Part shown: positions 1 to 64,000 of the stretch, in pieces | How positions within the stretch are numbered: the first letter of the stretch is position 1 | Layout: each line of letters starts with the position of its first letter | Assembly: GCF_001976145.1 (NCBI RefSeq) | Contig: NZ_MOXD01000002.1 | Span: 372,001-436,000, forward strand | DNA from: Serratia oryzae | Lineage (GTDB): Bacteria > Pseudomonadota > Gammaproteobacteria > Enterobacterales > Enterobacteriaceae | Reading direction: 5' to 3' | DNA length: 64,000 nucleotides | Notes under the pieces: generated by a model | Databases searched by the model: none | The model's input: the letters and a program-made list of their open reading frames with translations, nothing else | What the model was told of the DNA's origin: nothing | Position numbers and translations under genes: made by a program

Positions 1-647
1 TGGGTACGTTGGAGGCGACTCAGGCTGAACGCCTGGCGCAAGCTGGCCTGGATTATTACAACCACAATCTGGATACCTCACCGGAGTTTTACGGCAATAT
101 CATCACCACCCGTACCTATCAGGAACGTTTGGACACGCTGGATAAGGTGCGTGAAGCGGGCATCAAAGTCTGTTCTGGCGGCATTGTCGGGCTGGGTGAG
201 ACGGTGAACGATCGCGCCGGGCTGCTGGTACAGCTGGCGAATTTGCCCAAGCCACCGGAGAGCGTGCCGATCAACATGCTGGTGAAAGTCAAAGGCACGC
301 CGCTGGCCGATAATGCTGACGTTGATCCTTTTGATTTTATCCGCACCATTGCCATTGCGCGCATCATGATGCCATCGTCCTATGTGCGCCTGTCCGCTGG
401 CCGTGAGCAGATGAGCGAGCAGACCCAGGCGATGTGCTTTATGGCCGGTGCCAACTCGATCTTCTACGGCTGCAAACTGCTCACTACGCCCAACCCGGAC
501 GAAGATAAAGATCGGCAACTGTTCCGTAAACTGGGGCTGAATCCGCAACAAACTGCCACCGCACATGGCGACAATCAGCAACAGCAGGTGTTGGCCGAGC
601 AGTTACTGCATGCCGATACCGCTGAGTTCTACAACGCGGCACCGTAA
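1..647 (+). CDS. bioB: Biotin synthase BioB (3' part, 5' end outside window)
   Basis: Radical-SAM enzyme that inserts sulfur into dethiobiotin to give biotin, the last step of the pathway. Only the C-terminal ~215 residues are here; codon phase begins at base 3. The visible part is nearly collinear with E. coli BioB, including [14 protein letters not shown], the [10 protein letters not shown] segment and the C-terminal [19 protein letters not shown] stretch. The CxxxCxxC cluster motif lies upstream of the window. The stop TAA overlaps the bioF start (TAATG), so translation of the two is probably coupled. First visible gene of bioBFCD. Identification is very secure. Confidence 0.97.
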
Positions 648-1798
648 TGAGCTGGCAACAACGTATCGAACAGGCCTTGGGCGAGCGGCAACGTGCCGCC
701 GCTTACCGTCAGCGGCAGGTCAATCAGGGTGGCAATGGCCGCTATCTGCTGCTTAACGAGCAGCGCTATCTTAATTTTTCGGGCAATGACTATCTGGGGC
801 TTAGCCAACATGCGGCAGTGATCGCCGCCTGGCAGCAGGGCGCCGCACGTTATGGCGTTGGCAGCGGCGGTTCGGGCCATGTCACCGGCTTTTGCCAGCC
901 GCACCATGAGCTGGAACAACAGCTAGCAGATTGGCTCGGTTACCCGCGCGCGTTGCTGTTTATCTCCGGCTATGCCGCCAATCAGGCACTGCTGGCAGCG
1001 TTGATGCAGGCCGACGATCGCATGCTGGCGGATAAGCTCTGCCATGCGTCAATCTTGGAAGCGGCCGCTCACTCACCGGCGCAACTGCGGCGTTTTCGCC
1101 ATAATCAGCCGCAGGCATTGGCCGCATTGCTAGAGAAACCTTGCGCTGGCCAACAGTTGGCGATCACCGAAGGCGTATTCAGCATGGATGGCGACAGCGC
1201 GCCACTGGCTGAACTGCACCGTCTGACGCAGCACGCCGGAGCCTGGCTGATGGTGGACGATGCGCACGGTATTGGCGTGCGCGGTGAACAGGGGCGTGGC
1301 AGTTGCTGGCAGCAAGGGGTGCACCCGGAAGTGCTGGTGGTGACCTTTGGCAAGGCGTTTGGCGTCAGCGGTGCGGCGATCTTATGCGATGAACCGCTGG
1401 CGGAATATCTGCTGCAGTTTGCCCGCCATCTGATTTACAGCACCGCGATGCCTCCGGCGCAGGCCTGTGCTTTGCAGGCGGCGTTAAGCTGTGTCCAACA
1501 AGGGGAGGCGTTGCGCAGCCAGTTACAGCACCATATTCAGCGTTTTCGTGCCGGGGTGGCGAGTTTGCCCTTAACGTTAACCGACTCCGATACAGCCATT
1601 CAACCGCTGCTGGTGGGGGACAACCAGCGAGCGCTCGATCTGGCGCAGCGCCTGCGTGAACAGGGGCTGTGGGTCAGCGCCATTCGCCCGCCCACGGTGC
1701 CGCCGGGCGGCGCGCGGTTGCGCATCACCCTCACGGCGGCCCACCAGCCGCAGGATATCGATCGCCTGCTGGAGGTGCTGCATGACGTTAGCCGGTGA
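647..1798 (+). CDS. bioF: 8-amino-7-oxononanoate synthase BioF
   Basis: PLP-dependent condensation of pimeloyl thioester with L-alanine to give KAPA, the first step of biotin ring assembly. The 383-residue length fits the family. The PLP lysine is in [11 protein letters not shown] at residue 236, the same number as in the E. coli enzyme; [10 protein letters not shown], which carries the cofactor-binding Asp and His, is also intact. The ATG start overlaps the bioB stop by one base, and the 3' end overlaps bioC by 17 bp, so this is a tightly packed operon. Confidence 0.97.
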
Positions 1799-2549
1799 TG
1801 GGGTGAATAAACCGGCAGTGGCTGCGGCGTTCAGCCGCGCGGCGGAAAGCTACGATGCCGCAGCGCTGTTGCAGCGTGAGGTGGGTGAACGCTTACTGGG
1901 GATGGGGTTGAACCATCCCGGGCAGCAACTGTTGGATGCGGGTTGCGGTACCGGTTATTTCAGCCGCCGCTGGCGCGATCAGGGCAAGCAGGTGACGGCG
2001 CTCGATCTGGCACCGGGCATGCTGGCCTTCGCCCGTCAACGGCAGGCGGCGGACCACTACCTGTTGGGGGATATTGAGCAGATCCCGCTGCCCACAGCGG
2101 CGGTCGATATCAGTTTCAGCAGCCTGGTGGTGCAATGGTGCGGCGATCTGCCACGTGCGCTGGCGGAGCTGTACCGCGTGACGCGGCCCGGCGGTGTGAT
2201 TCTGTTTTCCACGCTGGCGGCAGGCTCTTTGCACCAATTGGGGGATGCCTGGCAACAGGTGGACGGTGAACGTCATGTGAATGATTTCCTGCCCCTGGCG
2301 CGCATCGCTGCCGCCTGTGGCGCTTATCGCCACCGTCTGCAAGCCGAGTGGCAAACCCTGGAATACCCGGACGTGATGGCGCTGATGCGTTCGCTGAAAG
2401 GAATAGGTGCTACGCATTTGCACCAAGGGCGTGAGGCGGGCTTGCTTTCCCGCCAGCGGCTGGCGGCATTGCAGGCGGCTTATCCTCGCCATCGCGGCCT
2501 GTTTCCACTCAGTTATCATCTGATTTATGGAGTGATTTATCGTGATTGA
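1782..2549 (+). CDS. bioC: Malonyl-ACP O-methyltransferase BioC
   Basis: SAM-dependent methyltransferase that masks the malonyl-ACP carboxylate so fatty acid synthesis can build the pimeloyl chain. 255 residues from the ATG at 1782, chosen because it gives the usual N-terminus (short lead, then [11 protein letters not shown]); the frame is open further upstream inside bioF. SAM motif I is [12 protein letters not shown], followed by the acidic LDLAPGML and the post-motif [13 protein letters not shown]. It overlaps bioF by 17 bp and bioD by 8 bp. Confidence 0.95.
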
Positions 2550-3228
2550 GCGCTGGTTCGTGACCGGAACCGATACTGAAGTGGGCAAAACTGTGGCCAG
2601 CAGCGCACTGTTGCAGGCTGCCCGCGCTGCCGGGTTACGCTGTGCGGGTTATAAGCCGGTGGCGTCCGGCAGCGAGATGACGGCGGATGGCCTGCGTAAC
2701 GCGGATGCGCTGGCGTTGCAGAAAAACAGCAACGTGCCGCTGGTTTACGCCGAAGTGAATCCTTACACCTTTGCAGAGCCGACGTCGCCGCATATTGTCA
2801 GCCTGGCTGAAAATCGCCCGATCGCCCTGGCGCAGCTTTCAGCCGGTTTACGCCAGCTCGAGCAGCGTGTCGACTGGCTGTTGGTGGAAGGCGCGGGCGG
2901 ATGGTTTACCCCGCTTTCTGAGCAGCACACCTTTGCTGACTGGGTGCAACAGGAGCAGTTGCCGGTGATCCTGGTGGTGGGCATCAAGCTCGGTTGCATC
3001 AACCATGCTGTGCTCACGGCGCAGGTGATTCAGCAGGCGGGGCTGCACCTGGCTGGCTGGATTGCCAATGATGTCACCGAGCCCGGCAAGCGCCACGCTG
3101 AGTATCTCGCCACGCTGCGCCGTATGCTGCCAGCACCGCTGCTGGGGGAGATCCCGCACCTGCCGCAGATAGAGCAACAGGCGCTGGGGCAATATCTCGA
3201 TCTTGCGGCTTTGCAAGCGTGGGGCTGA
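2542..3228 (+). CDS. bioD: Dethiobiotin synthetase BioD
   Basis: ATP-dependent carboxylation and ring closure of DAPA to dethiobiotin. 228 residues, usual length. The P-loop is GTDTEVGKT near residues 8-16, followed by YKPVASGSE; VEGAGGWFTPL is the conserved substrate-binding segment. The start is GTG at 2542, inside the end of bioC; no better ATG lies nearby and the N-terminus matches the family. Last gene of the biotin operon, convergent with the ABC ATPase gene only 9 bp away. Confidence 0.96.
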   Translation: MIERWFVTGTDTEVGKTVASSALLQAARAAGLRCAGYKPVASGSEMTADGLRNADALALQKNSNVPLVYAEVNPYTFAEPTSPHIVSLAENRPIALAQLSAGLRQLEQRVDWLLVEGAGGWFTPLSEQHTFADWVQQEQLPVILVVGIKLGCINHAVLTAQVIQQAGLHLAGWIANDVTEPGKRHAEYLATLRRMLPAPLLGEIPHLPQIEQQALGQYLDLAALQAWG

Positions 3229-3237
3229 GCGGCGGGT

Positions 3238-3948
3238 TTATCCCGCAAGATAAGTATTAATCAACTCCTCATCTAACTGTTCCAGGGCGCCGCTGGCGAC
3301 GCTGCGGCCCTGATCCATCAGGCAAAAGCGATCCGCCACATGGCGCACAAACGGCAGCCTGCGCTCTACCAGTAAAATGGTCATGCCCCATTCGTGGTTC
3401 AGCCTGCGGATGAGATGGCCGATCTCGTTCACCTGCGAAGGCGACAGACCGGTGGTGGGTTCATCCAGGATCAGCAACGCCGGTTCCAGCACCAGCGCAC
3501 GGGCGATCGCCAATTGCTGCTGTTCATCGCCACACAGGTCCCCGGCGCGATACAGCAGCAGGGTTCGCAGATGCGGGAACAGGCTATCGATCATGGCTGG
3601 AATCCGCCGGGTTCTGTCGCGCCCGGCCAGGAGGGCTATCTGGAGGTTTTCTTCCACGCTCAGTTGCGAAAAGATTTGCCGCCCCTGCGGTACGTAGCTG
3701 ATACCCAGTGCTGCCCGCTTTTCCATCGGCTGCTGCAACAGATTTTGTGGAGGTTCATCGGCTACTTGCCAGGTCATGCTGCCGCTGACGATCGGCAGGT
3801 GCCCCATAATGCAGTTGACCAGCGTAGTTTTACCCACGCCATTGCGGCCCAGCAGAGTGGTGCATTGCCCGCGTGGCAGTTCGAGGCTCACATCCCACAG
3901 CGTATGGTGATGCCCATAGTATTGATTTACTGCGCGTAAACTTAGCAT
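3238..3948 (-). CDS. Orphan UrtE/LivF-type ABC transporter ATPase with altered signature motif
   Basis: ATP-binding subunit of the urea/branched-chain amino acid transporter type, closest in feel to UrtE (INQYYG-like start, LGRNGVGKTT). Start placed at ATG 3948, which has GGGGAG 8 nt upstream, rather than the GTG 30 bp earlier; 236 residues. Walker A (GRNGVGKTT), Q-loop (YVPQGRQIF) and Walker B (LLILDEPTTGLS) are intact. The ABC signature, normally LSGGQQQ, reads LCGDEQQQ, and the H-loop position reads VERRLPF instead of VEH/VEQ. No urtABCD permease or binding-protein genes are nearby. It may be a decaying remnant or may serve a transporter encoded elsewhere. Confidence 0.75.
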   Translation of the reverse strand: MLSLRAVNQYYGHHHTLWDVSLELPRGQCTTLLGRNGVGKTTLVNCIMGHLPIVSGSMTWQVADEPPQNLLQQPMEKRAALGISYVPQGRQIFSQLSVEENLQIALLAGRDRTRRIPAMIDSLFPHLRTLLLYRAGDLCGDEQQQLAIARALVLEPALLILDEPTTGLSPSQVNEIGHLIRRLNHEWGMTILLVERRLPFVRHVADRFCLMDQGRSVASGALEQLDEELINTYLAG

Positions 3949-4615
3949 TTGGCATTCTCCCCAAGGAGGCGTGTTCACTGGTGGATGGGGTGATCCCCTC
4001 CGGTTATATCAGCGGTTTCTCTCCCAAGTGCGGTGTTCCCCAGAACAAAATGCCATGCAATGAGCCTGAATAGGAGGGGTAAAAGCCCAGGCAAGATAGC
4101 TAAAAATGGGCGCTATTGGCGGCTTGCGGCTGCTATTGCCTATTTTTGATGCCAATGTCGATTTTCTCACCGCGTACGGTCGATGATTTTCCCGTTAGCG
4201 CTCCTGCCAGAATCAGGGGGGCTGGCGCGGTGTGTGAAAGAATTTAGCAATTCTCAGGCCAACTTTATGAGCTTAGTGCAAAAGTTGGATGTTGTGTTTT
4301 TGTTAATTTCCAGGGCGGCGCTGGTGGGGGCTGGCTGCAGCGATAAGAAAAAACCTGATAAGCTGAGTGCCCGGTTGCACTTTTGTGGTGCGGCGTTGAC
4401 GGTAAATGGTGCAAATCGCCAAACGGTTTATGGCAACAGACGGCACCGCAGCGAACAGAGCAGAAAATAAGTTCCTGAGTGCGCATCCTTTTAGTATTAA
4501 TCGTCATAACCAAAGCCATATTATTGTGAAAAAATAACTAAAAAATCGCCTTAGACGACGTTTTAACGAGAAAAGCGTTCTTTCTGTAACTCCCGTCACC
4601 CGTGGGGTGGTGTGA
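3949..4615. other. Long intergenic stretch without a credible gene
   Basis: About 670 bp between the orphan ATPase and the uvrB control region. Only short frames with no recognisable protein content were seen. In E. coli bioD and uvrB are direct neighbours, so the ATPase and this spacer are probably an insertion or a relic of a longer transporter locus. Confidence 0.4.
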
Positions 4616-4640
4616 GTTATCCACTATTCCTGTGGATAAC
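4616..4640. promoter_or_regulatory. Inverted pair of DnaA boxes upstream of uvrB
   Basis: GTTATCCAC at 4616-4624 faces GTGGATAAC at 4632-4640 with 7 nt between. The right-hand box, read on the minus strand, is the perfect 9-mer TTATCCACA; the left is TTATCCACT. A DnaA-box-bearing distal uvrB promoter has been described in E. coli, so conserved DnaA control of uvrB is the likely meaning. The site is about 430 bp upstream of the start codon. Confidence 0.75.
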
Positions 4641-4937
4641 CTTGTGCATGATACTTAGAAAAGTGGCTTAAACAGAGAGCGGGCGCGGGTTGTGTCCGCG
4701 TTGTCCGCATTCTCGTCTTTTTTTTAAAAACAATTACTATCAATAAGTTAACTAAAATCAAGCAAGCCCATAGCCGCCTGCTGCTCGGTGCATCATTTTT
4801 GGCCGGAATGCCATCGAAATGTTAATTATTGCTGGAGTCTGGGGATAAAATGGCAGTTGACAATAAAAATGTCACCCTACCGTAACCTCGCCGGTTCGCT
4901 GCTGGCGCGTTAACGCACGTTAAAGCGACAAATCCGC

Positions 4938-4965
4938 TTGAAGCTGGTTTTATATCCAGTATCAT
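4938..4965 (+). promoter_or_regulatory. uvrB SOS promoter with LexA operator
   Basis: CTGGTTTTATATCCAG (4944-4959) fits the LexA pattern CTG-N10-CAG with an AT-rich core, very like the E. coli uvrB operator. It sits between a -35-like TTGAAG (4938-4943) and a -10-like TATCAT (4960-4965) with 16 bp spacing, so bound LexA would block RNA polymerase. It implies DNA-damage induction of uvrB. Confidence 0.88.
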
Positions 4966-5065
4966 AAGCGCTGGCGCAGATCGTTAGGGTTTCCCATACT
5001 TAGGAGCCGTTGCCAGCAGGCACTTCCCCGCCACCTTCCTGCCACTTGAATGATTTAGGGTATAT

Positions 5066-7078
5066 ATGAGCAAAATTTTCAAACTGCACTCGGATTTTGC
5101 CCCGGCTGGCGATCAGCCAGAAGCTATCCGCAAACTGGAAATGGGGCTGGAAGATGGTTTGGCTCACCAGACCCTGCTGGGGGTGACCGGATCGGGCAAG
5201 ACGTTTACCATCGCCAACGTGATCGCCGATCTCAACCGGCCAACCATGGTGTTGGCGCCGAACAAAACCTTGGCGGCACAGCTTTACGGCGAGATGAAAG
5301 AGTTCTTTCCCGAGAATGCGGTGGAATATTTTGTCTCCTACTACGATTACTACCAACCAGAAGCCTATGTTCCGAGTTCCGATACCTTTATCGAGAAAGA
5401 TGCCTCGGTGAACGAACATATCGAGCAGATGCGTCTTTCGGCCACCAAGGCGCTGCTTGAGCGGCGTGACGTGGTGGTGGTGGCCTCGGTTTCCGCCATC
5501 TACGGCTTGGGCGATCCCGATCTCTACCTGAAGATGATGCTGCACCTGACCAAAGGCATGATCATCGATCAGCGCTCGATCCTGCGCCGCCTGGCCGAGC
5601 TGCAATATACCCGCAACGATCAGGCTTTCCAGCGCGCCACCTTCCGCGTGCGCGGGGAAGTGATCGACATCTTCCCGGCGGAGTCGGACGAACTGGCGCT
5701 GCGCGTTGAACTGTTCGACGAGGAAGTGGAACGCCTGTCGCTGTTTGATCCGCTCACCGGCCAGATCGAGCAGGTGGTGCAGCGTTTCACCATCTACCCG
5801 AAATCCCACTATGTCACACCGCGGGAACGCATCCTGCAGGCGATGGAAGAGATCAAGGTGGAACTGGAGCAGCGGCGCAAAGTGCTGCTGGCCAACAATA
5901 AGCTGTTGGAAGAGCAGCGGCTGACGCAGCGTACCCAGTTTGATCTGGAGATGATGAACGAACTGGGTTATTGCTCGGGTATCGAAAACTACTCACGCTA
6001 TCTCTCCGGGCGCGGCGAGGGCGAGCCGCCGCCGACGCTGTTTGACTATCTGCCCGCCGATGGCCTGCTGGTGGTGGACGAATCGCACGTTACCATCCCG
6101 CAGATCGGCGGGATGTTCAAAGGCGACCGCTCGCGTAAAGAAACGCTGGTGGAATACGGCTTCCGCCTGCCTTCGGCGCTGGATAACCGGCCGATGCGCT
6201 TTGAAGAGTTTGAAGCGCTGGCACCGCAAACCATCTACGTCTCCGCTACGCCGGGCAAATATGAGCTGGAGAAATCCGGTGGTGAGATTATCGATCAGGT
6301 GGTGCGCCCAACCGGGCTGCTGGATCCGGAAGTGGAGGTCCGCCCGGTTGCTACCCAGGTTGACGATCTGCTTTCCGAGATCCGCAAGCGGGTGGCGATC
6401 AACGAACGCGTGCTGGTGACGACGCTGACCAAGCGTATGGCGGAAGACCTGACGGAATACCTTGAGGAACACGGTGAGCGGGTGCGTTATCTGCACTCGG
6501 ATGTCGACACCGTAGAGCGTGTCGAAATCATCCGTGATTTACGCCTTGGCGAGTTCGACGTGCTGGTGGGGATCAACCTGCTGCGGGAAGGGCTGGATAT
6601 GCCGGAAGTGTCGCTGGTGGCGATCCTGGACGCAGACAAAGAAGGCTTCCTGCGTTCGGAACGCTCGCTTATTCAGACCATTGGCCGTGCGGCGCGTAAC
6701 CTCAACGGTAAGGCGATTCTGTACGGTGACCGCATTACTGACTCCATGGCCAAGGCGATAGGGGAAACCGAGCGCCGCCGTGCCAAGCAGCAGGCGCATA
6801 ACGAAGCCAACGGTATTGTCCCGCAGGGGCTGAACAAGAAGGTTGCCGATATTATGCAACTGGGGCAGCCGAGTTCACGCGGCAAACACAAAGGGAAAGG
6901 CAAGGCGGCGGAAAGCGCGGCTCGCTACCAGCACCTCACGCCAAAAGCGCTGGAGCAGAAAATCCGCGAGTTGGAAGGCCAGATGTATTCTCACGCGCAA
7001 AACCTGGAGTTCGAACAGGCGGCTGCCGTGCGTGACGAGATTCATCAACTGCGCGAGCAGTTTATTGCGATTTCATAA
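5066..7078 (+). CDS. uvrB: Excinuclease ABC subunit B
   Basis: Damage-verification helicase of nucleotide excision repair, loaded by UvrA and recruiting UvrC. 670 residues (E. coli 673). Walker A GVTGSGKT is at about 39-46; the beta-hairpin segment [15 protein letters not shown] follows; VVDESHVT is the DEAD-like Walker [10 protein letters not shown] is helicase motif VI. The C-terminal UVR motif ([21 protein letters not shown]) that contacts UvrC is present. The region just before it is shortened and Lys/Gly-rich (GKHKGKGKA) compared with E. coli. Confidence 0.98.
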
Positions 7079-7175
7079 GTATGCCTGTGTGAACGGCGGC
7101 GGGGATAAACTCCTTGCCGCCTGCGAGTTTGCTGATTAAGGTATGCGCCCCGATTACTGAGACGAGCTGCCGATC

Positions 7176-7421
7176 ATGACTGCACATTCATCAAAAGATC
7201 CGCTACACGGCATTACGCTGGAACAATTACTGAACAAGCTGGTGGAGCATTATGGCTGGAGCGGGCTGGCTGAACGCATCCGCATCAACTGCTTCAGCAG
7301 CGATCCGAGCATCAAGTCCAGCCTAAAGTTTTTACGCCGCACGCCGTGGGCGCGCAAGCAGGTGGAAGATCTCTATATCAGCACCGTCAGCGATAACCCT
7401 TGGCATCGCGGCAGGGATTGA
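7176..7421 (+). CDS. VF530 family (DUF2132) small DNA-binding-like protein
   Basis: 81 residues. The core matches the VF530 fold family: [21 protein letters not shown], then [18 protein letters not shown], then VEDLY. Members are small helical proteins with an uncharacterised, possibly DNA-binding role. The ATG at 7176 is preceded by a weak ribosome site. It is absent from this position in E. coli and lies tail-to-tail with ybhK (2 bp apart). Confidence 0.8.
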
Positions 7422-7422
7422 T

Positions 7423-8343
7423 CTAGGTGCGGGTAGCCAGTTGCACCAGCGCCTGCTCCAGCGCCTGGCGCAGTAACTGGCGATCGTGGCGGTAAGGGAC
7501 GTCGGCGGCTTCCAGCGGCTGTTTTACCACGATGCGATCGTGCATTTCGTCGGTGTTGATATGCGGGCCCACCACCACTGCATCAATCATTTTCCGGCCG
7601 ATCTTCTCTTCCATCAGTTCCAGTTTTTGTTTGAGCGTCAGTGCGGCTGCGGCCACGCTCAGCTCACGCCCCAGATTACCGATATAGATCATGCTGGCGC
7701 TGCTGCGGCGCAGCGCTTGGGTGAGATCCTCAAGCAGCAGCAGCGGCATCAGGCTGGTGAGAAAACTGCCAGGCCCAATCAGGATCAGTTCGGCCTGCGC
7801 GATGGCATCTACCGCTTCACGCGTGGCACGCACCGCATGCGGGGAGAGCATCAGCTCCTGCGGCATCTGCGCCAGTTGATCGATGTTCACTTCGCCGTAA
7901 ATCTGATGGCCTTCGTGATCGTGCGCCTCCAGATCCACCGGCTGTTCCGACATCGGGATCAGCGCAGCGTCGACCTTCAACAGGTTGCGTACCAGATTGA
8001 TCGCTTCCAGCGGGCGCACGCTGAGATGATCCAGGGCTTTCAGCATCAGATTCCCCAGATTATGCCCAGCCAGTTCGCCATTACCGCTAAAACGGTATTC
8101 GAACATTGCAGATGCCACGCTCGGTTCGGTAATCAACTGATTCAGGCAGTTGCGGGTGTCCCCCCAGGCGATCCCCCCTTCGGAACGGCGGATACGGCCG
8201 GTAGAGCCTCCATTATCGGTTGTCGTGATAATACCGGTTAAGCGGGATCCTAAAAACGACAGAGACGACATCACGCGGCCAAGACCATGGCCGCCACCTA
8301 ATGCCACCACCCGATCGAGATCGGCAAGGGTTCGATTGCGCAT
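7423..8343 (-). CDS. ybhK: YbhK/YvcK family gluconeogenesis factor-like protein
   Basis: 306 residues, the usual length of this CofD-like family (YvcK in Bacillus links nucleotide-sugar binding to cell-envelope shape and gluconeogenic growth). Diagnostic stretches are [17 protein letters not shown] near the N-terminus, [24 protein letters not shown] and [18 protein letters not shown]. The genomic position, divergent from moaA and after uvrB, matches E. coli. The E. coli protein's function is not settled. Confidence 0.93.
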
Positions 8344-8492
8344 AAAATTCCTTAATACTGGGCGTTAACTGCCCGCATAACGTAGCGGATTTGACGGTGA
8401 AACGCGAAAAAGAGTGTGATTTGCGTGATTATAATCAATTCGCCGGCGTAAGAGATGTTTAGTATGGATAACCAGACTTGGCGCTGCAGTAA

Positions 8493-8518
8493 TCGCTGTA
8501 TATAAAATTATATAGCGA
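8493..8518. promoter_or_regulatory. ModE-like operator upstream of moaA
   Basis: A 26-bp near-palindrome with arms TCGCTGTATA and TATATAGCGA around an AT-rich centre. It closely resembles ModE sites (CG-t/c-TATAT arms). ModE-molybdate is known to activate the moa operon in E. coli, and this site lies 215 bp before the riboswitch-preceded moaA start. Assignment is by pattern and position. Confidence 0.6.
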
Positions 8519-8583
8519 AATTGCGCGATGGCTATCGCATTTGTTTCGCGCTAGAATTCTGTTGAAAACCACGGTTTCATTCA

Positions 8584-8600
8584 GGTTACCTCAGGTAACC
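8584..8600. repeat. Short perfect inverted repeat in moa leader
   Basis: GGTTACC and GGTAACC separated by TCA, just before the riboswitch aptamer. It could be a regulator site or a small hairpin in the leader RNA; no specific regulator is recognised. Confidence 0.45.
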
Positions 8601-8616
8601 GGGATTGAAATCCAAA

Positions 8617-8732
8617 CTCCTAGCCTTTGTGCCTACGTTGTTCCACGAACAATAGGGTGCCTGGGCCGTGGCGAAGTCAGCCACCAGGGTGCAGAGTGGA
8701 AACGCTCGCATCTCCCGTATTTGGAAGGTGTT
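8617..8732 (+). ncRNA. Molybdenum cofactor (Moco) riboswitch
   Basis: The leader of moaA matches the Moco RNA motif: CTCCTAGCCT..TGCC, then GGTGCCTGGGCCGTGGC, then GCCACCAGGGTGCAGAG, ending in CTCCCGTATTTGGAAGGTG. These blocks line up with the E. coli moaA leader, where the aptamer senses molybdenum cofactor and represses translation. The final GGAAGGTG overlaps the ribosome-binding region, which is consistent with that mechanism. The moa reading frame stays open through the entire aptamer. Confidence 0.92.
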
Positions 8733-9719
8733 ATGGTGCCGCAACTCATTGATGCTTTTGAGCGCAAGTTCTATTACTTGCGCCTGTCGATTACCGACGT
8801 GTGTAACTTTCGTTGCACCTATTGCCTGCCGGACGGTTATAAACCGAGCGGTCATCCCAATACCTTCCTCTCGTTGGATGAAATTCGCCGCGTCAGCCGC
8901 GCTTTTGCCGAATTGGGTACCGAAAAGGTACGCCTGACCGGTGGTGAGCCGTCGTTACGCCGCGATTTTACCGAGATCGTCGCCGCCGTGCGCGAAAACC
9001 CGGCGATCCGCACGCTGGCAGTGACCACTAATGGTTACCGCCTGGCGCGTGACGTCGCCCGTTGGCGCGATGCGGGCCTGACGGCGATTAACGTCAGCGT
9101 TGACAGCCTCGATCCGCGCCAGTTTCACGCTATCACCGGGCAGGACAAATTCCGTCAGGTGATGGAAGGTATCGACGCCGCTTTTGCCGCCGGTTACCAC
9201 AAGGTGAAAGTCAACGTGGTGCTGATGCGTGACGTTAACCACCAGCAACTGGCCGCCTTTCTGCACTGGATTAAAGATCGCCCGATCCAACTGCGTTTTA
9301 TTGAGCTGATGGAAACCGGCGAAGGCAGTGAGCTGTTCCGCAAGCACCATATTTCCGGCAACGCGATCCGCCAACAGTTAGAACAACAGGGCTGGCAGCG
9401 TTTGGCACGCGGCTACAGCGACGGCCCGGCGCAGGTGTTCAGCCACCCGGACTATCAGGGCGAGATTGGGCTGATCATGCCTTACGAGAAAGATTTCTGT
9501 GCCAGTTGCAACCGGCTGCGGGTCTCTGCCATTGGCAATCTGCATCTGTGCCTGTTCGGTGAACAGGGCATTACCCTGCGCGATCTGCTGGCGGATGACG
9601 CTCAGCTCGAAGAGTTGAAGATGCGGATTCAAGGCGGGTTGCGCACTAAAAAGCAGACGCATTTCTTGCATCAGGGCAACAGCGGGATCACGCAGAACTT
9701 ATCGTTTATCGGTGGCTGA
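8733..9719 (+). CDS. moaA: GTP 3',8-cyclase MoaA
   Basis: Radical-SAM enzyme that starts molybdopterin synthesis by converting GTP to 3',8-cyclo-GTP. 328 residues from ATG 8733, chosen because it aligns with the known N-terminus and follows the riboswitch; the frame extends 64 codons upstream through the aptamer. The SAM cluster is C24-C28-C31 (VCNFRCTYC). The second cluster is [10 protein letters not shown] plus a later Cys in LHLCLFGE. The C-terminal SFIGG tail carries the essential GG. First gene of moaABCDE. Confidence 0.97.
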
Positions 9720-9732
9720 TACTAACCAAGTT

Positions 9733-9766
9733 CCCTCTCCCTGGGGGAGAGGGTTAGGGTGAGGGG
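9733..9766. repeat. Interspersed palindromic repeat (copy 1)
   Basis: CCCTCTCCC pairs with GGGAGAGGG and is followed by TTAGGGTGAGGGG. The same unit recurs at 56105. It is a very common intergenic element type in proteobacteria and could form a hairpin between moaA and moaB. Confidence 0.7.
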
Positions 9767-9840
9767 CTATGCGCCTATCCCTTTGTCAGGCTACGGCTTG
9801 AAACCTAGCGGGTATCCATAATAGGGGAGCACATTTAACT

Positions 9841-10353
9841 ATGAGCCAAACCAGCAGCGAATTTATTCCGGCAAAGATTGCTATTCTGACCGTCTCGGAT
9901 CGCCGCAGCGAAGCGGAAGATACCTCCGGCCAATACCTGCAGGACGCCGCACAGGAAGCCGGGCATCAGGTGGTGGCGCGTGCCATCGTCAAAGACAATA
10001 TTTACCAGATCCGTGCGCAGGTTTCTGCGTGGATTGCCAGCGAGACGGTGCAGGCGGTGTTAATCAACGGCGGCACCGGTTTTACCGCGGGTGATCACAC
10101 ACCTGAAGCCCTGTTGCCGCTGTTTGATCGCGAAGTGGAAGGGTTTGGTGAGCTGTTCCGCATGGTGTCGTTTGAAGAGATAGGCACAGCCACCATTCAG
10201 TCGCGTGCTTTGGCCGGTATTGCCAACCAGACGGTGATCTTTGCCATGCCGGGCTCCACCCGCGCCTGCCGCACCGCGTGGGAGCGCATTATTGAAGAGC
10301 AGTTGGATGCCCGCCATCGTCCGTGCAACTTCCTGCCCCATATGAAGAAATAA
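9841..10353 (+). CDS. moaB: Molybdenum cofactor biosynthesis protein MoaB
   Basis: MogA/MoaB-family protein, 170 residues. It carries the family core INGGTGFTAGDHTPEALLPLFDREVEGFGELFR and the later AMPGSTRAC. In E. coli, MoaB is a paralogue of the adenylyltransferase MogA and is largely dispensable. About 120 bp with a repeat separates it from moaA; moaC follows after 3 bp. Confidence 0.95.
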   Translation: MSQTSSEFIPAKIAILTVSDRRSEAEDTSGQYLQDAAQEAGHQVVARAIVKDNIYQIRAQVSAWIASETVQAVLINGGTGFTAGDHTPEALLPLFDREVEGFGELFRMVSFEEIGTATIQSRALAGIANQTVIFAMPGSTRACRTAWERIIEEQLDARHRPCNFLPHMKK

Positions 10354-10356
10354 TTT

Positions 10357-10836
10357 ATGACCCAGTTAACCCATATCAATGCCGCTGGCGAAGCCCATAT
10401 GGTGGATGTTTCGGCGAAAGCGGAAACGGTGCGTGAAGCGCGCGCCGAGGCTTTTGTTGCAATGCATGCTACAACGCTGGCGATGATAATCGACGGCAGC
10501 CATCACAAAGGGGATGTGTTCGCCACCGCGCGCATTGCCGGTATTCAGGCGGCGAAACGCACTTGGGAACTGATCCCGCTGTGCCACCCGTTGATGCTGA
10601 GCAAAGTGGAAGTGCAGCTTGAGGCACAGCCGGAACATAGCCGCGTGCGTATCGAAACCTGCTGCCGCCTGACCGGGAAAACCGGGGTGGAAATGGAAGC
10701 ACTCACCGCCGCTTCGGTGGCGGCACTCACCATTTACGATATGTGTAAAGCGGTGCAGAAAGACATGGCGATCGGGCCGGTACGGCTGCTGGCGAAAAGC
10801 GGCGGCAAATCCGGTGATTTCAAGGTGGAGCTATGA
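10357..10836 (+). CDS. moaC: Cyclic pyranopterin monophosphate synthase MoaC
   Basis: Rearranges 3',8-cyclo-GTP from MoaA into cyclic pyranopterin monophosphate. 159 residues, usual length. Conserved segments are [18 protein letters not shown] at the start, [10 protein letters not shown] (active-site His) and the C-terminal [25 protein letters not shown] with the catalytic Asp and Lys. The stop overlaps the moaD start (ATGA). Confidence 0.97.
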
Positions 10837-11078
10837 TCAATATTCTTTTTTTCGCCCAGGTGCGTGAGCTAGTGGGCACTGCAGCCCTGGCCGTACCGGC
10901 GCAATATCCAACGGTCGAGGCGCTGCGCAAGGCGCTGTGCGAGCGTGGAGAGCGCTGGGCGCTGGCGCTGGAGTCTGGCAAGCTGCTGACAGCGGTCAAC
11001 CAATCGTTGGTGGCGAGTGAACATCCGCTGCAGGCGGGCGACGAAGTGGCGTTTTTCCCACCGGTCACCGGGGGCTAA
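10833..11078 (+). CDS. moaD: Molybdopterin synthase sulfur carrier subunit MoaD
   Basis: Ubiquitin-fold protein whose C-terminal glycine becomes a thiocarboxylate and donates sulfur to precursor Z. 81 residues ending in FFPPVTGG; the terminal GG is intact. Sits between moaC (4-bp overlap) and moaE, its partner in the synthase complex. Confidence 0.96.
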
Positions 11079-11080
11079 AC

Positions 11081-11533
11081 GTGGAAAATACCCGTATCCG
11101 CGTGGGCGTGGCCCCGTTCAGCGTCGGCGAAGAGTACCAATGGTTGGCGCAGTGTGACGATGATGGCGCGGTGGTCACCTTCACCGGCAAGGTGCGTAAC
11201 CATAATCTGGGGGATGGCGTCAGCGCATTATCGCTGGAGCATTATCCCGGCATGACCGAAAAAGCGTTGGCAGAAATTGTGGCCGAAGCGCGCGCACGTT
11301 GGCCGTTGCAGCGGGTGACGGTGATCCACCGCGTCGGCGATCTGTTCCCCGGTGATGAGATTGTGCTGGTTGGCGTGACCAGCGGGCACCGCAGCCAAGC
11401 GTTTGAAGCTGCGCAGTTTATTATGGATTATCTGAAAACCCGCGCGCCGTTCTGGAAGCGTGAAGCCACCGATCAAGGTGAGCGCTGGGTTGAAGCCCGT
11501 GATGCCGATCGGCAGGCCGCAAAGCGTTGGTAA
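11081..11533 (+). CDS. moaE: Molybdopterin synthase catalytic subunit MoaE
   Basis: Large subunit that transfers two sulfurs from MoaD onto precursor Z to make molybdopterin. 150 residues. The GTG start at 11081 gives the normal N-terminus (FSVGEEYQWL). FTGKVRNHN, LEHYPGMTEKAL and the catalytic-lysine region YLKTRAPFWKRE are conserved. Last moa gene; an ERIC element follows. The cofactor made here is needed by the xanthine and formate dehydrogenases encoded later in the window. Confidence 0.97.
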   Translation: MENTRIRVGVAPFSVGEEYQWLAQCDDDGAVVTFTGKVRNHNLGDGVSALSLEHYPGMTEKALAEIVAEARARWPLQRVTVIHRVGDLFPGDEIVLVGVTSGHRSQAFEAAQFIMDYLKTRAPFWKREATDQGERWVEARDADRQAAKRW

Positions 11534-11554
11534 ATCCCGTATCAACAGCGGAGG

Positions 11555-11827
11555 TATACTCTAAATAATTCGAGTTGCAGGACAAAAACGCAATGTGTTT
11601 TTGAACAGCACTTGTGCTGGCCCCGAAGGGGCAAGGCCCAGGATTGGGCCGAGTAACGCGGCAAGGGAGTGAAGCCCCAAGAGCATAGAACACTATGTGA
11701 CTGGGGTGAACGACAAGTCTGCGTAAGCAGATTTGAACGCTGCTTGCAGTGGCCCCTATGGGGTGAGGCCCAACATGGGCCGAGTAACGCAGCTAACGCA
11801 CATGCAACTTGAAGTATGACGAGTATA
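11555..11827. repeat. ERIC element, expanded copy
   Basis: The termini are the ERIC ends: TATACTCTAAATAATTCGAG on the left and CAACTTGAAGTATGACGAG before TATA on the right. The core GTGACTGGGGTGAACG also matches ERIC. A standard copy is ~127 bp; this one is 273 bp because both arms hold an extra hairpin-rich block (GACAA..., paired GGCCCC/GGGGC, then GGCCCA/TGGGCC, then GAGTAAC). Located between moaE and ybhL. Confidence 0.85.
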
Positions 11828-11929
11828 AATCAATACCTTTGCCGGTTCCGCATAACGTTTTCTGTGATACGCTTATTACTGGCAGGGGTGTTTCCCCAAA
11901 ACGTAGTTCACATGTAAAAGGTAACCGTC

Positions 11930-12637
11930 ATGGACCGATATCCACGTAATGGTTCGATCGTCGAGCGTGCCAACAGCGGCATTCAGGCATATATGGCGCA
12001 GGTTTATGGCTGGATGACCTGTGGCTTGTTGTTGACCGCTTTTGTGGCCTGGTATGCTTCACAAAGTGAAGCGATCATGTCTTTTATTTTCTCTAGCAAG
12101 ATTACGTTCTTCGGCCTGATTATTGCCCAGTTAGGGCTGGTGTTTGTGATTTCCGGCATGGTGAACCGCCTTAGCGGCACGGCGGCCACCGGGCTGTTTA
12201 TGCTTTATTCGGCGTTAACCGGGCTCACTCTATCCAGTATCCTGTTGGTGTATACGGGCGCGTCGATCGCCAGCACCTTCGTGGTCACCGCCGGGATGTT
12301 CGGTGCTATGAGCTTATACGGTTACACCACCAAGCGCGATCTGAGCGGCCTTGGCAGCATGCTGTTTATGGGGCTGATCGGCATTGTTTTGGCTTCGCTG
12401 GTTAACATCTGGCTGAAAAGCCCGGCGCTGACCTGGGCGATTACCTATATCGGCGTGGTGGTGTTTGTCGGTTTGACCGCGTATGACACGCAAAAACTGA
12501 AGGCCCTGGGCGAGCAGTTGAATGCTGACGATCGCGACGGCTTTCGCAAATACGCCATCGTAGGCGCGTTGACGCTGTATCTTGACTTCATCAACCTGTT
12601 CCTGATGTTGTTGCGTATTCTGGGCAACCGCCGCTAA
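11930..12637 (+). CDS. ybhL: Bax inhibitor-1 family membrane protein YbhL
   Basis: 235 residues with about seven hydrophobic segments, the UPF0005/BI-1 layout. The N-terminus MDRYPRNGSIVERANSGIQAYMAQVYGWMTCGLLLT and the C-terminal DTQKLKALGEQL followed by GALTLYLDFINLFLMLLRILG are family signatures; the acidic residues in YLDF and YDTQ are those tied to calcium leak in BI-1 homologues. The physiological role in enteric bacteria is not established. Position after moaE matches E. coli. Confidence 0.92.
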   Translation: MDRYPRNGSIVERANSGIQAYMAQVYGWMTCGLLLTAFVAWYASQSEAIMSFIFSSKITFFGLIIAQLGLVFVISGMVNRLSGTAATGLFMLYSALTGLTLSSILLVYTGASIASTFVVTAGMFGAMSLYGYTTKRDLSGLGSMLFMGLIGIVLASLVNIWLKSPALTWAITYIGVVVFVGLTAYDTQKLKALGEQLNADDRDGFRKYAIVGALTLYLDFINLFLMLLRILGNRR

Positions 12638-12645
12638 ATACTGAA

Positions 12646-12768
12646 TACCCGTCGTCTTTCAAGCCGCAGCGTTGTTGGCTGCGCGCGCGGACCCCAGTCA
12701 CTTACTTGAGTAAGTGACTGGGGCTCCACGCTCTTGCCGCCTAGCTGCAACTCGAAATCCATAGGGTA
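12646..12768. repeat. ERIC element, near-standard length
   Basis: 123 bp from TACCCGTCGTCTTTCAAGC to CTCGAAATCCATAGGGTA, with the core CCCCAGTCACTTACTTGAG followed by TAAGTGACTGGGG. It is diverged from the consensus but clearly ERIC. It is flanked by CTGAA and TTCAG, so it may have entered at a TA in the middle of an older palindrome behind ybhL. Confidence 0.75.
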
Positions 12769-12776
12769 TTCAGTGT

Positions 12777-12910
12777 CCTCAGACTGCTGACCAAATCAGA
12801 TATTAGGGAGAGCGTGCCGAAGGGGTCGTAGCGGCGCAAACCGCCGGAGCGCCCCTCGGTGTGCTAGGCCCGGGTATCTCGGGCTAAAAAACCACTTTGT
12901 CATCAACCCC
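12777..12910. mobile_element. ~134-bp structured repeat inserted beside the ybhL terminator (copy 1)
   Basis: Begins CCTCAGACTGCTGACC and ends TTTGTCATCAACCCC; the ends are imperfect inverted repeats (GACTGCTGACCAAA against TTTGTCATCAACC). It is about 85-90% identical by eye to 20385-20515. The 14-bp sequence AGGGTATTCAGTGT is present on both sides (12763-12776 and 12911-12924), like a target duplication. The interior folds: CCGAAGGGG with CCCCTCGG, GCGGC with GCCGC, CCCGGG with CTCGGG. Confidence 0.6.
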
Positions 12911-12911
12911 A

Positions 12912-12938
12912 GGGTATTCAGTGTGAATACCCTTTTTT
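12912..12938 (+). terminator. Rho-independent terminator of ybhL
   Basis: Stem GGGTATTCA / TGAATACCC with a 3-nt loop, followed by six T. It is separated from the ybhL stop by ~270 bp of inserted repeats. Confidence 0.85.
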
Positions 12939-12943
12939 CTTGG

Positions 12944-14050
12944 TTAAGCAATCTTCCTTCTGAACATCGCATACGCCGCGCTGCCGGTAGTGGCGGTGAT
13001 CGCCAGCAGTGGCCACAGGCTGTGCCAGATAATGCTGAAGCTGGCGTCCTTGAGGTAGATTTGTTTGGTGATATCGGTGAAATGGCGGATAGGGTTAGCC
13101 CAGGTGAGATGCTGCAACCACACCGGCATATTCTCTACCGGCGAAACATAGCCGGAAAGCAGGATCGCCGGCATCATAAACACGAACACGCCGATAAATG
13201 CCTGCTGTTGCGTGGCGCACAGCGACGAAATCAGCAGCCCGAATCCGACCAGCGAAAGCCCGTAAATCAGCATGGTGGCGTAGAACAGCAGCAGCGAACC
13301 GGCAAACGGGATCTGATAGGCAAAGATGCCGATAAACAGCACGATCGATGCCTGGAAAGTGGCGACGATCAGCGCGGGTACCGCTTTGCCGATAAAGATC
13401 TGCCAGGTGGTCAGTGGTGACACCAGCAACTGCTCCAGCGTCCCTTGCTCACGTTCACGCGCCACCGAAAGCGAAGTGACAATCATCACGCCGATGGTGG
13501 TGATCATCGCAATCAACGAAGGCACCACGAACCACTTGTAATCCAGATTCGGGTTATACCAGTTGCGCACCACCAGTTCGCTGTTATTAGGTTTGGCGCG
13601 CCCGCCGATCAGCTCGTTCTGATAATCCTGCACAATCTGCTGCACATAGTTGGCGGCGATCTGCGCGCTGTTGGAGTTGCGCCCATCCAGGATCAGCTGC
13701 AACGCCGCCGTATTGCCGCTGGCGATATCGCGCGAGAAGTTGGCCGGGAAGCGGATTAGCAGCAGCGCTTTCTGGTTATCGATGGTGGGTTTGATCTCCT
13801 GTGGGCTGCGCAGCAGCAGGACGTGTGAAAACGCTTTAGCTTTGGCAAAGCGCTGGGTCAGCTCGATCGATGCCTGACCGCTGTCCTCGCTGTACACCGC
13901 AATGGTGGCATTGGTCACTTCCAGCGTGGCGGCGAACGGGAACAGCAGCACCTGCAGGATCACCGGCATCACCAGAATGGCGCGGGTTTGCGGATCGCGC
14001 AGCAGCGATTGCATTTCTTTGACGATCAGAGTCCAGAGGCGGTGAAACAT
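12944..14050 (-). CDS. ybhR: ABC-2 type exporter permease YbhR
   Basis: 368 residues with an N-terminal membrane anchor, a ~150-residue extracytoplasmic domain and five C-terminal membrane segments (ABC-2 type 3 layout; [14 protein letters not shown] and [14 protein letters not shown] are typical). It pairs with YbhS to form the membrane pore of the YbhFGRS system, linked in E. coli to resistance to cefoperazone, tetracycline-type drugs and alkali cations. Last gene of cecR-ybhG-ybhF-ybhS-ybhR; 9 bp after ybhS. Confidence 0.93.
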
Positions 14051-14059
14051 ATTCTCTCC

Positions 14060-15196
14060 TCAATCCAGCCGACGTGGGGTTTTCCAGGCCGTCAGGCCGA
14101 TAAACACCACCGCAGAAGCGATCAGAAACAGCAGGTTAACCAGCAGAACGCTGCCGATATTGCCCGCCAGAAACAGCGTTTGCAGCGTGCTGACAAAGTA
14201 GCGAGCCGGGATGATATAGGTCACCGCGCGCACGATCGCGGGCATGCTGTCGATCTGGAAAATAAAGCCGGAAAGCATAATCGAAGGCAGGAAAGCGGCG
14301 TTCAGCGCCACCATCGCCGCGTTGAACTGGTTACGGGTGAGGGTGGAAATCAGCAGCCCCATACCGAGGGTGCTGGCCAGGAACAGGCTGCTGATCACAA
14401 ACAGGATCAGCAACGAACCCCGGTAGGGCACGCCGAGCACAAACACCGAAACCACCATGCACAACACCATAGCGATCATGCCGAGGAAGTAGTAAGGCAC
14501 AAGCTTGGAGAGCAGCAGTTCGCTGCGCGTCACCTGCGTGGACAGCAGTGCCTCCATGGTGCCGCGCTCCCATTCACGGGCGATCACCAGCGAGGTCAGA
14601 ATCGCGCCGATCACCGTCATGATGATGGTGATCGCCCCTGGGATAATAAAGTGCTGGCTGATCGCCGCCGGGTTAAACCAGTAGCGCATCTGGATCTCGA
14701 TCAGCGGTTTATCTTCCCGCCCGCCATCGCTGGCGCGCTGCTGCTGCCAGATCTGCCAAACCCCTTGGGTATAGCCCTGCACGAAGTTGGCGGTATTGGG
14801 TTCGCTGCCGTCGGTAATCACCTGCAACGGAGCGCGATCGGACGGCCGTGCCATATGCTCGGCGAAATCGCTCGGGATCACCACCAGCCCACGAATGCTG
14901 CCCGCCTGCATCATTTGCATCAACTGCTGGCGGTTATCGCTAATGGTCGGTTGAATATAGGGCGAACCGGCAAAGGCGTTGGCCAGATCGCGCGCGTCTT
15001 CGCTGTGCTGCTCCAGCAGGATCCCCAAACGCAGTTTGCTGGAGTCCAGATTGATGCCGTAGCCGAAAATAAACAGCAGCATCAGCGGGATGACGAAGGC
15101 GATCAGGCCACTGCTTGGGTCACGCAGGATTTGCCGCGTTTCTTTCAAACACAACGCACGCAGGCGCCGCCAGGAAAAGCCGCTGTTATCGCTCAT
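14060..15196 (-). CDS. ybhS: ABC-2 type exporter permease YbhS
   Basis: 378 residues, paralogous in layout to YbhR: membrane anchor near residues 28-50, a large periplasmic loop, then five to six C-terminal membrane segments. Signature [22 protein letters not shown] and [14 protein letters not shown]. The start ATG overlaps the ybhF stop by 4 bp. Forms the heteromeric permease with YbhR. Confidence 0.93.
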
Positions 15197-16932
15197 GAGG
15201 TTTCCTCCCGATCGTAACCCTGCACCAGCTCGATAAACGCCTGTTCCATTGAAGGATTGGGGTTGTCAGCACTGGCGATCTGTTGTTTGAGATCGTCCGG
15301 CGTACCGGCGGCGATAATTTTGCCGCGGTACACCAGCCCGATACGATCGCAGTACTCCGCTTCGTCCATAAAGTGGGTGGTGACCATCACCGTGACGCCT
15401 TTATCCACCATACCGTTGATGTGCAACCAGAATTCGCGGCGGGTGAGGGGATCCACCCCTGAGGTGGGTTCATCAAGGAACAGAATATCCGGCTCATGCA
15501 TCAGCGCGCAGGCCAGGGCCAGCCGCTGTTTAAAACCGAGCGGCAGCGAGTCCGGCGTCTGGTTGAGGATCGGGCCGAAGTTGAAAGCGGTAGACATCTC
15601 ATGGATTTTGTCGCGCTGCACCTTGCCGCTGAGGCCATACACGCCGGAGAAAAACTTCAGGTTCTGCGCCACCGTCAGGTTGCCGTACAGCGAGAACTTC
15701 TGTGCCATATAACCCAGGTGTTGGCGCGCTTTGCCGGAGCTGGTTTTCAGATCCATCCCCAGCACCAGCGCCTTGCCGCTGCTCGGCACCAGCAGGCCAC
15801 ACATCATTTTGAAGGTGGTGGACTTACCGGCTCCGTTAGGCCCGAGCAGGCCAAAGATTTCCCCGCGTTGCACCTTGAAATCCACATGATCGGTGGCGGC
15901 GAAGTGGCCGAATTTTTTGGTTAACCCCTGTGCTTCAATCACCGTTTCCGTGCCATCGCCTTCCACGTTGGGCATAATCTCCGCCAGCGCCGAGGCGCTG
16001 TTGGGGCCGCCGCCGAGCAAGTCGATAAAGGCATCTTCAAAGCGTGGCTCCGCCTCGGTGAGTTCAGCCGTGGGCAGATCCAGATCGTGCAAGACCTGGC
16101 GGTGATCTTCGCCGGGTTTTAGGATCAGCCGCAGGTATTTCCCCTGGATCACGCCATCGCTGACGGTAGGCAGACAGATCGCCCGTTGCAGCAGCGCCCG
16201 GTGGCTGCCTACCGGTGCGCTAATCAGCACGGTGCGCCCGGCCATGCGCTGGGTGAGCTCCTGCGGCGCGCCGCTAAACAGTAATTCGCCCTCGTTCATC
16301 AGCAAGACTTCGCGGCACTGTTCCGCTTCGTCCAGATACGAAGTACTCCACAGGATCAGCATGCCGTCGTTGGCCAGTTCATGCACCATGCGCCACAGTT
16401 CGCGGCGCGAGATGGGGTCGACGCCGACGCCGGGCTCGTCCAGCAATAACACCTGCGGTTGGCCAAGCAGCGTACAGGCCAATCCGAGTTTCTGCTTCAT
16501 GCCGCCGGAAAGCTTGCCCGCCAGGCGTTCGGTGAAGCGCGTCAGATCGGTAAAGGCCAGCAGCCGCTCGAAGGTCTGCTTGCGCAGATCGCCGATGACG
16601 CCGCGCAGATCGGCGTACAGCGTCAGGTTTTCCATCACCGTCAGGTCTTCATACAGGCCGAATTTTTGCGGCATATAGCCGAGAATGGCGTGCAGTTGCC
16701 GGTCTTCTGCGATCGGATCCAGCCCGGCGACGCGCAGTTGGCCGCTGCTGGGCTTCAGCAACCCGGCCAGCATGCGTAACAGGGTGGTTTTGCCCGCGCC
16801 GTCGGGGCCGACCAGCCCGGTGACCGCGCCGCTGCGCAAAGTGGTGGTCAGGCTGGCAACCGCCGGTTTGGCGAGTGACGGGAAGCGCTTTTCCAACGCC
16901 ACCAGTTCAATGGTATGTGCCTGTTCCATCAC
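15193..16932 (-). CDS. ybhF: Tandem ABC ATPase YbhF
   Basis: 579 residues with two nucleotide-binding domains in one chain. Domain 1: [33 protein letters not shown]. Domain 2 (from about 335): GPNGAGKST, signature-region [12 protein letters not shown] and [11 protein letters not shown]. In both, the signature is of the drug-export type; in the second it is relaxed (LPLGF for LSGG). It powers export through YbhRS with the adaptor YbhG; its 3' end overlaps ybhS. Confidence 0.95.
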
Positions 16933-16938
16933 CTTTCC

Positions 16939-17922
16939 TCAGGGTTGTGTGAAGCGCAGGGTGACCGGCATACCTTGGCGTAACGCGTCGTCGGCGTCGG
17001 TGACAATCACCCGCAGGCGATAAACCAGATCGGTGCGCAAATCCGGGGTTTCGACGCTTTTTGGCGTAAATTCGGCGGTTGGGGAGACAAAGCCAATCTT
17101 GCCGTGGTAGGGCTTACCAGGGCGGCTGTCGGTATAAATACGCAGTTCCGTTCCCGGAACCGCTTTACCCAGGCTGGCCTCATTGATATAGGCGCGTACC
17201 CATACCGGCTGGGTCAGCGACAGGGTAAACACCGTGCTGCCTGCGCCGAGCATGGTGCCTGGCTCAACCGCTCGCGTCAGCACGGTAGCGGCAGAAGGGG
17301 AGGTCAGCGTGGTGTCTTGCAGATTCAACTGTGCCTGCGCCAAGACCGCTTCGGCCTGCGCCAGGTTGGCCTTGGCTTCGGCGATCTCCTGCGGGCGGTT
17401 ACCGCTCAGGTATTGCGTCAGTTTATCTTTCGCCGCCTGCAGGTTGGCCTGCGCCTGATTGCGCGCTGTGCGGGCGTCTTCCAGTGCGTCGGCTGAGGTG
17501 GCCTTTTTCGCCCACAAACCCTGCTGCCGTTGGAAGAAGCTATCGGCATAGTTGAAGGCCGAGAGGCGTTGCGCCACTTCTGAGCGCACCTGGGCGATCT
17601 CTTCGTCACGATAACCTGCCTGCAACAGCGCCAGCTTGGCGGCCGCGCTGGCGACGTTGGCCTGTGCCTGCTGCAGCGCGTTAAGGTATGGGCCATCATC
17701 CAGCTTGCCGAGCAACTGCCCCGGCTGCACGCTGTCCCCTTCGTCGACCGCCAGCGATGCCAGGCGCCCGTCAACGCGAAAGCCCAGGTTCACCGTGCGG
17801 ATATCGACGTTACCGTACAGCGTCAGTGGTTTTTCCTGTTGCTGCTGGTAATGCCAAAAGCCGTAGACGGCGGCAATTAACAGGATAACGATGCCGATAA
17901 TGCCAATTCTTTTCTTGTTCAT
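16939..17922 (-). CDS. ybhG: HlyD-type membrane fusion protein YbhG
   Basis: 327 residues. Start ATG 17922 has AGGA upstream and gives [21 protein letters not shown], an inner-membrane anchor; longer frames add no conserved sequence. Barrel/lipoyl halves [20 protein letters not shown] and [18 protein letters not shown] flank an alpha-helical hairpin rich in Ala/Gln (about residues 65-185). It links the inner-membrane ABC unit to an outer-membrane channel such as TolC. First structural gene after cecR. Confidence 0.93.
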
Positions 17923-17960
17923 AATGCTTCCTGTCGGTTGCAGTGTGAAAGAAGGGGGAT

Positions 17961-18659
17961 TTATGCGCCGTAACGCTGGCGCAGCCCACAAACCAGAATC
18001 TCGATATGTTCAGCCAGCACGGCGCCGATCTGCGCTGCCTCATCGCTGCCGATCTGCTGCCAGCCCGCCTGACGGCGCACGGTTTCACGCGCGACGCGGA
18101 ACGATAACACCTCGCCAATCAGCGCATGGGTGTGCAGCACAATCTTGGTTGATTGCGCATCAAGGCCGGTATAGCCCGCCAATAGGCGGCACAGCATCTG
18201 GTGCAAGGGGGCAATCACCTGCTGGTGGATCAGCGGATAGGCGTCGGTAGGGGAAAGCTGTTCGCGCGACATGATTTTGCTCAGGTTGAGCGTCTGTGGC
18301 TGGGTCATCAGCGCACTGAAATCCAGCAAACCACGCTTGAGGTGGTACAGATACTGTTCTGGCGTGCGTTGTGATGCAGGCAGCAGCCAGAAATGTTCGA
18401 CTTCCTGGCTTGGCGAATGGAACGCCTGCTGAATAAAGTCGGCGATCCACTGCGCCACCGCCAGATACAGGCCTTCTTTCGAATTGAAATAGTAGGTGAT
18501 GGCGGCGATATTCTGCCCGGCGCGCTGGGCGATTTCCCGGGTGGTCGCCCCTTGAATGCCGTATTCGCCAAACACTTCAATGGCGGCCGCGAGCAGTTGC
18601 TGGCGCGCCTGTTCACCGCGTGCCCGGCTAGGTGTGTGCTGATTTTCCGTTGCTGACAT
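17961..18659 (-). CDS. cecR: TetR-family regulator CecR (YbiH)
   Basis: 232 residues from ATG 18659. The N-terminal HTH reads [41 protein letters not shown], typical TetR; a C-terminal ligand domain follows (CecR C-terminal type). The E. coli orthologue represses the ybhGFSR exporter operon and acts at the divergent rhlE. Here a perfect palindrome 12 bp upstream of the start supports autoregulation. The frame is open ~95 codons further upstream, but that part carries no homology. Confidence 0.92.
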
Positions 18660-18670
18660 GACTGACTCGC

Positions 18671-18700
18671 TAAAGTTAATCATATGATTGATTAACTTTA
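18671..18700. promoter_or_regulatory. Probable CecR operator
   Basis: Perfect inverted repeat: TAAAGTTAATCA (18671-18682) and TGATTAACTTTA (18689-18700) around six bases. It lies immediately before cecR and 284 bp from rhlE. TetR-type repressors usually bind such palindromes next to their own gene. Confidence 0.7.
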
Positions 18701-18983
18701 GGCCCGACGGTACGTAATGTAAACAAAATCTTAGGACTATTGTTGGGGGCTGGTCTTTTTTAGGCGAGAATCTGCTCTTATCACGCAAAATTGCTTTTTT
18801 TTGTTCGACTTCTGTTACAATCCTCAGCTTGGTGCACTGCAGTTTGTGCCAATCCCTCGTGGTATGCCGAGGTTGTGCCGCAAACAAAAACGCGAGCACT
18901 GCCTTATGCCCCGTCTGATCATCCTCCCAGGAAACTGCACCGAACATTGTTAGGTTAGGGGGGATCTGGAGTTTTTCTCTACT

Positions 18984-20339
18984 ATGTCATTTGAAAACCT
19001 CGGCTTAAGTGCCGAAATTCTGCGCGCTGTTGAAGAACAGGGCTATCGCGAACCTACGCCAATTCAACGTCAGGCAATCCCTGTGGTCTTGGAAGGTCGT
19101 GACCTGATGGCCAGCGCCCAGACCGGTACCGGTAAAACCGCTGGTTTTACCCTGCCGTTGTTGCAGTTGCTGAGCAAGCACGATCACCCGATCAAAGGCC
19201 GTCGCCCGGTGCGGGCGCTGATCCTGACGCCAACCCGCGAGTTGGCTGCGCAGATCGGCGAAAACGTGGATGCCTACAGCAAACACCTGCGCCTGCGTTC
19301 GCTGGTGGTGTTTGGCGGCGTGAGCATCAACCCGCAGATGATGAAGCTGCGCGGCGGCGTCGATATTCTGGTGGCAACACCGGGGCGTCTGCTGGATCTG
19401 GAGCACCAGAACGCGGTTGATCTGTCCAAAATTGAAATTCTGGTGCTGGATGAAGCAGACCGCATGCTGGATATGGGCTTTATCCATGATATCCGCCGCG
19501 TGCTGTCCAAGCTGCCGCCGAAGCGTCAGAACCTGCTGTTCTCAGCCACCTTCTCTGACGAGATCAAGGGGCTGGCCAACAAGCTGCTGCACAATCCGGC
19601 ATCGGTGGAAGTTGCGCGTCGCAACACCGCTTCCGAGCAGATCGAACAGAGCGTTCATTTTGTGGATAAGAAGCGCAAGCGTGAGCTGCTGTCCCAGATG
19701 ATTGGCGAAGGGGATTGGAAGCAGGTGCTGGTCTTTAACCGCACCAAGCATGGTGCCAACCATCTGGCAGAACAGCTGAATAAAGACGGCATCACCGCGG
19801 CGGCGATCCATGGCAACAAAAGCCAAGGCGCGCGTACCCGTGCGCTGGCCGACTTTAAAGACGGCAAAATCCGTGTGCTGGTGGCCACCGATATCGCCGC
19901 GCGCGGTCTGGATATCGATCAGTTGCCACACGTGGTGAACTACGAGTTGCCCAACGTGCCGGAAGATTACGTGCACCGCATTGGCCGTACCGGCCGTGCC
20001 GAATGCACCGGTGAAGCGATTTCGCTGGTGTGCGTGGACGAACACAAACTGCTGCGCGATATCGAGCGCCTGCTGAAGCGTGAAATCCCGCGTATTGCCC
20101 TGCCGGGTTATGAGCCGGATCCGTCGATTAAAGCGGAGCCGATCATCAACGGGCGCCAGGGCGGTGGCCGTGGTGCGCCGCATGGCAACGGCGGTGGTCA
20201 GCGTGCCGGGCAACGCAGCGGTAATGGCGGCGGCCAGCGCGAAAATCGCGCTGGTGGCAGCGCCCGCCCGCAGGGCGATGGCAAACCGCGTTCCGGGGCA
20301 CCTGCACGCCGTCCGCGTAGCCGCAAACCGGGCGAGTGA
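18984..20339 (+). CDS. rhlE: ATP-dependent RNA helicase RhlE
   Basis: DEAD-box helicase acting in ribosome assembly and RNA turnover. 451 residues. Q motif [22 protein letters not shown], motif [13 protein letters not shown] box (VLDEADRML), SAT (LLFSATF), motif V ARGLDI and [10 protein letters not shown]. The C-terminal tail from about 385 is Gly/Arg-rich ([16 protein letters not shown]), an RNA-binding extension typical of RhlE. Confidence 0.97.
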
Positions 20340-20363
20340 TTCGTCAACCCGTGCTCTATACTG

Positions 20364-20384
20364 AACCGCCATCGATTGGCGGTT
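20364..20384. repeat. Left copy of duplicated rhlE terminator stem
   Basis: AACCGCCATCG and GATTGGCGGTT make a hairpin identical to the one at 20516-20536, but this copy is followed by CAGACTG instead of a T tract. The two copies bracket the 131-bp element like a 21-bp target duplication. Confidence 0.75.
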
Positions 20385-20515
20385 CAGACTGCTGACAAAG
20401 CCCGTTATTAGGGAGAGCGTGCCGAAGGGGTCGTAGCGGCGTAAGCCGCCGGAGCGCCCCTCGGTGCGCTAGGCCCGAGTATCTCGGGTTCAAAAGCGAC
20501 TTTGTCATCAACCTC
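20385..20515. mobile_element. 131-bp structured repeat inserted in the rhlE terminator (copy 2)
   Basis: Starts CAGACTGCTGACAAAG, ends TTTGTCATCAACCTC. The interior is nearly the same as copy 1 (TTAGGGAGAGCGTGCCGAAG, GGGGTCGTAGCGGCG, GGAGCGCCCCTCGGTG). Differences fall in paired or loop positions: the loop region GCGGCGCAAACCGC in copy 1 is GCGGCGTAAGCCGC here, and CCCGGG/CTCGGG is CCCGAG/CTCGGG. That pattern fits selection on RNA or DNA structure. No coding capacity. Confidence 0.65.
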
Positions 20516-20542
20516 AACCGCCATCGATTGGCGGTTTTTTTT
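20516..20542 (+). terminator. Rho-independent terminator of rhlE
   Basis: Stem AACCGCC / GGCGGTT around ATCGATT, followed by a run of eight T (the stem's last two included). This is the functional copy; it now lies ~177 bp behind the rhlE stop because of the inserted element. Confidence 0.88.
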
Positions 20543-20666
20543 CGCCTTTTGCAGGCGCAACAGATGACATCGAAGTGTGCCATTCTGGATGATCAACTTG
20601 CCAGGAGGCTTGTCTGATGTTGCCTTTCGCCCGTATCATGGCGCGTCTTTTTTAGCTGGGGTAGTC

Positions 20667-21602
20667 ATGCGCGTATTTTTAGCTCCGATGGAGGGGGTTC
20701 TCGACTCTCTGGTGCGGGAATTGCTCACCGAGGTGAACGATTACGATCTCTGCATCACCGAATTTTTGCGCGTGGTCGATCAACTGCTGCCCGCTAAATC
20801 CTTCTATCGTTTATGCCCCGAGCTTGAACATGCCAGCCGTACCCCTTCAGGTACGCTGGTTCGCGTACAACTGCTTGGTCAATACCCACAATGGCTGGCG
20901 GAAAACGCCGCCCGCGCGGTGGAACTGGGATCTTACGGCGTCGATCTGAACTGTGGTTGCCCTTCCAAGCACGTTAACGGCAGCGGCGGCGGTGCCACCT
21001 TGCTGAAAGATCCTGAGCTGATCTATCAGGGGGCTAAAGCGATGCGCGCTGCAGTACCGGCCCACTTACCGGTTTCGGTTAAAGTGCGGCTGGGGTGGGA
21101 TTCGAGCAGCCGCAGTTTTGAAATCGCCGACGCGGTACAGCAGGCAGGGGCCAGCGAACTGGCGGTGCATGGCCGCACCAAAATGGACGGTTATCAGGCC
21201 GATCGCATCAACTGGCCCGCAATAGGTGAGATCCGCCAGCGTCTATCCATTCCGGTGATCGCCAACGGTGAAATCTGGGATTACCAGAGCGCGCAGGACT
21301 GTATGCGAGTGACCGGTTGTGACGCGGTGATGCTGGGGCGTGGCGCGCTGAACCTGCCTAACCTGAGCCGGATGGTGAAATACAATGAGCCGCGCATGCC
21401 TTGGCCGCAGGTGGTGCAGTTGCTGCAAAAATATGTCCATCTGGAAAAGCAGGGCGATACCGGTTTGTATCACGTGGCCCGCATCAAACAGTGGCTGGGC
21501 TATCTGCGCAAAGAGTATCAGGAGGCCAGCGCGCTGTTTACTGAAGTCCGCGTGCTGAAAACCTCAGGCGATATTGCGCGGGTAATTAACCGGGCGATCT
21601 GA
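20667..21602 (+). CDS. dusC: tRNA-dihydrouridine(16) synthase DusC
   Basis: FMN-dependent reduction of U16 in tRNA. 311 residues from ATG 20667, which gives the family start [20 protein letters not shown] (FMN-binding APMEG). The catalytic Cys is in [41 protein letters not shown] and IANGEIWD complete the barrel. The DusC-type N-terminus ([14 protein letters not shown]) distinguishes it from DusA and DusB. In E. coli it lies near yohCD, dld and pbpG, here distributed through the same window. Confidence 0.94.
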
Positions 21603-21607
21603 TCGAG

Positions 21608-22672
21608 TTACCCTTTCTCATACACCGCAAATCCGTTGCGGTAGCGCAGTGGCGAAACGTTCATCTTGTTGCGAAAGAAACGGCTGAAGGCGGCCTGAGA
21701 TGAAAAGCCGAGTAATTCACTGATGTCGCTGAGGGTAAGATGGCGCTGTTGCAGCAAGCGGCAGGCTTCTTCCATTTTGGTCTGCTGTAGCAATTCAGTG
21801 AAATTCTGGCCTTCATGCAGTAGTTTGCGTTGCAGCGTCCAGCGCGGCATCGACATTTTTTTGCAAATCAGTGCGATTTCATTGGTTGGATTGTGCTGGT
21901 GGGCGATCGGGTTTTGGTAAAGTGCCCTAAGGCAGTTTTTGATCTGCGCTGTGAGCGGCGTAGCCAGGCTGATAAGGGTGTTGATCTCGTCATTGGCGGC
22001 TTTCTGGATAATTTCAAACAGCCTGCGGTTATAAAATTCGTAAGGTCTGTCAATATGTTGCTTGCTGAAGGTGAGGGTGTTGCGTGCGGCATTCATCTTG
22101 CAACTGAAGCCCAAGAGCGATGACAGGTGCTGAGACTGCCGTGTGCTGGAATAGCGGCCTTTCAACGTCACCTGAATAGACGCGTAAGTTTGCCGGTCAT
22201 AATGGCTAATAATCTCGGCCAGAATAATGAAATTCCCCAATGGCGATGCCAGCGAGGCCCCGAGGATCTCAGGGCCGGTATTGCGGTATTCCAGCATTAG
22301 CTGGCTGTCGTTTTCATAAAGCTGAATATCATCGGTCTGCCCGATAATACTGCGGTATTTCAAATAGTTTTCCACACCTTGGCGCAGGGTGCTGCTGTTG
22401 GTCAGCAGTGAGGATAAGGTGCCCCAGGAACGGAAAATGTCCGCCATGGCGAAATCCGGCTGGTAGTGGGTAAACAGCAATTCACGCTTTTCTTCCACCA
22501 TAACCATCAGGCGATAGTGCTGTGCTGCTGAAATCCGGCTGTCTGACTGGGTCAGTTCATAAGAGGAGATCCCCGTGCGGTGATGGATCGAGGCTGCGGG
22601 CACGTCATGCTGTTGCAGAAAGGAAAACAGAGAGCGGGAAACAATATTGGAAACCGTTTTGCGGTTATTCAT
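21608..22672 (-). CDS. AraC-family regulator with arabinose-binding-like N-terminal domain
   Basis: 354 residues. Residues ~20-215 resemble the AraC-type N-terminal domain found in OruR/ArgR-like regulators (IHHRTGISSYELTQSDSRISAAQHYRL). The C-terminal ~90 residues hold the double HTH: ARRLLQQRHLTLSDISELLGFSSQAAFSRFFRNKMNVSPLRYR (first residues approximate). It follows the glycosidase gene by ~90 bp in the same direction, so it may be co-transcribed with and regulate it. Ligand unknown. Confidence 0.82.
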   Translation of the reverse strand: MNNRKTVSNIVSRSLFSFLQQHDVPAASIHHRTGISSYELTQSDSRISAAQHYRLMVMVEEKRELLFTHYQPDFAMADIFRSWGTLSSLLTNSSTLRQGVENYLKYRSIIGQTDDIQLYENDSQLMLEYRNTGPEILGASLASPLGNFIILAEIISHYDRQTYASIQVTLKGRYSSTRQSQHLSSLLGFSCKMNAARNTLTFSKQHIDRPYEFYNRRLFEIIQKAANDEINTLISLATPLTAQIKNCLRALYQNPIAHQHNPTNEIALICKKMSMPRWTLQRKLLHEGQNFTELLQQTKMEEACRLLQQRHLTLSDISELLGFSSQAAFSRFFRNKMNVSPLRYRNGFAVYEKG

Positions 22673-22761
22673 GCTGTTATCCTACGAACCATGGCAATGG
22701 AAAGAGTGAAATAGCCGAAGATATTTCACTCATATCACCAAGTTACATGCTGAGCAAGGGC

Positions 22762-25434
22762 CTATTTCGTAACCTGAATCTGTGCTATTTCCTCCACGTT
22801 ACCAGCGGAAGAACCCAGGTACACAGCGCGCTGGCCGCTAGCAACCTGCCATTGTGCCGTATTGACGTCCCAATAAGACAGCGCACGTTTTGCGATGGGG
22901 ATCGTCACTCTGCTGGATTCCCCGGCGGCCAGCTTCACTTTGCTGAACCCGGCCAACGCTTTTTTCGCCATCGGCACCGCGGCATTGGCCGGGGCGCCTA
23001 AGTAAACTTGCGGAACATCCACACCGGCGCTTCCCCCGGTATTGGTGACCGAGAAGCTGACGCTATAGCCGTCTGCGGTGGCGGCCACGGTCGGTTCACT
23101 GTAGGAGAACTGGGTGTAGGATAACCCGTGACCGAATGCGAAACGTGGGCTGACGTTGTTTTGATCGTACCAGCGATAGCCAACAAATATCCCTTCTTGG
23201 TAAATCACCGTATCGTCTACGCCAGGGAAGCTTTGCGGTTCGTTGGCCGGGGCATAATCTGCCAGCTTGAATGGGATCGAGATCGGTAAACGCCCGCCGG
23301 GCGACGCCTGGCCAAACAGGATATCCGCCGTAGCATCGGCCCCTTCCTGGCCGGGATACCACATGTTCAGCAGCGCGGTAGGCTTGTGCGCGCCATCCAG
23401 CCAAGGCATCTCAATGGATGAACCCACATTCAGCACTACGACGGTATTCGGGTTGGCTTCTACCACCGCCTTGATCAGCGCATCCTGATCTTCGGGGAGG
23501 TTGATTGACTCAATCAGGTCTTTCCCTTCGTTGCCTTCGGTATAGGCAAACAGCACCACGTTTGAGGCATTCTTGGCGGCGTTGACGGCATCGTCAAACC
23601 GCTGCTGTTTCAGCTCCGGGGTCATCCAGGCTAGCCTGAAGCTGGTGGGTTTCAGCGGATCGGCCAGATCGGTGGCAAAGTCACTGCCCGCGCCGGGGAT
23701 CGCGGTGATGGTAATCGGCTGCGGCACACCGGCCTCAAGGTGGATTTTATAACCTGCCCACTGCAGCCCATCGCGCGTGGAGATCAGCGAGATATCGGCA
23801 AAAGAAATCGAACTGCTGTCGGCAATGCCGATCTGCGGATTACCATTCTGATCGCCGGTGCCGATTTTCAGGCTGGCACCGCCATTTTTCACCTGAATCT
23901 TCAGCTCATAATCGCCGGTGGTCGGTGCCGTCAGGTTACCGGACCAGGTGATCACTTGCTTGCCGTTTGGGGCCAGCGGGTTGAGATTGTCGGTGGTGAA
24001 GTTGAGCTCGTTGTCGAGGCTGCCATCATTCCTCAGTAGCCCAGGTTGCCCATCGTGGCTGAGTGCGGAGGCTGGGATAGCGATGCCGTCAAGATCAACA
24101 CCGGGTTGATAGCTGACTTGCCCATCGGCCAGTCGCTCTTTAATTGAGGCGAGCGGGGCCTTCATATTCAGCGGTTTCACGCGCGAACTGCCGCCGCCGC
24201 CATAGTTGAGGCTGGCCGCCGTTTGGCCAATTACCGCCAACGATGTGATACTGCTGGCCTGCAGAGGCAGTGCGTTGTTCTCGTTAACCAATAAAACAGC
24301 ACCCTCGATCGCGGCCTGTTTGGCGATAACGCTGTTCTGATCTTTTAGCTGATCGATGGTTTTCTTCGCCGGTGGCGTGCCATCCAGTAAATGGAACTTA
24401 TCCATCTGGGTTAGAATGCGGTAGACCGCTTTATCGACGGTGGCGACTGGGATCGCCTTATTCTGTACGGCGTCAATCAGCAAGCTGCCGAACATATTGC
24501 CCCCCGGCATTTCCATATCCAGGCCGGCGCTCAACGGGGCGGGCGTCAGCGCCTCCAAGCCTTGTAAGCCCGGTAGCACGGCGGCGTACCAATCTGTCAT
24601 CACAAAGCCATCGTATTTCCACTGGGTACGCAGAATATCCGTCAGCAGCGTCTTGCTGGCGCACGCGTAGTCACTGTTTTTACCGTCGATAGCCAGACGG
24701 TTATAGGAGCACATAAAAGAAGCCACTCCGGCGTTAACCCCTTGCTCAAATGCCGGTAGGTAAATCTCGCGCATCGTACGTTCATCAACAATAGTGTTGA
24801 TAGTCATACGATTGGTTTCCTGATTGTTGGCCGCAAAGTGCTTGATGTTAGCCATCACCCCCTGATTTTGGATGCCGGTGATCTCTGCGCTGGCCATTTC
24901 TCCGGCGAGCAGCGGATCTTCACCGAAAGTTTCAAAGTTTCGCCCGCCCCCCGGAATTCTGACGATATTGACCATGGGGGCGAGCAGCACATCCTGATCG
25001 ATCGCGCGGGCTTCCGCGCCGATGGCCGCCCCGTATTGCTTGGCCAATGCAGGGTCAAAACTGGCCGCGAGAGAGACTGGCGCAGGCATCGCAGTGGTCA
25101 AGCCTTTGGTATAGCGCGCCCCGGCGGGGCCGTCGGTGAGCCGCAGTGGTGGAATATTGAGCCGGGGCACGCCTGGAATAAAGCCGACGTTGGCCTTGTT
25201 TTCCGGATCGCCAAAGTCCGACATATCAAAGCCTTTGACTAAACCATGCAGGAACGAGGTTTTCTCTTCCAAGGTCATCTGCGCCAGCAAGCGCTCAATT
25301 TTATCGCCGTTTTGCGAGGTACTGGAGCTGTTGTCGCATCCCGCGAGGGTTAACGCAGAGAGACAGATTAACCCAGACAGGCGTTTCAGCGTTTTTTTAT
25401 CCGGGCGATTCATGCAGTTAATTGGTTTTTTCAT
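22762..25434 (-). CDS. Glycoside hydrolase family 3 lipoprotein (beta-glucosidase-like, PA14 insert)
   Basis: About 890 residues. Start ATG 25434 has GGAAAG five bases upstream. A signal ends in the lipobox LTLAGC (near residue 33), so the enzyme is probably outer-membrane anchored. GH3 N-terminal barrel: LRLTDGPAGARY, NFETFGEDPLLAGEM, KHFAANNQETNR; the nucleophile Asp is in YDGFVMTDWYA (about 280). A PA14-like beta domain (about 460-590: ITWSGNLTAPTTGDYELKIQVKNGG) interrupts the C-terminal sandwich. A fibronectin-III-like domain ends the protein. Likely hydrolyses beta-glucosides or xylosides; the substrate cannot be read. Confidence 0.88.
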   Translation of the reverse strand: MKKPINCMNRPDKKTLKRLSGLICLSALTLAGCDNSSSTSQNGDKIERLLAQMTLEEKTSFLHGLVKGFDMSDFGDPENKANVGFIPGVPRLNIPPLRLTDGPAGARYTKGLTTAMPAPVSLAASFDPALAKQYGAAIGAEARAIDQDVLLAPMVNIVRIPGGGRNFETFGEDPLLAGEMASAEITGIQNQGVMANIKHFAANNQETNRMTINTIVDERTMREIYLPAFEQGVNAGVASFMCSYNRLAIDGKNSDYACASKTLLTDILRTQWKYDGFVMTDWYAAVLPGLQGLEALTPAPLSAGLDMEMPGGNMFGSLLIDAVQNKAIPVATVDKAVYRILTQMDKFHLLDGTPPAKKTIDQLKDQNSVIAKQAAIEGAVLLVNENNALPLQASSITSLAVIGQTAASLNYGGGGSSRVKPLNMKAPLASIKERLADGQVSYQPGVDLDGIAIPASALSHDGQPGLLRNDGSLDNELNFTTDNLNPLAPNGKQVITWSGNLTAPTTGDYELKIQVKNGGASLKIGTGDQNGNPQIGIADSSSISFADISLISTRDGLQWAGYKIHLEAGVPQPITITAIPGAGSDFATDLADPLKPTSFRLAWMTPELKQQRFDDAVNAAKNASNVVLFAYTEGNEGKDLIESINLPEDQDALIKAVVEANPNTVVVLNVGSSIEMPWLDGAHKPTALLNMWYPGQEGADATADILFGQASPGGRLPISIPFKLADYAPANEPQSFPGVDDTVIYQEGIFVGYRWYDQNNVSPRFAFGHGLSYTQFSYSEPTVAATADGYSVSFSVTNTGGSAGVDVPQVYLGAPANAAVPMAKKALAGFSKVKLAAGESSRVTIPIAKRALSYWDVNTAQWQVASGQRAVYLGSSAGNVEEIAQIQVTK

Positions 25435-25936
25435 ATTTCTTTCCATGAATTCATGTGGGAAGGTTTTTAAAAGCCAGGGTATTCAGGAGTTAATCTATAT
25501 TTTTCGGGCAGCAAAATATTACCCACAAAGAACGTTTTTTTAACTTGATAGTACAGTTTTATTTAAATTTGACCGTGGTCACACCGGAGATTAACCGGCT
25601 GCACCCTGATGCGGTTAGGTTATAAAGTTATTTATAACAGACTTTTATCGCGTTAGGCGTGGAAGGGGAGCAGATCTGCTGTGTTCAGCCGTGCTTATGC
25701 TTCTCTGGCAGGTTTAAGATTAAAAGAGGGTATCCAAACTGTGTCCCGCAATGGCCCCAGCCCAAAGCCTGCCCGCTGCGTTGTCGGGTTTGAACACCGG
25801 CCACCTGATAGGTCTTTGGCACAGCGACGGCATCATGATCAATTGAAGGGCACTGCCGAGCCTAGTGATATTTCCCGTTGCTTTTGTAGTTACCGACGCG
25901 CAGATTTAAACCCAGGATCTCGTGGAGAACAGGGAC
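25435..25936. other. Intergenic region between glycosidase and exporter genes
   Basis: About 500 bp, AT-rich near 25500-25640. It holds the inverted repeat GTTATAAA-GTTA-TTTATAAC (25619-25638), a candidate regulator site. A short open frame at 25681-26058 has no protein-like content and overlaps the next gene in another frame; it is not called. Confidence 0.4.
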
Positions 25937-26563
25937 ATGATGAGCGAAACGCTGTTGTCAGTATTGAGCATTACCGGCGCGATTACGCTGGGGGCGATGA
26001 GCCCAGGGCAAAGTTTTATTCTGGTGGCGCGCACCGCCGTGGCCTCGTCGCGTCGTGACGGCATGGCAGTGGCATTAGGCATGGGGACAGGGTGTTTTGT
26101 CTTCGCGCTGATTGCCCTGCTCGGCCTGCAGTCTCTGCTGCTGGCGCTACCCTGGCTGTACACTACGCTGAAAATGCTGGGGGGCGCTTATCTGATTTAT
26201 CTGGCATTCAGGATGCTGCGCGCTGCCAGCCAGCCATTGACGGTAGAAGCCACCGGGGGGCAGCAATGGGGGTTTCGCCGGGCATTTACCACCGGGTTGC
26301 TGACCCAGTTGGGCAATCCGAACACCGCTATCGTGTTCGGCAGCGTATTTGCCGCGCTGCTCAGCCATACAATTGAACCAGTGCTGTACATCGTGCTGCC
26401 GCTGATTGCCCTCGCGGTCGACTTGCTGTGGTATGCCTTTGTGGCATTTGTGCTGTCATCGCCACGCCCGCGCCGGGTGTATCTGCGTTTCAAAGCCTGG
26501 TTTGATCGCTTGGGCGGCAGCGTTCTGGCGTTGCTGGGCCTGAAACTGATGTTCAACAAATAG
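25937..26563 (+). CDS. LysE/RhtB-family amino acid exporter
   Basis: 208 residues with about six membrane segments. The family signature is near the N-terminus: ITLGAMSPGQSFILVARTAVASSRRDGMAVALGMGTG; later LGGAYLIYLAFRML and TGLLTQLGNPNTAIVFGSVFA are typical. The start is ATG 25937 (a second ATG follows) with AGGGA upstream. Likely an inner-membrane efflux pump for an amino acid or derivative. Convergent with yohD. Confidence 0.87.
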   Translation: MMSETLLSVLSITGAITLGAMSPGQSFILVARTAVASSRRDGMAVALGMGTGCFVFALIALLGLQSLLLALPWLYTTLKMLGGAYLIYLAFRMLRAASQPLTVEATGGQQWGFRRAFTTGLLTQLGNPNTAIVFGSVFAALLSHTIEPVLYIVLPLIALAVDLLWYAFVAFVLSSPRPRRVYLRFKAWFDRLGGSVLALLGLKLMFNK

Positions 26564-26564
26564 C

Positions 26565-27128
26565 TTAGGCTTTACGTTTGCGCCGCCACCAATAGCGCAG
26601 CAACAGGATGGCGGCGATCACCAGCGCACAAAACAGCAGGCTGTAGAGCTTTTTATCATAACCGCTGACGAAACTGCCGATAGCCTGGCCACCAAAATAG
26701 CCCAGCAGCACAAAGAGCGTCGCCCAGAGGATGGCACCAAGGATATTCAGCGGGATAAACAGCGAAGGGGGCAATTTGCTGGCGCCGATCAGCACCGGGC
26801 CGATAATGCGGAAACCATACATAAAACGCACGCCAATCACGAACAGCATCGGGTGGCGGGCAATCAGCCGTTGCGCGCGCTCAATGCGCTGCTGCTGATT
26901 CTTGATGCGTGAAATGACTCGGCCACCAAAATAGCGCCCGGCAAAATAGAGCAACTGATCGCCCAACGTGCCGCCAAGTGCCACCACCGCGATCACCAAT
27001 GGTAAGCGCAAAAATCCGTTGTGTGCCGCAATACCACCCAGCAGGGTAATGGTTTCCCCTTCCAGCAGGCAACCGATTAACAGCGCCCAATAACCATATT
27101 GCGTGATATAATGGGCCAGATCCGTCAT
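26565..27128 (-). CDS. yohD: DedA-family membrane protein YohD
   Basis: 187 residues, multi-spanning. Matches E. coli YohD along its length: LITQYGYWALLIG-type start, LLEGETITLLGGIAAHNG, GDQLLYFAGRYFGG, RHPMLFVIGVRFMYGFRIIGPVLIGAS and LNILGAILWA. DedA proteins are lipid scramblase-like and maintain envelope potential and lipid carriers. The E and R residues typical of the family (LLEGE, RFMYGFR) are intact. Confidence 0.9.
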   Translation of the reverse strand: MTDLAHYITQYGYWALLIGCLLEGETITLLGGIAAHNGFLRLPLVIAVVALGGTLGDQLLYFAGRYFGGRVISRIKNQQQRIERAQRLIARHPMLFVIGVRFMYGFRIIGPVLIGASKLPPSLFIPLNILGAILWATLFVLLGYFGGQAIGSFVSGYDKKLYSLLFCALVIAAILLLRYWWRRKRKA

Positions 27129-27245
27129 ATTTTTCCTTATCGATTGCGATCAACTGCTGATATTAAGCGTGTGTTGCCCGTTTGGCCTCAATATATAAAA
27201 TCTTTTACTCGTTATAAAGTTATCCCAGGATAACATGGAATTATT

Positions 27246-28559
27246 ATGCTCAAGGTCGGTATCTGGTTGCTGTTATCTTTGCTCTCTGGCAGTGGGCTGA
27301 TTATTTATGCTTTGCAGCAGCAATATGAAGAGCAATCCATCGATTTTCGTATTTTACATCGCGATATCACGGTCAAACTCGCGCAGCATGAAACGATTCT
27401 TTCATTACTGTCCGTAACCAGCGATCCTTCAGTCATTCAAGAGAAATTCCCCCAGATCCTTGCCTGGAAACCGCTACCGTCTGCGGCGGCACCCCATACC
27501 CTGTTGCCCGCCGGTAAGGGCACTTATTGGCTCAATGATCAGCATTTTGCGTTGCTGATCGATCTTAACGTGCTGCTGGCCGAACTGCCGCAGAGCCACT
27601 ATTTTCGGCATATTCGTCTTAGTTGGCAGAATGCTGAGCTGATCGAACTCGGCGGGCGCTGGCAACCTGCCTATTGGCAGTGGGATAAAGAGGTCGCCAG
27701 CGCTTTGCAGCCTTTTGAACTCTCTGCCAGTCGCGATCCTGATTGGGCGCGCTTACCGTGGCTGCTGATGTTGCTAGCGTCACTCGGTTGGGCGGGGATT
27801 ATCTATTTTGTCAGCCAGTATCGTGTGCAAAAACGCCAGCGCAACATTGCCGTTCTGCGTGAACATTTCTCGGAGTTGACCCGGCTTAATGCGATGGGCG
27901 AAATCACCACCGGCATTGTTCATGAACTGAACCAGCCGTTAACGGCGATTCTGAGCTATAACCAGGCCGCGCTGCGCCTGCTTAATCAACAACAGGCACA
28001 CAAGGTGCCGCCACTGCTGGATGCTGCCGTGATCCAGATAAAGCGTATCAGCGCACTGCTGCTGCAGTTCCGGCAAAAGCTGACTCATGATCGGGTGGTG
28101 TTTCAAGCGGTAAATCTGGGTGAGATCTGGTCGCGTGTCACCATGCTGCTGGAAAATGAGATCCAAAGCGGGAGGGTTAATGTGATCAACCGCTTGCCAG
28201 CAACCTTGCCCCCACTGCGGGCTGAACCGCTGTGGATTGAGCAGATTTTTCATAACATCCTGACCAATGCCATTCAGGCGCAGCAACATCAGGCGGCGTC
28301 CTGGGTAGCCATCAGCGCCGTGGCCTCCGAGCAAGGCATTACGTTGCAGCTCAAAGACGGCGGGCCTGGGCTCTCTGAACAGGCGTTGCAACAGGTGTTT
28401 ATGCCTTTTTTCACCACTCGCCCAGACGGCCTAGGCTTGGGTATGGCGCTGGCTGAAACCTTGATCCACCGCCTTGGCGGCAGTATTAAAGTAGAAAATA
28501 TTGCCGGGCAGGGGGCCTGTTTCACCCTGTGGTTCCCTTTTAACGCTCAGGAGGAGTGA
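27246..28559 (+). CDS. Sensor histidine kinase (two-component system)
   Basis: 437 residues. Membrane segments at about 4-22 and 171-190 enclose a ~150-residue periplasmic sensor with no recognised domain. The phospho-acceptor is H226 in TTGIVHELNQPLTAILSY, of the FixL/TtrS/DctB-like class. The ATPase domain follows: N box HNILTNAIQAQQ, G1 LKDGGPGLSE, F box FMPFFTTRPDGLGLGMALAETL. The stop overlaps the regulator start (TGATG). The stimulus is unknown. Confidence 0.9.
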   Translation: MLKVGIWLLLSLLSGSGLIIYALQQQYEEQSIDFRILHRDITVKLAQHETILSLLSVTSDPSVIQEKFPQILAWKPLPSAAAPHTLLPAGKGTYWLNDQHFALLIDLNVLLAELPQSHYFRHIRLSWQNAELIELGGRWQPAYWQWDKEVASALQPFELSASRDPDWARLPWLLMLLASLGWAGIIYFVSQYRVQKRQRNIAVLREHFSELTRLNAMGEITTGIVHELNQPLTAILSYNQAALRLLNQQQAHKVPPLLDAAVIQIKRISALLLQFRQKLTHDRVVFQAVNLGEIWSRVTMLLENEIQSGRVNVINRLPATLPPLRAEPLWIEQIFHNILTNAIQAQQHQAASWVAISAVASEQGITLQLKDGGPGLSEQALQQVFMPFFTTRPDGLGLGMALAETLIHRLGGSIKVENIAGQGACFTLWFPFNAQEE

Positions 28560-29179
28560 TGGAGCCGTTTATCTATCTGATTGATGACGATCAGGCCATC
28601 CGCTGTTCGCTCAGCTCATTATTGGCTACCATGGGCTGGCAAACGCGGGCCTATGAAAGCGTGCTGGATTTCCAGCAACAGATGCAGGAGCCGCAGGCCA
28701 TATCGGGTTGTTTGCTGCTGGATATCCGTATGCCGGGCAAAAGCGGGCTGCTGCTGCTGGAAGAGTGGCAGCGGCAAGGGCTGGCAATCCCGGTCATCAT
28801 TATGACCGGCCACGGCAATATTGATCTGTGCCGACGTGCGTTCAAAAATGGCGCTTTTGAGTTCCTGACCAAGCCTATTGATGCAGATTTGCTGATCGAA
28901 ACCGTCAGCGCAGCATTGGAGCATCAGCATCTGCTGCAGAAACAACGCGCAGAAAATGCCGAATTAACAGACAAGCTCAGCACGCTCTCTGCACGTGAAT
29001 ATGAAATCACCCTGCTGATTATGGAGGGTAAATCCAGCAAAGAAATCGCCCATGATTTAACCCTGTCACCGCGTACCGTTGAAGCGCATCGCGCCAATCT
29101 GTTTGCCAAATTGGAGATTAACTCCTTGGTTAAATTGATTACCATTTATGGCGGGCTGCTGACTAAAAATATGGACTAG
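28559..29179 (+). CDS. FixJ-type response regulator (LuxR HTH)
   Basis: 206 residues from ATG 28559 (AGGAGG just upstream; an in-frame GTG lies one codon earlier). Receiver: acidic pair IDDD (9-11), phospho-acceptor D55 in LLLDIRMPGKSG, Thr in IIMTGHG, Lys in FLTKPID. The C-terminal LuxR-type HTH is LSAREYEITLLIMEGKSSKEIAHDLTLSPRTVEAHRANLFAKL. The barrel gene ~150 bp downstream is the most evident candidate target. Confidence 0.92.
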   Translation: MEPFIYLIDDDQAIRCSLSSLLATMGWQTRAYESVLDFQQQMQEPQAISGCLLLDIRMPGKSGLLLLEEWQRQGLAIPVIIMTGHGNIDLCRRAFKNGAFEFLTKPIDADLLIETVSAALEHQHLLQKQRAENAELTDKLSTLSAREYEITLLIMEGKSSKEIAHDLTLSPRTVEAHRANLFAKLEINSLVKLITIYGGLLTKNMD

Positions 29180-29259
29180 GTAAAAACACCTAGAAAGTTA
29201 GGTAATCGACCGAATTGTTTCCTCGCGCTGGGCTGGCTATTTTAACGGAATCTGTTGCG

Positions 29260-29298
29260 ATGATGTGAAATAAGCCAGATTGCGATGCTTCACATCAT
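29260..29298. promoter_or_regulatory. Spaced inverted repeat before the outer-membrane protein gene
   Basis: ATGATGTGAA (29260-29269) and TTCACATCAT (29289-29298) are perfect inverted arms 19 bp apart, 28 bp before the start of the barrel gene. It may be the binding site of the upstream response regulator or a leader hairpin. Confidence 0.5.
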
Positions 29299-29325
29299 TA
29301 TTAATTTATTTAGAGCGAGGAACGC

Positions 29326-30009
29326 ATGAATATTAAACCTCTTGTGCTGGCTATTTCTTTAGCGGCTATTTCTGGCCAGTCTTTTGCTGATGATGCTTTG
29401 CAAGGTTATTACGGCTCACTGAAGTTATTGCACGTTGAGCAATCGGCAAAAAATATGGATACCAGCAGCCGCCCAGGCGTTGGGAGTTTTGTCAGCGGCA
29501 ATGAAAGAGAAAATTTCTTTAATGGGGCTATTGCCGCAGGTTATCAGTTTGGTAATGGCTGGCGCACCGAAGGTGAATACGTTTTCAAGAAGAAGAGCGA
29601 ATACACCAGCGGGTCAACCACCTTTGCCAGCAGCTTTAATCACCATAAAGTGGATGTGCAACGTTTAATGCTCAATGCTTACCGTGATTATGCACTGGGT
29701 TATGACTTCTCGATTTATGGCACCCTTGGCCTGGGTATCGCTAAAGTTGAATCTGATGGCTGGCAGGGTAATACCTCACGTCAATATGGTTCAAACAGCC
29801 AAACCAATCTGGCCTACTCTCTGGGGGCCGGGATCAGCTATGCCCCTATTGAGCGCCTGAGCTTCGATCTGGGTTATCGTTACGTTGATATGGGCAATGT
29901 TGAAAGTGGTTACAACAACTTCAACAACGTCAGAGGGCTGAAGGACGAGCAAATGAAAGCGCGTCTGGTTTCCAGCGAAGTGGTACTGGGTGCGCGTTAT
30001 CTGTTCTAA
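29326..30009 (+). CDS. Outer-membrane beta-barrel protein (OmpX/OmpA-like fold)
   Basis: 227 residues. Signal peptide of ~21 residues (ISLAAISGQSFA, cut before DDAL). The mature part alternates in barrel fashion with girdles such as GAIAAGYQFGNGWRTEGEYVF, LNAYRDYALGYDFSIYGTLGLGIA and LSFDLGYRYVDMG, and ends VVLGARYLF with a terminal Phe, the BAM recognition signal. About eight strands are expected. Function unknown; possibly adhesion or stress-related. Lies directly behind a two-component system. Confidence 0.8.
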   Translation: MNIKPLVLAISLAAISGQSFADDALQGYYGSLKLLHVEQSAKNMDTSSRPGVGSFVSGNERENFFNGAIAAGYQFGNGWRTEGEYVFKKKSEYTSGSTTFASSFNHHKVDVQRLMLNAYRDYALGYDFSIYGTLGLGIAKVESDGWQGNTSRQYGSNSQTNLAYSLGAGISYAPIERLSFDLGYRYVDMGNVESGYNNFNNVRGLKDEQMKARLVSSEVVLGARYLF

Positions 30010-30062
30010 TCTCCGCTGATTTTCATTTATTACCGCTGTGCCTGTTATTATCCTGTGTCTAT

Positions 30063-30110
30063 GATAATTTCCCGCTTGCCAGATTGGATAAGCGGGAAAT
30101 TATCCCCTTC
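30063..30110 (+). terminator. Strong hairpin after the barrel gene
   Basis: 15-bp perfect arms GATAATTTCCCGCTT (30063-30077) and AAGCGGGAAATTATC (30090-30104), followed by CCCTTCTTT. Likely terminator; the T tract is interrupted. Confidence 0.65.
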
Positions 30111-30320
30111 TTTGTAAACGCCACCATAGGCTCTTTATTTCAATCCACGTCATTCCATTTGTCGGCGATCCGCAACTTGAAAGGTAATGGATATGCCTCT
30201 GTTGTAAGATAACGATGGAAATCTCTTTGGGTATAAATCTCAGTGATGGGAGAGTGCTAGGTTTGCGACAGATTAGCACATTTCCCTGAGCTATCCTGTG
30301 GTGTAGCGGAGGAGCAACAA

Positions 30321-31424
30321 ATGTATCAGGATTTTGACGGTGAGTTGAACTGGGCGATGCGCCATATGCCGCGCACCCGTGCGGCGGTTGCGGCATTGCC
30401 GGATCTGCACGGTGTGCGTCTGGCCTGCAATATGCACCTGGATTTGAAAATGGCACCGCTGGTGGCGGGGTTATTGGGGAAAGGGGCGGCGATTTATCTC
30501 ACCACCTGTAACCCGACAACGGTTCAGGATGACGTGGTGGCCTGGCTAGAGCGCCACGGTGCCGAAGCCTATGCCTGGCGTGATATGAGCGAGGCCGACT
30601 GGTCTGCGTCTTTTGATCGCGCGCTGGACTGGAATCCGACACATCTTTGCGAGATGGGGGCCGATCTCACCACGCGTCTGCACCAGTCAGCCAGCGGCCC
30701 GCAGATTAAGGCCGGGTTGGAAGCCACCGGTTCAGGCATCAACCGCCTGGGCGGCATTGCGCCGCGCTACCCGATTTTCAACTGGGATGACCTGCCGGTG
30801 AAAGAAGGGCTGCATAACCGCCATATGGTGGGGCTCACCGCTTGGCACACGTTCTTCCAGACTACCCATTTAACACTGCATGAAAAATGCGTGCTGGTGA
30901 TCGGTTATGGTCTGGTGGGCCAGGGCGTAGCTGCTGCCGCCAAGGCCTATGGTGGGCAGGTGATCGTGGCAGAAATCGATCCGGCGCGGGCTTTACAGGC
31001 GCGTTACGACGGCTGGGCGGTTGTCGATCTGGCTGCGGCAATGGCACAGGCCGACGTGATTGCCACGGCAACCGGGGCGAAGAACGTGCTGTCTGCCGCG
31101 CATCTGCAACAGGCGAAAGAGGGGGTATTTATCCTCAACGTGGGCCATGTGGCGGAAGAGATTGATGTGGGTTTCCTGCAAACCTTGCCGTGCAGCGAAC
31201 CGCTACCCTTTGTTAACGCCTACCAATTGGCCGGAAAAACGCTGTATCTGCTGGCGAACGGCTCAATGTTTAACCTGACGGCGGGCTATGGTGACAGCCT
31301 GAATGCCTTTGATGTCACCCTGGCGGTAATGGCGGCGGGGATCGGCCATATTGTCGGTGTTGGCGCACAGCAGCCCGCTGGGGTGTATCTGTTGCCGCAG
31401 TCGGCCTGGCAACCGGCACTGTAA
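30321..31424 (+). CDS. Divergent S-adenosylhomocysteine hydrolase-like protein
   Basis: 367 residues, against ~430-490 for true enzymes. GGAGGAG precedes the ATG. Family blocks are visible: TTCNPTTVQDDVVAWL, the NAD fold VIGYGLVGQGVAAAAKAYG with AEIDPARALQARYDGW, and NVGHVAEEID. Several catalytic positions differ: the DDGGD motif reads EMGAD, EETTTG reads EATGSG, and KSKFDN reads KEGLHN (Lys kept, Asp to His). The C-terminal GHPS..SF segment is missing. NAD binding is likely; the substrate may not be SAH. Enterobacteria normally degrade SAH with Pfs/LuxS. Confidence 0.75.
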   Translation: MYQDFDGELNWAMRHMPRTRAAVAALPDLHGVRLACNMHLDLKMAPLVAGLLGKGAAIYLTTCNPTTVQDDVVAWLERHGAEAYAWRDMSEADWSASFDRALDWNPTHLCEMGADLTTRLHQSASGPQIKAGLEATGSGINRLGGIAPRYPIFNWDDLPVKEGLHNRHMVGLTAWHTFFQTTHLTLHEKCVLVIGYGLVGQGVAAAAKAYGGQVIVAEIDPARALQARYDGWAVVDLAAAMAQADVIATATGAKNVLSAAHLQQAKEGVFILNVGHVAEEIDVGFLQTLPCSEPLPFVNAYQLAGKTLYLLANGSMFNLTAGYGDSLNAFDVTLAVMAAGIGHIVGVGAQQPAGVYLLPQSAWQPAL

Positions 31425-31436
31425 CTTTTGTTAAGC

Positions 31437-31460
31437 CGAGCGCACAGCCCCGTGCGCTCG
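31437..31460. terminator. GC-rich hairpin after the SAH hydrolase-like gene
   Basis: CGAGCGCAC and GTGCGCTCG with a 6-nt loop, a perfect 9-bp stem. No T tract follows, so termination is only probable. Confidence 0.45.
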
Positions 31461-31584
31461 CGGTTTGCCTAATTTTCGCTTCGACAGAATTTGTCACAAA
31501 TAGCTGTTAACAATCACTGTGCTAAATTCATATCCCTCACTTATAATTCAACGCATTAGGTTTCCCCTTTCTCCGTGAAGAGTA

Positions 31585-32514
31585 ATGCATGTGAAAATCC
31601 GTGTTTTGGTTCTAACCCTGCTCGCTTTGCAAACGGGCATTGGCCAAGTGCCGCGGGCGCTAGCCAGTGAGAAAAAGGTTGCCGCGCACGCGACCCAGCC
31701 TGAGCTGGCTTCCGGCAGTGCGATGGTGGTGGATATGCAGAGCCATAAGGTGCTCTATGCACGTAACCCGGATGAAGTCGTACCGATCGCCTCGATCACC
31801 AAGCTGATGACTGCGATGGTAACGCTGGATGCGCATTTGCCGCTGGATGAAATGCTGGCCGTGGATATCAGCCATACGCCGGAGATGAAAGGGGTGTATT
31901 CACGCGTGCGCCTGAACAGTGAAATCAGCCGCAAGGAAATGCTGCTGCTGGCGTTGATGTCGTCAGAAAACCGCGCCGCCGCCAGCTTGGCGCATCATTA
32001 CCCAGGTGGCTATAACGCCTTTATCAAGGCGATGAACGCCAAGGCTAAATCTCTGGGCATGACTCATACCCATTACGTCGAGCCAACCGGGTTGTCGATT
32101 CACAATGTGTCCACCGCCCGCGATCTGACCAAGTTGCTGATTGCCACTAAACAATATCCGCTGATCGGCCAGTTGAGCACTACGACTGAACGTATGGCGA
32201 CGTTCAAAGATCCTAACTACACCTTGCCGTTCCGCAATACCAATCACCTGGTCTATAACCAGAAGTGGAATATCCAACTGACCAAAACCGGCTTTACCAA
32301 CCAGGCCGGGCATTGCCTGGCGATGCGCACCGTGATCGGCAACCGCTCGGTGTCGCTCGTGGTGTTGGACGCTTTTGGCAAATATACCCACTTTGCGGAT
32401 GCTTCGCGCCTGCGTACCTGGATCGAAACCGGTAAGGTAACGCCGATCCCGGCGGCGGCGCGCGACTATCGCCGCCAGAAAGACGGGCGTTTGGCAAAAA
32501 ACGACACGGAATAA
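31585..32514 (+). CDS. pbpG: D-alanyl-D-alanine endopeptidase PbpG (PBP7)
   Basis: Periplasmic penicillin-binding protein that cuts peptidoglycan cross-links. 309 residues with a signal peptide of ~28 ([17 protein letters not shown]). SxxK is S70-ITK ([10 protein letters not shown]), SxN is SEN in [22 protein letters not shown] is in [13 protein letters not shown]. The length matches E. coli PbpG. Monocistronic; preceded by an AT-rich promoter region. Confidence 0.94.
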
Positions 32515-32553
32515 GCCATCGGCATCACCTGCCGGGCTGCGGCAGGTGATTTT

Positions 32554-33120
32554 CTACTCAGGCCGAACGTCAGTAACCGGAAGCGTGTGGCTCCCTTCAC
32601 CCAACGTGCGTTGCATGATGTGAGTATCCAACCAGCCACCAAATTTAAAGCCAACGCCACTTAGGGTGCCGACGCTGCTGAACCCCAGTTTACTGTGCAG
32701 CGCCAGCGATCCCGCGTTGCCCTGCGCATTGCCAATAACGGCCAACATTTGCCGCCACGGGCCCTGCTCACAGCGGGCAATCAACGAGCTGAGCAGGGCC
32801 TTACCGATGCCGTGTCCTTGCAGGCCTTCGGCGATATAGACCGAATCTTCAACCGTATAGCGGTAAGCCGGGCGCGGCCGATATGGCGTGGCGTAGCAGT
32901 ATCCCACCACGTGTCCGTCCAGTCTGGCCACCAGCCACGGCAACCCAGCGGCCAGTACCTTGTTGCGACGCTCCTGCATTTCATCCCGCGAAGGCGGGGT
33001 TTCTTCGAACGAAGCCACTCCATACAGCACGTGATGGGCATAAATCTGTTGAATGGCAGCCATATCCTCAATGCTGGCATCAGCGATAACCAGCATGGCC
33101 GGTGGGGTTGCAAGTGACAT
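32554..33120 (-). CDS. GNAT acetyltransferase (phosphinothricin / methionine-analogue type)
   Basis: 188 residues. The N-terminal IQQIYAHHVLYGVASFEETPP and the core EDSVYIAEGLQGHGIGKALLSSLI (acetyl-CoA loop Q-x-x-G-x-G) match the Pat/MnaT subfamily that N-acetylates phosphinothricin, methionine sulfone or sulfoximine. The end has LHSKLGFSSVGTLSGVGFKFGGWLDTHIMQ, diagnostic for that group. Probably detoxification. Tail faces pbpG. Confidence 0.87.
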   Translation of the reverse strand: MSLATPPAMLVIADASIEDMAAIQQIYAHHVLYGVASFEETPPSRDEMQERRNKVLAAGLPWLVARLDGHVVGYCYATPYRPRPAYRYTVEDSVYIAEGLQGHGIGKALLSSLIARCEQGPWRQMLAVIGNAQGNAGSLALHSKLGFSSVGTLSGVGFKFGGWLDTHIMQRTLGEGSHTLPVTDVRPE

Positions 33121-33264
33121 AGCGATCCTTGTCAGTGATGACGAATCAACACATTATACGTTGAACGAGGGATACGTTCATTTCGGTAATACGTACCTGC
33201 AGAGCGTTAGAAGCAAATGCCCTCTGAATGCCTGGCCGCGCACTCAAAGGGGGAGTGATGGCGG

Positions 33265-34299
33265 TTATCTGCCAGCGCGAGACATCAGTTGTGCAATCGA
33301 CTGACGCAAGTAGGCGAGCAGGGTGGGAGTGAGCCAGGTGCCTTCAGTAAGCGCCGGCTCCTGTTCCATCGCCTGGCGGATTTTCATCTGGGTTGCCGGG
33401 TTATCGCTCGCATAGGAGCGGAACAGTTCCAGCCATTGAGCAGCCAGCCGTTGTACCTGCTCCGATTCTGCAGGGACTCCTGCTTGCATGGCCTGCTGGA
33501 ATTGCGCGATCAACCCCGGCCATTCCTGCATGCGATCAAAATAGTGGGCACGCACGTAGGCATATTCCTTCTCATCGAGATACTTGCGGTAGATTGCCAA
33601 TTTGGTTTCAGCAAAGGCGCGGGTGATGTATTCGGTCATTGCCGGGGTAATGCCCGTTTGTTCACGCATCAGGGGTTCATCAGCATGCATGGTATTCAAT
33701 CGGGTCAGAAATGCCGGATTACCTGCGGTATCACGCTCCAGCGACCGCATCCAGCGGCGCGCAATGGCCTGAGCGCGTGGATCTTCTGCGCTGACGCCGC
33801 TTTCCATCAGCACCGATACGCTGCTGACCATCTCTCCCCATTCCTGGTTACGTGCTTCATCTGCCTGGTAGAAGGGTAACTGCGTCAGTTCGTCGGCGGT
33901 AAAATATTTATCGTACATCGTCATTGACTCCAAGGTTGTCAGCCAGTCGTTTAATTCAGGTTCATCGCCCAGGGCCAATTGCGCATGCATATGCTGCAAC
34001 CGGCCACGCAGTGCGGTGATCTGCGCCAATTGCCGATCGAGCATGGCAATCTGCTGTGCAATCACCGCCGGCAGAGACAGCTCGGAACGGGCCAGGAGTG
34101 CTGCGATTTCTGCCAGCGTGACTCCCATGCGGCGCAACGCCTGAATATGGTGCAGGCGGGTAATATCCGCGCGGTTATACAAACGATATCCGGCGTCGGA
34201 ACGTGCCGAGGGGATCAACAAACCAATACTGTCGTAGTAATGCAGCGTTCTGACGGTCATTCCCGAACGGCGCGCCAGTTCGCCCACTTTTAATAACAT
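33265..34299 (-). CDS. MerR-family regulator with two TipAS-like drug-binding repeats
   Basis: 344 residues. MerR HTH in 1-70 (VGELARRSGMTVRTLHYYDSIGLL, DAGYRLY), a linking helix, then two related TipAS-type domains at about 132-232 and 238-340. Matching features include the pattern W..L..ARRWMRSLERDTAGNPAF in repeat 1 and VQRLAAQWLELFRSYASDNPATQ in repeat 2. A similar tandem is known for the albicidin-binding protein AlbA. It may sequester and sense a bulky antibiotic. A MerR-class promoter lies directly upstream. Confidence 0.82.
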   Translation of the reverse strand: MLLKVGELARRSGMTVRTLHYYDSIGLLIPSARSDAGYRLYNRADITRLHHIQALRRMGVTLAEIAALLARSELSLPAVIAQQIAMLDRQLAQITALRGRLQHMHAQLALGDEPELNDWLTTLESMTMYDKYFTADELTQLPFYQADEARNQEWGEMVSSVSVLMESGVSAEDPRAQAIARRWMRSLERDTAGNPAFLTRLNTMHADEPLMREQTGITPAMTEYITRAFAETKLAIYRKYLDEKEYAYVRAHYFDRMQEWPGLIAQFQQAMQAGVPAESEQVQRLAAQWLELFRSYASDNPATQMKIRQAMEQEPALTEGTWLTPTLLAYLRQSIAQLMSRAGR

Positions 34300-34330
34300 T
34301 GGGTTATCTCCTGCAGCTTCAGGTCATAAG

Positions 34331-34361
34331 AATATAAAGCCTGACGTAGCGTAAGGGTCAA
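34331..34361 (-). promoter_or_regulatory. MerR-type promoter with 19-bp spacer
   Basis: On the minus strand, TTGACC (-35, 34356-34361) and TATATT (-10, 34331-34336) are 19 bp apart, the stretched spacing that MerR activators correct. The spacer holds the dyad CCTTACG-CTA-CGTCAGG. Supports autoactivation of the gene starting at 34299. Confidence 0.8.
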
Positions 34362-34433
34362 GAGGAAACAGGAGTGATGGCTTGGGGAAGGTGCAGGCTC
34401 ACGCAAGGAGCCTGCAACAGGCTAAGCGTGCGG

Positions 34434-35246
34434 TTACCAACCTTTTATGGCACCGCCGTTGAAGATTTTTTCTGCGGCTTTGGCTACCTCATCGGACTCG
34501 TAGGCCTTTACGAAGTTCTGCACGTTTTGCGCGTCTTTGTTGTCGGCGCGGGCCACCACGATATTGGTGTACGGCGACTCTTTATCTTCAATAAAAATGC
34601 CATCTTTGGTTGGCGTCAGGCCGGTTTGGTTGATGTAGGTAGTGCTGATGACCGCAACGGCGACTTTAGGATCGTCCAGCACATGGGGAAGCTGCGCGCC
34701 TTCCAACTCCATGATCTGGTAATTATGCGGGTTGGCGCTGATATCCAATGAGGTTGGCAGCAAACCTTTGCCCTCTTTAAGATCGATCAGCCCAACCTTT
34801 TTCAACAGCAGCAGCGCGCGGCCGAGGTTGGTGGGATCGTTGGGGATGGCAATCACCGCACCGTCCTGCAGCTCTGTCAGCGAGGTGATTTTCTTCGAGT
34901 AGCCCGCCATCGGGAACACAAAGGTATTGCCGACGGCGACCAGCTTGTAGCCGTGATCGTGATTCTGCTGGGCCAAAAACGGCCGATGCTGGAACACGTT
35001 GGCATCCAGTTCGCCTTTATCGGTGGCATCGTTAGGCAGCAGCGAGCCGCTGAAACCGACCAGTTCTACCTCCAGGCCAAATTTCTCTTTGGCTACCCGT
35101 TTGGCAACTTCGGCCACATCCTGCTCGGCACCGTTAATCACGCCGACTTTAATATGGTTTGGATCGGTTTTTTGCTCGCAGCCCGATAGCAGCAGCATGG
35201 CCGATAAGGCAACGGCCAAGGGGGCACAACGCCAGGTTGTTGTCAT
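34434..35246 (-). CDS. NlpA/MetQ-family substrate-binding lipoprotein
   Basis: 270 residues from ATG 35246 (AGGGAG upstream). Lipobox LLLSGC near residue 22-23, then HIKVGVINGAEQDVAEVAKRVAKEKFGLEVELV. The NlpA domain segments NVFQHRPFLAQQNHDHGYKL and IAIPNDPTNLGRALLLLKKVGLI are clear. MetQ proteins feed D/L-methionine to MetNI; no metNI genes are adjacent, so this is an orphan like NlpA of E. coli. Confidence 0.9.
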   Translation of the reverse strand: MTTTWRCAPLAVALSAMLLLSGCEQKTDPNHIKVGVINGAEQDVAEVAKRVAKEKFGLEVELVGFSGSLLPNDATDKGELDANVFQHRPFLAQQNHDHGYKLVAVGNTFVFPMAGYSKKITSLTELQDGAVIAIPNDPTNLGRALLLLKKVGLIDLKEGKGLLPTSLDISANPHNYQIMELEGAQLPHVLDDPKVAVAVISTTYINQTGLTPTKDGIFIEDKESPYTNIVVARADNKDAQNVQNFVKAYESDEVAKAAEKIFNGGAIKGW

Positions 35247-35267
35247 CAAGTTCTCCCTGAAAAAACA

Positions 35268-35286
35268 ATAAAATCAGTGATTTTAT
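35268..35286. promoter_or_regulatory. 19-bp palindrome upstream of the NlpA-like gene
   Basis: ATAAAATCA-G-TGATTTTAT, perfect, ending 22 bp before the start codon. Probable operator or leader structure; the regulator is not recognised. Confidence 0.5.
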
Positions 35287-35333
35287 GCTGATAGATAACC
35301 GCGGCTTTAGAGTGAAGTCAAACGATTACTCAG

Positions 35334-35378
35334 TATACCCTTCATACTTCAAGTTGCATGTGCGTTGGCTTGCCTCGC
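35334..35378. repeat. Half ERIC element
   Basis: TATACCCTTCATACTTCAAG, then TTGCATGTGCGTTGGCT, matches one ERIC end; homology stops near TGCCTCG. The other half is absent, so this is a truncated relic. Confidence 0.75.
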
Positions 35379-35568
35379 TTTTGGCGTAAACGCCAGCCTG
35401 CGGAAAGCGGCGATTATTATTATGAGAAGATGCGCCTTATCAATTTGAGAAATTTAACAGGCAGCCAAGGAGGCGTGGGAAGTTATTAGGGGGTTTTTTC
35501 TCCGCCAATTAAAGCACCGTGTGGCAGAGGTAGCAAAAATAGAGCATAAAAATCAGACATCTTATTCT

Positions 35569-35584
35569 TGGCATAAATATTGGA
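35569..35584 (+). promoter_or_regulatory. Weak sigma-54-like promoter before xanthine dehydrogenase
   Basis: TGGCAT-AAATA-TTGGA resembles TGGCAC-N5-TTGCA with correct spacing, but the -12 element has GG where GC is nearly invariant. About 98 bp upstream of the start codon. Confidence 0.35.
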
Positions 35585-35619
35585 TCCGTTAACGGTGAGA
35601 AGGCGTTGCCCGAGGTCGA

Positions 35620-35635
35620 TTGCAATCGTTTGCAT
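35620..35635. promoter_or_regulatory. PurR-like operator before xanthine dehydrogenase
   Basis: TTGCAATCGTTTGCAT fits the PurR pattern ANGCAANCGNTTNCNT at all defined positions but the first. It lies ~46 bp before the start codon of a purine-oxidising enzyme, which makes PurR or another LacI-type regulator plausible. Confidence 0.5.
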
Positions 35636-35681
35636 TGGCTAAACCGGGTTTGCCATCAACGGATGACAATAGGGGAATAGT

Positions 35682-38600
35682 ATGTGTGCGTTACGTTCAG
35701 CGCTGCCAGGACGCGTAGATGGCATGGCGAAAGTTAAGGGAACTGCTGTTTACGGTGATGATATCCTGTTGCCGGGAATGCTATTTGGCGTTTGCCGCTA
35801 TGCGGATATTCCCGCCGGTAAAGTAGAAGAGCTTGATCTCAGTGATGCACTGTCGGTTGAGGGGGTCGTTAAGATCGCCACCTACCAGGATATCCCCGGT
35901 ACGCCGGTTGTCGGGATCATCGTTAAAGACTACCTGCCGATCATTAAAGACGAAGTGGTGTTTCACGGTGATGTGATTGCCGTGGTAGCAGCGACCAGCT
36001 ATGCGGCGGCCTGCGAAGCTGCCGATAAAATCCGTGTGCGTTACACGCCCTATGCGCCGATCACCGACGTTGAGCAGGCCCTGGCTCCGGGAGCGCGCCT
36101 GATTCACCCCGAGCGGAGCGACAACATTGCTGCCTATCATCACACCCTCAAAGGTGATGTTAAGCAGGGATTCGCTCAGGCCCGCCACGTGCTGGAGCGC
36201 GAATATGAAGTCGGTTTTCAGGAACATGCCTACATTGAGCCGGAAGTGGTCCTCACCTGGCTGGATCCCACCGATGGCAGCCTGATTATTTCCGGTTCGA
36301 TCCAGAACCCGCATCGTGTGCGCAGCTTTGTAGCGAAGTTTATGGGGTGCCCGCAGAGCCAAATTAACGTCAAACGCGCGGTAATGGGGGGATCGTTCGG
36401 TGGTAAAGACGACATCATCGACCATCTGGCATGCCGTTCGGCGCTGTTGACGCGCCTGACCGGGCTGCCGGTAAAGTTTGCCTATAACCGCGAGCAATCG
36501 ATCATCGAAAGCTGCAAACGTCATCCCTACAAAATGAAGTACAAAGCCGGCTTCGATGACGAAGGCCATATTCTGGCGATGAAGATCGATATCCTGGCCG
36601 ATAGTGGCGGCTATGCGGCGTCGACGCCGTTCGTCACCTGGCGCTCCTCGGTGCAGGCGGCGGGGCCCTACCGCATTCCTAATGTGCATATCGAGGTGAC
36701 AGGGGTCTACACCAACAACAGCTATACCTCGGCGATGCGTGGCTTCGGCTCTCCACAGGTGGTGTTCGCCAACGAGTCTTTTATGGATGAGATCGCTGAC
36801 TATCTGCAGATGTCACCGGTAGCGCTGCGCGAAAAGAACGCCCTGCGTCAGGGGGATACCTCGGTGACGGGGCAGGTATTTGATAAACATACCGTCTCGG
36901 CCGTGGAAGTGCTGAAAAAGGCGACAACCTCGGCGGAGTTTATGGCTAAGCGACAGCATTACCACGCGTTGAACCAACAGGGTGGTGTGAACCGCTACGG
37001 CATTGGCCTGGCGTTAAGCTATCGCGGTTGTTCTATCGGTGCGGAAGGCGTTGATACTTCGACGGCGCTGATTCAGGTCAATGAAGACGGTAGCGTGAAT
37101 ATCTCGACGTCGGTATCGGAAAACGGCCAGGGCCTGCAAACCACCATGTCGCTGATTGCAGCACAGGCCTTTGGCATTGCACTGACGGATATCCACTTCA
37201 GTGAACCGCCGACCTCGGTGATTGGCGACGGCGGCTCCACGGCAGCTACCCGCGGGACCTTGGTTGGCGGCGGGGCTATTCTTGATGCGGCGGATAAGAT
37301 CAAGCAGCGCATTCTCAGCGTGGTCGGCGATGGCATCGGCACGCAGGATCTTGCCAATACCCTCTGGCAGGGGGGCTATATCATCAACAAGCAGGATCAA
37401 CGTCAGCGCATCGATTTTAAAACGGCGGTCAACAGCACTAAATGGGCCAGTGTCAGCCTGACTGAATATGGTTGGTTTGTGCCGCCGCCTATCCACTGGG
37501 ATGAAGAAAAAGGGTGCGGTAGCCCTTATTTCACCTGGGTTTACGGTTGCCAGATAGCCGAAGTGCGGGTCAATACCAGTACCGGTAAGACCGATCTGTT
37601 GCATGTGACCGCCGCGCATGACGTTGGGCATGTCCTCAATCCCGTCGGCTTTGCCGGGCAGGTTTGCGGCGGGGTCGCGCAGGGGTTCGGCTATGCGCTG
37701 CTGGAGGACTTTAATATTGAAAATGGCCAGGTGAAGTCGGAAAACTTCGACAGCTATCTGCTGCCCACCATCAAAGATATTCCGCCGATTACGGTGATTG
37801 GCGTCGAGAACCCGGATATGGCCGGGCCGCTCGGGGCGAAAGGGATCGGTGAACCCGCAACGGAACTGGCGGCAGCGGCAATTAATAACGCGGTCAGCTT
37901 CGCGCTGGGCACGCGCTTCAACACTTTGCCGCTGACGCTGGAGCAGGTGATTCTCGGCTATAACCTGAAAAAACCGGCCCGCCAGAGTGAAATGATGCTT
38001 GAGGCGGAAAACAAAAAACAGGTATTGCGCCTGACTGACGTGACGGTGATGCGTCCGCAGAGCCTTGAGGAGGCGCTGGCGCTATTGGCAAATGATGGCG
38101 TCACGGCCATTGCTGGTGGTACGGACGTTATCGTGCAGGGGAGATTGCAGACCCGGCCAATGAAGCTGGTGGATATTTCTCGTCTGAAGGAATTGACTCA
38201 GATAAGCGAAGATCCCAACACCCGCGAAATCACCCTCGGTGCGGCGGTGACCTTCAACCGTATTACCGAACATCCTCTGCTGCGTGAGCGCTTCCCGCTG
38301 TTGGTGCAGGCGTGCCGGACGGTGGGTTCGTACCAGATTCGTAACCGCGCAACGATCGGCGGCAATATCGTCAATGCCGCTCCTTGCGGTGACTCGATCC
38401 CGCCCGCCATTATCTACGATGCGCGCGTGGAGTTGCGCTCCCACACCGGCGTGCGCACGCTGTCGCTCGGTGAATTTTTGCTCTCTGGATATAAAACTCA
38501 GCGTCAGCCGGACGAATTGCTGACCAAGGTGATATTACCACCGCTGGCCAGGCCGAATGCGCAAGGCTTTTATCATCAGCTTGGGCGGCGTAACGCGCTG

Positions 38601-38897
38601 AATATTACGCGTCAGAGCCTGACCGCGCTGCTGGAGTTTGATGCCGAAGGTGCCGTGAGCTACTGTCGGCTGGTGGATGGTGCACTGTTCAGCAAGCCGC
38701 AGCGTATGCTGGACGTAGAGCGCTGCTTGCAGGGCCAGAAGCTGACGAGCGACACCATTGCCAGCGCCTGCGAGGTGCTGGATAAGCTGATTTATGCCGC
38801 CATTGGTAAACGTTGGTCAGCGGCTTATAAGCAGCCGGTGTTTATCAGTATGTTCCGCGACATGATGGCGCAGGCGCAGCAGGTGTGTCGGAAGTGA
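35682..38897 (+). CDS. Xanthine dehydrogenase, molybdenum and FAD subunits fused
   Basis: 1071 residues. Residues 1 to ~760 are the molybdenum-binding subunit (XdhA type): AKVKGTAVYGDDI, GGSFGGKDDI, AMRGFGSPQ (substrate Arg) and GAKGIGEPA with the catalytic Glu at 724. From ~783 an FAD subunit (XdhB type) begins: TAIAGGTDVIV, NRATIGGNIVNAAPCGDS. In E. coli these are separate xdhA and xdhB genes; here MMLEAENKK at 771 looks like a former start now joined in frame. The 2Fe-2S subunit follows separately. Expected to hydroxylate hypoxanthine/xanthine, or run in reverse on urate. AGGGGAATAGT precedes the ATG. Confidence 0.88.
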   Translation: MCALRSALPGRVDGMAKVKGTAVYGDDILLPGMLFGVCRYADIPAGKVEELDLSDALSVEGVVKIATYQDIPGTPVVGIIVKDYLPIIKDEVVFHGDVIAVVAATSYAAACEAADKIRVRYTPYAPITDVEQALAPGARLIHPERSDNIAAYHHTLKGDVKQGFAQARHVLEREYEVGFQEHAYIEPEVVLTWLDPTDGSLIISGSIQNPHRVRSFVAKFMGCPQSQINVKRAVMGGSFGGKDDIIDHLACRSALLTRLTGLPVKFAYNREQSIIESCKRHPYKMKYKAGFDDEGHILAMKIDILADSGGYAASTPFVTWRSSVQAAGPYRIPNVHIEVTGVYTNNSYTSAMRGFGSPQVVFANESFMDEIADYLQMSPVALREKNALRQGDTSVTGQVFDKHTVSAVEVLKKATTSAEFMAKRQHYHALNQQGGVNRYGIGLALSYRGCSIGAEGVDTSTALIQVNEDGSVNISTSVSENGQGLQTTMSLIAAQAFGIALTDIHFSEPPTSVIGDGGSTAATRGTLVGGGAILDAADKIKQRILSVVGDGIGTQDLANTLWQGGYIINKQDQRQRIDFKTAVNSTKWASVSLTEYGWFVPPPIHWDEEKGCGSPYFTWVYGCQIAEVRVNTSTGKTDLLHVTAAHDVGHVLNPVGFAGQVCGGVAQGFGYALLEDFNIENGQVKSENFDSYLLPTIKDIPPITVIGVENPDMAGPLGAKGIGEPATELAAAAINNAVSFALGTRFNTLPLTLEQVILGYNLKKPARQSEMMLEAENKKQVLRLTDVTVMRPQSLEEALALLANDGVTAIAGGTDVIVQGRLQTRPMKLVDISRLKELTQISEDPNTREITLGAAVTFNRITEHPLLRERFPLLVQACRTVGSYQIRNRATIGGNIVNAAPCGDSIPPAIIYDARVELRSHTGVRTLSLGEFLLSGYKTQRQPDELLTKVILPPLARPNAQGFYHQLGRRNALNITRQSLTALLEFDAEGAVSYCRLVDGALFSKPQRMLDVERCLQGQKLTSDTIASACEVLDKLIYAAIGKRWSAAYKQPVFISMFRDMMAQAQQVCRK

Positions 38898-38976
38898 GAC
38901 TGGCGTGCCCGCTCGTGGCATTTAACCGGGTGGGCAATCACAGGGCGAGGTAGCGTTCTGCATAATGGGAAAAATA

Positions 38977-39435
38977 ATGAGCACAATCAAAGTGAAGGTG
39001 AATGGCAAACTGGTGGAAGCCAAGGTGACGGGGAATATGCGTCTGTTGGATCTGGTGCGCGATACTCTGCATCTGACTGCCACCAAAGAGGGATGTTCGA
39101 TTGGTGAATGTGGGGCCTGTACGGTGATTATGGACGGCAATGCGGTCTGTTCCTGTCTGGTGTTGGCCGGGCAGTGCGATGAGGCGGAGATCACCACCCT
39201 GGAGGGGCTGAACGATAATCCGCTGACGCAAAAGCTGCAGGCGGCGTTCGTTGAAAAAGGCGGTGTGCAGTGCGGGTTTTGTACCCCCGGTGTGCTGGTG
39301 AGCACCACCGCATTGCTGAGTAAACATCCTCAGCCGAGTGATGAACAGCTCAAGGATGCGCTGGAGGGGAACATCTGCCGCTGCACCGGCTATCAGCCGA
39401 TTATTGACTCAGTTCACCATGCGTTGGAATCGTAA
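38977..39435 (+). CDS. xdhC: Xanthine dehydrogenase 2Fe-2S subunit
   Basis: 152 residues from ATG 38977 (GGGAA upstream; another ATG lies 4 codons earlier). Plant-type cluster motif CSIGECGACTVIMDGNAVCSC, then the second-cluster motif CGFCTPG and CRCTGYQPI. Transfers electrons from the molybdenum site to FAD. Named by analogy with E. coli xdhC. Follows the fused subunit by 79 bp. Confidence 0.9.
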   Translation: MSTIKVKVNGKLVEAKVTGNMRLLDLVRDTLHLTATKEGCSIGECGACTVIMDGNAVCSCLVLAGQCDEAEITTLEGLNDNPLTQKLQAAFVEKGGVQCGFCTPGVLVSTTALLSKHPQPSDEQLKDALEGNICRCTGYQPIIDSVHHALES

Positions 39436-39460
39436 TGAACGTTTCCCGGCCCAGCTAAAC

Positions 39461-39484
39461 GGCGGCCGGGGAGCCCCGGTCGCC
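39461..39484 (+). terminator. GC-rich hairpin after xdhC
   Basis: GGCGGCCGGGG and CCCCGGTCGCC with a 2-nt loop and one mismatch. Followed by TAGGCTTATTG; weak T content. Probable terminator of the xdh operon. Confidence 0.5.
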
Positions 39485-39552
39485 TAGGCTTATTGTTGAT
39501 AATCCACCCTAATATCAGCCTGTGGGTATCATAGGGTGTTTACACTGGCCGG

Positions 39553-40179
39553 CTATTGGAAAGGATGCGTGCGCCATTCCCGTCCTCTGAGAATGATGAT
39601 CTTTTCTGGAATATCAATTTTGATGTTATCGACAGTTAACTGCCCAAGGTGCAAAGTCCACCGCGAGCCTCGAGCGGGTAGTGCTGTTTCAAATCGAAGG
39701 ACAATGCCTCGTTGTTCACCATTCAGGTTTATGGTTTCTGCCTGCAATGCTGAGTAGGCTACGGCGGGTCTACTGCCTGCGGAGGACGTTGTGCCACTGC
39801 ACCGCTTAGCTGGCATGTCTCCCGTCTTTAAGCTGAGATCATCGTAAAACGCTGCATCGGAGATGATTCGTTTTCCATTTTCCTTTTCTATATAAGCCCT
39901 CTGATTTGAGTACATTATTGGAATTCGCGCGCTGTGATTTGCCCTGCTGTAGTTGTGTGCATAGAGAGATATCCACAACGCAGATTCGTCGGCACAGGTT
40001 ATGTTTACTATGATTTCGATACTTTCTTGCTTGCCATTTCTTTCAACGTTGACCTGATGGGCACTGGGCCAATTTTTGTCCCCCTCAAACCAGGGGGTAG
40101 GCGGAGTACTGACTACACACGCACCTAGTGCCAAGGAAAGGAAGCAGACCATCATGGTTAACATCAATTTTCTGTACAT
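39553..40179 (-). CDS. Unknown lipoprotein
   Basis: 208 residues from ATG 40179. N-terminus MYRKLMLTMMVCFLSLALGAC is a clean lipoprotein signal with lipobox LALGAC. The rest (NIIVNITCADESALWIS-like strand pattern, RAYIEKENGKRI, LHLGQLTVDNIKIDIPEKI) looks like a beta-rich periplasmic domain with two Cys; no family recognised. It sits alone between the xdh and fdhF genes on the opposite strand to xdh. More A+T-rich than its neighbours. Confidence 0.6.
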   Translation of the reverse strand: MYRKLMLTMMVCFLSLALGACVVSTPPTPWFEGDKNWPSAHQVNVERNGKQESIEIIVNITCADESALWISLYAHNYSRANHSARIPIMYSNQRAYIEKENGKRIISDAAFYDDLSLKTGDMPAKRCSGTTSSAGSRPAVAYSALQAETINLNGEQRGIVLRFETALPARGSRWTLHLGQLTVDNIKIDIPEKIIILRGREWRTHPFQ

Positions 40180-40283
40180 GGATATATCCAGGATTATTGG
40201 CTTAGCAGAGATTGATTGGACGCCGATAGCGCCCTGGTGCGGAATTTTGCCGAGCATGTATACGTTGCTGAGACAGCTAGTAG

Positions 40284-40315
40284 GCTGGGTTGGTTTCGTC
40301 AACCCAGCGCTTTTT
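40284..40315. terminator. Hairpin between lipoprotein and fdhF genes
   Basis: GCTGGGTTG (40284-40292) and CAACCCAGC (40300-40308), perfect 9-bp stem, then GCTTTTT on the plus strand. The T tract is on the plus side, so it may stop plus-strand readthrough as well as marking the end of fdhF. Confidence 0.55.
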
Positions 40316-40329
40316 CGTCGCCTGGTGAT

Positions 40330-42477
40330 TTAACCCATGGCGCTTGCGCGCAGTCGGGCTTTCAGCTTGTTGTACTCTTCAACCACATACTGTTCGGCGG
40401 CGCGCTGATCGGCAATCCTCTCAATGTTAACGGCGCAGTACTTATACTCTGGCGTTTTGGTTATCGGGCTCAGGTTATCCGCTACCAGTTCGTTACAGGC
40501 GCCAATCCACCACTGATAGGTCATGTAGATCGCCCCTCTGTTCGGGCGATCGCTCACCTGCGCGCGGGTGATGACGCGCCCCTTACGCGAGTTGATCCAC
40601 ACCAGCGCTTCATCGGCAATGTTCAAGCGTTCGGCATCGGCGGTGTTGATCTGCACGTAACCTGGTTCATCCGCGAGCATTGCCAGGGCCGCACAGTTGC
40701 CGGTCATTGAACGGCTGGAGTAGTGGCCGACTTCGCGCACGGTGGAGAGCACCAGCGGATATTCATCGGTGAGTTTGTCGATTGGTGCAACCCAGTCGCA
40801 GGTGAAGAACTGCGCCAGCCCGTTCGGCGTCGAGAATTTCTCTTTAAACAGGTAAGAGGTGCCCTGATCCGCTGCGGACTCATCGCGGCAGGGCCACTGT
40901 ATATACCCTAACTCGCCGATTTTCTCATAGGTGGCACCGTAGAAGTTCGGGCACAGGTGCCGCAGCTCGTCCCAGATCTCCTGAGTGTTGTTGTAGTGCA
41001 TTGGGTAGCCCATGCGGGTGGCGATTTCGCTGATAATCTGCCAGTCGGTTTTCAGATCCCACTTCGGTTCCACCGCTTTAAAGAAACGCTGGAAGCCGCG
41101 ATCCGCAGCGGTGTAAACCCCTTCATGCTCACCCCACGAGGTGGAAGGCAAGATCACATCCGCTGCTGCAGCGGTTTTGGTCATGAAAATATCCTGGACG
41201 ATAACCAACTCCATATCGTCAAACGCCTTACGCACGGCAGGCAGTTCGGCATCGGTTTGTAACGGATCTTCCCCCATGATATAGGCGGCCCGCACTTCCC
41301 CCTGTGCTACGCGGTGCGGCAGTTCGCTGATGCGATAGCCGGTGTGCGCAGGCAGGCTGTCTACGCCCCAGGCTGCGGCGAACTTTTCGCGGTTTTCCGC
41401 GAACTTGACGTACTGGTACCCAGGGTAGGTATCCGGCAGCGCTCCCATATCGCAGGCACCCTGCACGTTGTTCTGGCCCCGAACCGGGTTTACGCCGACG
41501 TTCGGTCTGCCCAGGTTACCGGTCAGGATCGCCAGGCTGGTCAGCGAACGGACGGTTTCCACGCCCTGGTAGAATTGGGTCACGCCCATGCCCCACAGAA
41601 TAACGGCGGATTTCGCGTTGGCGTACAGGCGGGCGCAGGCGCGAATTTGCTGCGCGCTGACGCCGGTGACATCTTCCACCGACTCCGGCTTATAGCCCGC
41701 GACGATTTTGCGATACTCCTCAAAGCCCTCGGAACGGTTGGCGACAAAGGATTTGTCGTACAGATCCTCTTCAATAATCACCTGCCCGATGGCGTTGAGC
41801 AGCGCGATGTTCGAGCCGTTGTTCAGCGCAATGTGCATATCGGCGATGCGCGCGGTTTCGATTTTGCGCGGATCACAGACAATAATTTTTGCCCCGTTGC
41901 GCTTAGCGTTAATCACGTGATTCGCCACGATCGGGTGTGAATCTGCCGGGTTATACCCGAAGATAAACACCAGATCGGTATGATCAATCTCTGTAATGGC
42001 ATTGCTCATGGCGCCATTACCGACCGATTGGTGCAGACCTGCAACCGAAGGGCCGTGTCAGACGCGTGCGCAGCAGTCGACGTTATTGGTGCCAATCACG
42101 GCGCGCGCGAATTTTTGCATCACATAGTTGGTTTCGTTACCCGTTCCGCGGGAAGAACCGGTGGTCTGAATGGCATCCGGGCCATACTGCTCTTTAATCG
42201 CGCTGAGGCGAGTGGCAACGTAACTGAGCGCCTCCTCCCAGGAGACGGCCTCCAGCTTGCCGCCGCGCTGACGGCGGATCATCGGGGTTTTCAGGCGTGG
42301 CGTGAGGATCTGCGTATCGTTAATGAAATCCCAGCCATAATAGCCTTTCAGGCACAGGGTCCCCTGGTTGTTTTTGCCCATCGCCGCTTCGGCGCGGACA
42401 ATCTTTCCTGCTTCAGTCACCAGTTTGATCTTACAACCGGCCGCGCAGTAGGGGCATACGGTGATGACATCTTTCAT
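40330..42477 (-). CDS. fdhF: Formate dehydrogenase H, selenoprotein
   Basis: 715 residues when the in-frame TGA at 42060-42058 (codon 140) is read as selenocysteine, the same length and Sec position as E. coli FdhF. The segment is NNVDCCARV-U-HGPSVAG. 4Fe-4S motif CPYCAAGC is near the N-terminus; the body is nearly collinear with E. coli (KTPMIRRQRGGKLEAVSWEEAL, IIVCDPRKIETARIADMHIAL, ASTSWGEHEGV-like). Oxidises formate to CO2 with a bis-MGD molybdenum site. Start ATG 42477. It follows uacT by 54 bp on the same strand, with no hydrogenase genes nearby, so its partner is probably YgfS/YgfT. Confidence 0.97.
42021..42060 (-). promoter_or_regulatory. SECIS element of fdhF
   Basis: On the minus strand the TGA is followed by CACGGCCCTTCGGTTGCAG and then GTCTGCACCAATCGG, with the stem GGTTGCAG/CTGCACC and the bulged T of the SelB-binding loop. 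It differs from the E. coli fdhF SECIS at only about one position by memory. It directs selenocysteine insertion. Confidence 0.93.
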
Positions 42478-42531
42478 GAGAATCACACTCCTTGTAACGG
42501 TGCAGCAACGCTGCGGCAAACCAGAATCGTA

Positions 42532-43977
42532 TCATTCGTCCTGTTGCTGCTGTTTGACCTTGCGCATCAGCAACCACATGCGAACGGTACGTGGCTGACG
42601 CTTAACGGTGTGGCTATCGGGAATCAGGCCAGTGTGCTTGTTATAACCGTTGAAAAACAGATTCAGAGTCACGGCGCTGAAGGTGGCCAGCATGATCCCG
42701 CTGTGCAGCAGGGGTTGCAGCACTTCCGGGAATTTCGAGAAAAAATCGTGCGATAGCGTTGGCGTCAGGCCCACGCCAAGGCTAATGGCGACGATATAGA
42801 GGTTATAGCGGTTGGTGGAATAGTTGATACGGGCTAGGATACGGATCCCCGTTGCCAGCACCATACCAAACATCACCAGCCCAGCGCCGCCCAGCACGAA
42901 CTGTGGGATGGATGCGACCAGGATCGCCATTTTCGGCACCATGCCGAAGGTGATCAGAATGCCGCCTGAAGCCACGCAAACCCAGCGGCTATGAACGCCA
43001 GTGACGCCGACCAGCCCGATATTCTGTGAAAACGAAGTATGCGGAAAACTATTAAACACGCCGCCGAATAGGGTGCCGACAGCGTCTACGCGCAGGCCGC
43101 GCACGATATCCTGTGGCGAGAGTTTGCGTCCGACAATTTCACCCAGGGCGAGAAACATCCCCATCGACTCAATAAACACGATGACCACCACCGCGGTCAT
43201 GATCAGAATCGATACTGGATCGAAAACCGGTGTTCCCAGAGCCATCGGCGTGACGATGGCGAACCATTTAGCGTCATGCAGGCCATTCAGGTTGACTTCA
43301 TTCATCATCATCGACAGAACAAAGCCGAAGATAATCCCCAGCAGCACCGCCACGTTGGAGAGAAAGCCCTTGGCAAAACGGGTTACCAGCAGGATAAACA
43401 GCAGCACGGCAAACGAGATGCCAAGATAGACAGGGCTGCCATACTCGGGGTTGCCTTTACCGCCCGCCGCCCAATCAATGCCGACCTGCATGATGCTCAG
43501 GCCAATAGACGTAATGATCACACCGGTCACGAGCGGAGGGAACAGCGGCATCAGTCTGCCAATCAGCGGTGCGATAAAGGTGGTGATAATACCGGCACCG
43601 ATAGTGGCACCAAAAATGCCCATCAACCCGATATCAGGACGGATACCGATAGCCAGCATTGGCGTAACGGCCGCGAAAGTCACCGACATGATAACTGGCA
43701 GACGGATCCCCATTATCCGCCCGATACCGATGCATTGCAGTAACGTCACCACGCCGCAGCAAAACAGATCGGAACTGATCAGCAGGGCGATCGTGTCTTT
43801 GCTTAAACCCAGCCGGTCACCAATCATCAGTGGGACGGCCACGGCTCCTGCATACATAACCAGAACGTGTTGTAACCCCAGAATAATCAGCTTTCCTGGG
43901 GGCAGGACACGATCTACCTCATCTGTCGCATGGGGGCTACCAGTGATCGAGGGGGCTTGAGAATCAATGGCGCTCAT
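42532..43977 (-). CDS. uacT: Urate/xanthine permease of the NCS2 family (UacT-like)
   Basis: 481 residues, about 14 membrane segments. NCS2 features: LGLQHVLVMYAGAVAVPLMIG, the NAT motif region QNIGLVGVTGVHSRWV, and VFIESMGMFLALGEIVGRKLSPQDIVRGLR. Closest in layout to E. coli UacT (YgfU), a proton-linked uric acid transporter. The C-terminal tail is charged (MRKVKQQQQDE). First gene of a two-gene unit with fdhF, which ties urate import to formate oxidation. Confidence 0.88.
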   Translation of the reverse strand: MSAIDSQAPSITGSPHATDEVDRVLPPGKLIILGLQHVLVMYAGAVAVPLMIGDRLGLSKDTIALLISSDLFCCGVVTLLQCIGIGRIMGIRLPVIMSVTFAAVTPMLAIGIRPDIGLMGIFGATIGAGIITTFIAPLIGRLMPLFPPLVTGVIITSIGLSIMQVGIDWAAGGKGNPEYGSPVYLGISFAVLLFILLVTRFAKGFLSNVAVLLGIIFGFVLSMMMNEVNLNGLHDAKWFAIVTPMALGTPVFDPVSILIMTAVVVIVFIESMGMFLALGEIVGRKLSPQDIVRGLRVDAVGTLFGGVFNSFPHTSFSQNIGLVGVTGVHSRWVCVASGGILITFGMVPKMAILVASIPQFVLGGAGLVMFGMVLATGIRILARINYSTNRYNLYIVAISLGVGLTPTLSHDFFSKFPEVLQPLLHSGIMLATFSAVTLNLFFNGYNKHTGLIPDSHTVKRQPRTVRMWLLMRKVKQQQQDE

Positions 43978-44050
43978 AATTTCCTTCTCCTTGAATATCC
44001 AACGGTGGGCCGCGTAGCGAATAAAAATGATGAAAAATCCGCTATATCCA

Positions 44051-44066
44051 TGCTTAGGGAATGCCA
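44051..44066 (-). promoter_or_regulatory. Probable sigma-54 promoter of uacT-fdhF
   Basis: On the minus strand TGGCATTCCCTAAGCA gives GG-N10-GC with TGGCA at -24 and GCA at -12. It lies ~74 bp before the uacT start. E. coli fdhF is also sigma-54 dependent (with FhlA). Confidence 0.6.
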
Positions 44067-44196
44067 GTTTTTTATTCTAGGGCGATAAATTTGTTGAAAT
44101 GAGTCGACTATCACAGAAAGCGCCGTTTCCGGGGAGCGATGGGAGGGGAGATTGGGAGACGCAGGGATGATAGGTTTCTCATAATGAGAGAAGTCG

Positions 44197-44223
44197 AATC
44201 ATTCTGGATCGCCATATGATTCT
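44197..44223. promoter_or_regulatory. Inverted repeat in the uacT/ygfT divergent region
   Basis: GAATCAT (44197-44203) and ATGATTC (44217-44223), 13 bp apart, ~130-170 bp upstream of the sigma-54-like promoter, a distance suited to an enhancer-binding protein. It is also ~150 bp before ygfT, so it could serve both directions. Confidence 0.45.
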
Positions 44224-44375
44224 GTCGCGGTTTTATTGATACGCCCCGCGTCGCCGAACGGCGTGTTTTTTTGAGCCAATTCACAAAAATCAACTTAGGC
44301 CCGTGCGGGAGGTAAACATCGCCTGATTATTGCATCGCGACCTGATGTGAATGTCAGAATAATAAAAGGGAGCCA

Positions 44376-46316
44376 ATGAATAAGTTTATTGTTGCCGATG
44401 CCGCGAACTGCATTGGCTGCCATGTTTGTGAGATCGCCTGCGTTACCGCACATCAGCAGGATACCTGGCCGCAGCAGCGTCGTGATTTCCTGCCACGTAT
44501 CCACGTGGTACCTCAGCGTAATGTCAGCAACGCCACCACCTGTCGTCACTGTAACGATGCCCCCTGCGTTGCCTCCTGCCCGACGCAGGCGCTCTGGTTT
44601 GCTAACGACAGTATTCAGCTCAAACAGGAGGCGTGTATTGGTTGCAAGAACTGCGTGATGGCCTGTCCGTTTGGTGCCATTGAGATGGTGGCTAATCACG
44701 AGGACGCGCCACCGTTGGCGCAGAAGTGCGATCTGTGTAGCCAGCATCCTTCCGGGCTGCAAGCCTGTGTCGCGAGTTGCCCGACTTCGGCGTTGCGCCT
44801 GATGGATGAAGCCGCGCTTAATCAGCTACGCCGTGAACGACAAACTCGCTCCGCTCAGGGGCAACCGTTGCAGGAGCGCCACGGCGCGCGGCGTGAGTCA
44901 TTCCTGAGCAAATCGCCGCGTGTCGGGGCCAACAAGCGCGATGCCGAAACGCGAAAAACCCATTTCAATGAGATATACCACCCGTTGGCGGCATACGCTG
45001 CCGAATACGAGAGTGAACGCTGTCTCTACTGTGCACAAAAAGCCTGGTGTAACTGGACCTGCCCGCTGCATAACGCTATTCCGGATTTTATTCGGTTGGT
45101 TAATGAAGGAAAGATTATCGAGGCGGCGGAGCTATGCCACCAAAGCAGCTCACTGCCAGAAATTTGTGGCCGGGTCTGCCCGCAGGATCGGCTGTGTGAA
45201 GGGGCCTGTACCTTGAAGCAGGTGGGCGGCTCCGTGGCCGTGGGTAATCTGGAAAGCTATATCACCGATACGGCGCTGGCAATGGGGTGGCGCCCAAGTG
45301 TCGGGGACGTTGCCCCGCGTCAAGAGCGGGTAGCGGTGATCGGCGCTGGCCCTGCCGGGCTAGGCTGCGCCGATATTCTGGCGCGTTCCGGCGTTCAGGT
45401 GGATGTCTTCGATCGGCACCCGGAGATCGGTGGGCTGCTGACCTTCGGTATCCCGCCGTTCAAGCTGGATAAAAGCCTGTTGAGCGTCAGGCGGGAAATC
45501 TTCAGCGGGATGGGCATTCATTTTTATTTGAATCAGGAAGTGGGTCGTGACGTGGCGTTCAGCGATCTGGTGGCGAACTACGACGCCGTTTTTCTCGGCG
45601 TTGGCACTTACGGCATGATGACTGCGGGTTTAGCAGGAGAAGACGCGCCGGGTGTGATTCAGGCATTGCCGTTCCTGATCGCCAGCACCCGCGAGGTGAT
45701 GGGGCTGGCAGAGAGCGCGGAATATCCACTCACCGAGCTTCATGCTAAACGGGTGGTGGTATTAGGGGGCGGCGATACGGCGATGGATTGCCTGCGTACG
45801 GCGATCCGCCGCGGTGCTGCCAGTGTGACCTGCGCCTACCGCCGTGATGAACTCAGTATGCCGGGTTCGAAGAAAGAAGTGGTCAACGCCCGGGAAGAAG
45901 GGGTGGAATTCCTTTTCAATGTCCAGCCGCAGTACATCCGGCGTAATCGTAAAGGGCAGGTGAGTGCCGTCGGGATGATTCGCACCGAGATGGGGGAAGC
46001 GGGGCCAGACGGGCGTCGCCGTCCGCGCGCGATTGCCGGTTCAGAGTTTGAATTACCGGCCGATGTGCTGGTGATGGCCTTCGGTTTCCAGGCGCACGAT
46101 ATGCCTTGGCTACGTGGGCACGGTATCAAGCTCGATCGTTGGGGGCAAATCTGCACGGGGGGGAAAGGGCGCGGAACGATGCAAACCAGCAACGACAAGA
46201 TATTTGCCGGCGGCGATGCGCGACATGGGGCCGATCTGGTGGTGACCGCGATGGTCACCGGGCGTCAGGCAGCACAGGAAATGCTGGCGATGTTTACGCA
46301 GAAGGAGGGGATATGA
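44376..46316 (+). CDS. ygfT: Ferredoxin-flavin oxidoreductase YgfT/AegA type
   Basis: 646 residues (E. coli YgfT 639, AegA 659). Residues 1-~150 are a HydN-like ferredoxin with four 4Fe-4S motifs: CIGCHVCEIAC, CRHCNDAPCVASCP, CIGCKNCVMACP and CDLCSQHPSGLQACVASCP. From ~195 a GltD-like unit: CLYCAQKAWCNWTCPLHNAIP, CGRVCPQDRLCEGAC, FAD motif GAGPAGLGCADIL, NAD(P)H motif GGGDTAMDCLRTA and FAGGDARHGADLVVTA. E. coli YgfT and AegA are needed for formate-dependent urate degradation. Overlaps ygfS by 4 bp. Confidence 0.92.
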   Translation: MNKFIVADAANCIGCHVCEIACVTAHQQDTWPQQRRDFLPRIHVVPQRNVSNATTCRHCNDAPCVASCPTQALWFANDSIQLKQEACIGCKNCVMACPFGAIEMVANHEDAPPLAQKCDLCSQHPSGLQACVASCPTSALRLMDEAALNQLRRERQTRSAQGQPLQERHGARRESFLSKSPRVGANKRDAETRKTHFNEIYHPLAAYAAEYESERCLYCAQKAWCNWTCPLHNAIPDFIRLVNEGKIIEAAELCHQSSSLPEICGRVCPQDRLCEGACTLKQVGGSVAVGNLESYITDTALAMGWRPSVGDVAPRQERVAVIGAGPAGLGCADILARSGVQVDVFDRHPEIGGLLTFGIPPFKLDKSLLSVRREIFSGMGIHFYLNQEVGRDVAFSDLVANYDAVFLGVGTYGMMTAGLAGEDAPGVIQALPFLIASTREVMGLAESAEYPLTELHAKRVVVLGGGDTAMDCLRTAIRRGAASVTCAYRRDELSMPGSKKEVVNAREEGVEFLFNVQPQYIRRNRKGQVSAVGMIRTEMGEAGPDGRRRPRAIAGSEFELPADVLVMAFGFQAHDMPWLRGHGIKLDRWGQICTGGKGRGTMQTSNDKIFAGGDARHGADLVVTAMVTGRQAAQEMLAMFTQKEGI

Positions 46317-46810
46317 CCAGTTTTATTGCTGCTAACCCGCAGGCCTGCATCGGTTGCCGCACCTGTGAAATCGCCTGCGCGTTGGAACATGTGGCCGAGG
46401 GCGCGGCGTTTCATCCGCGCCTGAAGGTGCTGCGTTTGGATAACCTCAGCGTACCGGTGATGTGTCATCAGTGTGAGAATGCGCCATGCGTGGCCGCCTG
46501 CCCAACCGGTGCGTTGACGATGGGAGCTGAACGGGTTGAGGCCAATGCCGAGCGTTGCATCGGCTGCCAGGGGTGCGCGGTGGCTTGCCCGTTTGGCGCT
46601 ATTACTATTGAGGTCACGGCAGGGTCTCCGCCAGTGATGGTGAAATGCGATCTGTGCGCAACCCGTGAGCGCGGCCCCGCCTGCGTGGACGTTTGCCCAA
46701 CGGCGGCGTTAAGTAAAGTGACCGAGATACAACTGGCGGCATTACAAAAGCAGCGGCAAATTGCTACCGCCAGTTTGGCGCATCCGGTGGTGTTTTATGC
46801 AAACAGATAA
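46313..46810 (+). CDS. ygfS: 4Fe-4S ferredoxin-type electron carrier YgfS
   Basis: 165 residues with four cluster motifs: CIGCRTCEIAC, CHQCENAPCVAACPTGA, CIGCQGCAVACPFGA and CDLCATRERGPACVDVCPTAA. HydN/YgfS family; HydN-like proteins carry electrons from formate dehydrogenase H. Start ATGA overlaps the ygfT stop and has GGAGGGG upstream. Probably passes electrons between FdhF and YgfT. Confidence 0.9.
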   Translation: MTSFIAANPQACIGCRTCEIACALEHVAEGAAFHPRLKVLRLDNLSVPVMCHQCENAPCVAACPTGALTMGAERVEANAERCIGCQGCAVACPFGAITIEVTAGSPPVMVKCDLCATRERGPACVDVCPTAALSKVTEIQLAALQKQRQIATASLAHPVVFYANR

Positions 46811-46853
46811 ACCTGGTTCGAATTATCGCCAGACTCACCACCGCATCCCAGGG

Positions 46854-47687
46854 TTAACGCGGGCGTAACACCACAATACCCGGCGTATTCATCACATAAG
46901 CGGCAAAGGGTGAATCCACCACTTGCATGTTTTCTTTGCGCGAAGAGGCATTGCGCAGCACCGGGCCGTCCTGCGTCATAATAAAGAAACCGGTATGGGT
47001 AACGTCCAGCCCGGCGAGTTTGGTATAGATGCCGATATAGTCGCCGGTTTGTAACTGGCGAATCACGTTATCGTCAACAAATTCACTGGGAATATAGGTA
47101 ACGCGGCGTTCCACCACCGGCAGGCCGGGCAGATAAGCATCACCATTCGCTTTACGATTGAGGTGCTTCACCAGGGTGACGGCATGCGGGCTAAGCTGCG
47201 CGGTAACGTCGTCGGCAAGAACATGTTCTTTTTGCGCCCAATCGGTGAAGAAATGCTTGCGATGCAGAAAGTCGATCTCACCCTTCACATAGCGGGTCTG
47301 AATCAGATTCTCAATAAACTGTTGATCAGTGGTGGCCTCTCTGAGTGCCTCAACGTAATCCAGATAGGTGAAACAGTCTAATCCGTGGAAGTCGATCACC
47401 AACTGTTCCGGCGTAGTGGCAGAGCCAATCAGCATATTGGCAACATAAGGGGTGCCGAGGAACGCCTGTGAGAGCAGGTCGATCGTCTGGCCTTTATCGG
47501 CCTCAGGCACCGCCGCGTGCAGCGCCAGTATGGCGTGCAGTTTGTTTACTGTTTCATCGTTCATTTTTATCGCCATACTTTGCGGGTGAGCCGTTTCCGG
47601 CGCTGATTCTACCGGGTTCTCGACAGATTTTTTAGCGCTACATCCCAACATTACCGGGATCAACATCATTAAAGCAAACCTGCGCAT
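46854..47687 (-). CDS. DUF1460 lipoprotein (NlpC/P60-like amidase fold)
   Basis: 277 residues from ATG 47687 (GGGGAAT upstream). Lipobox VMLGC near residue 17. DUF1460 signature: LLSQAFLGTPYVANMLIG, DFHGLDCFTYLDYVEAL with the presumed catalytic Cys, and TGDYIGIYTKLAGLDVTHTGFFI with the His. Members of this family cleave peptidoglycan stem peptides or acyl-amides. Located in the periplasm, membrane-anchored. Tail-to-tail with ygfS. Confidence 0.85.
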   Translation of the reverse strand: MRRFALMMLIPVMLGCSAKKSVENPVESAPETAHPQSMAIKMNDETVNKLHAILALHAAVPEADKGQTIDLLSQAFLGTPYVANMLIGSATTPEQLVIDFHGLDCFTYLDYVEALREATTDQQFIENLIQTRYVKGEIDFLHRKHFFTDWAQKEHVLADDVTAQLSPHAVTLVKHLNRKANGDAYLPGLPVVERRVTYIPSEFVDDNVIRQLQTGDYIGIYTKLAGLDVTHTGFFIMTQDGPVLRNASSRKENMQVVDSPFAAYVMNTPGIVVLRPR

Positions 47688-47800
47688 CTTTATTCCCCAT
47701 ACCGCCAGTAATTGATAGCGATTATCAATATCACTATGGCGATTGGACACTAAACTAAGCCTAAACATCAATACAGTTAATCAATGATCGCCCCTTTCAC

Positions 47801-48268
47801 CTAGGCAAGCTCTCGCAACAGCTTGGCCGGATTACCGGCATAAATGCCTTTTCGGCTGATATTTTTGCAGACCACGGCACCGGCGCCGATCACGGCGTCA
47901 TCACAGATGTCAACGGCCAGGATGGTTGCGCCGGAACCAATCACAACCCGGTTGCCGATCCTGGTGCGCCCCCAACTGGCCGGATCGGCATTGGGAGCGC
48001 CGTTTTTGAACAGATCGTTGGCGAACATCACGCCGTGGCCGATAAAGCAATCTTCACCGATGGTGACGTATTCACAGATAAAACTGTGGGACTGGATCTT
48101 GCTGCGCGCCCCAATACTGACGTTTTTCTGGATTTCGACAAACGGCCCGACGAAAACATCGTCACCCAGTTGGCAGCCATACAGGTTGCTGGGTTCGATC
48201 ACCATTACATTCTGCCCGGCCTGGACCTGATTGATCCCGCTTTGGCGGGTGCGAATTTTAACGGACAT
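47801..48268 (-). CDS. Hexapeptide-repeat acyltransferase
   Basis: 155 residues, almost entirely left-handed beta-helix repeats (VFVGPFVEIQKNVSIGARSKIQSHSFICEYVTIGEDCFIGHGVMF). The His in GHGV and Asn-Asp-Leu in ANDLF resemble WbpD/WlbB-type sugar N-acetyltransferases. No sugar-biosynthesis genes are adjacent, so the acceptor is unknown. Confidence 0.8.
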   Translation of the reverse strand: MSVKIRTRQSGINQVQAGQNVMVIEPSNLYGCQLGDDVFVGPFVEIQKNVSIGARSKIQSHSFICEYVTIGEDCFIGHGVMFANDLFKNGAPNADPASWGRTRIGNRVVIGSGATILAVDICDDAVIGAGAVVCKNISRKGIYAGNPAKLLRELA

Positions 48269-48496
48269 GGTATCCCTCGATTAAGGTAGTGCAACAGCTT
48301 GACTATACACCGATTACTTAAATTTGCCGGGTGTGACTCAGCCCTGCGCTGGCGTGGCGTACGTTTTTTCCACCAAAGACTATAATGGATACAGGGGAAG
48401 CGCCCCGTGGCCGCACTCCTCGTGCGGTGTTTTATCCGCCAGGGGGTATGTTTGGGTTCGCCGCACGCGGTCTGCGGTGAAATGAGGAGGTGTTCC

Positions 48497-49087
48497 ATGG
48501 TCAATCATGTTTGGGGGCTGCTGGCGCATCCCCGCACCGAGTTCAAAAACATTCAAAGCGAGAATGAAAGCATCTCGCACCTGTACACCCACCACGTTCT
48601 CTTGATGGCGTTGATACCGGTGGTTTGCACTTACATCGGCACCACGCGGCTCGGCTGGCTCTCGGGGAGTGGCGATGCCATCCGCCTGGATATGGTCACT
48701 GCTTTCTATACCGCCATCGCGTTTTACCTGCTGATGCTGGCCGGCGTGGCGGTGATGGGGAAAGTGATCCACTGGATGGCCCGACGCTATGAGACTCGCC
48801 CCAGCCTGCACCGCTGCATGGTGTTTGCCGGTTATGTGGCCACGCCAATGTTCCTCAGCGGTGTCGTAGCGCTGTATCCGGTGCTTTGGCTGTGCCTGTT
48901 GGCCGGGATTATCGGCCTCAGTTATTCCGCCTATCTGCTGTATATCGGCATCCCGAACTTCCTGGGGATTGACCGTAAAGAAGGCTTTATCTTCTCCAGC
49001 TCGACGTTGGCTATGGGCGTTCTGCTCCTTGAGCTGCTGCTTGGGCTGACGGTGGTGCTGTGGGGGTATGGTTCCTGGTTCTTCTGA
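48497..49087 (+). CDS. yohC: YIP1-family inner-membrane protein YohC
   Basis: 196 residues from ATG 48497, which has GAGGAGG seven bases upstream. Collinear with E. coli YohC: VNHVWGLLAHPRTEF, ENESISHLYTHHVLLMALIPVVC, CMVFAGYVATPMFLSG, GIPNFLGIDRKEGFIFSSSTLA. Five membrane segments. Function unknown. Confidence 0.92.
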   Translation: MVNHVWGLLAHPRTEFKNIQSENESISHLYTHHVLLMALIPVVCTYIGTTRLGWLSGSGDAIRLDMVTAFYTAIAFYLLMLAGVAVMGKVIHWMARRYETRPSLHRCMVFAGYVATPMFLSGVVALYPVLWLCLLAGIIGLSYSAYLLYIGIPNFLGIDRKEGFIFSSSTLAMGVLLLELLLGLTVVLWGYGSWFF

Positions 49088-49101
49088 CGTTTGTCATATT
49101 G

Positions 49102-49128
49102 CCCCTTATGCCGTTATGGCATAAGGGG
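49102..49128. terminator. Hairpin between yohC and dld
   Basis: CCCCTTATGCC and GGCATAAGGGG around GTTAT, perfect 11-bp stem between convergent genes. It has no strong T tract on either side. Confidence 0.55.
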
Positions 49129-49153
49129 GTGTTGCGTTCAATGCCTGCGGCTG

Positions 49154-50860
49154 TCAGCTACGCTCGCCCCAGAACTTCTGCTTGCTGGTTTTACCCAGGC
49201 CAGGGTTGAAACTGTTGGTCGGATCGGCATCTTTATAGAAGGCCTGTAAATCCGGTTTGGCGTGATACAGATGGCCAACGTTGTGCTCGGCCGGGTATTC
49301 CGCACCACGCCGATCGAGGATCGCCAGCATCTGCTCTTTTAAGGCATGGCAATCGGCACCTTTCTTCACCACGTAATCCTGATGGAACACATGGCACATA
49401 AAGTGGCCGTAATACAGCTTGTGTACCAACTGGCTGTCGATTTCCGGCGGCAGGGTTTCAAACCATTCGGTGTCGTTGCGGCGCAGCGCGATGTCCAGCG
49501 CCAGAATATCCTCCACCTGATTGGCATGCACGGCGTGGTAGCGAATGGCGGCACCCGCAGCGGCAAAGCGGTGCAGGAAAGCCTTCTTGCCCTCTTCCGG
49601 CGTGCAAACAAAGAAATCACCGTTGGCCTGTACGAAGTAGCTTTGCAGATACTGCTGCGCTTCTTCCACCCCAGGGCCGGACATTTTTAGCAGCAGGTGG
49701 TGCTCAAAACGGATGCGGTACTCTTTCATCCGCTTCGGCAGATGGCTGGGGGCCAGCTTGCTTAGCTTCTGCATTACGCAGTCGGTGAGGTTGCGCGGCA
49801 GCAGCGGCAGTTTGTTGAGGCGGGCATCCACAAAGCCTTTCAGGGTGAAGAAGCGCGGCAGCTGGTCGGTGCCGAGCTTGTCGATCATCATAAAGGTGTC
49901 TTTGCCGTACACTTCGGCAATATCGAAGATATCGCGGTGCATGTACTCACCGGCCACCGGCAGGTTTTCGAACTGGCTGAGCATGTGGCGGCGCAGCTCG
50001 GTCAGCACGGCGGTATCGTTGGTGCCGATATAAAACACCTGTTCTTTATCTTCTTTGGCAAAGGTATCCAGGCGCACGGCAAATACCGCCAGTTTACCGG
50101 CACAGCCCGAGGCTTCGTATAAACGGCGTTTATCGGCGTTGAAGCGCGAAGGGGTATCGGCATCCACGTCGCGCACCCTGCTGGCGTATTCGTTGTCCGA
50201 GGCGCGCAGCTCACCGTATTCGATATCTTCCGGGCGGTAATCCCCTTTTTCTAAACGACTGAGGATCTCTTCTGGCGTATCGCCGAGCTTGATGCCCAGA
50301 TGGTTAACCAACCGCAACTGCCCGTCGGCATCCAGCTTGGCGTACAACGCCATTTCGGTATAGGCCGGGCCACGCTTGACCAGTGAACCGCCGGAGTTGT
50401 TGCACACGCCGCCGATCACCGACGCACCGATGCACGAAGAGCCGATGACCGAATGCGGTTCACGGTTGTAAGGCTTGAGCAACTTTTCCAGCTTATGCAG
50501 CGTGCTGCCAGGGAAACCGACCACCTGCTTGCCCTGATCCAGCACCTGAATATCATCGAGCCGCAGGGTGCTGACAATTACGATCTCACGATCGTAATCA
50601 TCGCCGCTGGGCGTCGAGCCTTCGGTGAGGCCGGTGTTGGCAGCCTGCATGATGACAATTTTATCGGCCGCCACGCAGGCTTGCAGGATCTGCCACAGCT
50701 GCAGCAGGCGGGTCGGGAACACCACCGCCAGCGCCTTGCCTTCGCCGGAACGGAAGCCTTTGCGATAACGTTCGGTGTTGCGATCGCCGGTCAGCACCTG
50801 TGTGTTGCCGACGATATTCTTGAGCTGATTGATAAATGCCTGGTTGGCGGACTGCGTCAT
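49154..50860 (-). CDS. dld: Quinone-dependent D-lactate dehydrogenase
   Basis: Membrane-associated FAD enzyme oxidising D-lactate to pyruvate and feeding quinones. 568 residues (E. coli 571). FAD-domain segments AANTGLTEGSTPSGDDYDREIVIVS and GSSCIGASVIGGVCNNSGGSLVKRGPAYTEMAL are intact; the C-terminal D-lactate domain ends EYPAEHNVGHLYHAKPDLQAFYKDADPTNSFNPGLGKTSK. The start overlaps the map stop by 4 bp. Confidence 0.96.
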   Translation of the reverse strand: MTQSANQAFINQLKNIVGNTQVLTGDRNTERYRKGFRSGEGKALAVVFPTRLLQLWQILQACVAADKIVIMQAANTGLTEGSTPSGDDYDREIVIVSTLRLDDIQVLDQGKQVVGFPGSTLHKLEKLLKPYNREPHSVIGSSCIGASVIGGVCNNSGGSLVKRGPAYTEMALYAKLDADGQLRLVNHLGIKLGDTPEEILSRLEKGDYRPEDIEYGELRASDNEYASRVRDVDADTPSRFNADKRRLYEASGCAGKLAVFAVRLDTFAKEDKEQVFYIGTNDTAVLTELRRHMLSQFENLPVAGEYMHRDIFDIAEVYGKDTFMMIDKLGTDQLPRFFTLKGFVDARLNKLPLLPRNLTDCVMQKLSKLAPSHLPKRMKEYRIRFEHHLLLKMSGPGVEEAQQYLQSYFVQANGDFFVCTPEEGKKAFLHRFAAAGAAIRYHAVHANQVEDILALDIALRRNDTEWFETLPPEIDSQLVHKLYYGHFMCHVFHQDYVVKKGADCHALKEQMLAILDRRGAEYPAEHNVGHLYHAKPDLQAFYKDADPTNSFNPGLGKTSKQKFWGERS

Positions 50861-51675
50861 GCCGAGCTCCCTGTTGTGATTGAGTAGCGATCTGTATACC
50901 CTGCCTGGCGCTCTTCGTCACGCAGCGTCAGGATTTCTACCCCGCTAGCGGTAACCGCCACGGTGTGCTCCCATTGGGCAGACAGTTTCTTGTCGCGGGT
51001 GACCACTGTCCAGCCATCTTTCTTCAGCTTGATGCGGTGATCGCCCTGGTTAATCATCGGTTCGATGGTAAACACCATCCCTTCCTGCAATACCGTTCCG
51101 CTTCCCGGCTGGCCGTAATGCAGCACCGCCGGGCCTTCGTGCATGTTGCGGCCAATGCCGTGGCCGCAATATTCACGCACGACGCTGTACCCGGCCTGTT
51201 CGGCGTGGCGCTGAATCGCGTGGCCGATATCCCCCAGCGTTGCCCCTGGTTTTACCGCGCGAATGCCTTGCCACATAGCCTCATACACGTTATTCACTAA
51301 CCGCTTGGCGACCGGAGCGATCTGGCCGATAGCATACATTTTGCTGGAGTCGGCAATAAAGCCGCCGTTTTCCAGCGTGATATCGACGTTGACGATCATG
51401 CCTGAACGCAGAATTTTACTGGCTGAAGGCATGCCGTGGCAGATCACTTCGTCGATCGAGGTATTCAGCACGTAGGGGAAATCATACTGGCCCTTGCTGG
51501 CCGGGCGTGACTTCAGTTCATCGACGATAAATGCCTCGGTGCGATCGTTAATCTCCATGGTGGTGATGCCTTCGCGAATGACCCCATCGAGCATAGCAAA
51601 CACCTTGGCCAACAGCGCGCCAGAGTGGCGCATTTTGGCAATCTCCTCCGGAGTTTTGAGGACAATCTCTTTCAC
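50857..51675 (-). CDS. map: Type I methionine aminopeptidase (probable second copy)
   Basis: 272 residues. Metal ligands of the pita-bread fold are in place: VDITLENGGFIADSS (two Asp), EYCGHGIGR (His), FTIEPMIN (Glu) and QWEHTVAV (Glu). The usual housekeeping map is next to rpsB-tsf; this gene is instead coupled to dld, and GDTS is replaced by ADSS, so it is likely a paralogue. Confidence 0.9.
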   Translation of the reverse strand: MKEIVLKTPEEIAKMRHSGALLAKVFAMLDGVIREGITTMEINDRTEAFIVDELKSRPASKGQYDFPYVLNTSIDEVICHGMPSASKILRSGMIVNVDITLENGGFIADSSKMYAIGQIAPVAKRLVNNVYEAMWQGIRAVKPGATLGDIGHAIQRHAEQAGYSVVREYCGHGIGRNMHEGPAVLHYGQPGSGTVLQEGMVFTIEPMINQGDHRIKLKKDGWTVVTRDKKLSAQWEHTVAVTASGVEILTLRDEERQAGYTDRYSITTGSSA

Positions 51676-51860
51676 CCGATTATTTCCTTTCGTGTCAATC
51701 CATGAGCGATTTGTCGGTGAATTATATACGCTTTGTGGGGGAGGCGTTTGCTATTCCACGGCGCACGAACTTTCCTGAAGGTGATGATTGCTGGCACCCG
51801 CCAATGCGTTTATTGTGATGGGTGGCTTTCTTGCCATGACTTTTCAGAAGGATTTCGGGC

Positions 51861-52967
51861 GTGACTAAATTACGTGTTGGGGTGATCTTTGGCGGTAAAT
51901 CGGCGGAACATGAGGTTTCGCTCCAGTCGGCAAAAAATATTCTGGATGCCATCGACAAAGAGAAGTTTGACGTCACGCTGTTGGGGATTGATAAAACAGG
52001 GCAATGGCACATTAACGATGCCTCAAATTTTTTGCTGAATGCGGAAAACCCGGCGCTGATTGCGCTCAATCATTCGAATAAAAACATCGCGCTGATACCG
52101 GGGCAAGAGAAGCAGCAGCTGATTGCTGCCAACGGTGCCGGTGCGCTAGGCCAGCTCGACGTGGTATTCCCGATCGTCCACGGCACGTTGGGGGAAGATG
52201 GTTCGCTACAGGGGCTGTTGCGCATGGCCAATATTCCCTTTGTTGGCGCTGGGGTGCTGGGCTCGGCGGTCAGCATGGATAAAGACGTCACCAAACGCCT
52301 GCTGCGTGATGCCGGGCTGGCAATCGCGCCGTTCGTGACGCTGACGCGCGCTAACCGCCAGCAACACAGTTTTGCACAATTGGCCGAGCGCCTGGGGTTG
52401 CCACTGTTTGTTAAACCGGCTAATCAGGGCTCTTCCGTTGGCGTCAGCAAAGTGCACGATTTGGCCGAATTTGAGCAGGCGATCGCGCTGGCATTCAGCT
52501 TTGATCACAAAGTGCTGGTGGAGTCGGCGATTGCTGGCCGTGAGATCGAATGTGCGGTGCTGGGTAACGATCGGCCGCAGGCCAGCCTGTGCGGTGAGAT
52601 TGTGTTGAGCGATGAGTTCTACTCCTACGACACCAAATACATTAACGAGCAGGGCGCGCAGGTGGTGGTGCCGGCGGCGATCGATCAGGCAACCAGCGAC
52701 AAAATCCGCGATGTGGCTTTGCAGGCGTTTAAGGCCTTGGACTGTTTGGGGATGGCGCGCGTCGACGTGTTCCTGACGCCAGATAATCAGGTGATCATCA
52801 ACGAAGTCAATACGCTGCCAGGGTTCACCAATATCAGCATGTACCCGAAACTGTGGGGAGCCAGCGGGGTGGGCTATACCCAGTTGATCACCCTTTTGAT
52901 TGAGTTGGCGCTGGAGCGCCATCAGCAGGATCGCGGGTTGAACAGCTCGGTGTTTGATCGCGCGTAA
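51861..52967 (+). CDS. ddlA: D-alanine-D-alanine ligase A
   Basis: ATP-grasp enzyme joining two D-alanines for peptidoglycan. 368 residues. GTG start at 51861 gives [24 protein letters not shown] at the N-terminus. Others: [52 protein letters not shown]. The loop [10 protein letters not shown] has the Y that favours D-Ala over D-lactate. Closely matches E. coli DdlA. Confidence 0.95.
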
Positions 52968-52978
52968 GTGATTATTAC

Positions 52979-53009
52979 GCCCCTCACGCCTTTTTTGGGA
53001 ATGAGGGGC
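52979..53009. terminator. Hairpin between ddlA and the binding-protein gene
   Basis: GCCCCTCA and TGAGGGGC enclose a 15-nt loop containing TTTTTT. It lies between convergent genes. Possible terminator for both. Confidence 0.5.
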
Positions 53010-53015
53010 AACGGT

Positions 53016-53798
53016 TTACTTCACCGTCACATCAATATCCCCAAAATACTTCTTCGACAGCGCGCTAATGGTCCCTTGCTGCTTCACTTTTGCGATAGCT
53101 TCGTTCAACTGCTTCAGCAGGGCGGTATCGTCTTTGCGTAAGCCAAACGCAATGCCTTCACCCAGGATTTTGTCGTCTTTTACCGCTTCACCGACAAAGG
53201 CAAAACCTTTGCCGTCCGGGTGCGCCAGGAAGCCGCTCTGCCCGGCAGGGGCCATGATCAGCGTGGCATCCAGGCGGCCAGAGGTCAGGTCAAGATACAC
53301 CTGGTTCTGATCCTGATAAGACACCACGTCAACGCCCTGCGGAGCCCAATGCGCATTGGCATAGTTTTCCTGGATCGAGCCTTGTAGAACCCCGACGCGC
53401 TTGCCGGCCAGTGACTTGGCGTCTGGCAGCAGGCCGCTGTCGGCTTTGGCGATCAAACGGTTAGGCACCTGATAAATCGAGTCGGTGAAGGCAATCGCCG
53501 CACGGCGCTGATCGGTGACGTTCATCGCTGAGTTGATCGCTTCGAACTTACGCGCCTGCAACGCCGGGATCAGGCTGTCGAACGAGGTTTCTACCCAGCT
53601 GCATTCAAGCTTTGCTTCAGCACAGACGGCGTGACCCAGATCGATATCAAACCCTTCCAACTGGCCGCTGGCGGATTTGGATTCGAACGGCGGATACAGA
53701 GCCTCAATACCAAAGCGCAGCTTATTTTCCGCCGCGAAAGTCGAGCCAGCAGCCAACAGGCAGCCTGCGGCAATGAGCATGTTTAAGGTTTTTTTCAT
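53016..53798 (-). CDS. Periplasmic basic-amino-acid binding protein (HisJ/ArtJ type)
   Basis: 260 residues with signal peptide (LIAAGCLLAAGSTFA, cut before AENK). SBP family 3 features: LRFGIEALYPPFESKSASGQLEGFDIDLGHAVCAE, the pair Cys (VCAE, LECSW) of the Lys/Arg/His-binding group, and GKRVGVLQGSIQENYA. No permease or ATPase genes are adjacent. It lies ~30 bp after the aminotransferase gene in the same direction, so they may be one unit. Confidence 0.87.
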   Translation of the reverse strand: MKKTLNMLIAAGCLLAAGSTFAAENKLRFGIEALYPPFESKSASGQLEGFDIDLGHAVCAEAKLECSWVETSFDSLIPALQARKFEAINSAMNVTDQRRAAIAFTDSIYQVPNRLIAKADSGLLPDAKSLAGKRVGVLQGSIQENYANAHWAPQGVDVVSYQDQNQVYLDLTSGRLDATLIMAPAGQSGFLAHPDGKGFAFVGEAVKDDKILGEGIAFGLRKDDTALLKQLNEAIAKVKQQGTISALSKKYFGDIDVTVK

Positions 53799-53831
53799 CG
53801 GTGTTCTTTCCTATGCAACGGAATCAATGGG

Positions 53832-54986
53832 TTACACCTGGCACAGGCGGCGTGCGCCTTCCAGCAGGGTGTCGTTATCTTTCGAGAAACTCAAACGGAT
53901 AATGCCGGTATTGGTGCCATCGCTGTAAAACGCCGATAGCGGGATGGTGGCAACTTTGGCTTCACGGATCAAACGCACCGCAAAGTCGTTGTCACTTTCG
54001 TTACTGAAGCTGCTAAAGCGGGCCAGCATAAAGAAACTGCCATCGCTTGGCAGCAATTCAAAACGTGAATCCTGCAGTGCGTTGGCCAGCAGATCGCGTT
54101 TTTGCTGGTAGAAATCTGCCAGCCCCAGATAGCTTTGCGGGTTATTCAACGCGGCGGCAAAGGCGTACTGCATCGGGGTATCGGCCGAGAACACCATAAA
54201 CTGGTGCACCTTGCGGATCTCCTCCATCAGCGCCGCCGGTGCCATGCAATAGCCGACGCGCCAGCCGGTGACGTGGTAGGTTTTGCCGAATGACGACACG
54301 ATCACGCTGCGTTCCGCCAGAGCCGGATGGCGCGCCATGCTGTGGTGGATGCCCCCGTCGAATACCACGTGTTCGTAGACTTCATCAGACAGAATGACGA
54401 TATCGGTGTGGCGCGTCAGCGCGGTCAGGCGCTCAATATCATGCTCGCTGAATACGCTGCCGGTGGGGTTATGCGGGCTGTTAACGATGATCATCCGCGT
54501 TTTGCTGTTGATCGCGGCGGCCACCTCGTCCCAATCGATCCGTAAATCCTGCAGTGAAAGCTTGATGGCGACCGGTGTTGCCCCTTGCAGACGGACGATC
54601 GGCGCGTAGCTGTCGAACGCCGGTTCAAAGTAGATCACCTCGTCGCCGGGGTGCACCAGCGCGCTGATGGCGGAATAGAGCCCTTCGCTGGCGCTGGCGA
54701 TGACCGTGATTTCGTCATCCGCGTCGTAGCGCGTGCCGTACAGGCGTTCAACTTTTTCCGCCAGCGCAACGCGCAAGGCGGTCACGCCGCTCATTGGGGC
54801 ATATTGGTTATGACCTGCGCGCATGGCTTGGGCGACACCTTCCACCAACTGCAAATCGCAGGCAAAATTCGGTGCCCCCTGGGACAGATTAAGTGCCTGG
54901 TGTTCGGCGCTCAGTTGGCCGATCACGGTGAAAATGGTAGTGCCGACGTCTGGCAGTTTCGAGCGTTGGGAGCAGGCGCTCTGCAT
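53832..54986 (-). CDS. PLP-dependent aminotransferase, YbdL-like
   Basis: 384 residues, class I/II fold. Resembles methionine/2-oxo-acid aminotransferase YbdL: SKLPDVGTTIFTVIGQL, LSQGAPNFACD, NQYAPMSGVTALRVALAEK, NSPHNPTGSVF, SDEVYEHVVFDG. The PLP Lys is in VSSFGKTYHVTGWRVGYC. Probably transaminates methionine, phenylalanine or similar. Divergent from the LysR gene. Confidence 0.85.
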   Translation of the reverse strand: MQSACSQRSKLPDVGTTIFTVIGQLSAEHQALNLSQGAPNFACDLQLVEGVAQAMRAGHNQYAPMSGVTALRVALAEKVERLYGTRYDADDEITVIASASEGLYSAISALVHPGDEVIYFEPAFDSYAPIVRLQGATPVAIKLSLQDLRIDWDEVAAAINSKTRMIIVNSPHNPTGSVFSEHDIERLTALTRHTDIVILSDEVYEHVVFDGGIHHSMARHPALAERSVIVSSFGKTYHVTGWRVGYCMAPAALMEEIRKVHQFMVFSADTPMQYAFAAALNNPQSYLGLADFYQQKRDLLANALQDSRFELLPSDGSFFMLARFSSFSNESDNDFAVRLIREAKVATIPLSAFYSDGTNTGIIRLSFSKDNDTLLEGARRLCQV

Positions 54987-55127
54987 GATGGGCTCCGGGC
55001 AAAAGAATGAAGTGTGGAACGATTAAGCATGAGTTAGGATCGACGAACAAGAGAAAATTCGTCATGCTAGCCATGCGTTTAGATCATGCCTGGTAAGAGG
55101 TTTTTTTGCGTTAATAGAGGGTTAGCC

Positions 55128-56045
55128 ATGCAGACAGCGTTACCGTCGCTTGACGTGCTGAAAACTTTTGTGGTGGTGGCACAGCGCCTTAATTTCACCC
55201 ATGCGGCGCAGGCGTTGCATCTGACGCAGGGGGCGGTCAGCCGCCAGATCCTTGGCCTGGAGCAGCAATTGGGTTACCCGCTGTTCAGCCGCCGGGCGCG
55301 CGGATTGGTGCTGACCGCGCAGGGAGCATCGCTGTTGGCACCGGTGCAGCAGGCATTGGGGCAATTGGATGAGGCGTTGGCACGGGCCAGCGCGCAGCCG
55401 GGCACGCTGCGGATCAAATGCCCGACCTGTGCGATGCGCTGGGTGTTACCGCGCATTATTCGCCTGCAGAATGAGCGGCCGGAAATGCATATCGAACTGA
55501 CTGCTTCGGTATCGCACGGCGTCGATTTCAGCACCGAGCATTTTGATGCCGCCGTGGTGTTTGGTGAACCACAGCGCAAACGGCTGGTGGTGCAGCATCT
55601 GTTTGACGAGATCCTGACCCCGGTTTGCACGCCCACTTATCTGCCGGTGCTGAATCGGCCGCCGCAGCCTGGCGATCTGGCGCAGAAAACCCTGTTGCAC
55701 CCAACGCGCGATCGCCGCGATTGGCTATTGTGGCTGAAAGCGGCTGGGCATGAGGCATTGCCTTCCGCCAAAGCACAGCATTTCGATACCCTCGATCTGG
55801 CGACCAGCGCCGCGCTGCAGGGGTTTGGCATTGCGATCGGCGATCTTTGCCTGCTGGAAGAGGACATTCAGGCCAACCGCATCGTCACGCCGTTCCCGCT
55901 CAGCGTGGCCAGCGGAGCGGCCTACTATCTGGTGTATCCTGAACGCGCGGTAATACCCGCCGCCCTGAGCGAACTGGTGGATTGGCTGGGGGAAGAGGCG
56001 CAGGCCAGCCGCGCCAGATTGGAAAAATACCGCCCTGTAGCCTAA
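55128..56045 (+). CDS. LysR-family regulator (GcvA-like)
   Basis: 305 residues from ATG 55128. HTH: SLDVLKTFVVVAQRLNFTHAAQALHLTQGAVSRQILGLEQQLGYPLFSRR. The C-terminal effector domain is of GcvA type (MRWVLPRIIRLQNERPEMHIELTAS, LATSAALQGFGIAIGDLCLLEEDI). Divergent from the aminotransferase, 141 bp apart: a classic LysR target arrangement. The likely target is that operon. Confidence 0.86.
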   Translation: MQTALPSLDVLKTFVVVAQRLNFTHAAQALHLTQGAVSRQILGLEQQLGYPLFSRRARGLVLTAQGASLLAPVQQALGQLDEALARASAQPGTLRIKCPTCAMRWVLPRIIRLQNERPEMHIELTASVSHGVDFSTEHFDAAVVFGEPQRKRLVVQHLFDEILTPVCTPTYLPVLNRPPQPGDLAQKTLLHPTRDRRDWLLWLKAAGHEALPSAKAQHFDTLDLATSAALQGFGIAIGDLCLLEEDIQANRIVTPFPLSVASGAAYYLVYPERAVIPAALSELVDWLGEEAQASRARLEKYRPVA

Positions 56046-56104
56046 CGCCGGTCAGTTAAGCGCAAAACGGTATAATTATGCAGCAGGTGCTAAAGGTATG
56101 GCCT

Positions 56105-56139
56105 CCCTCTCCCTGTGGGAGAGGGCCGGGGTGAGGGGG
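56105..56139. repeat. Interspersed palindromic repeat (copy 2)
   Basis: CCCTCTCCC-TGT-GGGAGAGGG, then CCGGGGTGAGGGGG. Same unit as at 9733, between the LysR gene and yajD. Confidence 0.7.
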
Positions 56140-56258
56140 TTGTAGTGCGGTGTTCATCTGCCACCCTAATCCCGAGAGAGAGGTAACTGTTAGCCTTAAC
56201 TGACCAGCATTACCCGATGGCCCCTTTACCCTAACAGGATCAAGATGCCTGTCAGCCG

Positions 56259-56600
56259 CTATTTCTTCATCATTGCTTTCAGGTTGGCAAACGGGTTATG
56301 CGTTGCCAGGCCAACGTCTTTCTGCGCGTCTTCACCGGCAATAACCGTTGAACCGTACTGATCGGCTTCGGTGTATTTTGAGTGCTCATGATCGTGGCAA
56401 TACAGGCACAACATCTCCCAGTTGCTGCCATCTTCCGGATTATTGCTGTGATCGTGATCGATATGGTGAACCGTCAGCTCACGCAGGTTGGAATAAACAA
56501 ATTCCCGCGAACAACGCCCGCATACCCACGGGAAGATCTTCAATGCCTTTTCGCGATAACCCACTTCCAGCTTCGCGTAGTTTTTTGGAATGTATGCCAT
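56259..56600 (-). CDS. yajD: HNH nuclease family protein YajD
   Basis: 113 residues. HNH motif with zinc-binding CxxC pairs: CGRC, then LTVHHIDHDHSNNPEDGSNW and LCLYCHDHEHSKY. Matches E. coli YajD, whose role is unknown. Start ATG 56600 with the family N-terminus MAYIPKNYAKLEVGYREKALKI (first 20 residues). Confidence 0.92.
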   Translation of the reverse strand: MAYIPKNYAKLEVGYREKALKIFPWVCGRCSREFVYSNLRELTVHHIDHDHSNNPEDGSNWEMLCLYCHDHEHSKYTEADQYGSTVIAGEDAQKDVGLATHNPFANLKAMMKK

Positions 56601-56673
56601 GTGGTGCCTGCAGAGTTGAGAACAAAGTTACGGTTAATATTACCACAAACAGTCGGGTTGCCGAGTGTGGGCA

Positions 56674-58239
56674 TTATAGCCCCGGCGCTTTCCACAGCGA
56701 GGTGGTTAAACCATGATCGACCAGCGTGAGCTGATCGGCATACACTTCTTTCCAGGCTTGGGTTTGCTGGCGGTAAAGCTCATGGTTGGCGCTATTGGGG
56801 TGGTATTCACGTTCCCAGCGCACCAACTGCTCACCGGTGGTGGCCAGTGACTCATACAATCCGGCACCCACACCGGCGGCAATGGCGCAACCCAGCGCGG
56901 TGGCTTCTTTCACCACCGGCACCTGTACCGGCAGGCCGGTGATGTCGCTGAGGATCTGGCTCCACAGTTTCCCCTTCGAGCCGCCGCCCGCGAACACCAA
57001 TGAGCGCGGCTGCACGCCAGAAAAAGCGGCGATTTGGGCCAGATTGCAGGCGGAAACAATCGCGGCATTCTCCTCCAGCGCACGGAACAGCGTCTGCTTA
57101 TTGCAGCGTTCCGGGTCGATCGACAGATTGATAAACGACGGTGCCGCGTGATACCAGGTTTTAAAATGCATCGCGTCAGAGAAGATCGGCATCACGCCAT
57201 AGGCCCCCGGCGGCACGCGTGCCGCCATCTCTTCTAACAGGCTGTAGGCATCGACACCGAGCCGTTCCGCGAGCAGTTTTTCTTCAGCACAGAAAGCGTC
57301 ACGGAACCAGCGCATGGTCAACCCGGTAAAGAAGCTGATGGATTCTGCCTGCGCCATACCGGGGATCACGTGCGGGTTGATGCGGATGTTCATCTCTGGA
57401 TCGGTGATCGGCTGCGGCAGGTTGACGATCTGCTGCCAGAAGGTTCCCCCCAGCACCGCCGTCTGCCCTGGGTGGACGATGCCTAACCCCAGGCAGCCAA
57501 GCTGCACATCGCCACCGCCCATCACCACCGGTGTTCCGCACAACAGGCCGGTTTGCTGCGCCGTTTGAGCGGTAACCTGGCCCAGGAGCGTTCCGGTTTC
57601 TTTCACCGGTGAGAGGAGATCGGCACGCAGACCGGCCATGTCCAGCAGCTCCGGCCGCCAGCTGCGGCTGACTAGATCTAACATACCGGTGGTGCCCGCA
57701 TTGGAGGGTTCGACCGCCAGTTCGCCGCTGAGCATATTGGCCAGCCAGTCGCTGATCATTGTCACCGTGGCGGCCTGGCGATAAATATCTGGCCGATGAT
57801 GGGCCAGCCACAGCAGGCGTGGCATGGCGCTTAACGCCAGCGTCTGGCCCGAGCAGTGGTATACCTCTTGTTCGAAGCTGAAGTTATGCAGCTCTTTCAG
57901 TTCGCTGACTTCGCGGCTGGCACGAGCGTCAACGTTGGCGCAGGCCCAGATCGGCACGCCTTCGCGATCGTACAGCACGATCCCCTCGCGCATTGAACAG
58001 CAGGCGATGGCCCGAATCTGCTGCGCGCTGGCATTGGCATGCTGCAATGCCTGGCGGATACATTGGCAAACCAGTTGCCAGTTATGGGTAAGATCAAACT
58101 CCATTGAGCCGGGAACCCCCGCTACCGCCAGGTGTTGCCACTCTGCCTGACCGTGCGCGATCTGGTTACCGGCCAGATCAAAAATCACCGCGCGAATGCT
58201 GCCTGTTCCTGCGTCCAGTGCCATTAAGTAGTTCTGCAT
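56674..58239 (-). CDS. lsrK: Autoinducer-2 kinase LsrK
   Basis: FGGY-type kinase that phosphorylates AI-2 (DPD) in the cytoplasm; phospho-AI-2 then inactivates LsrR. 521 residues (E. coli 530), lacking a few N-terminal residues. Matches E. coli along its length: [78 protein letters not shown]. Divergent from lsrG. Confidence 0.95.
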
Positions 58240-58257
58240 AGTTCACACTCTCAGGGG

Positions 58258-58269
58258 GTTAGATCTAAC
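58258..58269. promoter_or_regulatory. 12-bp palindrome in the lsrK-lsrG interval
   Basis: GTTAGATCTAAC, 19 bp upstream of the lsrK start, in the divergent promoter region. Possible operator; no match to a known site is claimed. Confidence 0.35.
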
Positions 58270-58410
58270 TATAGATGCCGTAATTCAGGGGCGCGGTGGC
58301 TGTGGGGGCATGATCTGTGAGCTATATTGCAAAATTGCCGCCTAGGGGAGGCAACAGACAGAAATCCCCCTATGGTTGGTTTATCGAACAGAGAGCGAAA
58401 AGGAGCTGTT

Positions 58411-58704
58411 ATGCACGTTACGCTGGTGGAAATTAACGTTAAGCAGGACAAGGTTGACGAGTTTCTTGAGGTGTTCCGCGCCAACCATCTTGGTGCTATC
58501 AACGAGCCGGGCAACCTGCGCTTTGACGTGCTGCGCGATGAACAGGTTCCGACGCGTTTTTATATCTACGAAGCCTATAAAGATGAACAGGCGGTGGCCG
58601 CTCACAAGCAAACGCCGCATTATCTGCAATGTGTGGAAAGGCTGGAGGCGTTAATGACCGGCCCGCGCAAGAAAACCACCTTTATCGGCGTGATGCCCGC
58701 ATGA
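58411..58704 (+). CDS. lsrG: Phospho-AI-2 isomerase LsrG
   Basis: 97-residue antibiotic-biosynthesis-monooxygenase-fold protein (ABM domain). [39 protein letters not shown] and [19 protein letters not shown] match E. coli LsrG, which isomerises phospho-AI-2 before thiolysis by LsrF. AGGAG precedes ATG 58411. In E. coli it closes lsrACDBFG; here it stands alone. Confidence 0.93.
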
Positions 58705-58846
58705 CGGGCAGGTTGTGAACGGTCTTGATAGGGGTTACCGCCCGGCATTTGCTGAATCCGGCCGCTTTGGCACCTCAATAAGCTTGCCAGTGTCACGCTG
58801 TGCAAACTGAATGTCAGGCAGATAAACGCCGATTTTGGCATGTCGT

Positions 58847-59049
58847 TATACACTAAATAATTCGAGTTGCATGTAGGCGGCAAGTCCGAGAGTCGCCAGG
58901 AGCATAGATAACTATGTGACTGGTGCGACAACTCTGCCGGGAGCAGAGTTGAACGCTGCTTGCAGCGGCCCCAAAGGGGCGAGGCTCATGGATGAGCCGA
59001 GTAACTGGACGCAGCCAACACCCAGGCAACTTGAAGTATGACGTGTATA
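58847..59049. repeat. ERIC element, one-arm expanded copy
   Basis: 203 bp. Ends: TATACACTAAATAATTCGAG and CAACTTGAAGTATGACGTG before TATA; core ATGTGACTGGTGCGACAA. One hairpin-rich block is inserted in the right arm. Between lsrG and feaB, ending 47 bp before the feaB start, so it is probably in that transcript's leader or promoter. Confidence 0.85.
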
Positions 59050-59096
59050 TAAACTTTTAAGGTTAACGGTTTCTTGATTTCACCTTCGGAGGGTGT

Positions 59097-60596
59097 ATGC
59101 CAGACAATTGCGTAACCATATTGAATAGCGTAACGCGTTTTCTCGATCGCCAGCATGGCCTATATATCAACGGCCAGTGGCAGGCTTCTCAGGCTGAACA
59201 GCGCTTGGCGGTATACAACCCTGCCGACGGCCAGCAAATCTCCTCAACAGCCGATGCCAATGCTGCCGATGTGGCACTGGCCGTCAGCTCTGCTCACCAG
59301 GCCTTTACCGCTGGCGTGTGGGCACAGCGCCTGCCCGCCGAGCGCGAGCGTATTTTGTTGCGCTATGCCGATCTGCTTGAACAACATTGCGAAGAACTGG
59401 CCCAGTTGGAAACCCTGGAGCAAGGCAAGTCGATCAATATCTCCCGCGCCTTTGAAGTGGGCTGTACGCTGAACTGGATGCGCTATACCGCTGGGCTGAC
59501 CACCAAAATTACCGGGCAGACGCTGGATGTCTCCATCCCGATGCCGCCGGGAGCCAGATATCAGGTCTATACCCGCAAGGAGCCGATCGGCGTAGTGGCC
59601 GGTATCGTGCCTTGGAACTTCCCACTGTTGATCGGCATGCGGAAGGTGATGCCAGCACTGGCTGCGGGCTGTTCAATCGTGATCAAACCTTCGGAAACCA
59701 CGCCGCTCACGCTGCTGCGCATGGCGGAGCTGGCAAGCGAAGCCGGTGTGCCGCCGGGGGTTTTCAACGTGGTCACTGGCAGGGGAGCGGTGTGTGGCAA
59801 AGCGCTGACCGAACACCCGCTGATCGCCAAGGTGAGCTTTACCGGCTCTACGCCGGTTGGCAAAGGGATCGCCCGTGCGGCGGCCGATCGGTTAACCCGC
59901 GTTACGCTGGAGCTGGGCGGCAAGAATCCGGCGATCGTGCTGCAAGATGCCGATCTGCAGCAGGTGATTGAAGGCCTGATGGCGGGCAGCTTCCTCAATC
60001 AGGGGCAGGTCTGCGCCGCCAGCTCCCGCATTTATATCGAAGCGCCGATTTACGATCGCCTGGTCGCCGGTTTTGAGCAGGCGGTGAAATCGCTGTCTGT
60101 CGGGCCGGGTATGGATGGCAGTACGCAGATCAACCCGCTGGTTTCCCTGGCTCACCGCAACAAGGTGGCCGCCTATCTGGACGATGCCAGGAACAAACGT
60201 GCTGAGCTGATTAGTGGTTCCGCGGGGCCGGACGCTCAAGGGTTCTATATTCCTCCTACGCTGGTGATTAACCCGGACGATAGCCTGAATCTGGCACGGG
60301 AAGAGGTTTTTGGCCCGGTGGTTAACCTGATTCGCGTGGCCGATGCCGAAGAAGCCCTGCGTAAAGCCAACGATACTGACTATGGCCTGACTGCCAGCCT
60401 GTGGACCACCAGCCTGCAAGCGGCTATGGCTTACACGCCACGCATTCAGGCCGGAACGGTGTGGGTGAATACCCATACGCTGATCGACGCCAACATGCCG
60501 TTTGGTGGTTTTAAACAGTCTGGCAGCGGCCGCGATTTTGGGCCAGATTGGTTGGATGCGTACACCGAATCGAAATCGGTCTGTATCCGTTATTGA
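59097..60596 (+). CDS. feaB: Phenylacetaldehyde dehydrogenase
   Basis: NAD-dependent aldehyde dehydrogenase, 499 residues as in E. coli FeaB, with which it shares [34 protein letters not shown] and [17 protein letters not shown]. Catalytic Glu in [12 protein letters not shown], catalytic Cys in [15 protein letters not shown]. Oxidises phenylacetaldehyde to phenylacetate in phenylethylamine breakdown. No tynA is present. GGAGGGT precedes the ATG. Confidence 0.93.
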
Positions 60597-60689
60597 TTTT
60601 ACCCAGAGGGGCGCTGGCTGCGCCCGTTAAAAAAGGAAAGGGTAAACCCCGTTTTAATGCGGGTTAGTTAAGATTAACCCGTTTCCTTG

Positions 60690-60722
60690 AGGAGAGGATT
60701 AGGAGAGGATTAGGAGAGGGAT
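60690..60722. repeat. Three tandem 11-bp units
   Basis: AGGAGAGGATT twice, then the imperfect AGGAGAGGGAT, in the feaB-hpaX interval. Probably slippage. Confidence 0.7.
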
Positions 60723-60764
60723 CACCGTACTACCCGCCCTTCACCCTGGCCCTCTACCACAGGG

Positions 60765-60797
60765 CTGTCTCTTGATCAGATCTTCAGATCAAGAGAC
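60765..60797. mobile_element. IS50/Tn5 inside-end-like sequence
   Basis: CTGTCTCTTGATCAGATCT (60765-60783) is, from memory, an exact 19-bp match to the IS50 inside end. A second arm GATCAAGAGAC follows at 60787-60797, giving an 11-bp inverted repeat. No transposase, outside end or 9-bp target duplication is visible. Could be a relic of a related IS4-family element, or a chance hairpin. Confidence 0.5.
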
Positions 60798-60834
60798 TTC
60801 GCCAGTTTATACCCTTCGATGATTTCACCGGGTG

Positions 60835-62223
60835 TTATGGCGTGGCCCGTGGGCGGCTACCCTTCATGGGGATAAAAGAGATCACCAACGCCCCCAGCAC
60901 CAGAAAACCGGCGACCAGGTAGATACCGGCATTGAAGCTCCCGGTGACATCCTTGAGCCAGCCCATCAACAGTGGACCTAGCGCCGCGCCGCTCATGCCT
61001 GTGGCATTGATCACCGCAATACCGATGGCGCGGGCACGGAAGCTGATGGATTGATCTGGCGTGGTCCAGAAGATTGCCATCGCGGCAAACGCCCCCGTAG
61101 ACGCCATAATAATCCCCAGCAGCTGCAACAGGCTGTGGGTGCTAAGTGCGGTGAACATCCAGCCCACCGCGGCAAACAGATAGGGGATCAGGGTATGAAC
61201 CTTACGCTCCCGTTTGCGATCTGAGCGCTTACTCCACCAGATCATACCGATAATGGTACAAACCTGTGGGATAGCGCTGAGAAAACCGATGGTAATATTG
61301 CTGCTGCTTTGGTTAAAGCTCTGCAAAATCAGCGGGGTCCACACGCTCAGGGCGCTCAGGGTGTTGGTCAGGCAGAAATAAGCCAGGGTGTATAACAAAA
61401 TCACCGGGGTAAACAGCTCACGCCACATGCTGCCATGTTGCAATGCGGTATAGCTGGTGCTGCCCTGGGGTTGTACCAGGCTCAACTTGTCCGCTTCCAT
61501 CATCTCCTGCAGGCAGGCTTTGTCGTCATCGGTCAACCATTTGGCCTTGGCTGGGCTGTCATCCAGATAGAACCACACGACGGCGCCCAACAGCACCGAA
61601 GGGAACCCCTCCAGCAGGAACAACCACTGCCAGCCGCGCAGATCCAGCAGGCCATCCATGCTCAGAATATAGCCGGAAGCCAACGAACCCAGCGCCATGG
61701 TCACCGGCATGGCGATCATAAACAGCGCATTGGCTCTGGCACGATAGTAGGCGGGGAACCAATAGGTTAAATACAGCAGCAGGCCGGGTAAAAAGCCGGC
61801 TTCCGCAATACCGACCAACATCCGCAGTACATACAGGCTGTTAGGGCCGGTGGCAAACATGGTGGCGGTAGAAGCCACACCCCATACCACCATGATAATG
61901 GCTATCCAGCGCCTTGCGCCGACGATGCCTAACATGATGTTACTGGGGATACCGCAGACCACGTACATTACGTAAAACAGGGTGGTGGCCAGGCCGAACA
62001 TGGTGCTGGTCAGGCCCAGATCTTTCCCCATGGTCAGGCCGGCAAAGCCAATATTGATGCGGTCGAGATAAGAGAACACAAACAGAATAAATAAAAACAC
62101 CAACAGCCGACGAAACAGCTTATTGATCACGGCCTGCTGGCGGGCATTGAGTTTGATGCTGTCTGTCGCTGAACAACCTGGTGGGGTATGCTGGATAGGT
62201 TCAGCAATAGGGCTACCGTTCAT
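60835..62223 (-). CDS. hpaX: 4-hydroxyphenylacetate permease HpaX (MFS)
   Basis: 462 residues, 12 membrane segments. Start ATG 62223 with GGAG upstream. Matches HpaX: FSYLDRINIGFAGLTMGKDLGL, GIPSNIMLGIVGARRWIAIIMV, QSFNQSSSNITIGFLSAIPQVC and the C-terminal SRPRATP. Imports hydroxyphenylacetate; the hpa catabolic genes are not in view. Convergent with feaB, which also makes phenylacetates. Its leader is broken by an ERIC element. Confidence 0.92.
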   Translation of the reverse strand: MNGSPIAEPIQHTPPGCSATDSIKLNARQQAVINKLFRRLLVFLFILFVFSYLDRINIGFAGLTMGKDLGLTSTMFGLATTLFYVMYVVCGIPSNIMLGIVGARRWIAIIMVVWGVASTATMFATGPNSLYVLRMLVGIAEAGFLPGLLLYLTYWFPAYYRARANALFMIAMPVTMALGSLASGYILSMDGLLDLRGWQWLFLLEGFPSVLLGAVVWFYLDDSPAKAKWLTDDDKACLQEMMEADKLSLVQPQGSTSYTALQHGSMWRELFTPVILLYTLAYFCLTNTLSALSVWTPLILQSFNQSSSNITIGFLSAIPQVCTIIGMIWWSKRSDRKRERKVHTLIPYLFAAVGWMFTALSTHSLLQLLGIIMASTGAFAAMAIFWTTPDQSISFRARAIGIAVINATGMSGAALGPLLMGWLKDVTGSFNAGIYLVAGFLVLGALVISFIPMKGSRPRATP

Positions 62224-62244
62224 AATGACTCCGCATATAACGTT

Positions 62245-62512
62245 TATACCCGTCATACTTCAAGTTGCATGTGCGTTGGCTTTGTTACTCGGCCCATACC
62301 GGGCCTCGCCCCTTCGGGGCCGCTGCAAGCAGCGTTCAAATCTGCCAAGCAGATTTGTCGCTCACCCCAGTCACTTACTAATGTAAGCTCCTGGGGATTA
62401 TGAGCCTCAAAGAGGCTCACCCTGTGGGCCAGCGCAAGCGCTGTTCAAATCGGTCAAAGACCGATTTGTCACTGTGTCGCCGCCTTCCTGCAACTCGAAT
62501 TATTTAGGGTAT
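62245..62512. repeat. ERIC element, two-arm expanded copy
   Basis: 268 bp. Starts TATACCCGTCATACTTCAAG, contains the canonical core CGCTCACCCCAGTCACTTAC and ATGTAAGCTCCTGGGGATTA (ERIC primer-type sequences), ends CTCGAATTATTTAGGGTA. Both arms carry a hairpin-rich insert. It ends 22 bp upstream of the hpaX start, so it is transcribed in that leader. Confidence 0.88.
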
Positions 62513-62700
62513 GTAGGTATTGAAAAACCAGGGCAGGCATATGAGTTAATGAGGTAATGCCATAATAATAAAAACAAAAATAATCGTTATTGTCAGTGCT
62601 TGCCGCTGGCCGTCTGTGGATCGCTCTTGCAAGGATCAGCGCTGGAGCTTGGCTCACTTATAGGAAGGAATGGTTTCGGCAAGCAACAAGTTTTTCATAA

Positions 62701-62740
62701 TTGATACAAAAATGTTAACTGTGTTTAATTTTTGTATCAA
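62701..62740. promoter_or_regulatory. Long inverted repeat, probable MarR operator
   Basis: TTGATACAAAAA (62701-62712) and TTTTTGTATCAA (62729-62740), perfect 12-bp arms 16 bp apart, in the interval between divergent hpaX and the MarR gene. The TTGATACAA half-site suits a winged-helix dimer. Confidence 0.6.
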
Positions 62741-62860
62741 TTTTGTGCGATGTTCGGCCACGCAGGGGCATAACAGAGAGCAATGCCACGTGGGTAATGC
62801 TATAGACGCTTAACATAAGCGGTTATAATCGTTGCGCAACCACTTCCCTCAGTAAGGAAA

Positions 62861-63331
62861 ATGATGAGCAAAACGCCTGATAGTCTGCCGCATGAGGATC
62901 CCGTTTTTCAGCGTGAAGAATTCCCTTTTTATTGGATCGTCAATGTCTATGCGCGTTATACCCAAATCATGGAGGTCACCCTCAAGAAGGTTCAGCTGGA
63001 TGTTTCCCGCTTTCGGGTCCTGGCGATCACCCACCAATATCACACGGCCAGCATTTCGCAGATTTCTGAATATGCGCTGGCAAAAATGCCCACGGTCACC
63101 AAGATTGTCGGGCGTTTGCGCGAGGATGGTTTGGTCACTACGCTCAGCAGCGAACGGGATGCGCGCGTTACCGAAGTGACACTGACCCCAGCCGGAAAGG
63201 CCAAAGTGGAAGAGGCGCTGCACCTGACGCAGAAGGTGTTTCAAAAGGCGTTCAAGGGCATGACGGCGGCGCAGATAGAGAAAATGAATCTGTCTCTAGG
63301 TTGCGTTTTGCATAATCTCAACGAGCTGTAG
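62861..63331 (+). CDS. MarR-family regulator
   Basis: 156 residues (ATG 62861; a second ATG follows directly; AAGGA upstream). Winged HTH: ASISQISEYALAKMPTVTKIVGRLREDGLVTTLSSERDARVTEVTLTPAG, with the wing DARV. It does not look like HpaR. Neighbours hpaX and an amidase gene are possible targets. Confidence 0.88.
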   Translation: MMSKTPDSLPHEDPVFQREEFPFYWIVNVYARYTQIMEVTLKKVQLDVSRFRVLAITHQYHTASISQISEYALAKMPTVTKIVGRLREDGLVTTLSSERDARVTEVTLTPAGKAKVEEALHLTQKVFQKAFKGMTAAQIEKMNLSLGCVLHNLNEL

Positions 63332-63411
63332 TCGTAGGCCGAATTCGTGATTGCAAAATTGTGATCTGCATAAAAATACGGCTTTTAACTTACTGTAAAT
63401 AAAACATTTTT

Positions 63412-63447
63412 AAAAAGGCCATTGGGGTTTTCTCTGATGGCCTTTTT
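63412..63447 (+). terminator. Rho-independent terminator of the MarR gene
   Basis: AAAAAGGCCAT and ATGGCCTTTTT around a T-rich loop, 11-bp stem ending in T5. It would also work on the minus strand. Confidence 0.88.
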
Positions 63448-63770
63448 CTATCAACACTTCCCTCTTTCTGTAGCTTATTCAAGGTGATAAGTCATTAACC
63501 ATTTAACTTTTAATGTTATATGGATTGTTAATTATTTGTGATTTTTATGTGAAATATTACTTGAATATTCATCTAATTCAGCCATGATGATTCCATCGTC
63601 AATTAGATCAAAAAACAAACACTAGGGTCAGGTTGCTGAAAAAGGGCACTCGCTAAGGCAGCGCGCAGGCAGCATGCTTCTGCACAGACCAAGGGGTAAG
63701 CACAGGTTGTTATCAGCCTCGGATTACTATTCTTAAAACAGATACATTGTTTATCATCAAGGTTGAAATA
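63448..63770. other. A+T-rich upstream region of the amidase gene
   Basis: About 320 bp, very A+T-rich from 63480 to 63620, then a mixed stretch. No gene or clear operator is visible; it probably holds the amidase promoter. Confidence 0.4.
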
Positions 63771-64000
63771 ATGAACCATTTATGTGAGAGCAATGCCTAC
63801 ATTGAGAGATTTACCCTAGGGCAAGGCGACCTGCGCTTTGCGGTGAAAGATACGCTCGACGTCGCAGGCTATGCAACGCAAGCGGGATGCCGTGCCCTGG
63901 CGTTAGCCCCTCCGGCGCTGCGCCATGCGCAGATTGTGGATACCCTGTTGAATCAACGCTGTATTCTGACGGGTAAGACCACGCTGCATGAACTGGCGTT
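63771..64000 (+). CDS. Amidase signature family protein (5' part)
   Basis: Only the first ~76 residues are here. FAVKDTLDVAGYATQAGCRAL carries the amidase-signature Lys (VKD) and ILTGKTTLHELA is the next family block. Likely a serine amidase acting on small amides; the substrate cannot be read. The Ser-cisSer part of the triad lies beyond the window. Confidence 0.85.
   Translation, partial: MNHLCESNAYIERFTLGQGDLRFAVKDTLDVAGYATQAGCRALALAPPALRHAQIVDTLLNQRCILTGKTTLHELA

Follow-up and report, generated by a model that had tools for sequence, protein, structure and literature searches.

A Serratia oryzae locus joining fdhF, uacT, ygfT and ygfS to a fused xanthine dehydrogenase-family enzyme, a probable part of a reductive urate pathway

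Which enzyme takes the first step of anaerobic urate breakdown, and what supplies its electrons, are the questions raised by a six-gene block, xdhMF-xdhS-fdhF-uacT-ygfT-ygfS, found on the Serratia oryzae contig NZ_MOXD01000002.1 in a stretch of 64,000 nucleotides (the window). The pathway matters to medicine in connection with gout, hyperuricaemia and uricolytic probiotics. In E. coli, urate is reduced by XdhD-YgfM with electrons from NADH, the product being yanthine and not xanthine, and YgfK is supplied from NAD(P)H (PMC12507026), so that an earlier sequence-only reading of this DNA, which held the first chemical step to be unclear, is outdated on that point. According to a 2025 commentary, XdhAC, the Mo enzyme that starts the pathway, has a physiological electron donor that is yet to be discovered (PMC12990295). 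Formate-dependent uric acid degradation, that is, urate loss needing formate, FdhF and AegA/YgfT, was reported for E. coli by Iwadate and Kato (2019), as cited in later papers.

Gene content of the locus and of the rest of the genome

All frames of the block are open, and its features are as follows.

35569..35584, + strand: sigma-54-like element upstream of xdhMF, TGGCATAAATATTGGA, score 19.5 of 23
35682..38897, + strand: xdhMF, 1071 aa, XDH-family Mo and FAD subunits in one chain, Mo domains first
38965..39435, + strand: xdhS, 156 aa, 2Fe-2S subunit of the XdhMF enzyme (Fer2 + Fer2_2)
40330..42519, - strand: fdhF, selenocysteine formate dehydrogenase H (TIGR01591, in-frame TGA, SECIS)
42011..42065, - strand: SECIS element in fdhF, Rfam RF01988 (SECIS_2), 85.7 bits, E 1e-17
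42532..43977, - strand: uacT, urate:H+ symporter by homology, NCS2 family, upstream of fdhF on the same strand
44051..44066, - strand: sigma-54-like element upstream of uacT-fdhF, TGGCATTCCCTAAGCA, score 19.5 of 23
44376..46316, + strand: ygfT/uacF, N-terminal 4Fe-4S ferredoxin domain and GltD-like FAD/NAD(P)H domain (NF009451, Pfam)
46313..46810, + strand: ygfS, HydN-like 4Fe-4S ferredoxin by its cysteine motifs, 16 cysteines, 4-bp overlap with ygfT

The xdhS gene starts 67 bp after xdhMF, and no base-composition break was found at the borders of the block. The genes named in the sequence-only reading (Xdh, selenoprotein FdhF, a UacT-type permease with fdhF, and ygfT-ygfS) are all present where it placed them, and the position at which it opened the region, 35569, is exactly that of the first sigma-54-like site. 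Its statement that the E. coli counterparts lie at separate loci holds for fdhF, which is outside the region, but not for ygfS, ygfT and uacT, which are already side by side in K-12.

The locus shares orthologous UacT, YgfT and YgfS with the E. coli reductive uricolysis cluster (XdhD-YgfM, YgfK, SsnA, HyuA, YgeW/X/Y). UacT shares 82% identity with the E. coli protein over its full length, which makes it an orthologue with predicted urate transport, and YgfT and YgfS are 69% and 57% identical to their counterparts. YgfT also exceeds the NF009451 cut-off (1199.5 vs. 1154 bits). This model scores AegA as well; at least 33 matches reach 990 bits, and 32 of those listed lie in ygfK genomes; the one listed match of ≥990 bits outside them, in G178 at a contig edge, was not included in the linkage count, while the lower-scoring matches of G227, G187 and G055 were counted as YgfT because they adjoin the fused Xdh. 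In contrast to E. coli, uacT-ygfT-ygfS of S. oryzae are detached from the cluster and joined to fdhF and a fused Xdh, a fusion that the K-12 region lacks.

The cluster itself lies elsewhere in the same genome, as xdhD, ygfM, ssnA, ygfK, hyuA, yqeA and ygeW/X/Y/V were found on another contig (C53), with an XdhD 82% identical to that of E. coli. A search of the C53 stretch with E. coli mocA gave nothing at E 1e-5, and no NCBIfam model recognized, at 1e-20, the 164-aa frame that occupies its position there. The proposal that the whole module sits in one place thus fails and a self-contained module is ruled out. As this genome has a true XdhD, the first step could be taken in it without the fused Xdh, a point against the explanation favored below.

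The fused Xdh and its distribution

XdhMF carries the Pfam domains Ald_Xan_dh_C, MoCoBD_1, MoCoBD_2, FAD_binding_5 and CO_deh_flav_C, XdhS has ten cysteines, and the MoCo-binding, FAD and 2Fe-2S domains together with a catalytic Glu (E724) place the enzyme in the xanthine dehydrogenase superfamily. However, XdhMF reached none of the NCBIfam XDH equivalog cut-offs, scoring 485 vs. 783.65 (pucD), 472.1 vs. 780 (NF043082) and 445.7 vs. 916 (PRK09970), so "xanthine dehydrogenase" is here a family name and not a demonstrated activity. Its identity is 28.7% to E. coli XdhA and 26.8% to E. coli XdhD; the latter value and the domain order (Mo-FAD, not FeS-Mo) do not allow it to be called an XdhD orthologue. 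In a tree with few outgroups, the proteobacterial fused Xdhs formed a clade of 41 sequences (support 0.905), while XdhA, XdhD and two XdhD-like sequences grouped together (support 0.968), which rules out XdhMF as a diverged XdhD or XdhA.

For the active-site pocket, numbered from the bovine alignment, the window protein was aligned with sequences from 38 of the 58 related loci, the other 20 being excluded for a frame of ≤900 aa at the match (broken, cut or unfused). Q208, D243, R321 and E724 were invariant in all 39 fused sequences, a pattern that does not decide between C6 and C8 specificity. Glu606 of XdhD, proposed to orient urate and to help yanthine formation, sits in an insertion missing from all 39, and the acid/Arg pair of XdhMF (D243, R321) is closer to classical xanthine dehydrogenases than to XdhD; both observations speak against the explanation favored below. 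From the separate clade and the missing Glu606 loop, we read XdhMF-XdhS as a predicted non-orthologous urate reductase. Like XdhD-YgfM, it is a Mo enzyme of the XDH family that has 2Fe-2S and FAD parts, but it differs in its low identity (27%), in its Mo-FAD protein with separate FeS subunit (FeS-Mo with separate FAD in XdhD), in lacking the Glu606 loop and in its clade. A precedent for a non-orthologous Mo enzyme at the same first step is given by clostridial XdhAC and the C. difficile XdhD, the latter without a YgfM FAD subunit, with which the fused Xdh was compared by published description (PMC12990295, PMC12507026).

The distribution was then assayed in 295 family genomes, sampled evenly from a larger group, with fused Xdh and XdhD called at E≤1e-150. 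The ygfK gene was present in 47 genomes (46 over the cut-off, one partial), fused Xdh in 34 (matched in two pieces in G206 and G234) and XdhD in 24. Both sets lay wholly within the 47 ygfK genomes and their union was exactly those 47, of which 11 had both enzymes, 23 only the fused Xdh and 13 only XdhD; neither was found at this threshold in the other 248. In 13 of the 23 fused-only genomes, the fused Xdh was the sole PF01315 protein found. It lay ≤15 kb from ygfK in 18 of the 23 fused-only genomes vs. 1 of the 11 with both enzymes, and XdhD lay ≤5 kb from ygfK in 22 of 24. The genomes counted are not independent of one another in phylogeny, and linked genes are inherited together, which tempers these counts as support for the scheme favored below.

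A co-occurrence search for fused Xdh, fdhF, uacT, ygfT and ygfS, as the sequence-only reading had suggested, showed that the linkage recurs in other species, all six genes being in the same order at 13 of the 58 related loci of other genomes (at one, L034, several genes were matched only partly). Adjacency peculiar to one strain is thereby ruled out. The uacT slot of these 13 loci held a 90–98% identical orthologue in four and a 41–54% identical paralogue in nine, and ssnA adjoined ygfS in 12. The locus was seen in Klebsiella oxytoca relatives, Raoultella, Kluyvera, Cedecea, Enterobacter and Serratia. The unfused relatives (Acetomicrobium, Halanaerobiales, Atribacteria and others) numbered 14, and the locus of 12 of them also carried a homologue of ssnA, ygeY or ygeW, at only 32–38% identity for ssnA and ygeW.

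No prior description of the fused Xdh or of an fdhF-uacT-ygfT-xdh cluster was found among the titles and abstract openings listed in a search of mostly open-access literature. The main text of PMC12507026 contains neither "FdhF" nor "fused"; its neighborhood network records, close to SsnA, homologues of XdhA/XdhD that have or lack an FAD domain, and may thus already cover variants like the fused Xdh in part.

The formate side and the direction of the pathway

The fdhF frame has a single in-frame TGA at 42058–42060 (context VDCCARV*HGPS), its probable ATG is codon 15 (42477), which makes the Sec residue 140, and its SECIS_2 score compares with a gathering score of 70. With 1034 vs. 666 bits for TIGR01591, the protein belongs to the Fdh-alpha family and is identified as a selenoprotein by the UGA and SECIS. 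In 15 of the 34 fused genomes and in none of the 13 XdhD-only genomes, an fdhF homologue was found ≤25 kb from fused Xdh, ygfK or ygfT; the linkage takes several arrangements, and in G055 and G187 forms without an in-frame TGA adjoin ygfT.

In the same genome, a second operon encodes AegA, a HydN-like ferredoxin and a Cys-FdhF (C33:11.1–15.9 kb; gaps of 18 and 22 bp). By eye, among the matches listed, aegA adjoins an FdhF gene in at least five genomes of three genera (G000, G312, G087, G079 and G215) and lies apart from it in the other AegA genomes, so this pairing is not general. For E. coli AegA, the accessible part of PMC6004506 reports no interaction with FDH-H and no clear effect of aegA deletion on FDH-H dye activity. 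Both points count against the explanation favored here.

Taken together, the locus is probably the uptake, electron-supply and first-step part of a reductive urate pathway, with FdhF-YgfS-YgfT feeding XdhMF-XdhS as the non-orthologous counterpart of XdhD-YgfM; we infer its direction, product and electron route. Urate would be imported by UacT and formate oxidized by FdhF, whose electrons would pass to the HydN-like ferredoxin YgfS, to the ferredoxin domain of YgfT and on to its GltD-like flavin domain, and from there, directly or through NAD(P)H, to the Mo urate reductase and YgfK. XdhMF and XdhS would take one oxygen off urate, most likely yielding yanthine, which would be opened by YgfK and SsnA, encoded elsewhere in the S. 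oryzae genome and next door in many relatives. Within this scheme, FdhF-YgfS-YgfT most likely passes formate electrons into urate reduction.

That the fused Xdh instead works oxidatively, turning xanthine or hypoxanthine into urate for XdhD or another enzyme in a general purine-catabolism neighborhood, is rather unlikely, although family membership, the acid and Arg pocket pair of classical XDHs, the XdhA beside the E. coli uricolysis cluster and the XdhD available for the reductive step in S. oryzae all favor it. It leaves the 23 of 47 ygfK genomes with fused Xdh and no XdhD match unaccounted for, and 13 of these, in which the search for further PF01315 proteins came up empty, would have no known enzyme to reduce urate; a formate dehydrogenase is also an odd companion for an enzyme that releases electrons, unless these go to CO2. 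The interconversion of urate and xanthine by Xdh, as the sequence-only reading had it, is probably the wrong reaction, because the known reductive pathway gives yanthine and the fused Xdh tracks ygfK, whose product acts on yanthine (PMC12507026), and because, as the commentary states, xanthine is not what the characterized pathway makes from urate (PMC12990295). The urate/xanthine couple of about −410 mV at pH 7.65, as given in the accessible part of PMC8097209, is below NADH and would require a low-potential donor such as formate, for which FdhF is at hand; even so, reduction of urate to xanthine with formate electrons, the xanthine being salvaged or excreted, is improbable.

It is more improbable still that fdhF owes its place beside uacT to chance and works with formate hydrogenlyase or a different partner. 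A second, unlinked fdhF in some relatives (e.g., G281 and G040) and the 19 of 34 fused genomes where no linked fdhF homologue was found (≤25 kb) would fit such an accident; the latter count also speaks against the favored scheme. However, HycE/HyfG was not found in the draft S. oryzae genome, whose sole PF00346 protein sits in a 609-aa frame read as NuoCD, which makes a role of FdhF in formate hydrogenlyase unlikely; the linkage in 15 fused genomes in several arrangements, TGA-less forms included, and the independent aegA-ferredoxin-fdhF operon also argue against it. The favored scheme shares with formate hydrogenlyase (FdhF-HycB-Hyd-3) the formate dehydrogenase H and HydN/HycB-type ferredoxin partners, but no hydrogenase 3/4 large subunit was found here and the proposed acceptor is urate/yanthine, not protons.

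More tentatively, FdhF, YgfS, YgfT and XdhMF-XdhS may make up a formate:urate oxidoreductase of their own, with urate in place of protons as the electron sink and with a third, independently recruited urate reductase architecture (Mo-FAD fusion plus 2Fe-2S subunit); this could be why FDH-H is kept in bacteria without formate hydrogenlyase. The locus points to formate, via FdhF-YgfS-YgfT, as an electron source for the initiating Mo enzyme, and such an oxidoreductase, if real, would provide the missing physiological donor for the enzyme that starts gut uricolysis. The predicted second enterobacterial urate reductase could escape searches that use XdhD or XdhAC as marker.

Sigma-54-like elements

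The score of 19.5 of the site upstream of xdhMF was reached in 9.6% of random 350-bp stretches. At a loose threshold of 16 of 23, a site was found in 53 of 57 xdhMF upstream regions but also in 889 of 1000 random 420-bp stretches, so only the counts at ≥22 serve as evidence, with 18 of 57 xdhMF upstream regions vs. 0.5% of 3000 random stretches. A comparable site before ygfT was found in 0 of 24 at ≥21. An RpoN SELEX study of E. coli found the ygeV/ygeW spacer, but its text is without mention of uacT/ygfU or ygfT (PMC8743547), a point against the favored scheme. Of 24 upstream regions (the window included), 19 had the motif TGGCAY-N5-AMGCA 89–142 bp before the aligned start, 14 of them ahead of a permease other than the UacT orthologue, and the TGGCAY-N5-TTGGA element was also present upstream of 10 of 15 loci at 81–96% identity.

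The six-gene block and its recurrence

The window spans 372001-436000 of contig C22 in its genome. All six genes that the sequence-only reading had assigned here were confirmed where it had placed them, in the following arrangement.

xdhMF, xdhS: + strand, fused Xdh and its partner subunit
uacT-fdhF: - strand, gene pair
ygfT-ygfS: + strand, gene pair

XdhMF showed the domain order hammerhead-MoCo1-MoCo2-FAD-FAD_C, and XdhS is the 2Fe-2S subunit. The TGA of fdhF, which is overlain by a SECIS_2 element, is codon 154 of the open frame and residue 140 from the probable ATG (context VDCCARV*HGPS). The 4Fe-4S cysteine motifs expected for HydN-like ferredoxins were present in YgfT and YgfS, and a GltD-like flavin/NAD(P)H domain continues YgfT beyond its 4Fe-4S part. 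A putative small lipoprotein gene (39553-40302, - strand) between xdhS and fdhF appears to have been inserted into the block, because the xdhS-fdhF gap is only ~0.14 kb in locus L014, versus ~0.9 kb in L009 as well. A NlpA/MetQ-family lipoprotein gene (34434-35249, - strand), with a 64% relative on contig C3 (L002), adjoins xdhMF; 35334-35379, upstream of xdhMF, hold a dispersed repeat of at most 46 bp, with at least 38 further genome copies at 82-100% identity (40 of 152 candidates scored).

Scanning XdhMF over one genome per species yielded 58 loci, several of them cut by contig ends; the nearest named relative among the matches was Serratia sp. Ag1 (96% at XdhMF), very near records possibly having been left out of the scan. 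All six genes recurred in the same order in 13 of the 58 loci (L009, L010, L012, L013, L014, L015, L024, L030, L031, L034, L041, L046 and L047, with L034 counted although several of its genes matched only partly), spanning Serratia, Enterobacter, Cedecea, Raoultella, Kluyvera, Klebsiella and one further Enterobacteriaceae. The permease slot of these loci held UacT at 90-98% in four and a paralogue at 41-54% in nine. ssnA directly followed ygfS in 12 of the 13, the exception being the close relative L009, and ygfK lay behind ssnA in four (L012-L015), while the remaining loci end too soon for the length filter. In four further loci (Rahnella, Serratia microhaemolytica and two Erwinia), ygfT-ygfS-fdhF was divergent from xdhMF, beside ygeV-ygeW-ygeX-ygeY-hyuA. 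Some loci lacked fdhF (e.g., L029, L040), and others comprised just xdhMF-xdhS and a permease.

Such a minimal form was seen in Trabulsiella and Yokenella (L011, L018, L032, L038), with a UacT-like permease (~43%) directly upstream of xdhMF-xdhS and neither fdhF nor ygfT on the locus; XdhD is also present in these genomes, the Yokenella one with one in-frame TAA. In Hafnia alvei (L017), xdhMF-xdhS was accompanied by two permeases of the xanthine/urate type, and the opposite strand carried an amidohydrolase gene at 28% to GuaD. In loci at ~60% identity (e.g., L024, L026, L030, L046), xdhS was followed by a gene resembling mocA (35-44% to the E. coli protein); the block in the window showed no such gene.

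The interpretation of the block as a self-contained urate-reduction system stood for the recurrent linkage but not for self-containment, as an E. coli-type purine cluster sits on another contig, C53:68-97.5 kb (xdhABC, ghxQ, guaD, xanQ, xdhD at 82%, ygfM, ssnA, ygfK, yqeC, yqeB, yqeA, hyuA, ygeY, ygeX, ygeW, ygeV). In E. coli K-12, by comparison, ygfS, ygfT and uacT close the large purine cluster, which does not include fdhF.

Distribution and identity of the fused Xdh

According to the accessible parts of PMC12507026, E. coli XdhD-YgfM converts urate to yanthine with NADH, YgfK and SsnA open the yanthine ring using NAD(P)H, and a low-homology C. difficile XdhD was assigned from context. One set of 295 family genomes was searched separately for ygfK (TIGR03315, E<=1e-100), fused Xdh and XdhD (both E<=1e-150), which were found in 47 (46 over the cut-off, one partial), 34 (two matched in two pieces) and 24 genomes (79-100% identity), respectively. 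The fused-Xdh and XdhD sets both fell wholly inside the ygfK set and their union was exactly the 47, neither enzyme being detected at this threshold in any of the 248 genomes without ygfK (ygfK vs. fused Xdh, Fisher p ~3e-34, uncorrected for kinship or linkage). Both enzymes occurred in 11 of the 47, fused Xdh only in 23 and XdhD only in 13; a PF01315 search of the 23 found no second XDH-family protein in 13. Fused Xdh lay within 15 kb of ygfK in 18/23 fused-only genomes vs. 1/11 with both, and XdhD within 5 kb of ygfK in 22/24. These co-occurrence and distance counts indicate, at the level of gene content, that fused Xdh takes the place of XdhD where the latter is missing. Among the 39 genomes behind 39 of the 58 XdhMF loci, XdhD was found in eight (79-96%).

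In the window's genome, PF01315 detected three proteins: XdhA, XdhD and the fused Xdh. Beside XdhD, the fused Xdh may belong specifically with the formate route, or it may act on another purine substrate. In the tree, the fused clade was separate from XdhA and XdhD, and XdhD's Glu606 loop is absent from the fused Xdh. At the positions aligned with bovine Q767, E802, R880 and E1261, Gln, Asp, Arg and Glu were invariant in 39/39 fused sequences. In E. coli XdhA and XdhD, E802 aligns with Gln, and R880 with Ala or Asn. The nearest non-proteobacterial relatives of the clade, in the set used, were Mo subunits without the fusion (14 frames, 763-807 aa), and on 12 of these 14 loci a homologue of ssnA, ygeY or ygeW was also present. 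Relatives of xdhMF-xdhS with three unfused genes (L051-L066), which make a candidate variant of uricolysis among anaerobes, occur in Acetomicrobium, Atribacteria, Halanaerobiales and others.

Formate-linked genes and a putative electron route

An FdhF homologue was found in 46 of the 47 ygfK genomes. Its presence says little and its linkage more, because such enzymes are common beyond these genomes (Cys-form matches at E<=1e-200, Sec forms included, in 145/295). A homologue no more than 25 kb away from fused Xdh, ygfK or ygfT occurred in 15/34 fused genomes (12/23 fused-only, 3/11 with both) vs. 0/13 XdhD-only ones (Fisher p 0.004, a comparison chosen after the data were seen). In the window's genome (draft, 81 contigs, completeness given as 100), PF00346 matched one protein, a 609-aa frame read as NuoCD, and no HycE/HyfG; therefore, no formate hydrogenlyase was found there. 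A second formate-type module lies on another contig.

C33:11136-15903 (L075): one direction, aegA, HydN-like ferredoxin gene and Cys-fdhF, with gaps of 18 and 22 bp

Its aegA is over the NCBIfam cut-off and its ferredoxin below the HydN cut-off, while its FdhF has Cys at the Sec position and is 64% identical to the window FdhF. aegA and fdhF were adjacent in at least five genomes of three genera (G000, the window's own, with G312, G087, G079 and G215) and apart elsewhere among the matches listed, as judged by eye. The two separate groupings in one genome argue that formate dehydrogenase, a HydN-like ferredoxin and AegA/YgfT can work together. The accessible text of PMC6004506 describes interaction of AegA with HydN-type ferredoxins but no two-hybrid interaction with FDH-H; that of PMC8097209 leaves the AegA mechanism to further work and gives the urate/xanthine potential as -410 mV at pH 7.65.

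Most likely, UacT would take urate in and FdhF would oxidise formate, with YgfS and YgfT relaying the electrons, either by way of NAD(P)H or directly; urate would be reduced by XdhMF-XdhS, and in the window's genome by XdhD as well, and YgfK would reduce the product. The four-electron demand given in PMC12507026 would be met by two formate per urate.

Putative sigma-54-like elements

Two putative elements were located in the window.

35569: sigma-54-like element, precedes xdhMF
44051, - strand: sigma-54-like element, precedes uacT-fdhF

Each scores 19.5, which 9.6% of random stretches also reach; the support for both therefore comes from their conservation. Scores of at least 22 of 23 were obtained in 18/57 xdhMF upstream regions vs. 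0.5% of 3000 random 350-bp stretches. The uacT-type element was present in 19/24 upstream regions, 14 of which precede a permease paralogue; none was found upstream of ygfT (0/24 at >=21). In the accessible text of an RpoN SELEX study on E. coli, the ygeV/ygeW spacer is listed, and uacT and ygfT go unmentioned (PMC8743547). YgeV has been renamed IsrR, indole sensing regulator, in a text that nowhere mentions uric, urate, xanthine or ygfK (PMC9426417). YgeV, the cluster's own sigma-54 activator (C53:95765-97519, 66.8% to E. coli), or FhlA would be candidate activators of the window's two elements.
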